A stretch of DNA of 35,109 bases, taken from assembly GCA_015490675.1 (NCBI GenBank), contig WFXI01000236.1, forward strand, positions 1 through 35,109, read 5' to 3'. A program made the position numbers and the translations under genes. This stretch comes from Hydrogenothermaceae bacterium (GTDB lineage Bacteria; Aquificota; Aquificia; Aquificales; Hydrogenothermaceae). The notes beneath the pieces were generated by a model, which saw only the letters and a program-made list of their open reading frames with translations, did not search any database and was not told the origin of the DNA. How positions within the stretch are numbered: the stretch's first letter is position 1; each line of letters opens with the position of its first letter. This document shows, piece by piece, positions 1 to 35,109 of this stretch.

Positions 1-151
1 AGAAGGGCAAGAGATGGTAATGCCAGGAGATAATGTAGAGTTAACAGTAGAGTTAATGGTGCCAGTAGCTATAGAAGAGCAAATGAGATTTGCTATTAGA
101 GAAGGTGGTAGAACTGTTGGTGCTGGTGTTGTTACTGAAATCATTGAGTAA
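1..151 (+). CDS. tuf: Elongation factor Tu, C-terminal fragment (partial at window start)
   Basis: The reading frame starting at base 2 encodes the last 49 residues of EF-Tu, domain 3, with the family signature [13 protein letters not shown] and the ending [14 protein letters not shown], and stops at TAA 149-151. EF-Tu delivers aminoacyl-tRNA to the ribosome as a GTP complex. The 5' part lies outside the window. It sits 13 bases before rpsJ, the usual arrangement in which the str operon (rpsL-rpsG-fusA-tuf) runs into the S10 operon. The assignment is secure from sequence recognition and synteny. Confidence 0.96.
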
Positions 152-164
152 GAGGTGATAAGGG

Positions 165-476
165 ATGGAACACGAAAAAATTAGAATAAAATTAAAAGCT
201 TTTGACCATGATGTTTTAGACCAATCAGTAAAACAAATAATAGAAACTGTTAAAAGAAGTGGTGGGGTTATTAAAGGCCCTATCCCACTTCCTACTAAAA
301 GAAAAGTGTGGTGTGTATTAAGGTCTCCACACAAATTTGAACAATCAAGAGAACACTTTGAAATGAGAATTCACAAAAGATTAATAGATATTGAAAATGC
401 AACTCCACAAACTATAGAAGCATTAATGGACATCAACCTACCTGCTGGTGTTGATGTAGAAATCAAATTAAGTTAA
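165..476 (+). CDS. rpsJ: 30S ribosomal protein S10
   Basis: 103 residues, the normal S10 length. It starts [18 protein letters not shown] and contains [19 protein letters not shown], both hallmarks of S10; the C-terminal part [14 protein letters not shown] is also standard. S10 is a 30S head protein and, as NusE, also takes part in antitermination with NusB. The start is preceded by GAGGTGATAAGGG, giving a strong Shine-Dalgarno match. First gene of the S10 block, directly after tuf. Confidence 0.98.
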
Positions 477-493
477 GAAAAGGAGTGAGAGCA

Positions 494-1177
494 ATGCCAA
501 AGGGCATAATAGGAAAAAAAGTTGGAATGACAAGAGTTTTTAAAAATGGGAAGGCAATACCTGTAACAGTAATTGAGGTAGAGCCTAATTATGTTGTTGG
601 AATAAGAACTGAAGAAAAAGATGGATACAATGCTGTTGTTTTAGGAACAGGTGAAAGAAAAGAAAAAAGAACTCCAAAACCTTTACTTGAAGTTTTCAAG
701 AAAGCAGGAGTTAGACCTTTAAGAAAATTAAAAGAATTTCCTTTAAAAGATGGAGAAGAAGTTCAATTAGGACAGGAAGTTAAAATAGAAGATGTATTTG
801 AAGTTGGAGACTTAATAGATGTATCTGGAATTTCTAAAGGTAGAGGTTTTGCTTCTGCTATGAAAAGATGGGATTTCTCAGGATTTCCAAAATCTCACGG
901 TGCTAGATATCACAGAGCTGTTGGTTCTGTAGGTGCCTGTGAAGACCCAGGTAGAGTTTGGAAAACAAAAAGAATGGCAGGACACTATGGAAATGAAAGA
1001 GTTACTGTATTAGGTCTTGAAGTTGTAGATATAATCCCTGAGAAAAATGTAATTTTAGTAAAAGGCTCTGTTCCAGGAGCTCCAAAGTCATTTGTTGAAT
1101 TAAAATCAAGCGTAATTCTAAATAGAAGAAAAGGAAAAAGAAAATTAGAAAAAGCTAAAGCTGCTTATGCATCATAA
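494..1177 (+). CDS. rplC: 50S ribosomal protein L3
   Basis: L3 is an early-assembly protein near the peptidyl-transferase centre. The protein MPKGIIGKKVGMTRVF is a textbook L3 start. The ORF track begins at a GTG at 485, but that codon is part of the AGGAG Shine-Dalgarno (481-485); the ATG at 494, eight bases after it, restores the conserved N-terminus, so I choose 494 (227 aa). The central GFASAMKRWDFSGFPKSHGARYHRAVGSVG region is the conserved 23S-binding loop. The C-terminus has a Lys/Arg-rich tail (RRKGKRKLEKAKAAYAS) slightly longer than in many bacteria. Confidence 0.97.
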   Translation: MPKGIIGKKVGMTRVFKNGKAIPVTVIEVEPNYVVGIRTEEKDGYNAVVLGTGERKEKRTPKPLLEVFKKAGVRPLRKLKEFPLKDGEEVQLGQEVKIEDVFEVGDLIDVSGISKGRGFASAMKRWDFSGFPKSHGARYHRAVGSVGACEDPGRVWKTKRMAGHYGNERVTVLGLEVVDIIPEKNVILVKGSVPGAPKSFVELKSSVILNRRKGKRKLEKAKAAYAS

Positions 1178-1204
1178 GCAAATAGAAAAGAGGTGAAGTA
1201 GAAG

Positions 1205-1828
1205 ATGGAAGCAAATGTAGTTAACATAAAAAATGAGCAAGTTGGAACAATAAACTTAAAAGAAGAAATTTTTAACACTGAAGTTAAAGAGCATACTGTT
1301 TGGGAAGTTATTAGATGGCAATTGGCTGCTAGAAGAGCAGGAACTGCTTCTACTAAAACCAGAGCAGAGGTTAGAGGCTCTAGAAGAAAAATACTTCCTC
1401 AAAAAGGAACTGGTAATGCAAGACACGGAGATAGGAAAGCTAACTTAATGGTAGGTGGTGGTGTAGCACACGGGCCACATCCTAGAGATTACTACTATGC
1501 ATTACCTAAAAAAGTTAGAAAAAAGGCTTTAAAAGGAGTTCTTTCTGCAAAATTAAAAGACGGAGAAATAATATTTATTGAAGATTTTACTTTTGAAGCT
1601 CCAAAAACTAAAAATGCCGTTGAAGTTTTAAAGAATTTTGGACTAGATAAATCAAAAGTTTTACTTGTAATAGCAGAAAAAGATGAAAATGTAATCAAAT
1701 CATTTAGAAATATTCCTAAAGTTAAAGTTTTATTGGTAGATGGATTAAATACTTATGACATTCTGAATGCTGAAAAGGTTTTAATCACAAAATCAGCAGC
1801 AGAAAAAATTAATGAGAGGTTAGGATAA
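1205..1828 (+). CDS. rplD: 50S ribosomal protein L4
   Basis: 207 residues, the standard L4 length. Family landmarks are the long internal basic loop with TRAEVRGSRRKILPQKGTGNARHGD (roughly residues 53-77), which reaches into the exit tunnel, and the C-terminal alpha/beta fold ending with TKSAAEKINERLG. L4 binds 23S rRNA and in some bacteria represses the S10 operon; nothing in this window shows whether it does so here. A GAGGTGAAG ribosome-binding site precedes it, and its stop overlaps the start of rplW (TAATG). Confidence 0.97.
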   Translation: MEANVVNIKNEQVGTINLKEEIFNTEVKEHTVWEVIRWQLAARRAGTASTKTRAEVRGSRRKILPQKGTGNARHGDRKANLMVGGGVAHGPHPRDYYYALPKKVRKKALKGVLSAKLKDGEIIFIEDFTFEAPKTKNAVEVLKNFGLDKSKVLLVIAEKDENVIKSFRNIPKVKVLLVDGLNTYDILNAEKVLITKSAAEKINERLG

Positions 1829-2121
1829 TGAAGACTCCACATGATATTCTAATTCGTCCTGTTCTAACGGAAAAGGCTGTAAACCAAAATGAAAAGGAAA
1901 ATAAACTAGTGTTTGAAGTGGCTTTAGACGCTAATAAGATAGAAATAAAAAAAGCTGTTGAAGAAGTATTTGGAGTTAAAGTTAAAGAAGTTAGAACTAT
2001 GATTGTTAAACCAAAAAGAAAAAGAGTTGGTTTCAACAAACCAGGATTTACAAAAAAATGGAAAAAAGCAATAGTAAAAGTTGAAAGTGAAAAACCAATA
2101 AATATTGCTGAATTAGTTTAA
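1828..2121 (+). CDS. rplW: 50S ribosomal protein L23
   Basis: 97 residues. It begins with the L23 pattern PHDILIRPVLTEKAVNQNEKENKLVFEVA and contains VEEVFGVKVKEVRTMIVKPKRKR. L23 lies at the tunnel exit and is the docking site for trigger factor and SRP. The start codon shares its A with the rplD stop, so translation is probably coupled. The antisense ORF 1809-2039 is a shadow. Confidence 0.97.
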   Translation: MKTPHDILIRPVLTEKAVNQNEKENKLVFEVALDANKIEIKKAVEEVFGVKVKEVRTMIVKPKRKRVGFNKPGFTKKWKKAIVKVESEKPINIAELV

Positions 2122-2134
2122 GAGGTGAAAGAAG

Positions 2135-2959
2135 ATGGGAGTTAGAAAATTAAAACCTGTAACAAACGGAACTAGACACGCAGTTTTATACGATTTTGCA
2201 GAAATTACTAAAACTGAGCCAGAAAAATCATTAGTTGAGCCTTTAAAGAAAAAGGCAGGAAGAAACAATCAAGGAAGAATTACTGTTAGACATAGAGGTG
2301 GTGGACATAAAAGACTTTATAGGATAATAGACTTTAAAAGGGATAAATGGGGTGTTCCAGCAAAAGTTGCAGCTATAGAATATGACCCTAACAGAAGTGC
2401 TAGAATAGCTCTTCTTCATTATCTTGATGGTGAAAAAAGATATATTATCTGGCCTGAAGGTTTACAAGTTGGGGATATGGTTGTAGCTGGACCTGATGCA
2501 GAAATAAAAACAGGAAACGCCTTGCCTCTAGAAAATATCCCTGTTGGTACATTTGTACATAATGTAGAACTTACTCCAGGAAAAGGTGGACAGCTTGCAA
2601 GAGCTGCTGGAATGTCTGCACAAATTCTTGGAAGACAGGGAGACTATGTTCAATTAAGACTTCCTTCTGGAGAAATTAGATTAGTTCATAAAAAATGTAT
2701 GGCTACTGTTGGTGTGGTTGGTCTTGCAGAACACGAACTTGTAAAACTTGGAAAAGCAGGAAGAAAAAGATGGCTTGGAATTAGACCAACTGTTAGAGGT
2801 ACTGCAATGAACCCTGTTGATCACCCTCACGGTGGTGGTGAAGGAAAAACATTTGGTAAACATCCAGTTTCTCCTTGGGGTCAACCTACAAAAGGATACA
2901 AAACTAGAAGAGGTGCTAAATACTCTGATAAATTCATAATTAAACGCAGAGGTAAATAA
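2135..2959 (+). CDS. rplB: 50S ribosomal protein L2
   Basis: 274 residues, standard. L2 supports subunit association and peptidyl-transferase activity. Conserved features seen are [61 protein letters not shown] and the C-terminal catalytic-region loop [17 protein letters not shown], which contains the histidine of the HPHGGG motif. A GAGGTGAAAGAAG ribosome-binding site precedes it; rpsS follows two bases after the stop. Confidence 0.98.
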
Positions 2960-2961
2960 GG

Positions 2962-3261
2962 ATGGGATATAAAGGAAAGTGGAACGAAAGAAATAAAAAC
3001 CCATATGTAAATGAAAAGATTCTCAAAAAAATAAGAAAAATGAATGAAACTGGAGAAAGAAAAGTAATAAAAGTATGGGATAGAGCTTGCACAATTACTG
3101 AAGAAATGGTTGGGCATACAATTGCAGTATATAATGGAATGAAATTTATCCCTGTATACATCCAACCAGAAATGGTTGGACACAAACTTGGAGAGTTCTC
3201 TTTAACTAGAACTTTTAGAGGACACCCTGACAAATCAGGAAAAGCAGTTAAGAAAAAATAA
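2962..3261 (+). CDS. rpsS: 30S ribosomal protein S19
   Basis: 99 residues. Recognised from [30 protein letters not shown] and the C-terminal [17 protein letters not shown]19 forms the 30S head together with S13 and contacts the intersubunit bridge. It starts two bases after the rplB stop; the AGAGGTAAATAAGG at the rplB 3' end supplies the ribosome-binding site. Several antisense ORFs over this gene (2681-3004, 2881-3183, 2940-3233) are shadows. Confidence 0.97.
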
Positions 3262-3274
3262 GAGGTGAAGACAG

Positions 3275-3628
3275 ATGGCTACTACAGTAAACAACAATGA
3301 AGCCAGAGCAGTTTTAAGATATGCAAGAATATCTCCTACAAAAGTAAGACAGGTTATCAATTTAATTAGAGGAAAAGATGTAGGAACTGCTTTAGCAATT
3401 TTAGGTGAATTAAACAAAAGAGCAGCAAGAATAGTAGAAAAACTATTAAAAAGTGCTATAGCTAATGCTGAAATGAAAGGAATGGATATTGATAACTTAT
3501 ATATAAAAGAAATAAAAGCTGACGATGGCCCTATTTTAAAAAGATATATGCCTAGAGCATATGGTAGGGCTACAATGATAAGAAGAAGATATTCTCATAT
3601 AACAATTAAATTAGCTGAAAGGCAGTAA
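3275..3628 (+). CDS. rplV: 50S ribosomal protein L22
   Basis: 117 residues. L22 lines the exit tunnel through its extended beta hairpin. Visible family features: [25 protein letters not shown] near the N-terminus, [11 protein letters not shown], and the hairpin region [32 protein letters not shown] ribosome-binding site lies seven or so bases upstream of ATG. It has a short Asn-rich leader (ATTVNNNE) before the conserved core. Confidence 0.97.
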
Positions 3629-3642
3629 AGGAGGAAATAACG

Positions 3643-4329
3643 GTGGGTCAGAAAGTTCATCCAATAGGTTTTAGATTAGGTATTACCTCTGACTGGCAAT
3701 CAAAATGGTATACAGATAAGAAAAACTATGCAAAAACTCTTCATGAAGATATAAAAATTAGAAATTTCATTAAAGAAAAATACAAAGCTGCTGGAATTTC
3801 AAAAGTATTTATAGAAAGACTTGGAGACAAACTTAGAATTAAAATACTCGCAGCAAAACCAGGAATTGTTATTGGAAGAAAAGGTTCAGAGGTAGAAGAA
3901 CTTAACAAAATAATACAGGCTTTAACAGATGCTAAGGAAATAACAGTTAATGTTGACGAAGTAAAAGTTCCAGAATTGGATGCTCAGCTTGTGGCTGAAG
4001 ACATAGCTTTACAACTTGAAAGAAGGGTTTCTCATAGAAGAGCAATGAAGAGAGCTATTGACAATGCAATGAGAGCAGGAGCTAAAGGAATAAAAACTCA
4101 GGTTGGTGGTCGTATCGGCGGAGTTGATCTTGCTAGAAAAGAATGGATTTTAGAAGGTAGAATGCCACTTCAAACTTTAAGAGCAGAAATAGATTACGGT
4201 TATGCAAGAGCTTCTACTAAGTATGGAATACTTGGAGTTAAGGTTTGGATTTACAAAGGTGATAAACTTGATGCTCAGAAAGAAGAAGTATTAAACAAAA
4301 TAGAAGAAGAATTAAAAGTAGAAAAGTAA
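3643..4329 (+). CDS. rpsC: 30S ribosomal protein S3
   Basis: 228 residues starting at [16 protein letters not shown] is the invariant S3 N-terminus, so the GTG at 3643 (after AAAGGAGGAAATAACG) is certainly the start. The type II KH domain contains [13 protein letters not shown] (GXXG loop), and the C-terminal domain contains [28 protein letters not shown]3 sits at the mRNA entry tunnel and takes part in mRNA unwinding. Confidence 0.98.
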
Positions 4330-4351
4330 AAAATAATAGGAGGATTACATA

Positions 4352-4771
4352 ATGTCTCTTCTACAACCTAAAAAGTTAAAATGGAGAAAACAGCAAAGAG
4401 GAAGAATGAAAGGTAAAGCTTCCCGTAGAAACAGGGTAGCTTTTGGAGAATATGGATTACAGGCTTTAGAACCTTGCTGGTTAACATCTAGACAAATTGA
4501 AGCTGCCCGTATTGCTATCGTTAGGGAAGCTAAAAAAGGTGCAAAAGTTTGGATTAGAGCTTTCCCTCACAAACCTGTTACTAGGAAACCTGCTGAAACT
4601 AGAATGGGTAAAGGAAAAGGTGATTTAGACCATTTTGTATCTGTTGTAAAACCAGGACATATCTTATTTGAACTTGCTGGTGTTCCTGAGGAAGTTGCTC
4701 AGGAAGCTTTCAGAAAAGCAGGTTATAAACTCCCTATTAAAACAAGACTTGTAAAAGCAGAAGGGGTGTAA
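4352..4771 (+). CDS. rplP: 50S ribosomal protein L16
   Basis: 139 residues. Typical L16 sequence: [71 protein letters not shown]16 organises the aminoacyl-tRNA site on the 50S subunit. AGGAG lies eight bases upstream of the ATG. rpmC follows two bases after the stop. Confidence 0.98.
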
Positions 4772-4773
4772 GA

Positions 4774-4986
4774 ATGAAGGCAAAAGAATTAAGAAAATTA
4801 TCAAATGAAGAACTCCAAGAAAAATTAAAAGAATTAAAGCAAAAATTAATGAAATTAAGATTTCAAAACGAAATTGGAGGATTAGAAAAACCTTCAGAAA
4901 TCAAAGCTACAAAAAGAGATATAGCTAGAATTCTTACTATACTCAGAGAAAGAGAGCTAGAAGCTCAAAATGCGGAGGTTAAATAA
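4774..4986 (+). CDS. rpmC: 50S ribosomal protein L29
   Basis: 70 residues, an all-helical L29: [31 protein letters not shown] and the C-terminal [19 protein letters not shown]29 lies next to L23 at the tunnel exit. Its ribosome-binding site (AGAAGGGGTG) overlaps the rplP 3' end, and its TAA shares a base with the rpsQ ATG. Confidence 0.96.
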
Positions 4987-5237
4987 TGGCTGGAAGAAGG
5001 GAATTCGTAGGAAAGGTTGTTAGTGATAAAATGGACAAAACAGTTGTTGTTGCTGTAGAAAGACAGTTCTCTCACCCTCTATATGGGAAAAGGGTTAAAA
5101 GAACAAAAAAATACTATGCTCACGATCCTGAAAATAAATTAAAAGTTGGTGATGTAGTTAGAATAAGAGAAAGTAGACCTTTATCTAAATTAAAAAGATG
5201 GGTTGTTGTTGAAGTTTTATCTTCACAAAATCAGTAA
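4986..5237 (+). CDS. rpsQ: 30S ribosomal protein S17
   Basis: 83 residues, an OB-fold primary 16S-binding protein. Recognised by [29 protein letters not shown] and the end [24 protein letters not shown]. Last gene of the S10 block. Its start overlaps the rpmC stop (TAATG). It is followed by the largest gap of the whole ribosomal cluster. Confidence 0.97.
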
Positions 5238-5244
5238 TACTATA

Positions 5245-5273
5245 TTGATTTAATTTTCATAAAATTATAAAAT
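5245..5273 (+). promoter_or_regulatory. Candidate promoter for the spc block
   Basis: In the 83-base AT-rich gap between rpsQ and rplN there is TTGATT (5245-5250), a 17-base spacer and TAAAAT (5268-5273), a reasonable sigma-70-type match. No terminator hairpin is seen in the gap. Base composition here is so AT-rich that chance matches are expected, so this stays tentative; the position at the S10/spc boundary is the main support. Confidence 0.35.
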
Positions 5274-5320
5274 ATTATTTTGTCCCTATTTTTTAAGAAT
5301 TTTACAAGGGGTGTAGTGTA

Positions 5321-5701
5321 ATGATACAAAGAGGAACTTATTTAAATGTTGCTGATAATTCAGGTGCTAAGAAAGTTCAATGTATAGGTATTCCAAAGAA
5401 AGCGAATTTTGGTGCTCAAAAGAATACAGCAACTTTAGGCGATGTAATAACAGTTACGGTAAAATCTGCTTTACCTACAGGAACTGCTAAAAAAGGAAAA
5501 GTTTACAAAGCAGTTGTAGTAAGAACTGCTAAAGAAGTTAAAAGACCAGATGGAAGCTATGTAAAAGCTGATGATAACGCAGTTGTTTTATTAAACAATA
5601 ACTTAGAACCAATAGGAACTCGTATTTTAGGACCTGTTGCAAGGGAAATTAGAGCAAAAGGATTTTACAGAATCGTTTCTTTAGCACCGGAGGTAATATA
5701 A
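5321..5701 (+). CDS. rplN: 50S ribosomal protein L14
   Basis: 126 residues, a few more than the usual 122. Recognised by [22 protein letters not shown] and the end [40 protein letters not shown]14 binds 23S rRNA and faces the 30S subunit. GGGGTGTAGTGTA precedes the ATG. First gene of the spc block after the 83-base gap; rplX starts immediately after its stop codon, and an rplX ribosome-binding site (CCGGAGGTAA) lies inside its 3' end. Confidence 0.97.
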
Positions 5702-6058
5702 ATGGTAAAAACTAGATTAAAAAGAGGCGATACAGTAGTAGTTATTGCTGGAAAAGAAAAAGGAAAAACTGGAAAAATAAAACAAATTATCAGAAAAAAC
5801 GGAAAAGTTAGAGTTATTGTTGAGGGTGTTAATATTGGGAAAAAACACCTCAAACATATAGAAGGTGTTCAAGAAGGTGGAATAGTAGAAATTGAAAGAC
5901 CTATTGATATATCAAATGTGGCATTTATAGACCCTAAAACAGGTAAACCTACTAAAATTGGATACAAGATTATAGAAGAAGGAAATGTTATTAAAAAAGT
6001 TAGATTTGCAAGAAAAAGTGGTGAAATTATAGACACAGTTTGGGAAAAAACTAAGTAG
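5702..6058 (+). CDS. rplX: 50S ribosomal protein L24
   Basis: 118 residues, somewhat longer than the roughly 103 of many bacteria. The KOW motif lies at the N-terminus ([25 protein letters not shown]), followed by [20 protein letters not shown] and [19 protein letters not shown]24 initiates 50S assembly. The start ATG follows the rplN TAA without a gap. The antisense ORF 5665-5853 is a shadow. Confidence 0.96.
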
Positions 6059-6070
6059 AGGTAATAAGAA

Positions 6071-6637
6071 ATGGCAGAAGCAACTACAAAATATATTCCA
6101 AGATTAAGAAAAAAATATGAAGAAGAAGTTGCACCAAAATTAATGGAAAGATTTGGATATAAATCTCCAATGCAAATACCTAGAATTAAGAAAATCGTTG
6201 TAAATATGGGTGTTGGAGAAGCAGTTCAAGATATTAAACAATTAGATAAAGCTGTTGAAGATTTAACTTTAATTACAGGACAAAGACCTGAAATTAGAAG
6301 AGCTAAAAAATCAGAAGCAGGATTTAAATTAAGAAAAGGATTACCTGTTGGTGCAAGGGTAACTTTAAGAAAAGAAAGAATGTGGGACTTTTTAGATAAA
6401 TTAATATCTGTTGCTCTTCCAAGGGTTAGAGACTTTAGAGGTCTAAACCCTAAATCCTTTGATGGAAGAGGAAATTATGCTTTTGGTGTAAAAGAACAAA
6501 TAATATTCCCTGAAATAGATTATGACAAAGTAGATAGAATTAGAGGAATGGATATTATTATTGAAACAACTGCAGAAACTGACGAAGAAGCAAAATACTT
6601 ATTAGCATTACTTGGACTTCCAATTAGAGCATCTTAA
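6071..6637 (+). CDS. rplE: 50S ribosomal protein L5
   Basis: 188 residues. L5 binds 5S rRNA and contacts P-site tRNA. Diagnostic segments: [91 protein letters not shown]. Twelve bases after rplX, with TAGAGGTAATAAG as ribosome-binding site. Confidence 0.98.
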
Positions 6638-6652
6638 GGAGGAATTATACAA

Positions 6653-6841
6653 ATGGCAAGAAAAGCATTATGGGCTAAATCTTTTTTAAAGAAGCCTAAG
6701 TACTCAACAAGAAATCACTCTAGATGTCCAATTTGTGGAAGACCTAGAGGATTTTTAAGACAATTTAACATGTGTAGAATATGCTTTAGGGAAAGAGCTT
6801 TAAGAGGCGAAATTCCAGGCGTAAGAAAAGCTAGCTGGTAA
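6653..6841 (+). CDS. rpsN: 30S ribosomal protein S14, zinc-binding type
   Basis: 62 residues, the short zinc-ribbon (type Z) form of S14. Four cysteines are arranged as CPIC and CRIC, with the core [24 protein letters not shown] and the end [11 protein letters not shown], as expected for C+ S14. The zinc-free long form is not present in this cluster. AAGGAGGAATT precedes the start. Confidence 0.97.
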
Positions 6842-6852
6842 GGAGGAAAAAG

Positions 6853-7263
6853 ATGATAACAGACCCTATCGCAGACATGCTTGCAAGAATAAATAATGCA
6901 ATCAAAGCAAGAAAAAGCGAAGTTTACATCCCTAATTCAAAAATAAAAGAGCAAATTGCAAGAATTTTAAAAGAAGAAGGATACATAGAAGATTACATAG
7001 TTTCTGATGAAAATAAAAAAGGAACTCAAAATACTTTAATTTTAAAATTAAAATACTTAGGACCTAGGAACACAAAACCTGTAATCTCAGGATTACAAAG
7101 AGTTTCTAAACCTGGTCGTAGGAAATATGTTGGAGTAGATGAAATTCCTTATGTTAGAAAAGGTTTAGGAACTGCTATTTTATCAACTAATAAGGGAATT
7201 CTCACAGACGCTCAAGCTAGAAAAGAAAGAGTTGGTGGTGAAATTCTCTGCTATGTTTGGTAA
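6853..7263 (+). CDS. rpsH: 30S ribosomal protein S8
   Basis: 136 residues. Starts [21 protein letters not shown] and ends GGEILCYVW, both hallmarks of S8, a primary 16S-binding protein of the central domain and, in E. coli, the spc operon repressor. AAGGAGGAAAAAG gives a near-perfect ribosome-binding site. Confidence 0.98.
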
Positions 7264-7286
7264 ACACTTTTAAGGAGGCTAATTAA

Positions 7287-7832
7287 ATGTCAAGGATTGG
7301 TAAAAAACCAATAGAAATACCAAATGGTGTTGAAGTAAAAATAGAAGATGGAAATGTTGTTACTGTAAAAGGACCTAAGGGACAGTTAACACAAAAATTT
7401 AACCCTGAATTAAAAATAACAGTTGAAGATAATCAAATCAAAATAGAAAGACCAAATGATAGCTCTTTTATGAGGGCTATACATGGAACAACTAGAGCTT
7501 TAATTGCAAATATGGTTAAAGGAGTAACAGAAGGCTTTACTGTAGAACTTGAAATTATAGGTATTGGTTATAGAGCAGCTATGAAAGGAAAAGCTCTAGA
7601 AATGCAACTTGGTTACTCTCATCCTGTTGTTTATGAACCACCTGAAGGAATCACAATTTCTGTTGAAGGGAATACAAATATTAAAGTATCTGGAATTGAC
7701 AAACAACTTGTAGGTCAGGTTGCTGCTGAAATAAGAGATTTTAGAAAACCTGACCCTTACAAAGGAAAAGGAATTAGATACAAAGGTGAACAACTTAAAT
7801 TAAAACCTGGTAAAGCAGCTGGTAAAAAATAA
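7287..7832 (+). CDS. rplF: 50S ribosomal protein L6
   Basis: 181 residues, two repeated alpha/beta domains. Seen: [16 protein letters not shown] at the start, THIS-type core [22 protein letters not shown], and the C-terminal RNA-binding signature [24 protein letters not shown]6 lies at the base of the L7/L12 stalk near the elongation-factor site. AAGGAGGCTAATTAA ribosome-binding site. Confidence 0.98.
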
Positions 7833-7851
7833 AATTTAAGGTGAGGAAAAA

Positions 7852-8223
7852 ATGGCAGTAAAAACAAGAAGACAAAAAAGAATAATAAGACATAAAAGAA
7901 TTAGAAAAAAAGTTTTTGGAACAGCTGAAAGACCAAGAATGGCATTCTACAAAAGTTTAAATAACCTTTATGTTCAAATAATTGATGATGAAAAGGGACA
8001 TACTTTAGTTAGTGCTTCAACAATAGATAAGGATTTTGTTGAAAAGTATGGATTTAGAGGTGGTAAAAACAAAGAAGTAGCTAGAAAATTAGGTGAATTT
8101 ATTGCTGAGAAAGCTTTAGCAAAAGGAATTGAAAAGGTTGTTTTTGACAGAGGTGGTTTTATATACCACGGTAAAGTTAAAGAATTTGCTGAAGCAGCTA
8201 GAGAAAAAGGACTAAAGTTTTAA
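7852..8223 (+). CDS. rplR: 50S ribosomal protein L18
   Basis: 123 residues. L18 mediates 5S rRNA attachment. Conserved segments: [34 protein letters not shown], and the end [28 protein letters not shown], which is diagnostic. Preceded by AAGGTGAGG. The strongly basic N-terminus ([18 protein letters not shown]) is normal for the family. Confidence 0.97.
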
Positions 8224-8234
8224 GGAGTAGGTGA

Positions 8235-8819
8235 ATGGGATACAAAAAAATTGAAAGAATCATTGAGGAAAGAATAAAGAAAAATCCAATTGACCCTAAT
8301 TCTTTAGAATTGCAAGAAAAAGTTATAGAAATCAGAAGAACTACCCGTGTTATGGAAGGTGGTAGAAGATTTTCATTCTCTACTTTAGCTGTAGTTGGAG
8401 ATAAAAATGGACATATTGGATTTGGACACGGAAAAGCTAGAGAAGTTCCTCCTTCTATAGCTAAGGCTATTGCCGACGCTAAAAAACACTTAATAAAAGT
8501 TCCTCTTATGGATGGAACTATTCCTCACGATGTTATTGGTGAATATGAATCTGCAGTAGTTCTCTTAAAGCCTGCAAGAAAAGGTACTGGGGTTGTTGCA
8601 GGTGGTCCATTAAGACCTGTCTTAGAATTGCTCGGAGTTACAGATATTCTCTCTAAGATTTTAGGAAGAACTACTAATCCAAATAATGTCGTTAGAGCTG
8701 CTTTTGATGCTTTACTAAAGATAAAATCTCCTGAGGAAGTTGCTAAAGAAAGAGGAATCGACGAAGCTAAAATTAGAGAGAACTACAGAATTTTCGCTGG
8801 AGGTGTTCCTATAAGATGA
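8235..8819 (+). CDS. rpsE: 30S ribosomal protein S5
   Basis: 194 residues, with about 30 residues before the double-stranded RNA-binding-like domain. Diagnostic: [41 protein letters not shown] and [22 protein letters not shown]5 contributes to decoding accuracy and the mRNA entry site. Its TGA overlaps the ATG of rpmD (ATGA), so those two are translationally coupled. Confidence 0.98.
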
Positions 8820-8995
8820 AGCTAAAAGTTAAATTAGTTAGAGGATTGGCAGGCAAAAAGAAGTTCCAAAAAGACGCTATTCGTTCTTTAGGACTTAGAA
8901 AAATAAATGATGAAAGAATCTTAGAAGATAATCCTATGGTTAGAGGAAATATTGAAAAAGTTAAGCATCTTATTAAGGTGGAGGAAGTAGAATAA
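8816..8995 (+). CDS. rpmD: 50S ribosomal protein L30 (missed by the ORF track)
   Basis: A 59-residue ORF begins with the ATG that overlaps the rpsE stop and ends in a TAA that overlaps the rplO ATG (TAATG). The translation [20 protein letters not shown], then [19 protein letters not shown] and a C-terminal [18 protein letters not shown] match L30, and the place between rpsE and rplO is where rpmD always lies in the spc order. It was too short for the supplied track. L30 is a small non-essential 50S protein absent from some bacteria. Confidence 0.95.
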
Positions 8996-9447
8996 TGGGT
9001 TTCAAACTACATGAACTTAGACCAAATGAAGGTGCTACTCATAGAAAAAAAAGAGTAGGTAGAGGTATTGGTTCAGGTCACGGAAAAACTTCTACAAGAG
9101 GTCATAAAGGTCAAAAATCTAGAAGAGGATATGGAGAACTTCCAGCATTTTTCGAAGGTGGTCAAACTCCATTTATTATGAGAATTCCTAAAAGGGGATT
9201 TAAAAATCCTAATACTGTAGAATACGAGATTGTTAATATAAAAACATTAGAAGAAAAATTTGAAGCAAATGCAGAAGTAACACCTGAAGTTTTAAAAGAA
9301 AAAGGAATTATCCATTGCACTTCTGCTGTAAAAATTCTTGGAGATGGAGAGTTATCAAAACCTTTAACTGTTAAAGCGCATAAATTTTCAAAATCTGCAG
9401 AAGAAAAAATAAAAGCTGCTGGTGGCTCAGTAGAAGTTATTTCTTAA
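8995..9447 (+). CDS. rplO: 50S ribosomal protein L15
   Basis: 150 residues. The N-terminal extension characteristic of L15 is clear: [42 protein letters not shown], followed by [20 protein letters not shown]. The ribosome-binding site AAGGTGGAGG lies inside rpmD. L15 is a late-assembly 50S protein. Directly upstream of secY, as usual. Confidence 0.97.
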
Positions 9448-9466
9448 ATTTAAAGAGGGGATGTGA

Positions 9467-11379
<1,913 letters not shown>

Positions 11380-11391
11380 TTTTAGATTATT

Positions 11392-12150
11392 ATGATAGAT
11401 TTAAAGTCTAAAGAAGATATTGAGAAACTGAAAGTTGCGAATAGGATAGTTGCAGAAATATTGCAGATTATAAAGGAAGAAACTAAGCCAGGAATGACTG
11501 GCATAGATTTAGATGAAATTGCAAGAAGGGAAGCTGAAAAAAGAGGCGTAAAACCTGCATTTTTAGGTTTATACGGTTTCCCGGCTGCTTTATGTGTGTC
11601 TATAAATGAAGAAATTGTTCACGGTGTTCCAAAGGATAAACCAATAAAAGAAGGTGATATTGTTAGCATAGATTTTGGTGTTGTTTATGAAGGTTGGTAT
11701 GGCGATGCAGCCATATCGTATGTTGTAGGTAATAAAATAAGTGATAGAAAAAAAAGACTTTTAGAAGGCGTAGAAAAAGCGTTATATGCTGGAATAGATA
11801 AATGTTATCCCGGAAATACTGTTCGGGACATCGCGGCTGCTATTGAAGGCACATTGAAGGAGTATAGACTTGCTCCTATTTGTGATTATGGGGGACATGG
11901 AATAGGTAGAAAACCCCATGAAGACCCCCATGTATCAAATTGTGTTGCTAATGCAGAAAATGTAAAGCTGAAAGCTGGTATGGTTTTAGCTATTGAACCT
12001 ATGGCAACACTTGGTAAAAGGGCTAATTATTACAGAAAGCTCAAAGATGGTTGGACAGTTGTTTCTAAAGAAAAAGCAATTGCTGCACATTTTGAGCATT
12101 CTGTAGCTATTACAGAAGATGGCCCTATTATTTTGTCAAAACTTGATTAA
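11392..12150 (+). CDS. map: Methionine aminopeptidase, type I
   Basis: 252 residues. Removes the initiator methionine from nascent proteins with a di-metal centre. The five ligand segments are visible: SIDFGVVYEGWYGDAA (two Asp), GGHGIGRKPHEDP (His), AIEPMAT (Glu) and the C-terminal EHSVAITEDG (Glu). The start after TTTTAGATTATT has no recognisable Shine-Dalgarno, unlike nearly all neighbours. The gene also uses codons such as CGG and GCG that the flanking ribosomal genes avoid, probably reflecting lower expression rather than transfer. Confidence 0.96.
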   Translation: MIDLKSKEDIEKLKVANRIVAEILQIIKEETKPGMTGIDLDEIARREAEKRGVKPAFLGLYGFPAALCVSINEEIVHGVPKDKPIKEGDIVSIDFGVVYEGWYGDAAISYVVGNKISDRKKRLLEGVEKALYAGIDKCYPGNTVRDIAAAIEGTLKEYRLAPICDYGGHGIGRKPHEDPHVSNCVANAENVKLKAGMVLAIEPMATLGKRANYYRKLKDGWTVVSKEKAIAAHFEHSVAITEDGPIILSKLD

Positions 12151-12162
12151 AAAGGGAAGGAT

Positions 12163-12399
12163 ATGGGAAAAAAGAAAAAGGAAGATAAAAAGGAAAAAGG
12201 GATAGTAGTAGAAGGAACTGTAGAAGAAGCTCTTCCTAATGCTATGTTTAGGGTAAAACTTGATACTGGGCATGAAGTTTTAGCTCATGTATCTGGGAAG
12301 ATGAGGATGCACTTTATTCGTATTTTACCAGGAGATAGGGTTAGAGTTGAACTTTCTCCTTATGACCTTACAAGAGGTCGTATTATTTTTAGATTGTAA
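12163..12399 (+). CDS. infA: Translation initiation factor IF-1
   Basis: 78 residues against about 72 usually. The OB-fold core [60 protein letters not shown] is typical and complete. The extra length is a lysine/glutamate leader ([12 protein letters not shown]) at the N-terminus. AAGGGAAGG provides the ribosome-binding site, and the preceding stop codon sits about 12 bases upstream, so the leader cannot be avoided except by an internal start, and no internal start fits. IF-1 binds the A site of the 30S subunit. Confidence 0.96.
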
Positions 12400-12422
12400 A
12401 AAACTTTTGAGAGGTGTGAAAA

Positions 12423-12536
12423 ATGAAAGTAAGGTCTTCTGTTAAAAAAAGATGTGAAAAATGCAGAATCATAAAAAGAAATGGCAGAGTAATGGTTATT
12501 TGCGAAAATCCAAAACATAAACAAAAACAAGGGTAA
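12423..12536 (+). CDS. rpmJ: 50S ribosomal protein L36 (missed by the ORF track)
   Basis: A 37-residue [23 protein letters not shown] followed by [17 protein letters not shown], is a clear L36 of the zinc-binding type, with ligands CEKC, a third Cys and the His of NPKHKQ. GAGAGGTGTG lies upstream. It sits between infA and rpsM, the standard position. It was below the length limit of the supplied ORF list; the antisense ORF 12389-12613 is a shadow. Confidence 0.97.
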
Positions 12537-12548
12537 TAGGAGGAGATA

Positions 12549-12911
12549 ATGGCTCGTATAGCAGGTGTAGATTTACCAGATAGAAAAAGACTTGAAATAG
12601 CTCTTACATACATATATGGAATCGGAAAAACTAGGGCTAAAGAAATACTTCAAAATACTGGAATTGATGGGATGAAAAGAGTTGGAGAATTAACTCCTGA
12701 TGAGTTAAATGCAATAAGAAAATATATAGAACAAAACTACAAAGTTGAAGGTGATTTAAGAAGGGAAGTTGCTGTTAATATAAAAAGACTTATGGATATG
12801 GGATGTTATAGAGGAATTAGACATAGACTTGGTCTTCCTGTTAGAGGACAAAGAACTAAAACAAATGCAAAAACCAGAAGAAAATTCTCTGGAAGAATTA
12901 AAAGAAGATAA
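12549..12911 (+). CDS. rpsM: 30S ribosomal protein S13
   Basis: 120 residues. Typical start [25 protein letters not shown] and the basic tail [22 protein letters not shown], which contacts P-site tRNA. AATAGGAGGAGATA is a near-ideal ribosome-binding site. First gene of the alpha block. Confidence 0.98.
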
Positions 12912-12926
12912 TTGGAGGCTACATAA

Positions 12927-13319
12927 ATGGCTAAGAAAAGAAAAAGAAGTACTAAAAAGGTTAAAAGAACAGTTCCTTACGGAATTGCTCATATTCAAGC
13001 AACATTTAATAATACTATTGTAACTATTACAGATAAAGAAGGTAATGTTTTAACCTGGGCATCTGGAGGAACTGAAGGATTTAAAGGAACTAGAAAATCT
13101 ACTCCTTATGCAGCACAAAAAGCTGCAGAAAAAGCTGCTAAAAAAGCTATGGAAGAATTTGGGATGACTGATGTTGAAGTATGGGTAAAAGGCCCAGGAG
13201 CAGGAAGAGAAACTGCTATTAAAACAATTCAGGCTACTGGTTTAAATGTTAGAGTTATAAAAGATGTAACTCCAATACCTCATAATGGATGTCGTCCACC
13301 AGCTAAAAGGAGGGTGTAA
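12927..13319 (+). CDS. rpsK: 30S ribosomal protein S11
   Basis: 130 residues. Recognised from [30 protein letters not shown], the [11 protein letters not shown] motif and the end [18 protein letters not shown], which is invariant for S11. S11 lies on the 30S platform next to the mRNA exit. The overlapping ORF 12829-13023 in another frame is a shadow. Confidence 0.98.
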
Positions 13320-13322
13320 TAG

Positions 13323-13952
13323 ATGGGAAGATATATTGGTCCTTGGACAAAAATTAGTAGAAGACTTGGTGCTTTTGTAGGTGGAAGTTTAAAATCTTTC
13401 CAAAAAAGAAACTTTCCACCAGGACAACATGGAAGAACCCAAGGTAGAAGAAGAAAACTTTCTGACTATGCAATTCGTCTTCAAGAAAAACAAAAATTAA
13501 GATATTTATACGGTGGGATAAGAGAGAAGCAGTTCAAAAGATATTTTGACGAAGCAGCTAGAATTGCAGGGGTTAGAGGCGGAAACACTGGTAATATTCT
13601 CCTCCAGCTCTTAGAAAGAAGACTTGATAATGTTGTTTATAGAATGGGATTTGCTAAAACTAGATTACAGGCTAGACAACTTGTTAGACACGGCCATTTC
13701 CTCGTAAATGGTAAAAAAGTTAATATACCTTCTTACCAAGTAGACCCTGGAGATATTATTGAGCTTAGAGAAAAAAGCAAAAAATCTCCACTATTCAAAG
13801 AAAACTTAGAGCAAAGAGACCCAAGGTCTATTCCTTCTTGGCTTGAAGTTGATAGAGAAAACTTTAGAGGAAAAGTATTAGAGATACCTGAAGAAATTGA
13901 ACTTGAAATTCCTGTTAATGTTCAGCTCATTATTGAGTACTACTCTGCGTAA
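13323..13952 (+). CDS. rpsD: 30S ribosomal protein S4, zinc-free type
   Basis: 209 residues. Matches S4 through the N-terminal GRYIGPWTKISRRLG, PPGQHGRTQGRRRKLSDYAIRLQEKQKLR and the S4 RNA-binding domain RLDNVVYRMGFAKTRLQARQLVRHGHFLVNGKKVNIPSYQV. The N-terminus lacks the CXXC zinc ligands seen in some bacteria, so this is the C-minus form, in contrast to the C-plus S14 and L36 of the same cluster. Starts three bases after the rpsK stop. Confidence 0.98.
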   Translation: MGRYIGPWTKISRRLGAFVGGSLKSFQKRNFPPGQHGRTQGRRRKLSDYAIRLQEKQKLRYLYGGIREKQFKRYFDEAARIAGVRGGNTGNILLQLLERRLDNVVYRMGFAKTRLQARQLVRHGHFLVNGKKVNIPSYQVDPGDIIELREKSKKSPLFKENLEQRDPRSIPSWLEVDRENFRGKVLEIPEEIELEIPVNVQLIIEYYSA

Positions 13953-13973
13953 ATTATTGGAGGTAAAACGCCT

Positions 13974-14954
13974 ATGCCATTTTTAGAGTTTATAACTCCC
14001 GATAAAATTTATTGGGATGAAATTTCAAAAACAGATACTTATGGAAAACTTTATGTTGAACCTCTAGAAAGAGGTTGGGGAACTACTGTAGGTAATGCTC
14101 TAAGAAGAGTCTTACTTTCTTCTTTAGAAAGTGGAGCTATTACTGCAGTAAAAATACAAGGCGTTGCACACGAGTTTGCTACTATAGAAGGCGTTATTGA
14201 AGATGTAGCAGAAATAATTCTTAACTTAAAAGAAATTAAGTTCAAAATGGAAGAAGGAATAGACAGTGAATTTGCTATACTCGAAGTAAAAGGTCCAGGA
14301 AAAGTAACCGCTAAAGACATAAAACTGCCAAATGGCATAGAAGTTGTTAATCCTGATGTTCATATAGCTACTATTGATAGTCCTGACACTGAATTAAAAA
14401 TGGAAATCAAAATAGAAAAAGGTAGGGGATATGTAACTGTAGAGGAAATGGAAGCTCCTACTGAAATAGGATGGATACTAATAGATACTGCTTTTTCTCC
14501 AATTACTAAATGTACTTTCCATGTAGAACCAACAAGAGTTGGAGATAAAACTGACTATGATAAATTAATCTTAGAAATACATACAGATGGAAGTATTACT
14601 CCTGATGAAGCTTTAACAAAAGCTTCTAACTTGCTTATTAAACACTTTGAACTTTTACTAAATCCAACTGTAAAAAGGGTTGAAACTGTTAAAAAGGCAG
14701 TTCCTGAAAGTATAGCTCAAAGAATTGAAGAAGATAAGTTATCTTTAGCAATTGATGAGCTTGATATTTCTTCTAGAGCTACAAATACTCTTAAAAAACT
14801 TGGAATTCAAACAATTGGTGATTTAGTTAAAATGACAGAAGAAGATTTAAAAGAAGCTAAATCTATTGGTAGAAAAGCTTTAAAAGAGATAAAAGAAGCA
14901 TTAGCAGACTTAGGATTAGAGCTTGCTCCTTCAAAACCTGCAGAAAAACAATAA
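13974..14954 (+). CDS. rpoA: RNA polymerase subunit alpha
   Basis: 326 residues. The N-terminal dimerisation domain contains GRGWGTT-like ERGWGTTVGNALRRVLLSSLESGAITAVKIQGVAHEFATIEGV. After a linker (about residues 235-255) comes the C-terminal domain with ISSRATNTLKKLGIQTIGDLVKMTEEDLKEAKSIGRKALKEI, the helix-hairpin-helix surface that binds UP elements and activators. Length and order are normal. Ribosome-binding site GGAGGTAAAACGCCT. Confidence 0.98.
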   Translation: MPFLEFITPDKIYWDEISKTDTYGKLYVEPLERGWGTTVGNALRRVLLSSLESGAITAVKIQGVAHEFATIEGVIEDVAEIILNLKEIKFKMEEGIDSEFAILEVKGPGKVTAKDIKLPNGIEVVNPDVHIATIDSPDTELKMEIKIEKGRGYVTVEEMEAPTEIGWILIDTAFSPITKCTFHVEPTRVGDKTDYDKLILEIHTDGSITPDEALTKASNLLIKHFELLLNPTVKRVETVKKAVPESIAQRIEEDKLSLAIDELDISSRATNTLKKLGIQTIGDLVKMTEEDLKEAKSIGRKALKEIKEALADLGLELAPSKPAEKQ

Positions 14955-14969
14955 AAGAGGTGAAGATAG

Positions 14970-15344
14970 ATGCGTCATAGAGTAAAAACAAAAAGTTTTC
15001 ATAGACCTAAAGAACAAAGAGAGCATTTATTTGTTAATTTAGCGTGTGCATTGATTGAAAATGGTAGAATACAAACAACAGAAGCAAAAGCTAAAGCTTT
15101 AAGACCTTTCATTGAAAAGTTAATAACTCTTGCTAAAAAACAAACAGTTCATTCAAGAAGATTAATTAATTCTAGATTAAAACATCACAAATCTGCTGCA
15201 GACAAGTTATTTAAAGAACTTGCTCCACTTTATCAAGATAGAAACGGTGGATATACTAGAATATACAAATTAGATAAAAAAAGAAGAGGAGACGACGCAG
15301 AACTAGCTATTATAGAGCTAGTTGATTATCCTTTTGAGGACTAA
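14970..15344 (+). CDS. rplQ: 50S ribosomal protein L17
   Basis: 124 residues. Typical L17: MRHRVKTKSFHRPKEQREHLFVNLACALIENGRIQTTEAKAKALRPFIEKLITLAK and the end KRRGDDAELAIIELV. Preceded by AAGAGGTGAAG. Last ribosomal gene of the cluster; the YggT-family gene follows after two bases and is probably cotranscribed. Confidence 0.98.
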   Translation: MRHRVKTKSFHRPKEQREHLFVNLACALIENGRIQTTEAKAKALRPFIEKLITLAKKQTVHSRRLINSRLKHHKSAADKLFKELAPLYQDRNGGYTRIYKLDKKRRGDDAELAIIELVDYPFED

Positions 15345-15346
15345 AA

Positions 15347-15652
15347 GTGTTTATATTAGGAAATTTTTTAGAGGCGGTGGCCAAAGTATTGGACATCGCC
15401 CTTACTATTTATATGTGGATAGTAATTATCTCTGCTTTAATTTCTTGGGTAAATCCTGACCCGTATAATCCAATAGTTAGATTTTTAAGAAATGCAACTG
15501 AACCAGTCTACAGAAAAATCAGAAAATATATTCCTACATACTTTGGTGGAATAGATATAGCTCCTGTAATAGTTATTTTATTGATTGTTTTTTTACAAAT
15601 ATTCTTAGTTAACTCTCTCTTAGGTTTAGCTTACAAGCTTAAAGGATACTAA
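15347..15652 (+). CDS. YggT-family integral membrane protein
   Basis: 101 residues starting at GTG two bases after rplQ. Two hydrophobic helices (about residues 7-32 and 70-95) flank the signature ISWVNPDPYNPIVRFLRNATEPVYRKIRKYIP, characteristic of the YggT family (CCB3/YlmG), whose members have been linked to division or membrane protein maturation in various organisms; the precise role is not established. Placed at the end of the alpha block it probably shares that transcript. Its stop overlaps the stop of the convergent minus-strand gene. Confidence 0.85.
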   Translation: MFILGNFLEAVAKVLDIALTIYMWIVIISALISWVNPDPYNPIVRFLRNATEPVYRKIRKYIPTYFGGIDIAPVIVILLIVFLQIFLVNSLLGLAYKLKGY

Positions 15653-16467
15653 TTATTTAGTTTCTCTCTTAGGTATAAAAAGTTATATATGCTATCTTCT
15701 AATTTTGGATTTTCATAAAAGAAAAAGAAAATCCCTACTGGATTTTTATCTTTATGCTCAACTATGAAAATTACTATGCCTTCTTCTGTTTCTATTTTTC
15801 CAAAGTCATTGTCTATATATTTTAAAATCTCCTTGTTACATATATTCTCCTGTGTATATATACACTTTTGTGATTCTAAATCAAAATATGCTACTGCAGA
15901 GGTATTTAACAATTGATTAAAAAGGAAAATAGCTTTCTTTTTATCATTTAGAGAAATTTTGCTAAGTTCTTCTATTTTTATTGGATAGATTTTTTCTTTT
16001 AAACTAGCTACTTGATTTAATTTTTGCGAAATTTCTTCATCTTTTCTGGTAATTAAATTTTGTAACCTATTTATAAACTGTATTGCTAAAAGTATTGAAA
16101 CTGTTGCAGGCAACCAAAATAGCAAAATGGAAAATTCTATATATTCAGAAGTATAAAATCCATAAAAAGAGACTACTAGACCTGCAAACAAGAAGGCAAT
16201 TAAATATTTTTTATCTTCTAAGTAAGAAATAAATATAGGATAGAAAAATATTGATAATATTGGATTTGAAGTTAGATATATTACAAATAAGAAAAAGATT
16301 ATATCTGCTAAAATTAAGATGTATTTAGATAAGTCTCTCAAAAAGTAGGCAGAGAAAATATACGCCACAGGAAAAATATAAAGTAAACTGTCTATATCTG
16401 TTCTTTCTAAAAAAGGAATTGCTATTACAATTAACGCAATAACACTTCTTATTAGCAGGTCTTTCAT
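15649..16467 (-). CDS. Unrecognised membrane protein with cytosolic C-terminal domain
   Basis: I choose the ATG at 16467 (272 aa, MKDLLIRSVIALIVIAIPF) rather than the track start at 16497: an AGGAG lies seven bases upstream and the ATG overlaps the TGA of the preceding gene (ATGA), giving coupled translation. Five or six hydrophobic helices fill residues 1-140. A short amphipathic, coil-like segment (RKDEEISQKLNQVASLKEKI) leads to a C-terminal domain of about 100 residues whose alternating pattern with AVAYFDLESQKCIYTQEN and PVGIFFFFYENP is reminiscent of a GAF-type sensor domain. That likeness is weak. The layout (membrane helices, coil, GAF-like) resembles membrane sensors such as PelD, but I cannot name the family. 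Confidence 0.6.
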   Translation of the reverse strand: MKDLLIRSVIALIVIAIPFLERTDIDSLLYIFPVAYIFSAYFLRDLSKYILILADIIFFLFVIYLTSNPILSIFFYPIFISYLEDKKYLIAFLFAGLVVSFYGFYTSEYIEFSILLFWLPATVSILLAIQFINRLQNLITRKDEEISQKLNQVASLKEKIYPIKIEELSKISLNDKKKAIFLFNQLLNTSAVAYFDLESQKCIYTQENICNKEILKYIDNDFGKIETEEGIVIFIVEHKDKNPVGIFFFFYENPKLEDSIYNFLYLREKLNN

Positions 16468-17300
16468 ATCATCTCCTTTGCTAAGAAGTTTATACATGCA
16501 AATATGTTTTTAGCAACATCTTGAGAATTATCAACATAAGGATTTTTCTCAAGGCTTTTAAACCAGATTAAATTGTCTATTTTCAAATCTTCAAAAGAAT
16601 TTTCTATGTTGTATGAAATATTTAAATGATTATTGATAATTTCAAGCATTTCTTTGTTTAAATGGATAAACCCATTAGTTTTATAAATTAGCTTTTCTAA
16701 ACCAAATCCTGTACTATCTACTAGTATATTAAAATGTGCGTCTTTGAAATATTCTTTGTAAATTTTTTCTATAAATGTTTTGCTATTTTTATTGAAAAAT
16801 ATAAACCTGACTCTGTATCCTCTTGGATAATTAACTGTTTTTAACTTATTTAAAATTTCTCTAAATATTTTAATATTTCTATTTTCTAGTACTGTAATAA
16901 AAACATTTATAAATCTATATCCATAACCAAAGTTAAAGTAATAGATTTTTTCTTTTTTCCTATGTGTTTTTTCTTTTATTTCCATAGTAAATTTTTCAGT
17001 TTTTAATTCCTCTTTTGTAAAGAAAACAGGAATGTTGGAACAAAAAGTATCTATATTTGAGTTAGTAATTATTCCTAAAGGATGTTCAACTTCCTTAAGG
17101 TAAATAAACTTGTATGGTTTTAGGTCTTTTACAAAAATAAAGCTGTTTCCTTTATAATTGAATTTTTCATAAGAATAGGTAATTGGCATTAATTTTATAT
17201 TTTTAAATTTAAAAGGTTTAAGGCTTGTTATCGTTAGATTTACTTCAAATTCCTGATAGGAAACATCTAAACTTTTTAATAATTTTGTTATACTTTCCAT
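16464..17300 (-). CDS. Unrecognised soluble protein
   Basis: 278 residues, no signal peptide or membrane helix. I do not recognise it. Visible: an N-terminal beta-rich region (about 1-110), a middle segment FNFGYGYRFINVFITVLENRNIKIFREIL and a stretch FNILVDSTGFGLEKLIYKTNGFIHLNKE that could be an alternating beta/alpha fold. The start ATG at 17300 has no Shine-Dalgarno within 20 bases (AAAAATTTTTATG), but TATAAT at 17338-17333 could be its -10 element, implying a short leader. It overlaps the downstream membrane-protein gene by ATGA, so the two products probably act together. Confidence 0.6.
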   Translation of the reverse strand: MESITKLLKSLDVSYQEFEVNLTITSLKPFKFKNIKLMPITYSYEKFNYKGNSFIFVKDLKPYKFIYLKEVEHPLGIITNSNIDTFCSNIPVFFTKEELKTEKFTMEIKEKTHRKKEKIYYFNFGYGYRFINVFITVLENRNIKIFREILNKLKTVNYPRGYRVRFIFFNKNSKTFIEKIYKEYFKDAHFNILVDSTGFGLEKLIYKTNGFIHLNKEMLEIINNHLNISYNIENSFEDLKIDNLIWFKSLEKNPYVDNSQDVAKNIFACINFLAKEMI

Positions 17301-17317
17301 AAAAATTTTTGTTTTTT

Positions 17318-17334
17318 ATTTTGTAAAGCAAAAT
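17318..17334. promoter_or_regulatory. Inverted repeat between divergent genes (possible operator)
   Basis: ATTTTG-TAAAG-CAAAAT is a perfect 6-bp inverted repeat in the 57-base gap between the unknown minus-strand gene and the aldo/keto reductase gene. It lies next to TATAAT on the minus strand and TATACA on the plus strand, where a repressor would block both. In DNA this AT-rich a short palindrome can be chance. Confidence 0.25.
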
Positions 17335-17357
17335 TATACACTAAAAGGAGACAGGAA

Positions 17358-18368
17358 ATGATATATAAGGAATTTCTAGATTACAAACTTTCTGAAATAG
17401 GAATAGGAACTTATCTTGGAGATACAGATGAGAAAACGGATAACAATTACTATGAAACTATTAAGCTTGCTATTCAAAAAGGAATAAATGTGATAGATAC
17501 TGCTATAAATTACAGAGGAATGAAAAGCGAAAAAGTTATAGGTAAAGTTTTAACTGAAACAGACAGGAAAAAAGTTATTATTTCTACAAAAGGGGGTTAT
17601 ATAACACCTCCTCCAGAAAAGCAGGACCCTGCTAAATGGTTTAAAGAAGAAATGATAGGGAAAGGTATTATTTCACCTCAAGATTTAACCCAAACTGGAA
17701 ATGTAATAACAGCAAAATATATAGACTGGGCTTTTGAAACCAGTTTAAAAAATTTAAACACTGAATACATAGATATTTACTTTTTACATAACCCTGAAGA
17801 CCAGCTTTTAAATTTTGATAGAGAGAGTTTTTATAAAAAAGTAAGAACTGTTTTTAGACTTCTTGAAGGAAAAATACAAGAAGGAAAATTAAAATATTAT
17901 GGTTTTGCAACCTGGAATGGTTTTAGAGTTTCTCCTGATAACAAACAATACTTATCTTTAAAAGATATTTATGATATTGCTGTTGAAGTAGGTGGAGAAA
18001 ATCACAATTTTAGATTTATACAGCTTCCTTACAATATGGCTATGCCTGAAGCTTACTTTTTTAAAAATCAACTAATAGATGGTGAGTATGTATCTACATT
18101 TGAAGCTTGTCAAAAACTAGGTATTTATACATACACAAGTGCTTCTATAATGCAAACAAGAATTTTAGGTAAAATTCCTGAAGAAATAGTTAAAATATTA
18201 GGAGTAGATTCTCAGGTTTTAGCAGCTATACAATTTGTTAGAAGCACTCCTGGAGTTGGAACTGCGTTAATAGGTATGAGTAAGAAAGAGCATTTAGAAG
18301 AGAATTTGAAAATCGAAGAAATTCCTCCTGTAGAAAAATCAGTTATAGATAGTTTAATGAAACAGTAA
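17358..18368 (+). CDS. Aldo/keto reductase family oxidoreductase
   Basis: 336 residues. NAD(P)H-dependent reduction of carbonyl compounds is the family reaction; the substrate here is unknown. The TIM-barrel tetrad is visible: Asp47 and Tyr52 in DTAINYRG, Lys78 in STKGG, His144 in FLHNPED. The C-terminal cofactor-binding segment TPGVGTALIGMSKKEHLEEN is typical. An insert of about 40 residues after STKGG (PPEKQDPAKWFKEEMIGKG onwards) is longer than in short AKRs and resembles the group with a long A loop. AAAAGGAGACAGGAA is the ribosome-binding site. Its TAA overlaps the next ATG (TAATG). Confidence 0.88.
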   Translation: MIYKEFLDYKLSEIGIGTYLGDTDEKTDNNYYETIKLAIQKGINVIDTAINYRGMKSEKVIGKVLTETDRKKVIISTKGGYITPPPEKQDPAKWFKEEMIGKGIISPQDLTQTGNVITAKYIDWAFETSLKNLNTEYIDIYFLHNPEDQLLNFDRESFYKKVRTVFRLLEGKIQEGKLKYYGFATWNGFRVSPDNKQYLSLKDIYDIAVEVGGENHNFRFIQLPYNMAMPEAYFFKNQLIDGEYVSTFEACQKLGIYTYTSASIMQTRILGKIPEEIVKILGVDSQVLAAIQFVRSTPGVGTALIGMSKKEHLEENLKIEEIPPVEKSVIDSLMKQ

Positions 18369-18742
18369 TGGAAAATTTAGTATTTGTTTATGGAACTTTA
18401 AAAAAGGGATACAGCAATCATCATTTATTGAAAAATGGCAAATTTCTAGGTGAAGCCAAAACCAAGTATAAATATGCTCTATATGAAAAGGTTTATCCTT
18501 ATGTATCACATAATCCTAAGGTATCAAACATTCATGGAGAAGTTTATCAGGTTGACAATTTTACTTTGAGAAAACTTGATATTTTGGAAGGGCATCCTTA
18601 TGAGTATAAAAGGGAATTAATTCCTGTTATTTTGAATAATAAAGAATTAAAAGCATGGATGTATTTTAATGATAAATATAAAGGTGGGAAATTAATACCT
18701 CAAGGAATTTATAAAAAACAAACGCCCCGTAAAAGGGGCTAA
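18368..18742 (+). CDS. Gamma-glutamylcyclotransferase-like (AIG2/GGCT fold) protein
   Basis: 124 residues. The family signature FVYGTLKKGYSNHHLL places YGTL at residues 8-11, and LDILEGHPYEYKRE holds the conserved Glu of the catalytic pocket. Members cyclise gamma-glutamyl amines or act on related modified amino acids; the substrate here is unknown. Coupled to the aldo/keto reductase by TAATG. The last codons (KKQTPRKRG) are made of a GC hairpin, GCCCC-GTAAAA-GGGGC, that appears to be the terminator of the convergent operon, so the tail is probably not functionally constrained as protein. Confidence 0.82.
   Translation: MENLVFVYGTLKKGYSNHHLLKNGKFLGEAKTKYKYALYEKVYPYVSHNPKVSNIHGEVYQVDNFTLRKLDILEGHPYEYKRELIPVILNNKELKAWMYFNDKYKGGKLIPQGIYKKQTPRKRG
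18724..18739 (-). terminator. Intrinsic terminator of the minus-strand operon, inside the convergent gene
   Basis: GCCCC-GTAAAA-GGGGC forms a 5-bp GC stem. Reading on the minus strand it is followed by GTTTGTTTTTT, a U-rich tract, nine bases beyond the yfdX stop codon. On the plus strand the bases after the stem are TAAAAACC, so termination in that direction would be poor. The stem is also codons 119-124 of the plus-strand gene. Confidence 0.7.
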
Positions 18743-18747
18743 AAACC

Positions 18748-19632
18748 TTATTTTTCTTTTGTAGTTGTAGATTTTCTTTGCATTTCTTTAACTTTTTTCT
18801 CTAGACTTTCAAATAAAACTTTTTTAGCAGTTTCTTTTTCAACTTTTTCTTCCAATTTATCAATTTCTTCTATAAGAGGTTTAATCTCTTTTTCTGTTTT
18901 TATATATCCAAGAGCTTGAGCAAGCCTAATTTTTCTTTTTGCTTCTTCTAATAGCTGTTTTGCAGAAATTGGATTGTTTTCAAATCTCTTTTTTGCATCT
19001 TCAATTAACATAATAGCTTCTGCTAAAGGTTTAGGAATAATAACCTCTTCTATTTCAATAGAACCTATTGCCACATTTAAGGCATTTAAAGCGTTTTCTA
19101 TGTCTTTTTTCCCAAGTAATTGCTCTGCAAGTTCTATAGCTTTTGTATACACTTCAAGTGGGAGGTAACTTGTTTGAATTTGAATTTCGTTTCTTAGAGC
19201 CTCAAGTAAATCTCTGGCTGCTGGAATATCATTTTTCTCACAGGCTTTTTTTGCTTGTTGTAAAAGCTTTTTAGCAAGCTTTATATCATCAACTCCTTCT
19301 ATTTGAGCTATTACAACACTGATTGGAAGCCTATCTAATTTGTCTTTGTACTGTTTCTGGAGTTTTTGAAGCTTATTTTTTATTTCTTCAATTTTTTGCT
19401 TAGCTTCTCTGGTCTTTCCGTGAGCTAAGAGAAACACTACTTGCTGAGTATCTTGATATGCTCTTAAAGCTTCTTGAATAACCTTTGCAATTTCTTGTTC
19501 TTGAATAGATTTTGTAGACCTTTCTCCTGCAGATTGCATTAACTCTTTTGTAGCTTTATCTGGAGTACTTGATGCAAGTGCAGATGTTGCAATTATTGCA
19601 GATACTAATAAAGAAACTCCTTTTTTAATCAT
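18748..19632 (-). CDS. YfdX-family exported protein
   Basis: 294 residues. A signal peptide (MIKKGVSLLVSAIIATSALAS, cleavage near residue 20) sends it to the periplasm. The body is mostly helical. SYLPLEVYTKAIELAEQLL, ALNALNVAIGSIEIEEVIIPKPLAEAIMLIEDAKK and IRLAQALGY match the YfdX family pattern (LP..Y..A..LA..LL, a V/IIP.PL segment, and LGY). YfdX of enterobacteria belongs to the EvgA acid-response regulon and its Salmonella homologue has been reported to act as a chaperone in vitro. The C-terminal 50 residues form a charged, coiled-coil-like tail. A GGAGGG ribosome-binding site lies inside the preceding 57-aa gene, which overlaps by 8 bases. Last gene of the operon. Confidence 0.8.
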   Translation of the reverse strand: MIKKGVSLLVSAIIATSALASSTPDKATKELMQSAGERSTKSIQEQEIAKVIQEALRAYQDTQQVVFLLAHGKTREAKQKIEEIKNKLQKLQKQYKDKLDRLPISVVIAQIEGVDDIKLAKKLLQQAKKACEKNDIPAARDLLEALRNEIQIQTSYLPLEVYTKAIELAEQLLGKKDIENALNALNVAIGSIEIEEVIIPKPLAEAIMLIEDAKKRFENNPISAKQLLEEAKRKIRLAQALGYIKTEKEIKPLIEEIDKLEEKVEKETAKKVLFESLEKKVKEMQRKSTTTKEK

Positions 19633-19798
19633 TTTTTCCCTCCTTTTCTTCTAGTTCTTTTAACATTTCTTTTATTTTTTGTATAGCTTCTTCTTTTGAT
19701 ACTTCAACCATTATAGTTCCAGTGTTATAAAAAAAACGCCTCCCTTCAGGGAGACTTTTAACATATTCTAAAGTTTTTTCTAATGTTTTTTTATCCAT
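19625..19798 (-). CDS. Miniature prefoldin subunit beta (57 aa, missed by the ORF track)
   Basis: ATG at 19798, TAA at 19627-19625. The protein begins MDKKTLEKTLEYVKSLPEGR and continues RFFYNTGTIMVEVSKEEAIQ and KIKEMLKELEEKEGKND. This aligns by eye with the centre of archaeal prefoldin beta: helix end LEEL-type, then a DAxVYKxxGxILI-type beta hairpin (here RRFFYNTGTIMVEV), then K/S-K-E/D-EAxxxLxEKxETLE. Archaeal beta subunits have about 120 residues with two long coiled-coil helices; here only about 13 residues precede and about 22 follow the hairpin. An in-frame TAA three codons upstream of the ATG and the overlap with yfdX downstream rule out a longer form without frameshift. It follows prefoldin alpha by 12 bases, which fits a heteromeric pair. 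Confidence 0.72.
   Translation of the reverse strand: MDKKTLEKTLEYVKSLPEGRRFFYNTGTIMVEVSKEEAIQKIKEMLKELEEKEGKND
19729..19755 (-). terminator. Terminator-like hairpin inside the mini-prefoldin beta gene
   Basis: On the minus strand GTCTCCC-TGAA-GGGAGGC forms a 7-bp stem (one G-U pair) with a four-base loop, followed by GTTTTTTTT. This is a textbook intrinsic terminator shape, yet it lies in codons 15-24 of the 57-aa ORF (SLPEGRRFF). It could reduce yfdX expression unless ribosomes translating the small ORF melt it. It may instead have been missed selection and be weak in vivo. Confidence 0.6.
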
Positions 19799-19810
19799 AG
19801 CTTTTTAACC

Positions 19811-20254
19811 TTACTTAGATTTTTTACCTTCTTCCTGACCTAATTCTTTAGTTCTTTGTAAAAGTTCTTCAGTTTTCTTATATGCTTCTGCAATAGCTTC
19901 CTCTAAACTTTGTCTTAAAGCCTCTAAAGCAGCAATTTGTGAAGCTATTTGTGTTAAAGCTTCATCATGTTTTAGTTCCGCAGATATGCCAGAACCTATT
20001 GAAATTATTACTTTTTCTGGGTCCTCAATTTTAGCTTCTATAGAAGCTATTGAACCTACAGGAATAATAATGTTTTTACCTTTACCCAGGTTTTTTAATG
20101 TTGCTAAAGTTTTAATAATATTTCTATACTCTGTGATTGTTTCATTAATCACAGTAATCTCAGCTCTTAAAGCTTCAATCTGAGCAATGTAACCTTTAAG
20201 CTCTTTGTTTAGGTCTTCCATTGTAGTGACCTTTTTTTCTTTTTTTTCTGCCAT
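19811..20254 (-). CDS. Prefoldin subunit alpha homologue
   Basis: 147 residues: N-terminal coiled-coil helix (about 12-57), two beta hairpins (about 61-95: IIIPVGSIASIEAKIEDPEK then VIISIGSGISAEL) and a C-terminal helix (96-140: DEALTQIASQIAALEALRQS onward). This is the architecture and much of the sequence of archaeal prefoldin alpha, where the corresponding stretch reads P-V/L-G-A-G..., a lysine/acid-rich strand and V/I-G-x-G. Prefoldin is an ATP-independent cytosolic chaperone of archaea and eukaryotes. The start follows a perfect AAAGGAGGT. A Lys/Glu leader and Lys/Glu tail flank the core. Its partner gene is 12 bases downstream. The plus-strand ORF 19986-20183 is a shadow. Confidence 0.8.
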   Translation of the reverse strand: MAEKKEKKVTTMEDLNKELKGYIAQIEALRAEITVINETITEYRNIIKTLATLKNLGKGKNIIIPVGSIASIEAKIEDPEKVIISIGSGISAELKHDEALTQIASQIAALEALRQSLEEAIAEAYKKTEELLQRTKELGQEEGKKSK

Positions 20255-20275
20255 GGCAGTTTACCTCCTTTATTT

Positions 20276-21001
20276 TTATAAAGTTTTTTTCAATTCTGAC
20301 CAACCTGTTGTTTGCTTTTCTCTAGGTAAATAAAGGATGTATCTTGGTCTAATGTCTATATGGTGTTCTTTTAAGAATTTTTCTCTAATTTCTTTTATTC
20401 TCCAGAAATATAAAAGAGTCCCCTTATAGTGATTTTCTGTCCAAAGACCTATCCTAAGTGGAATCTCCCAGTTTTTCATTTCTGAAATTAATGGTGCATA
20501 AAAATTTTCTGCAAGAGGATGGTCTTTTAGCATAGACTTTTCCATATGGGCAAGACCCTCGGCATATGAATGAGCTATAGCTTTTAATTTTTCTATGTCT
20601 TCTACCTCTATTTCCACTTCTAAAGTATCTTGATAGATTTCTGTTTTAAATCCTTTTACATCTATCCAGTCTTTTAAATCAAAAACTTCAATATATTCTT
20701 CTTTTATTTTTTCTGGATTTAGATAAATTTTTTCCTGAATTTTAAGACTTTTGAAAACTGGATACTTATCAAAGACAATTTTCCTTATTTCTTTTACTAC
20801 TTCTTTAGGATTTAAATTTTTATCTAGTAAATACTTTTTTACCTTATTTTCTATTTCTTTATCTTTTTTGATATAGTAATAAATACCTGCTGATTTTAAA
20901 GCTCCTTCAATTACATTTGAAGGAATAAAAGGTCTCCCTTCTTCATCTCTAGGGAAACCTTTTCTGTCAAAAACAAAAGGTGTCCAGTTTAAAAGATACA
21001 T
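20276..21001 (-). CDS. RAMP-like protein (Csm5-like features), function unknown
   Basis: 241 residues, no signal peptide. The N-terminus reads like a RAMP (repeat-associated mysterious protein) ferredoxin-like domain: a first strand, then FIPSNVIEGALKSAGIYYY (residues 25-43), where Csm5 and other RAMPs have a P-G-S-S-I-K-G-A-L-R helix. Near the end, IPLRIGLWTENHYKGTLL (180-197) resembles the L-R-x-G...K-T region of Csm5, and PRYILYLPREKQTTGWSEL (219-237) resembles the C-terminal G-W motif of Csm5. The Ser-Ser-x-K-G-x-x-R residues that touch RNA in true RAMPs are only partly kept (no Arg after the helix). No CRISPR array, Cas10 or Cas6 is visible in the window. GGGGAGG precedes the start. The family call is tentative. 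Confidence 0.5.
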   Translation of the reverse strand: MYLLNWTPFVFDRKGFPRDEEGRPFIPSNVIEGALKSAGIYYYIKKDKEIENKVKKYLLDKNLNPKEVVKEIRKIVFDKYPVFKSLKIQEKIYLNPEKIKEEYIEVFDLKDWIDVKGFKTEIYQDTLEVEIEVEDIEKLKAIAHSYAEGLAHMEKSMLKDHPLAENFYAPLISEMKNWEIPLRIGLWTENHYKGTLLYFWRIKEIREKFLKEHHIDIRPRYILYLPREKQTTGWSELKKTL

Positions 21002-21016
21002 ACTAATCCTCCCCCC

Positions 21017-21709
21017 TTACTTAAATGCTGCCAGTAATTTGTCTGCTTTTTCTGCAATGTTAATGTCAAATAGTGCTATTGTTGGAAGTAACCAAGAAAC
21101 TCTAAATCTTGCATCCCCATCTTTGTTTTCTCCCCAGTAAGATAAAGCAACCCTTCCAAATCCTGCGTCTTCTTCTACATCTTTCGCCCCTCTTAAAAAT
21201 CTTCTAGCAACATTTGGAAGTTGTTCATAAGGTACTGGCTTTCCCTCTTGTCCCCTTTGTTTTACTAACTCTGTAGCAGTTCCTACATTTCTAACAGCCT
21301 CTATTAAGTGATGTAACTTGTGTTTTTTGAAGTAAGTTAATAAAATGGCTCCTGCAGGTACTCTTAGAATTTCTATATTACTATCTCCCTCCCTTAATTC
21401 TCCAATTAAATACGCTTTCCCTTCAAACATTTCAATATGAGCAAAAATTTTTTTGTTTTTGGGAAGTTCATGGATTATTTCTTCTACTTCATATTTAATT
21501 TCTTCTTCTTCGTATTTATCCCCCACATTCCTTTTACCTGTCTCTGCCGTAAAGAAAGTAGCTTCTCCATCTTTTTTTCCAAATAAAAGGTCAAACCCCC
21601 ATCTTTTCAAAGCTTTGAGTTTAAATTCTCTTTCTTTTTCAGGTTGCCCTAATGTTTCAAAAACAAGTGTGTTAATAGCCTGTAATTCTCTAAGTTGAAA
21701 TAAATCCAA
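21017..21709 (-). CDS. Unrecognised protein, first gene of the prefoldin/YfdX operon
   Basis: 230 residues starting at TTG 21709, five bases after GGAGGG; no in-frame ATG fits better. I do not recognise the family. No signal peptide. After a helical start ([20 protein letters not shown]) comes a beta-rich, strongly charged middle ([20 protein letters not shown]). The part [16 protein letters not shown] (112-127), then a helix, then AGFGRVAL (182-189) recalls the x-V-P-A-G and G-F-G-R elements in C-terminal halves of RAMP proteins. If true, it and the next gene would be two diverged RAMP-type subunits. The product could equally be an unrelated fold. The downstream RAMP-like gene starts 15 bases after its stop. 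Confidence 0.55.
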
Positions 21710-21752
21710 TTTTTCCCTCCATTTTATTAAATTTTATAAAAGTTATTATATA

Positions 21753-21785
21753 TTTATAATTTATTTCTAATAATATTTTTGTCAA
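21753..21785 (-). promoter_or_regulatory. Candidate promoter of the prefoldin/YfdX operon
   Basis: On the minus strand a perfect TTGACA (21785-21780) lies about 70 bases upstream of the first start codon. The clearest -10 candidate is TATAAA (21758-21753), but the spacer would be 21 bases; AATTAT at an 18-base spacing is the alternative. The region between the upstream terminator and this operon is where the promoter must lie. Confidence 0.45.
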
Positions 21786-21820
21786 GTAATTTTAGTAATA
21801 TATACTAAATTTGTATTTGC

Positions 21821-21850
21821 AAATAAAAAAAGCCTGCACAAGGCAGGCTT
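21821..21850 (-). terminator. Intrinsic terminator after the cytochrome gene
   Basis: AAGCCTGC-ACAAG-GCAGGCTT is a perfect 8-bp hairpin about 30 bases past the stop of the dihaem cytochrome. On the minus strand it is followed by TTTTATTT, as expected of an intrinsic terminator. It separates the porin-cytochrome operon from the prefoldin/YfdX operon. Confidence 0.88.
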
Positions 21851-21881
21851 AAATTAGTAGGATTAGCAGGAGCAGGGAGGT

Positions 21882-23912
21882 CTATTTTTGAAGTTTAGAA
21901 TTTAAGTAAAAATCTAGGAGGGTTTTAAATACTGCTACAAGTTGTTTTTCCTCTAACCCTGGGCCTGAAAGTTTTAGGTTATAAAAATCCTCACCTTCTA
22001 AAGAGTTTCCTCCATCTTTTGTTCCAAAAGCTTTATCAAATAAATCTCTACCATAAACAAACTGTTGTGTTAAAACAACCTGTAGATATCTTCCATCAAG
22101 GCCATAAGCTCTATCTTTAGAAGGCATAAAAAGAGATTGCTTTATAGCATTGTTGTTATCTAGATATCCTATCAGATTTTTGTTAGTAAGAATGTTAGTA
22201 GAAGATGTTATTTTTAGATATTCTTTAGCTATATTAAAATCCAAGTTCCCATTTGAGCTAATACATTGATTATTCGTAGAATCATAAGTAACATATCCTA
22301 GTATTCTACAAATACCCTCATTGTTACTTCTAAAATGGTCTATTCCATTTGTCATTGTAAAGTAGAGTTGATATTCTCCATAATCTTTAGGGTCATACTG
22401 CCCTGCTATTAGTCCTAAGTATCCTGAGGCATTCCCATCTTCAATCTGGTTTAGCTTATCAGCCCAGTATTTAATATCATATACATCACTATTGTATCCA
22501 TAATTTGTATCTTTCCAACCTGCAGATTTTGGTAATTTTCTCCAGTAAGAAAATGTGTTATCAACTGTTCCACTTATAGCTCCGTGGCAAGCTATACAGA
22601 ATGCCATTTCTTCTTCTGTTTGAGGTCTTAAATTACCGTTTTTATCCTCTATCCATCCTCCCATTAACCAGGTATCAGGGTCATTTGGCATTAAACCATT
22701 ATCGTAAGGTTTATATGCCAATTCTTCACCTTCTTCTCCTTCCTCAGGAGGATTACTTAAATCTTGCATAGCAATTTTTTTCATATATCTAAATTCTTTT
22801 AATTGTCCTGTTTTTCCTGCAAGTTGTGGATTGTTTTGCCAATCAGGGTCTATATAATAAACAGGATGAGCAAATTCTGTTCCTACAGGATAAAGCCCAA
22901 CTTTTTCGAAGCCTTTATATTGCCATACCTGTATATTAGAAGCATCTCCTACATAATAATCTGGAACCTGTAAAAATTTAATCCCATCTGCTAAAACCTG
23001 ATATTTAATTCTATATTTATCTAATATTTGTGTATTTAGTGTCTCTACTTCGCAGTTATCTGTTACTTGTTTAATGGTACATTCTAAAATAGCAAGGTTA
23101 ACTTTGTATATGTCTTTATTATAGATACCGTTTTCTTTTCTAAATTTTTCAGGAAGTCTTATCATTGCTGAATCAAGTCTTCCATTTGTAGGGAAAAATC
23201 CTGGAAAATGTTTCCAGTCATAGGCTCTCCACCAAGTATTTGTAGTATTATCATGAGTTGTTTCTGAAGTGTAAATAAACCCTTCATTATCTATGTAGTT
23301 TGTTTTTACAAAGGAAGTTCCATTCCATTTATAAAGTGGTGGCATATCTAATTTATATTTTCCAAGACCAATAGGATTATCACTTCCAAGATATAGACCT
23401 TGATTATATGCACTTTCCCAGTTGTTTTTCCTAATCCAATTATCAATAGAAACTATTTTGTTATCTTTGTTATCTTTAACCTGTTTATTTACTAAATCTA
23501 ATTCTGTCCATTTTTTACCATTTGCTAAAATTTTCTCTATTGTTTTTTCTGGTGATACAGCATTTAACCAGGGATTATCATTTGCAGGAAACCTGAGCCA
23601 GTTAATCTGGTTCTCCCAGTCTCCAGCATTATCTACAGGTGTATTTCCTGCATTATGACAAACATAACAAGGATTAGCAAATGCTTCTCCTGTTTTTGCT
23701 TTTCCTGTATCCGTATAACACTCTAATGGTATATATGCTGTTGGATTTTTATATTTTGTAAACCAAGGAAAACCTGCTATCAATCTTGGTGATAAATCTT
23801 TATCTGCATCATATTCACCTACAGGGTCAGATACATCAACTCCTCCAATGTTACAACCTGTAATAAATAACGGTAAAACTAATAAAGCTGACAAACTTTT
23901 TTTAATTGTCAT
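21882..23912 (-). CDS. Dihaem c-type cytochrome lipoprotein
   Basis: 676 residues. A lipoprotein signal peptide ends in the lipobox FITGC (Cys20), so the mature protein is membrane-anchored on the outer face of a membrane. Two haem-binding motifs are present, CYVCH (82-86) and CIACH (439-443), each with the covalent CXXCH pattern. The long linker between them is rich in Asn, Trp and Tyr (for example GFPWFTKYKNPTAY, LMGGWIEDKNGNLRP). I do not recognise a catalytic family such as dihaem peroxidase. Its ATG overlaps the end of the DUF2325-like gene by 11 bases, and the gene ends at a strong terminator, so it is the last gene of the porin operon. A role in periplasmic or outer-membrane electron transfer is inference. 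Confidence 0.8.
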   Translation of the reverse strand: MTIKKSLSALLVLPLFITGCNIGGVDVSDPVGEYDADKDLSPRLIAGFPWFTKYKNPTAYIPLECYTDTGKAKTGEAFANPCYVCHNAGNTPVDNAGDWENQINWLRFPANDNPWLNAVSPEKTIEKILANGKKWTELDLVNKQVKDNKDNKIVSIDNWIRKNNWESAYNQGLYLGSDNPIGLGKYKLDMPPLYKWNGTSFVKTNYIDNEGFIYTSETTHDNTTNTWWRAYDWKHFPGFFPTNGRLDSAMIRLPEKFRKENGIYNKDIYKVNLAILECTIKQVTDNCEVETLNTQILDKYRIKYQVLADGIKFLQVPDYYVGDASNIQVWQYKGFEKVGLYPVGTEFAHPVYYIDPDWQNNPQLAGKTGQLKEFRYMKKIAMQDLSNPPEEGEEGEELAYKPYDNGLMPNDPDTWLMGGWIEDKNGNLRPQTEEEMAFCIACHGAISGTVDNTFSYWRKLPKSAGWKDTNYGYNSDVYDIKYWADKLNQIEDGNASGYLGLIAGQYDPKDYGEYQLYFTMTNGIDHFRSNNEGICRILGYVTYDSTNNQCISSNGNLDFNIAKEYLKITSSTNILTNKNLIGYLDNNNAIKQSLFMPSKDRAYGLDGRYLQVVLTQQFVYGRDLFDKAFGTKDGGNSLEGEDFYNLKLSGPGLEEKQLVAVFKTLLDFYLNSKLQK

Positions 23913-24252
23913 TCTGCCTTCCCCCAGCTTGATAAATTTTACAGTTTTCTTTCAAAGAACAGCTATCACAAAGATAACTACACATATTTATTGTGTCCTT
24001 AAAACTTGAAATACTACTTTTATGACATAAAAAGAGAGGGATACCCCTCTCTTTAGAAACTGTTTTGGCAACTTTTGCAGTGTTGTGGTTTATATTTGAT
24101 GTTATTAACACAATAGCGTCTGAACTTTCTAATATACTCCATATATCTGGATGAGATTTAAAGATAAACTTTGCTTTTAAGCCTTTTTGTTTACAAATTT
24201 TGCTGTATTCCTTTTTTAACTTTGATAAACCTCCTAAAACTGTTACTGTCAT
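23902..24252 (-). CDS. DUF2325-family protein with extra cysteine cluster
   Basis: 116 residues, cytosolic. MTVTVLGGLSKLKKEY, SDAIVLITSNINHNTAKVAKTVSKERGIPLFLCH is the DUF2325 pattern (G-G start, D-A-V/I then S/T-x-x-x-x-H, then K...G-x-P). The usual domain ends near residue 85; here a tail carries four cysteines, Cys91, Cys95, Cys98 and Cys104 (CSYLCDSCSLKENC), spaced like ligands for a metal or Fe-S cluster. The role of DUF2325 is unknown; members accompany redox and anaerobic respiration genes. Placed between an outer-membrane porin and an exported cytochrome, it could be a redox or metal-responsive partner; that is inference. Confidence 0.7.
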   Translation of the reverse strand: MTVTVLGGLSKLKKEYSKICKQKGLKAKFIFKSHPDIWSILESSDAIVLITSNINHNTAKVAKTVSKERGIPLFLCHKSSISSFKDTINMCSYLCDSCSLKENCKIYQAGGRQNDN

Positions 24253-24266
24253 TTTTGTTACCTCTA

Positions 24267-24285
24267 GGCTTTAGAATATAAAGCC
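24267..24285 (-). other. Intercistronic hairpin over the porin stop codon
   Basis: GGCTTTA-TATTC-TAAAGCC on the minus strand is a perfect 7-bp stem that includes the final codons and TAA of the porin gene and lies 14 bases before the downstream ATG. It is followed by TAGAGGTAACAAAA, not a U tract, so it is not an ordinary terminator. Such hairpins may protect the upstream mRNA from 3' exonucleases and set a porin-to-downstream expression ratio. Confidence 0.5.
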
Positions 24286-25539
24286 CATTCCTAGTTCAAA
24301 CACATCAGGTTCTCCACCACCTTTGTTATCCCTAAACTGATAGTCTGCTTTTAAGATGATGTTAGGGTGTGGTTTAAAGTTGAATCCTACCGTCCAGATT
24401 GTTTTGTCATTTGTTTTATCTGCTGTAAAGCCTGCAGGAACCTTTTCTTGAGTATTAAATCTTTCATATCTTACAAATATTGGAAGTGCAAATTTTTCGT
24501 TTTTTGTAATTAAAGGAAATACATCATAGGCTAAATTTACATAGTATCCATATACTTCCTTACCTATTGTTTGACCTAATGCAGTTGAAATTTTATCTGC
24601 ATCAGATAAGTATCCTTTTACATAAAGTCCTGTAACTTCAAAGTCTTTCCAGTTATATCTCAAGTGAATATCATACATTTGAACTGTTCCGTCTATTTTG
24701 TTTCCACTTGCATCAGTATCTCCTTGTCCAGAGTTTCCTCTATATGCAGAAATACCAGCCATTAATCCATCTATTCCTGTGTAATCAAATCTTCCAACTA
24801 TAGCCAAGTCTTCAGCATAAGCTTTTCCACCACCTTGTCTTCCACCTTTCACCCAGCTATCAGAAGAAAATCCTTTCGTAGTATTGTAATAAAAGCCATT
24901 CACAATACCTAAATAATAGGTAAAGTTATCAGCCGTACTAAACAGCATTATTCCATTTTCGTTCCATGTGGAAGGTATAATTTTTGTTTCAACTTCTGGT
25001 CTGTTTACTGAGTTAAAGAATATAGGTTCGTGTAGTAAGTTTGTTACACCTAAAGGTATAAGCTGGTTTCCTATTCTTATATTGAAATAGTCATTGAATA
25101 AAAGGTCTATATATAAAAACTCAACTTTTACTTCATCAGTATGTTCAAACTCAATTTCAGAGTTTAAAACTATGTTGTCTGTGAACTTATAACCTATATA
25201 TGGAATAAATCTATATGTGTCTGTCATATCTTTTTTTGTTGAACTTTGCCAGTTTTGGTAAATAATCTCACCATAACCACCTATAGATAAACCCTTTGGA
25301 GAAAAGTAAACTTTAGAAGCTGCATATCCCATACCTGCGAACTGTTGTTGCCTTAATTCAGGTATTGCAACTTGTTCTTTTAAATCTGCAATTTCGTCAA
25401 TTAGAAGTTGGTTCTTTTCCTCTAGAGCTTCTATTCTTTTTTTAAGTTCTTCTATAGTTACATCTGTAGAAGCTAAAGTTGTTGTAACTGTTGCTGTAGT
25501 AGCTAATGCTGTTAAAGCTAAGCTTGCCAATTTTTTCAT
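24271..25539 (-). CDS. Outer-membrane porin with N-terminal coiled coil
   Basis: 422 residues. Signal peptide MKKLASLALTALATTATVTTTLA; then a heptad coiled coil (TIEELKKRIEALEEKNQLLIDEIADLKEQV); then a beta-barrel region of alternating polar and aromatic residues (for example LSIGGYGEIIYQNW, FVRYERFNTQE, TVGFNFKPHPNIILKADYQFRDN) ending in a C-terminal Phe (LGMGFIF), the BAM recognition signal. It is like the Gram-negative porins of the phosphate-selective/OprO-like type; the substrate is unknown. Ribosome-binding site AAAGGAGGTTTATAG. First gene of the operon and divergent from the FMN-binding gene. Confidence 0.8.
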   Translation of the reverse strand: MKKLASLALTALATTATVTTTLASTDVTIEELKKRIEALEEKNQLLIDEIADLKEQVAIPELRQQQFAGMGYAASKVYFSPKGLSIGGYGEIIYQNWQSSTKKDMTDTYRFIPYIGYKFTDNIVLNSEIEFEHTDEVKVEFLYIDLLFNDYFNIRIGNQLIPLGVTNLLHEPIFFNSVNRPEVETKIIPSTWNENGIMLFSTADNFTYYLGIVNGFYYNTTKGFSSDSWVKGGRQGGGKAYAEDLAIVGRFDYTGIDGLMAGISAYRGNSGQGDTDASGNKIDGTVQMYDIHLRYNWKDFEVTGLYVKGYLSDADKISTALGQTIGKEVYGYYVNLAYDVFPLITKNEKFALPIFVRYERFNTQEKVPAGFTADKTNDKTIWTVGFNFKPHPNIILKADYQFRDNKGGGEPDVFELGMGFIF

Positions 25540-25616
25540 CTATAAACCTCCTTTTTGATATTTAGTCTCAATTTCAATTTTGAAGTATAATATAGAAAAA
25601 AGAAACACTTGTTTTT

Positions 25617-25641
25617 ATGATAATAAAGGCTTGTTTATCAT
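25617..25641. promoter_or_regulatory. Inverted repeat between the divergent porin and FMN-binding genes
   Basis: ATGATAA-(11)-TTATCAT is a perfect 7-bp inverted repeat, 78 bases from the porin ATG and 54 bases from the FMN-gene start. It lies just upstream of a TATATTATACT -10-like element on the minus strand and TATATTAT on the plus strand; neither has a good -35, which suits activation by a protein bound at this repeat. This is inference from spacing. Confidence 0.4.
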
Positions 25642-25694
25642 ATTTTTTGCTGTTGTCAGATATATTATGGAAAAAAATAGAAGGAGGAAGTTAG

Positions 25695-26231
25695 TTGAAA
25701 ATAATAAAAGCCTTATTTGTTTCTGTATTAACTATTTTTAGTTTTTCATTTGCAATGTTACTAATAAAACCTGAAGAGGCAGTAAAAGAAGTTTTCCCAG
25801 ATGCAAAAATAGAAAAGAAAAACATTCTAATTACAAGAGCTAAAAAAGCTAAAATTTCTAAAATAACCAAAAAACCTTTAAAGTCCTCTATATTTACAGC
25901 ATATATAGCAAGGAAAAATGGAAAAGTAATTGGATATGCATTACTTCATTCCCATAGAATTAGGACAAAAAATGAAGTTGCATTAATATCTTTTGATAAA
26001 GATTGTAATGTGATAGATACAGAAATTATAGCTTTTTATGAACCTCCAGAATACATTCCATCAGACAAATGGCAGAAAAACTTTGAAGGTAAGAATAAAG
26101 ATAACCTCCCTGTTTTAAGACAAAATATACCAAACATTACTGGAGCAACCCTTTCTACACAGGGTTTAACGACAGGTGTTAGAGAAGCTATTGCAATTTG
26201 CGAAGTTGTTTTAAAGGAGCAATTTAAATGA
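25695..26231 (+). CDS. Exported FMN-binding-domain protein
   Basis: 178 residues starting at TTG after GAAGGAGGAAGTTAG. Residues 1-20 are a signal peptide or anchor (KIIKALFVSVLTIFSFSFA). The FMN_bind domain runs from about 60 to 175, with NGKVIGYALL, SFDKDCNVIDTEIIAFYEPP and PNITGATLSTQGLTTGVREAI. ITGAT matches the flavinylation signal D-x-x-(S/T)-G-A-T in which ApbE links FMN to the last Thr (Thr152), except that the Asp is replaced by Pro146. Relatives include RnfG/NqrC and electron-transfer modules. The next gene starts inside its stop, and the cotranscribed pair are membrane proteins, so an extracytosolic flavin electron-transfer role is likely. Confidence 0.82.
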   Translation: MKIIKALFVSVLTIFSFSFAMLLIKPEEAVKEVFPDAKIEKKNILITRAKKAKISKITKKPLKSSIFTAYIARKNGKVIGYALLHSHRIRTKNEVALISFDKDCNVIDTEIIAFYEPPEYIPSDKWQKNFEGKNKDNLPVLRQNIPNITGATLSTQGLTTGVREAIAICEVVLKEQFK

Positions 26232-26704
26232 GATTTGTTGTTCAACATAAAAAAGCTGTTTATATAAATTTTCTAGTTATTTTATTCTCTTTGGCTATTT
26301 ATCCATTTCTGGCTCTTTATGTTTTATTTAAATATTTTACAAATGAGCTCTTCCCAAAAGATATAGTCCTTGCTTTACAGGGAAATCCTGAAGAGTTCTT
26401 AGAACCAAAATCTTTAGAAGCTATTATTGAAGCAATTCACATAGAAAGTTTTCTTTCTATAATCTTGTTTTTAACAATATTATCTATCTTCATAAGGGTA
26501 AATATATCTGATAAAGTAAAAATCTTCACAAGTTTGTTTTTATTTTTGTTTTATTTAGGATATATTTTTTCAATTTTTGCTATAAAGTTTGGATTAAATG
26601 CTTTTAGTTATGTATATTTTGCTTCGTTTATTGGATTTATTTCTTTATCTTTTATCGTTAACACTATAAATTTGTTTTCATTTTTAACAGGTAAAATAAA
26701 ATGA
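26228..26704 (+). CDS. Four-helix membrane protein next to the FMN-binding gene
   Basis: 158 residues, ATG overlapping the end of the previous gene (ATGA). Four hydrophobic helices at about 14-37, 70-90, 97-120 and 128-152. Between helices 1 and 2 is a polar stretch (FPKDIVLALQGNPEEFLEP) and the segment AIHIESFLSIILFLT, which matches a similar place in the next gene. I do not recognise a family. The tight coupling with an exported FMN protein suggests that it is a membrane partner in flavin-based electron transfer, but no haem-ligand His pairs typical of cytochrome b are obvious. Confidence 0.65.
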   Translation: MRFVVQHKKAVYINFLVILFSLAIYPFLALYVLFKYFTNELFPKDIVLALQGNPEEFLEPKSLEAIIEAIHIESFLSIILFLTILSIFIRVNISDKVKIFTSLFLFLFYLGYIFSIFAIKFGLNAFSYVYFASFIGFISLSFIVNTINLFSFLTGKIK

Positions 26705-27111
26705 AGGTAATATCTGTTGTAGCAATTCTTTTTGGTTTGATTTGTTTTATACAGATTTTTTCAGGAATTTATCTGTTTTTTATAAGATATCCTATTGAAA
26801 TTTTAAACGAACCTTTAAATAAAAGTTTACTTGGACTTGTAGAAGTAGCTTTCCCACATTTTTTAGCAATTTCATTAACAGTATTTATTATTCTTCATCT
26901 TTTCTACTTTTTCAAAGTGAACTTAAAAATATTTGTTTTTGCATTTATATTTTTCATTTCTGGAATGCTTGATATAATCTCGAATTTTTTAATAGTATAT
27001 CTATCTTCTAAATTTTATCTTTTAAAGCTTATGTCCTTTCTAACATTTGAAATTTGCTTTTTTATAGCCTGTATATCTCTAATACTATTATTTAAGAAAC
27101 GGCTTACTTAA
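26701..27111 (+). CDS. Four-helix membrane protein, probable paralogue of the preceding gene
   Basis: 136 residues, starting with ATG that overlaps the preceding stop (ATGA). Four hydrophobic helices at about 5-27, 50-71, 77-98 and 107-130. Helix 2 region LVEVAFPHFLAISLTVFIILHLFYFFKVNLKIF parallels AIHIESFLSIILFLTILSIFIRV in the previous gene, including a His just before the helix. Family not recognised. Convergent with the rhodanese gene, overlapping its end by 8 bases. Confidence 0.6.
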   Translation: MKVISVVAILFGLICFIQIFSGIYLFFIRYPIEILNEPLNKSLLGLVEVAFPHFLAISLTVFIILHLFYFFKVNLKIFVFAFIFFISGMLDIISNFLIVYLSSKFYLLKLMSFLTFEICFFIACISLILLFKKRLT

Positions 27112-27481
27112 ATCCTTTTTCTACAGGTAAACCTGCCTTTTTCCATTCTAAAATACCACCTTTTAAGTTATAGACATTTTTTATTCCCATATTTTCTAAA
27201 GCTTTAGAAGCAACAACACTTCTATTACCACTTCTACAATAAACTAAAACTTTTTTATTTCTTAATCCTTCTAAATATATGTATCTAAAAAGCTGAACAG
27301 GAATTAAGTTAGCACCTTTTATGTGTCCTTCTTCTGCGAACTCTTTTGGAGTTCTAACATCTAGAATAACTACATCTTTTTCTTTCATAAGTTTTGCAAA
27401 AGTTTTTGCATCTATGTTTTCAAATGCAAACGAAAAAGATATAGTTAAAAGTGTTATCATATATAAATATATATGTTTCAT
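27104..27481 (-). CDS. Exported rhodanese-domain protein
   Basis: 125 residues. A signal peptide (KHIYLYMITLLTISFSFA) precedes one rhodanese domain: VVILDVRTPKEFAEEGHIKGANLIP, and the active-site loop VYCRSGNRS with nucleophile Cys82. The family transfers sulfane sulfur to thiophilic acceptors; single-domain exported forms occur in sulfur-oxidising bacteria. A minus-strand TATAAT (27519-27514) lies 33 bases upstream of the ATG, with AAGGAGAT as ribosome-binding site. In a sulfur-using thermophile a role in periplasmic sulfur handling is plausible. Confidence 0.88.
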   Translation of the reverse strand: MKHIYLYMITLLTISFSFAFENIDAKTFAKLMKEKDVVILDVRTPKEFAEEGHIKGANLIPVQLFRYIYLEGLRNKKVLVYCRSGNRSVVASKALENMGIKNVYNLKGGILEWKKAGLPVEKGFK

Positions 27482-27585
27482 ACTGTAATCTCCTTATTTT
27501 AATATTCTGATATATTATAACTTGAATAATTTATTTATTGATATAACTTTTTTCAAGCCAAAAACAATACAAAAAGGGGAATTCT

Positions 27586-28932
27586 ATGTATAGAGTTGCA
27601 ATAGTAGGAAGACCAAATGTTGGTAAATCTTCTCTTTTTAATAGGATTGTAGGAAAGAGAAAAGCAATAGTTGAAGATATCCCAGGGGTTACTAGAGATA
27701 GACTAATATCTACAGCAGAATGGAGAGGTATACCTTTCGAAGTTGTAGATACAGGTGGATACATAGACACAGATAAAGACCAATTTGCACCATACATTCA
27801 AGAGCAAGTGAAAAAAGAGCTTGATGATGCAGATGCATTTATTTTAGTTGTTGATTCAAGAACAGGTTTAACAGAAGCAGATAAAGATGTTGCAAGGCTT
27901 TTACATCAAACAAAAAAACCTGTTTATGTTGCTGTTAATAAAATAGATAACCCTTTACAGGAAGACTTAATATACGAATTCTACGAACTTGGTTTTGATA
28001 AAGTATTTCCAGTATCTACAATACAAAAAAACGGAGTGGCAGACCTCTTAGATGCTGTGGTTGAAGATATACCAGATTACGAAATAGAAGCTTCAAAAAA
28101 AGAAATCAAAGAAGAAGAAAAACAAAAATCAGATGAAATTAAAGTTGCAATTGTAGGAAAACCAAATGCAGGAAAATCATCATTGTTAAATGCTATAACT
28201 GGAGAAGAAAGAGCTTTAGTTTCAAATATTCCAGGAACTACAAGAGATACAGTTGATACAGTTTTAGAAATAGATGGGAAAAGATACAGATTTTTAGATA
28301 CTGCAGGCCTAAGAAAAAAATCAAAGGTAGACTACGGAGTTGAGTTTTTTAGTGTAGGAAGAACATTAGATGCAATAAAGAAAGCTGATGTTATAGTTCA
28401 TGTAATAGATGCAAATCAAGGAGCAACAGAGCAAGACCAAAAAATAGCCCATTTAGCTCAAAAATACTACAAACCTGTTGTTATAGCTATAAATAAAATA
28501 GACACAATTCCAAATAAAAGAGAAGTCATAAATGCTTTAATAAATCAAGTTAGAGAGAAATTGTATTTTCTTCCGTATGCACCAATAGTTTTAGTTTCTG
28601 CCAAAAAGAAAAAAGGTATTGATAAACTTTTAAAAGAGATAGAAGAAGTATATGAACAGGTATGGAAAAGGGTTTCAACTGGTAAACTAAATAGAGCTAT
28701 AAAGCAACTTTTATCTTTACAGGCACCACCAACATACAGAGGAAAACCACTAAAAATATACTATGCAACACAGCTAGAGGGAAAACCACCTTGTTTTTTA
28801 ATGTTTGTGAATTATCCAGAAGGATTTAAAGAAAGTTATGTGAAGTATTTAGAAAATAACTTAAGAAAACTACTAGACTTAGAAAAAGCCCCTATAAAAT
28901 TACTCTTTAGAGATAGACATACACAAGATTAA
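27586..28932 (+). CDS. der: GTPase Der (EngA), ribosome assembly
   Basis: 448 residues. Two tandem GTPase domains with P-loops GRPNVGKS (8-15) and GKPNAGKS (191-198), each with its DT(A/G)G and NKID motifs, then a C-terminal KH-like domain ending KLLFRDRH. Der is the double-domain GTPase needed for 50S maturation. The sequence has the DxxG of both domains (DTGGY, DTAGL). Starts with ATG after AAAAAGGGGAATTCT. The antisense ORF 27531-27797 is a shadow. Confidence 0.97.
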   Translation: MYRVAIVGRPNVGKSSLFNRIVGKRKAIVEDIPGVTRDRLISTAEWRGIPFEVVDTGGYIDTDKDQFAPYIQEQVKKELDDADAFILVVDSRTGLTEADKDVARLLHQTKKPVYVAVNKIDNPLQEDLIYEFYELGFDKVFPVSTIQKNGVADLLDAVVEDIPDYEIEASKKEIKEEEKQKSDEIKVAIVGKPNAGKSSLLNAITGEERALVSNIPGTTRDTVDTVLEIDGKRYRFLDTAGLRKKSKVDYGVEFFSVGRTLDAIKKADVIVHVIDANQGATEQDQKIAHLAQKYYKPVVIAINKIDTIPNKREVINALINQVREKLYFLPYAPIVLVSAKKKKGIDKLLKEIEEVYEQVWKRVSTGKLNRAIKQLLSLQAPPTYRGKPLKIYYATQLEGKPPCFLMFVNYPEGFKESYVKYLENNLRKLLDLEKAPIKLLFRDRHTQD

Positions 28933-28980
28933 AAGCTTAATGTTAAAATAATTCTAATTACTACTTTCGAGGTATCTTAT

Positions 28981-30993
28981 ATGTCTGAATGTAAATTTTC
29001 AGATATTGATACTCTATGTGTCAATACTATCAGAGTTCTTTCCTTAGACCAAGTTCAAACTGCAAAATCAGGACATCCAGGAATGCCACTTGGAGCTGCA
29101 CCTGTAGCTTATGTTCTATGGGATAGATTTTTAAAACACAACCCGAAAAATCCAAACTGGTTTAATAGAGATAGATTTATACTTTCTGCTGGACATGCTT
29201 CTGCTCTTTTATACTCTCTGCTCCATTTGTATGGATATGATTTACCTCTTGAAGAATTAAAAAGATTTAGACAGTGGGGAAGTAAAACACCAGGACATCC
29301 AGAATATGGGCATACTCCAGGAGTAGAAGCTACAACTGGACCATTAGGACAGGGATTTGGAATGGGCGTTGGTATGGCAATAGCTGAATGTTATATGGCT
29401 AATTACTTTAATAGAGATGGATTTAATGTAGTTGACCATTATACCTACGCCCTTGTATCAGATGGAGATTTAATGGAAGGAATTTCTTATGAAGCTGCTG
29501 CATTGGCAGGTAGATTAAAACTTGGAAAACTCATCTATATTTATGATGATAATGGAATAACAATAGATGGAAAAACAGATATTGCATGGAATGAAGATAT
29601 AGAACTTCGTTTTAAGGCAGCTGGATGGCATGTAATAACAGTTCCAGATGGAAATGATTTAGAAGCAGTTTATGGAGCTATAAAAGCTGCTCAAGATGAA
29701 AAAGAAAAACCATCTTTAATAAGAGTAAAAACCCACATTGGTTGTTGCTCTCCAAAACAGGATAATCCAGCTGTTCACGGAGCACCTATGTCAGATGAAG
29801 AAGCTAAAGCTACAAAGAAAGCTTTTGGATTTCCTGAAGATAAGATGTTTTATATTCCAGAAGAAGCTTTAAATCACTTTAGAGAAGCTATAGAAAGAGG
29901 AAAAAAGCAGGAAGAAGAATGGAACAAAATGTTTTCCGAATATGAAAGGGCATATCCAGAGCTTGCAAAGGAATTTAAACAATGGATAAATGGAGAACTT
30001 CCAGAAGATTTATTTGATGATATGCCACAATTTGAAGCAGGAAAATCTGTAGCAACAAGATCTGCTTCTGGGGAAGTTTTAAATAAACTTGCAGATAAAT
30101 TACCTAATATAATTGGTGGTTCTGCAGACTTAGCATCTTCAAATAAAGTTGTTTTAAAAGGGAAAGGAGACTTTTATTGCGATAGTCCTTCAGGGAGAAA
30201 TATCCATTTTGGTATTAGAGAACATGCTATGGGAACTGCTGTAAATGGAATGGCACTTCATGGAGGAATAATACCTTTTGGAGCTACATTCTTTGTTTTT
30301 ACAAACTACATGAGAGCATCTATTAGACTAGCAGCACTTATGGACATACACTCTATCTTTGTATTTACCCACGATAGTATTGGTGTTGGAGAAGATGGTC
30401 CAACACATCAGCCTATAGAGCACTTAATGGCATTTAGAATTATGCCAAATATGACCTTAATAAGACCTGCAGATGCAAATGAAACAGTAAAAGCCTGGGA
30501 AATAGCTATAAAAAGGAAAAAACCTGTAATGCTTGTTTTAACAAGACAAAATGTTCCCGTAATTGATAAGTCTAAATACCCTGTTGGAGAAGGGGTAGAA
30601 AAGGGAGCTTACTTATTAGTTGAATATGAAAATCCAGATGTGGTTTTAATTGGTACAGGTTCAGAAGTTCATCTTTGTATAGAAGCTTCAGAGAAATTAA
30701 AAGAAAAAAGTATAAAGGCAAATGTAGTTTCTATGCCTTCTTGGGAATTGTTCTTTGAACAGGATAAAGAATACCAAAATAAAGTAATACCTAAAGATGT
30801 TCCAAAAGTTGTAGTTGAAGCAGGAGTAAAAACTGGTTGGAGAGATGTTGTTGGAGAAAATGCAGTTATAATAGGACTTGAAGGATATGGAGCTTCTGCA
30901 CCTGGAAATGTTCTAATGGAAAAGTTTGGTTTTACTGTAGAAAATGTAGTAAATAATGCTCTAGAAATTCTAAATCAAAAAGTAACTAACTAA
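28981..30993 (+). CDS. tkt: Transketolase
   Basis: 670 residues, the usual transketolase length. Thiamine diphosphate-dependent two-carbon transfer in the pentose phosphate pathway, cytoplasm. Seen: [30 protein letters not shown], the TPP motif [22 protein letters not shown], and the C-terminal IGTGSEVHL phosphate-binding region. The pyrimidine-domain motif FGIREHAMG is intact with its catalytic Glu. Preceded by GAGGTATCTTAT and followed by a terminator, so it may be transcribed alone or with der. Confidence 0.97.
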
Positions 30994-31003
30994 AAAAATC
31001 TCA

Positions 31004-31025
31004 GGGGGGTTTTATTCCCCTTTTT
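31004..31025 (+). terminator. Probable intrinsic terminator after tkt
   Basis: GGGGGG-TTTTATT-CCCC followed by TTTTT, eleven bases after the tkt stop. The stem is 4 GC pairs with possible G-U extension, so a fair but not strong terminator. A promoter candidate for hemN follows. Confidence 0.65.
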
Positions 31026-31038
31026 CACAAAAATTTCC

Positions 31039-31066
31039 TTGCAAGTTTAACAATTTAATGTATAGT
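31039..31066 (+). promoter_or_regulatory. Promoter candidate for hemN
   Basis: TTGCAA (31039-31044), 16-base spacer, TATAGT (31061-31066), placed between the tkt terminator and hemN, about 35 bases upstream of the ATG. Confidence 0.5.
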
Positions 31067-31101
31067 ATATTTTTAACCACTAACTATATGGAGATTTAAA
31101 A

Positions 31102-32487
31102 ATGTCTGTTTTGCCTCAAGATGTTAAGTTTGACATAGATTTAATCAAAAAGTATGCAAAACCTGCCCCAAGATACACAAGTTATCCAACAGCTCAAGAA
31201 TTTACAGAAGAATTTACTGCAGAAGACTATAAGCAAAAACTAATAGAGTCAAATGAAAGGAAAACACCTTTATCTTTATATTTTCATATACCATTTTGTG
31301 AGGAAGCCTGTCATTTTTGTGGATGTAATGTAATTATCACACGAAGAAAAGAAGTTTCTAATCCATATTTAGAGCATGTATATAAAGAAATGGATATAGC
31401 TTCTAAATATATAGATAAAGATAGAAAAGTCGTTCAACTACACTGGGGAGGAGGAACACCTAATTACTTAGAAGATGACCAAACAGTCCATCTATTTAAT
31501 GAAATAAAGAAAAGATTTAACTTTGACGAAAATGCAGAAATTTCTATAGAAATAGACCCGAGACATGTAGATAGAGACAGGATATTCTTACTTAGAGAAC
31601 TTGGATTTAATAGAATAAGTTTTGGAATTCAGGATTTTAATCCAAAAGTGCAACAGGCTGTTAATAGAATTCAACCAGAGGAAATGATATTTAATGTAAT
31701 GAGATGGATTAGGGAAGCTGAATTTGAAAGTGTAAATATAGATTTAATATATGGTCTTCCATATCAAACACTGGAAACATTCACAGACACAGTAGAAAAA
31801 ACTATAAAATTAAATCCCGATAGAATAGCAAACTTTAACTTCGCTTATGTACCATGGCTAAAAAGACTTCAAAGAATGATAGACCCAAAAACTTTACCTC
31901 CTCCAGAAGAAAAACTAGAAATTTTAAAAATGACGATAGATAAGCTAACAAAAGCAGGATACATATTTATAGGAATGGACCATTTTGCAAAACCTGATGA
32001 TGAACTTGCCGTAGCACAGAGAGAAAGAACATTGCATAGAAACTTTCAAGGATATACTACCCACGCAGAGGCAGAACTTATAGGTTTTGGAGCAACATCT
32101 ATAAGTATGCTATATGACGCATATGCACAGAATGCAAAAACATTAAGAGATTACTACGAACCAATAGAAAGAGGAGAACTTCCAACTTTAAGGGGAGTAA
32201 AACTAAACGAAGATGATATTATTAGAAGAGATGTAATTATGAGACTAATGTCTCATTTTCAACTTTACAAGGGAGAAATTGAAGAAAAATATAATATAAA
32301 CTTTGATGAATACTTTGCAGAAGAGTTAGAAAGATTAAAAGAGCAAGAACAAGATGGTCTTTTAAAAATATACAAAGATAGAATAGATGTTACCCCAGCA
32401 GGAAGACTTTTAATAAGAAACATAGCAGTTAACTTTGACATTTACACAATGGCTAAAAAAGAAAAAAGATTCTCACAGGCTATTTAA
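31102..32487 (+). CDS. hemN: Oxygen-independent coproporphyrinogen III oxidase
   Basis: 461 residues, a radical SAM enzyme that decarboxylates coproporphyrinogen III to protoporphyrinogen IX in haem synthesis. [15 protein letters not shown] carries Cys66, Cys70 and Cys73 (CX3CX2C, 4Fe-4S) followed by Cys75. [12 protein letters not shown] and [12 protein letters not shown] are characteristic of genuine HemN as opposed to HemW, as are length and the PRYTSYPTA start. GATTGGAGATTT-like GGAG lies upstream of the ATG. Cytoplasmic. It would serve the cytochromes of this organism. Confidence 0.96.
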
Positions 32488-32498
32488 GGAGAGGATAG

Positions 32499-33158
32499 AT
32501 GAAGATGGTTGTATATTTAGCTTTATTTTTATTTAGCTTTACTTTTGCATATGAAGAAGGACAACTTATAGGTAAAAAAGCTCCAGATTTTACATTTTTA
32601 GGAGAGGAGTGTATTTACTATCCAACAGATATTTATTACAGAGAGAACGGAGAAATTAAGAAAAGATGTAAAGAATACCATCTAAAAGATATACTCAAAA
32701 AAGGAAAACCAGTTGTTATTATATTTTGGGCAATCGGAGATAGGGCTGGAACTTACTATTTCTTACCTGAAATGAATAAACTTTATGATAAATATAAAGA
32801 TAAAGTAGAATTTATGGCAGTATTACTTTCAAAGTCCGACGGTAAGGAAGTTCAGGAAGCAAAAAAATTCATTCCTCTAAAAATTCCAGTTTATAGAGCT
32901 TATAGTGACGCAATAGTTAACTACAATATATCTAAAATTGATGTTCCTTATTTAGTATTTATAACTCCAGATGGAAAAATCCAAAGAGTTTTACTTAGAC
33001 CAGAATCAACCACAAGATTAATAGAAGATAAAGAAGGAGTTCACAATTATAAACCAACAAAAGAACAACTATCTCAAGATAGATTTGCAATTCATAAAGA
33101 TATAATAGCCCAAAGTATCAAAGACATAGAAAAATTCATACAACAACTAATTAAATAA
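32499..33158 (+). CDS. Exported thioredoxin-fold (TlpA/peroxiredoxin-like) protein lacking CXXC
   Basis: 219 residues. Signal peptide MKMVVYLALFLFSFTFA. A thioredoxin-like fold follows, with GKKAPDFTFLG, VVIIFWAIGDRAGTYYFLPEMNKLYDKY and the cis-Pro strand DVPYLVFITPDGKI. The place of the redox CXXC (WCGPC in TlpA) is GDRAG, so the usual dithiol is absent. Two other cysteines remain before it, Cys38 and Cys57. It may be redox-inactive, a scaffold, or use those cysteines. Ribosome-binding site AAGGAGAGGATAG; a second Met two codons later (MVVY) is an alternative start. Eleven bases after hemN. Confidence 0.75.
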   Translation: MKMVVYLALFLFSFTFAYEEGQLIGKKAPDFTFLGEECIYYPTDIYYRENGEIKKRCKEYHLKDILKKGKPVVIIFWAIGDRAGTYYFLPEMNKLYDKYKDKVEFMAVLLSKSDGKEVQEAKKFIPLKIPVYRAYSDAIVNYNISKIDVPYLVFITPDGKIQRVLLRPESTTRLIEDKEGVHNYKPTKEQLSQDRFAIHKDIIAQSIKDIEKFIQQLIK

Positions 33159-34159
33159 TGAAATTTGTTATCTGGCAAACTGCCTTCTTAGGGGATTTAA
33201 TCTTAACTACTCCCCTTATTTCTTCTTTGAAGGCTTTATATCCAGATAGCCATATATCACTAATAGCAAAGCCTTTTGGAAAAGAAGTTTTAAAAAATAA
33301 TCCTTACTTAGATGAACTAATAATTTTTGATAAAAAAAAGCAGTCTACGTTTTCATTAATAAAAAAACTTAAAGTATCAAAATTTGATATAGCAATTTCA
33401 CCTCATAGGTCTCACAGAGCTTCATATTCCCTATTTTTAGCAAGGATTCCAGAAAGAATAGGCTTTGATAAAGCAGGTTTTTCTTTTTTATACACAAAAA
33501 GGGCAAAACATACATTTGATGGAACCCACGAAATAGATAGGAACTTCAGACTTTTGGAGTTTTTACCTAATTTTGATAAAAATAAACTTCAAAAGTATCC
33601 TCAAATTTTCTTAACAGAAGAAGAAAACAATTTTTATAAAAACTTTACCCTTGAAAAAAACAATTACATTGTAGTTGCTCCAGGTTCAAAATGGCAAACA
33701 AAAAAATGGACAGAAGAAGGTTTTAGAGAAGTTATAAAAAGATTATCAGAGGATTTTAAAATAGTTTTAATTGGAGGAAAAGAAGACATTCAAACATCAG
33801 AAAAAATTTTGGAAGGTTTAAATATTAAAAATATAATAAATATAACAGGAAAAACTAATCTAAGACAAAGTTTTTCAATAATAAAAAATGCGAAGGCATT
33901 AATATCTAATGACTCTGCACCTGTTCATATGGCAGTTGCATTTAACACACCAGTTGTTGATATATATGGTCCAACAACAACAGATTTAGGGTTTTACCCT
34001 TATAGAAATGGAATTGTAGTAGAAATAAAAAACTTAAATTGTAGACCTTGCGGATTACACGGACATAATCAATGTCCAGAAAAGCATTTTAAGTGTATGA
34101 AGTTGATTTCACCAGATATGGTAATAAATTCTCTAGAAAAACTTTTATCAAGGAATTAA
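33158..34159 (+). CDS. waaF: Lipopolysaccharide heptosyltransferase (GT9 family)
   Basis: 333 residues. Glycosyltransferase family 9, adding heptose to the inner core of lipopolysaccharide on the cytosolic face. Seen: WQTAFLGDLILTTPLISSLKALYPDS at the start, VVAPGSKWQTKKWTEEGF, LIGGKEDIQTSEKIL and SNDSAPVHMAVAFNTPVVDIYGPTTTDLGFYPY, the conserved nucleotide-sugar region. The C-terminal cysteine cluster CRPCGLHGHNQCPEKHFKC fits the heptosyltransferase II pattern. TAATG overlap with the preceding gene. Whether it is II or another heptosyltransferase cannot be settled. Confidence 0.88.
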   Translation: MKFVIWQTAFLGDLILTTPLISSLKALYPDSHISLIAKPFGKEVLKNNPYLDELIIFDKKKQSTFSLIKKLKVSKFDIAISPHRSHRASYSLFLARIPERIGFDKAGFSFLYTKRAKHTFDGTHEIDRNFRLLEFLPNFDKNKLQKYPQIFLTEEENNFYKNFTLEKNNYIVVAPGSKWQTKKWTEEGFREVIKRLSEDFKIVLIGGKEDIQTSEKILEGLNIKNIINITGKTNLRQSFSIIKNAKALISNDSAPVHMAVAFNTPVVDIYGPTTTDLGFYPYRNGIVVEIKNLNCRPCGLHGHNQCPEKHFKCMKLISPDMVINSLEKLLSRN

Positions 34160-35109
34160 ATGAGATTAACATTTAAAGATAAACAAGAATATAAAAACTA
34201 CTTTTTACCTCTTATAGAAGCAGAAAGAAAAGCAGAAAAAGAATTTCATATTAATGAAATAAAGAAATTATCAGGAAAAGAAAGAGAAAAGAAAGGAAGA
34301 GCAATATTAAACTGTAAAGCAAAATTTTTAGGAGATTATATAGGAGGTTTTTATCTATACAAATTCTCAAGGAGTCAAATGCCTAAACATCAAATAAATG
34401 TTGGAGATTTAGTTCTTGTAAGTAAAAAAAATCCTCTAAAAGATGGAATTGAAGCAACAGTTTTAGAGAAAGGAAGTAAATATTTAACTTTAGTTATATC
34501 TCAAAAATTAAATGTAAAACCAAAATATAGAATAGACCTTTATGTAAATGACATTACCTTTAAAAGAATGGAAGAAGCTTTAGAAGATTTTACCAACAAC
34601 AAAAACACCTTTAATGAAGAGATAATTTTAGGCAAAAAGAAGCCAGAATATACAGATAACAATTTAAATATAGAGTTTCAAAACAAAAACTTAAATCAGT
34701 ATCAAAAAGAAGCAGTAGAAAAATCAATCTTTGCAAAAGAACTTTTTCTGATTCACGGTCCACCAGGAACAGGTAAAACAACAACTTTAATAGAAAGTAT
34801 TATTCAGCATATAAAATTAGGAAAGAAAATATTAGCCACTGCAGATAGCAATACTGCTGTAGATAATTTAGTTGAGGGACTTTTAAAATACAATGTTAAT
34901 CTAGTAAGAATAGGACATCCAGCAAGAGTTAGAGAAGATATTTTGTCTCAATCTTTAGATATAAAGTTAACCAAGCACAAAAAATATCAAAAAATTAGAG
35001 AATTAGAAAATAAAATTCAAAAACTAAAAGCAGAACAAGAACAATTCCAAAAACCAGTTCCATCAAAAAGAAGAGGGTTAACAGATGAAGAAATTGTTAT
35101 GTATGCAAA
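34160..35109 (+). CDS. DNA2/NAM7-type (SF1B) helicase, 5' part
   Basis: Open from ATG 34160, immediately after the waaF stop, to the window edge (316 codons, no stop). A beta-rich N-terminal region of about 160 residues (VGDLVLVSKKNPLKDGIEATV) resembles the 1B/OB region of IGHMBP2/UPF1-type helicases. LNQYQKEAVEKSI then HGPPGTGKTTTLIESI (Walker A about residues 200-208) and ILATADSNTAVDNLVEGLL (motif Ia) place it in SF1B. Later motifs lie outside the window. The nucleic-acid substrate is unknown. Confidence 0.9.
   Translation, partial: MRLTFKDKQEYKNYFLPLIEAERKAEKEFHINEIKKLSGKEREKKGRAILNCKAKFLGDYIGGFYLYKFSRSQMPKHQINVGDLVLVSKKNPLKDGIEATVLEKGSKYLTLVISQKLNVKPKYRIDLYVNDITFKRMEEALEDFTNNKNTFNEEIILGKKKPEYTDNNLNIEFQNKNLNQYQKEAVEKSIFAKELFLIHGPPGTGKTTTLIESIIQHIKLGKKILATADSNTAVDNLVEGLLKYNVNLVRIGHPARVREDILSQSLDIKLTKHKKYQKIRELENKIQKLKAEQEQFQKPVPSKRRGLTDEEIVMYA

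Follow-up and report, generated by a model that had tools for sequence, protein, structure and literature searches.

Group II chaperonins are the usual receivers of prefoldin clients, and the arms of the archaeal beta subunit help to hold the clients and to reach the chaperonin; filaments of gamma-prefoldin serve as nanomaterials. The alpha subunit of prefoldin has two hairpins and the beta subunit one, and together they form a double barrel (PMC7370476). A paper of 2017 reports that archaeal prefoldin binds the group II chaperonin directly and that bacteria have no prefoldins (PMC5635000). The gamma-prefoldin of Methanocaldococcus jannaschii forms filaments, is reported not to interact with alpha or beta, and has an unknown cellular role (PMC11117396). 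Its subunit has two beta-sheets, named X1 and X2; the filaments are capped by an engineered gamma-prefoldin in which one sheet, X2, has been disabled (PMC4895442). In the literature that we searched, we found no natural small partner of gamma-prefoldin and no papers on bacterial or Aquificales prefoldins or on UPF0128.

We describe a locus in a Hydrogenothermaceae bacterium (the window, that is, the whole stretch of DNA analysed, is 35,109 nucleotides of contig WFXI01000236.1) in which a prefoldin gene, PfdA, lies directly upstream of a gene for a short beta homologue, the mini-beta (same frame, 12 nt gap; Table 1). We consider the mini-beta most likely to be a minimal, single-hairpin subunit that is the dedicated partner of the adjacent gamma-type PfdA.

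Table 1. The prefoldin locus and its neighbors (positions are those of the window).
Feature	Coordinates	Strand	Details
YfdX-domain protein with apparent signal peptide	18748..19632	minus	Pfam YfdX, 76.6 bits
Mini-beta, 57-aa arm-less prefoldin beta homologue	19625..19798	minus	ATG at 19798, stop at 19627-19625
PfdA, gamma-type prefoldin, 147 aa	19811..20254	minus	TIGR00293, 95 bits; 6vy1 nearest; tree
Stand-alone Csm5-fold RAMP protein, 241 aa	20276..21001	minus	TIGR01899, fold match, neighborhood, co-occurrence
UPF0128/TIGR00703 protein, 230 aa	21017..21709	minus	Pfam, 323.6 bits; co-occurs with PfdA

The mini-beta ORF is real and probably a working gene, and it is present in an ordinary ORF list of the window (57-aa product of minus-strand 19798..19625: MDKKTLEKTLEYVKSLPEGRRFFYNTGTIMVEVSKEEAIQKIKEMLKELEEKEGKND). 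Its ATG is preceded by in-frame TAA codons at distances of 3 and 5 codons, the more distant one being the stop codon of the upstream gene, and its 3' end overlaps the start of yfdX (19632) by 8 nt; thus, it is not a longer gene cut by misannotation, as the original prediction had argued. That prediction of a 57-residue mini prefoldin beta at 19625-19798 is borne out by the translation and by a match to Pfam Prefoldin_2 (PF01920) above the curated cut-off of 27.6 bits (29.6 bits, E 7.2e-7, profile positions 26-77 of 106); the matched region comprises the hairpin together with the inner end of each helix. The same cut-off is exceeded in 18 of 136 Aquificota genomes, with most other copies of the locus falling just under it. 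Against the prefoldin beta equivalog TIGR02338, the mini-beta scores 22.5 bits (profile positions 34-80 of 110) and fails the 73-bit cut-off, a low score that is expected if both arms are absent.

A profile made from 15 mini proteins matches the solved structures 2zdi (prefoldin beta of Pyrococcus horikoshii; E 1.8e-6), 3aei (3.1e-6), and 2zqm (0.0011). We modeled PfdA and the mini-beta with AlphaFold2 as a single read-through chain, an input that gives good local folds and no interface information; the mini-beta part (pLDDT blocks 76-94) is predicted to form a helix of 13 residues (155-167 in the numbering of the model chain), followed by the two strands of a hairpin (174-177 and 182-185) and a second helix of 21 residues (187-207). 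The single hairpin between two helices that characterizes a prefoldin beta is therefore present in the model. The long, client-binding coiled-coil arms are absent: counted outward from the LP motif on the N side and the EA motif on the C side, the arms have 15 and 19 residues, respectively. The median N/C arms are 20/17 in the Hydrogenothermaceae and 17/12 in the Desulfurobacteriaceae versus 49/51 in the archaeal betas of one order. The comparison with archaeal beta prefoldins (the profile match to 2zdi and the arm lengths), the Prefoldin_2 match, and the predicted fold thus agree with what had been proposed from the sequence, that is, a beta homologue with the hairpin and short flanking helices but without the long arms.

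The mini-beta is an arm-less homologue of prefoldin beta and not a decayed gene. PfdA scores above the cut-off in 47 of the 136 Aquificota genomes in our survey; we read all of the loci in these genomes, and all 47 have a beta-like ORF near PfdA (in G110, each of the two lies at the end of a separate contig). The ORF encodes 49-71 aa in 36 of the 47, namely 21 Hydrogenothermaceae, including the window (50-71 aa), and 15 Desulfurobacteriaceae (49-55 aa); in all 36, as well as in four WOR-3 genomes with a mini-beta in this size range, it is located directly downstream of PfdA. In three further lineages (a putative Aquificaceae genus, g11, and the lineages f3 and f4) the beta has 81-99 aa, which is still below most archaeal betas; the two beta-like ORFs of f4 have weak sequence matches (E 0.09 and 0.28), and their assignment depends on their position. 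The short form is conserved among related genomes, and the relative that would have argued most directly for decay, one with a full-length beta at this locus, was not encountered. Also, a full-length beta above the cut-off is not found elsewhere in any of the 136 Aquificota genomes; the matches below the cut-off are within long coiled-coil proteins. The betas of g11 (loci L089-L092; 93-99 aa) have a long N-terminal helix region and a C-terminal arm of only 14-16 residues.

As a control for length, we used the same kind of profile to search 147 genomes of the archaeal order Desulfurococcales: 55 of them gave matches, almost always in frames of at least 97 residues, and the only mini case encodes 69 aa (locus L130). 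The 29 archaeal betas that we measured have 90-139 aa.

Pairwise comparisons indicate that the mini-beta is under purifying selection: for most close pairs, defined by a dS under 1, from a single Hydrogenothermaceae genus or from the Desulfurobacteriaceae, its dN/dS lies between 0 and 0.12, and the L077 pairs, which are more divergent, give 0.17-0.22. PfdA is constrained more strongly than the mini-beta (dN/dS about 0.01-0.07 in close pairs of the same genomes). The range of lengths across the phylum (49-99 aa) could be explained if a normal beta subunit were on its way to loss; however, the short form is kept in two families and in a second phylum with an intact frame and its own ribosome site, its dN/dS is low, and a frameshifted or lost beta is found beside an intact PfdA in 0 of 47 genomes, so decay is already contradicted and we regard it as scarcely credible. 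In both families, a clear ribosome site is usually found at the start of the mini-beta. In the Desulfurobacteriaceae, the first 20-32 nt of the mini-beta gene lie within the end of PfdA, an overlap that points to translational coupling; co-translation in turn suggests that PfdA and the mini-beta are made in similar amounts, above the need of a filament cap.

The WOR-3 genomes (Caldifarciminota) carry PfdA and the mini-beta at four loci (L127, L129, L187, and L188), three of which have the whole four-gene operon described below; the PfdA of these genomes closely resembles that of the Desulfurobacteriaceae, suggesting horizontal transfer or, for some of the MAGs, binning error. Archaeal contamination was rejected as the source of the operon: it is also found on bacterial contigs of near-chromosome size (1.4-1.9 Mb, four genomes), and the window itself has a bacterial ribosomal-protein operon. 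An origin from a virus or phage was likewise rejected (44 pattern matches in viral_contigs, 0 relatives). A second beta match in the genome from which the window derives (C320:27122, E 6.8e-4) is a poor sequence match in a 3-kb locus whose ORFs include no prefoldin gene, and we took it as chance.

The identity of the partner departs from the original prediction, in which PfdA was an alpha subunit: it is not a canonical alpha. The solved protein nearest to PfdA is the M. jannaschii gamma-prefoldin (6vy1, ‘prefoldin subunit alpha 2’; E 5.6e-31, 50% identity in 117 columns), versus E 1e-10 (1fxk_C) and 5e-9 for canonical alphas. In a tree of 34 rows, the bacterial PfdAs and the M. jannaschii gamma form one clade (support 98/96), as they also group in an earlier tree; by homology, then, the assignment of PfdA as gamma-type is well supported. 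Within the clade, the M. jannaschii gamma and the f3 rows are sister groups (100/99), and a topology that holds the bacterial PfdAs together without M. jannaschii is rejected by only a narrow margin (AU p 0.045), so the tree does not support a direction of transfer between the bacteria and M. jannaschii.

Because an alpha subunit has two hairpins and a beta subunit has one, a one-hairpin protein can close the edge of the platform but cannot extend it; also, an engineered one-sided gamma caps filaments, and therefore a one-hairpin cap is mechanically plausible. Our main reading, to which we assign a probability of about 0.6, is that the mini-beta docks on the platform of PfdA and ends it; this estimate covers both of the specific forms that follow, and their own likelihoods are not to be added to it. 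The hairpin of the mini-beta would dock on the open beta-sheet edge of the gamma-prefoldin, as a normal beta does on alpha, and, with one hairpin versus the two of gamma, it would terminate the beta-sheet platform rather than prolong it. In the assembly and stoichiometry that we infer, the outcome would be a finite particle with two gamma and four mini-beta subunits or short capped filaments; in either, the client-binding arms would be borne by the gamma subunits only. The report that M. jannaschii gamma-prefoldin binds neither alpha nor beta (PMC11117396) speaks against this reading.

In the first form, the hexamer of the original prediction, which we offer tentatively, two PfdA and four mini-beta subunits would assemble into a closed double barrel that bears two long arms along with four stubs, and a filament would never form. 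It would require mini-beta in large amounts, which the coupling of the genes permits. The subunit logic is that of the archaeal alpha2-beta4 prefoldin, PfdA retains full-length arms, and the overlap or close spacing of the two genes suggests that their products are made in comparable amounts; however, the partner is gamma-type, and the known member of this type makes filaments and ignores beta (PMC11117396). In the second form, PfdA would make filaments in these bacteria, and a few mini-betas at the ends would set their length. The gamma type of the partner and the numbers of hairpins (one versus two) are in its favor, as is the capping of filaments by the engineered one-sided gamma-prefoldin (PMC4895442), but the layout of the operon gives no sign of a low dosage of mini-beta, and we judge this form to be rather unlikely.

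None of the 136 Aquificota genomes encodes a thermosome or other group II chaperonin above the TIGR02339 cut-off; the chaperonin matches are GroEL-type and partial only. These hosts thus differ from those of archaeal prefoldin in having no such chaperonin to receive the clients, and the beta arms were probably lost because these bacteria lack a group II chaperonin that the arms could contact.

The mini-beta also belongs to a module of four genes that, as judged from gene order and distribution, travels as a unit. The order UPF0128, RAMP-like, PfdA, mini-beta is found at nearly all of the Hydrogenothermaceae and Desulfurobacteriaceae loci and at the WOR-3 loci. PfdA, UPF0128, and the RAMP-like gene occur in 47, 46, and 48 of the 136 Aquificota genomes, respectively, and the pairs co-occur in 45 (PfdA and UPF0128), 46 (PfdA and RAMP-like), and 44 (UPF0128 and RAMP-like); three genomes are discordant for PfdA and UPF0128, and most of the exceptions to co-occurrence are incomplete genomes. 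We interpret this as co-inheritance because the spread is patchy within genera and the genes co-occur even when unlinked; Fisher p-values are inflated by the relatedness of the genomes and were not used.

The co-occurrence of all four genes would also be expected if the mini-beta worked alone or with the Csm5-like (RAMP-like) protein or UPF0128, apart from PfdA, its likeness to prefoldin being only ancestry. Such a role could be read from g11, in which PfdA stands first and the beta follows the Csm5-like gene instead of PfdA. However, in f3 and f4 the UPF0128 and RAMP-like genes are present but unlinked from PfdA and the beta remains with PfdA, and the residues of the hairpin are the most conserved part of the mini-beta; accordingly, we consider a role apart from PfdA improbable. 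In our main reading, the particle formed by PfdA and the mini-beta probably acts with the UPF0128 and Csm5-like proteins, on a client or on RNA.

The structure model of the RAMP-like protein has the fold of Csm5: it matches Csm5 chain 6mur_F with Z 16.8 and rmsd 3.0 in 227 residues, and its best 30 structural matches are all Csm5 chains of Csm complexes. By sequence, the Csm5 family TIGR01899 matches three of eight RAMP-like members (best 2.9e-5). A Pfam scan of the seven surrounding genes in the window identified no cas genes and hence no type III-A CRISPR locus, so the Csm5-like protein is possibly a Cas protein that has taken on a different role. At one locus (L073:5564-5762, genome G073), the Csm5-like gene is apparently broken or strongly diverged; PfdA, the mini-beta, and UPF0128 are intact. 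The UPF0128 protein is very strongly conserved (72-94% identity to its relatives when aligned alone), and its structure model has low confidence (pLDDT mostly under 78, with a long stretch under 50). It is encoded by only M. jannaschii among 14 control genomes and is absent from the 147 Desulfurococcales genomes.

The YfdX-domain gene is probably not a core part of the module because, in a comparison of neighborhoods, it follows the operon only in the Hydrogenothermaceae. Just upstream of the operon, the window encodes a predicted lipoprotein of 676 aa (21882-23912) with CxxCH haem motifs (CYVCH and CIACH) and no good family match.

In contrast to the reported absence of prefoldins in bacteria (PMC5635000), these heat-loving bacteria carry a gamma-type prefoldin (in 47 of the 136 Aquificota genomes, and also in WOR-3 genomes), always with a short beta. 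If the building of the platform and the holding of clients are split between different proteins, as the missing arms suggest, which job needs which part of a prefoldin becomes testable. The mini-beta is a possible natural partner for gamma-prefoldin, and the shared inheritance ties gamma-prefoldin to two uncharacterized proteins, which provides a route to its function. A mini-beta that closes the core and limits growth would, if confirmed, represent a new type of prefoldin construction. At its most ambitious, and we think it unlikely, the second form would provide a natural length-control cap for bacterial gamma-prefoldin filaments that, in combination with UPF0128 and the freed Csm5-like protein, would constitute a so far undescribed machine, built on filaments, for chaperoning or for handling RNA and horizontally shared by vent bacteria and Methanocaldococcus.

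Among known systems, the archaeal prefoldin beta (GimC beta; 2zdi from P. horikoshii and 1fxk from M. thermautotrophicus) shares with the mini-beta the central hairpin and the starts of the flanking helices; it works with an alpha-class subunit, and the mini-beta is likewise encoded beside a predicted one. However, the archaeal protein has 117 aa versus 57 and median arms of 49/51 versus 15/19, and the host of the mini-beta is a bacterium without a group II chaperonin. The beta2 of Thermococcus (3aei, 99 aa) is a second type of beta, shorter than beta1, that is matched by the mini-protein profile at 3.1e-6, but it is nearly twice as long as the mini-beta, and its host is an archaeon with a thermosome. 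M. jannaschii has both a gamma-prefoldin of the same type as PfdA (6vy1) and UPF0128. In the Desulfurococcales genome G136, a second alpha-class gene is located beside the 69-aa mini-beta (L130:2432-3156), an arrangement like that of PfdA and the mini-beta; the same genome encodes another alpha and a full-length beta (150 aa, at the rpl37ae locus), and the alpha of L130 is outside the gamma clade, unlike the Aquificota PfdA. A second alpha with a short beta (frame of 97) is also found in the Desulfurococcales genome G249 (L168), which has a further alpha. Finally, the engineered cap TERM is a mutated gamma with full arms and not a beta, whereas the mini-beta is an arm-less homologue of beta (PMC4895442).

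Follow-up and report, generated by a model that had tools for sequence, protein, structure and literature searches.

The stretch of DNA analysed here (the window) comprises 35,109 nucleotides of contig WFXI01000236.1 from a Hydrogenothermaceae bacterium. Its minus strand carries a prefoldin gene amid the following features, given in the direction of reading:

21758-21785, minus strand: promoter-like site TTGACA ... TAAATT ahead of the gene for UPF0128, a consensus match only
21017-21709, minus strand: UPF0128/TIGR00703 protein of 230 aa, to which its family assigns no function (PF03673 7.7e-97, TIGR00703 9.9e-98)
20276-21001, minus strand: RAMP-like protein of 241 aa with weak Csm5/Csm3 resemblance, an operon neighbour in most Aquificota loci
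19811-20254, minus strand: gamma-prefoldin gene, 147 aa, helix, two beta-hairpins and helix
19625-19798, minus strand: mini-beta prefoldin gene, 57 aa, helix, one beta-hairpin and helix, the proposed partner
18748-19632, minus strand: YfdX-like protein (PF10938 2.7e-21) with a signal-peptide-like N-terminal stretch
18724-18739, minus strand: terminator-like hairpin after the YfdX-like gene, a consensus match only

The usual gene order in Aquificota is UPF0128, RAMP-like, gamma-prefoldin and mini-beta, followed in most Hydrogenothermaceae loci by the YfdX-like gene, whose start overlaps the mini-beta stop. Of the 47 Aquificota genomes that carry gamma-prefoldin, 45 also have UPF0128, compared with 2 of the 89 others, a co-occurrence that is a link of interest. 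The RAMP-like gene is a stand-alone gene that always adjoins UPF0128 in gamma-prefoldin operons; its product is matched by the PADLOC Csm5 profile at 4.7e-4, and its top PDB profile matches are to Csm5 at 0.06-0.5. Chaperone-like activity has been reported for YfdX of Salmonella Typhi (PMC4941729), and by analogy the YfdX neighbour would fit a protein-quality theme without proving it. A CIRCE heat-shock element was looked for and none was found. Further out on the minus strand lie an ORF for a lipoprotein-like protein of 676 aa that has two CxxCH haem-binding motifs and matches no family over the cut-off (21882-23912), and two overlapping ORFs of 278 and 282 aa that have no family match (15649-17300).

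The 147-aa ORF runs exactly from 19811 to 20254, ATG to TAA on the minus strand, and the plus strand opposite contains many stops. Its conservation across 47 Aquificota genomes shows that the ORF is not a product of chance; the same recurrence, together with the S10/spc ribosomal operon on this contig, makes contamination of the window unlikely. The protein contains the motifs PVGSIASIEAKIEDPEKVII and IGSG and passes the cut-offs of both Pfam Prefoldin PF02996 (2.6e-24, 85.9 bits, cut-off 23.2) and NCBIfam TIGR00293 'prefoldin subunit alpha' (3e-27, 95.3, cut-off 53.9). An AF2 model built from an alignment of 34 relatives (pLDDT 91) places helices of 45 and 51 residues (12-56 and 96-146) around four strands in two hairpins (61-66, 70-75, 81-87 and 90-95), and Foldseek matches this model to 6vy1 first and then to the archaeal alpha chains 2zdi_C and 1fxk_C. 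The 147-aa protein thus has all the marks of an alpha-class prefoldin, namely profile matches over the cut-offs and two long helices around two hairpins, and no second prefoldin of the class was found in the genome of the window. The preliminary description had recognised a prefoldin with a helix, double hairpin and helix from the letters alone, and these data bear it out, excluding both a lack of profile matches and a bare coiled coil.

Its further assignment to archaeal prefoldin alpha holds only in part. The protein does belong to the archaeal-type, two-hairpin alpha class and resides in a thermophilic bacterium, but it is a gamma-prefoldin and not the alpha subunit of an alpha2beta4 hexamer. 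Searched as a single sequence, it matches 6vy1, the gamma-prefoldin of M. jannaschii, at 5.6e-31 and canonical alpha at 1e-10; searched as a profile, the values are 2.4e-59 and 2e-14, respectively. The phylogeny that the preliminary description had called for, run with gamma and canonical alpha sequences, does separate the clades (support 99/98 in the main tree of 69 rows, which followed a quick tree of 85 rows), yet it places the protein with gamma rather than alpha. Furthermore, residues found only in gamma, among them L56-G57, R30, R44, L94, E118 and Y125, occur in 94-100% of gamma and 0% of alpha sequences, and L56-G57 is an insertion relative to alpha ahead of the first strand. Gamma-prefoldin itself is an already known kind of chaperone, which forms filaments and has been known from a single archaeal group. 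As to bacteria, the preliminary description knew of no characterised alpha/beta prefoldin, and we likewise found no paper on one in the literature searched, with most subscription journals outside reach.

Gamma-prefoldin passes the family cut-off in 47 of 136 Aquificota genomes, spread over five families, which disposes of a one-off acquisition. It was also found in 7 of 36 genomes of the Methanocaldococcus phylum. Bins that may be misbinned add 4 of the 147 genomes in the WOR-3 phylum and 1 of the 247 Thermodesulfobacteriota genomes that were sampled. The WOR-3 bins carry the full operon of UPF0128, RAMP-like, gamma-prefoldin and mini-beta genes, the Thermodesulfobacteriota bin the gamma-mini pair (loci L071, L072, L080 and L081), through transfer or misbinning. 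The archaeal gamma-prefoldins fall into a single shallow clade (94/76), which lies within bacterial diversity and groups with Aquificota family f3. Enforcing bacterial monophyly gave a tree 16 log units worse and was rejected (AU p = 0.006, in a test chosen after the tree had been seen). Gamma-prefoldin appears to be native to Aquificota. The transfer from hyperthermophilic archaea that had been suggested for this gene is not supported by the tree; the reverse direction is not proven, as a long branch meets the gamma clade at its root, which limits inference of transfer direction.

The 57-aa ORF that adjoins the gamma-prefoldin gene had been missed in the preliminary description. It surfaced in a search of Aquificota with the beta-prefoldin profile PF01920, which repeatedly produced matches just downstream of gamma-prefoldin; in the window it starts 12 bases downstream of the gamma-prefoldin stop. 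On its own, mini-beta matches PF01920 with 29.6 bits (cut-off 27.6) over profile positions 26-77 of 106, and it matches the beta-prefoldin 2zdi_A at 1.1e-5 as a single sequence and at 3.6e-7 as a profile. Its AF2 model (pLDDT 94) consists of helix 3-15, strands 22-25 and 30-33, and helix 35-55, and the six best Foldseek matches of this model are all archaeal beta-prefoldins (TM 0.58-0.77). With helices of 13 and 21 residues, the one-hairpin head of the beta class is present and the long coiled-coil arms are absent; as modelled, mini-beta is a beta-prefoldin head with its arms reduced to stubs. Its relatives span 49-99 aa, those of families f2, f3 and f4 being 81-99 aa long with longer helices.

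Mini-beta is under purifying selection, its substitutions being mostly synonymous: dS is 0.39 and dN 0.02 (outside the overlap) when the 6vy1-type genome is compared with a relative, and most Persephonella-type pairs give dS 0.3-1.8 and dN 0.03-0.11. A gamma-prefoldin tail reached by readthrough or frameshift was discarded as an explanation of the ORF, with two stops intervening in the window and two genes in genus g11. Matches of mini-beta to polyubiquitin proved to be sums of repeated weak matches. A terminator-like hairpin with a T-run lies within the mini-beta coding sequence (19738-19755, minus strand); a similar hairpin occurs in two relatives of the same genus and not in most others.

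The two genes are strictly paired. In Aquificota, a mini-beta profile gave strong matches (49 bits or more) in all 47 genomes that have gamma-prefoldin and in none of the 89 that lack it; in the Methanocaldococcus phylum the counts are 7 of 7 and 0 of 29. Mini-beta also lies beside gamma-prefoldin in the WOR-3 and Thermodesulfobacteriota bins. The distance between the genes is usually 0-60 bases, or they overlap, as in the archaeal genome with the 6vy1-matching gamma-prefoldin, where the mini-beta start overlaps the gamma-prefoldin 3' end. In Aquificota genus g11, the pair is interrupted by the genes for UPF0128 and the RAMP-like protein. The canonical alpha loci of the seven gamma-prefoldin archaea have no mini-beta.

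We consider it somewhat more probable than not that the products of the two neighbouring genes make up a gamma-prefoldin system of two parts, with mini-beta as its end cap; binding, filaments in the bacterium and capping are all inferred here. As shown in PMC4895442, assembly of gamma-prefoldin subunits relies on two beta-sheet faces, X1 and X2; TERM, a mutant with a broken X2, attaches to the ends and caps filaments, their length being set by the ratio. In the proposed mechanism, gamma-prefoldin subunits would likewise polymerise via their beta-hairpin faces X1 and X2 into a filament whose coiled-coil bristles would hold unfolding proteins. Mini-beta would dock with its one hairpin face on an exposed gamma-prefoldin hairpin face. 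Because it has one hairpin only, it would, by the logic of TERM, attach and be unable to extend the filament; offering no surface for extension, it would cap the filament end, and such capping would set filament length or number. According to PMC11117396, filaments of M. jannaschii gamma-prefoldin reach ~5 um in vitro, where the protein is on its own, but ~500 nm in cells. The latter length agrees with a cap, but may simply reflect cells of ~1 um. Binding of a beta-like hairpin to gamma-prefoldin is moreover not a given, as the M. jannaschii protein is reported not to bind canonical beta (PMC11117396). Also against the cap, the mini-betas of 81-99 aa in families f2, f3 and f4 fit a hexamer partner equally well, and the gene separation in genus g11 means that part of the linkage may stem from operon inheritance.

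The main rival is indeed such a hexamer, in which gamma-prefoldin and mini-beta would form a closed gamma2 mini4 complex like archaeal alpha2beta4, except that two of the arms would be long and the other four mere stubs, and filaments would appear only when mini-beta is scarce, for example upon heat shock. The combination of two-hairpin and one-hairpin subunits matches alpha2beta4, mini-beta resembles beta subunits and is longer in families f2-f4, and lethal heat shock is reported to induce gamma-prefoldin 26-fold (PMC11117396). Against this stand the filaments that gamma-prefoldin forms alone in vitro and those observed in cells (PMC11117396), and the stub helices, which could hold little client. 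We regard the closed hexamer as a serious but distinctly less probable reading than the cap. It is improbable that mini-beta is a degenerate beta-prefoldin with another task, which does not bind gamma-prefoldin and is linked to it by operon inheritance only. The varying gene order, with UPF0128 and RAMP-like genes intervening in genus g11, would suit such a protein, whereas the exact match in occurrence of the two genes across two separate phyla, which holds even where the operon is otherwise missing, the strong purifying selection and the retention of precisely the hairpin argue against it.

The reading from which the analysis started, an ordinary alpha prefoldin from hyperthermophilic archaea at work in an alpha/beta hexamer, has in its favour the name of the TIGR00293 match and an archaeal family. 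However, the protein belongs to the gamma clade, and archaeal gamma is nested inside bacterial gamma. A PF01920 search of the 136 Aquificota genomes yielded no full-length beta prefoldin, every match over the cut-off being mini-beta at the gamma-prefoldin locus, and no thermosome (group II chaperonin) exceeded the cut-off in these genomes, which gave only weak partial matches in ORFs of ~545 aa. A canonical alpha subunit is thus ruled out for practical purposes.

Annotation databases probably already show the spread of gamma-prefoldin in Aquificota, because TIGR00293 names it. No mention of mini-beta was found in the passages of the gamma-prefoldin literature that were searched. More speculatively than for the window itself, and with rather less than even confidence, we suggest that gamma-prefoldin is everywhere a two-component filament with mini-beta as its natural cap, mainly bacterial (Aquificota) and acquired by Methanocaldococcaceae. 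The gamma-prefoldin discovery paper reportedly dates from 2007; if cap and bacterial origin are as suggested, all work on the M. jannaschii protein since then has lacked its partner. A conserved partner encoded next door in archaea and bacteria would open a direct way to study what limits filaments in cells, and the bacterial hosts imply that prefoldin can work without a thermosome. Gamma-prefoldin is presented in PMC11117396 as a unique M. jannaschii chaperone with an unclear role in the cell, and its filaments serve, with an engineered cap, as templates for nanomaterials (PMC4895442).

Among known systems, the closest is this M. jannaschii gamma-prefoldin (prefoldin subunit alpha 2, PDB 6vy1), which belongs to the same clade, shares the arrangement of helix, two hairpins and helix at about 44-50% identity, and likewise has a mini-beta ORF overlapping the 3' end of its gene. 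Unlike it, the protein of the window belongs to a bacterial host that has neither canonical alpha/beta prefoldin nor thermosome, and its filaments are putative. The engineered cap TERM (PMC4895442) resembles mini-beta in having one working beta face, and mini-beta is predicted to stop elongation in the same manner; TERM, however, is a mutated full-length gamma-prefoldin, whereas mini-beta occurs naturally as a protein in its own right and belongs to the beta class. With the archaeal prefoldin beta subunits (P. horikoshii 2zdi, Thermococcus beta1 2zqm and beta2 3aei, and M. thermautotrophicus 1fxk) mini-beta has the single-hairpin head in common, and the R and E flanking its hairpin are also present in Thermococcus beta2 and eukaryotic PFD2. 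Compared with these subunits of about 94-117 aa, mini-beta measures 49-99 aa, has stub arms and always accompanies gamma-prefoldin.
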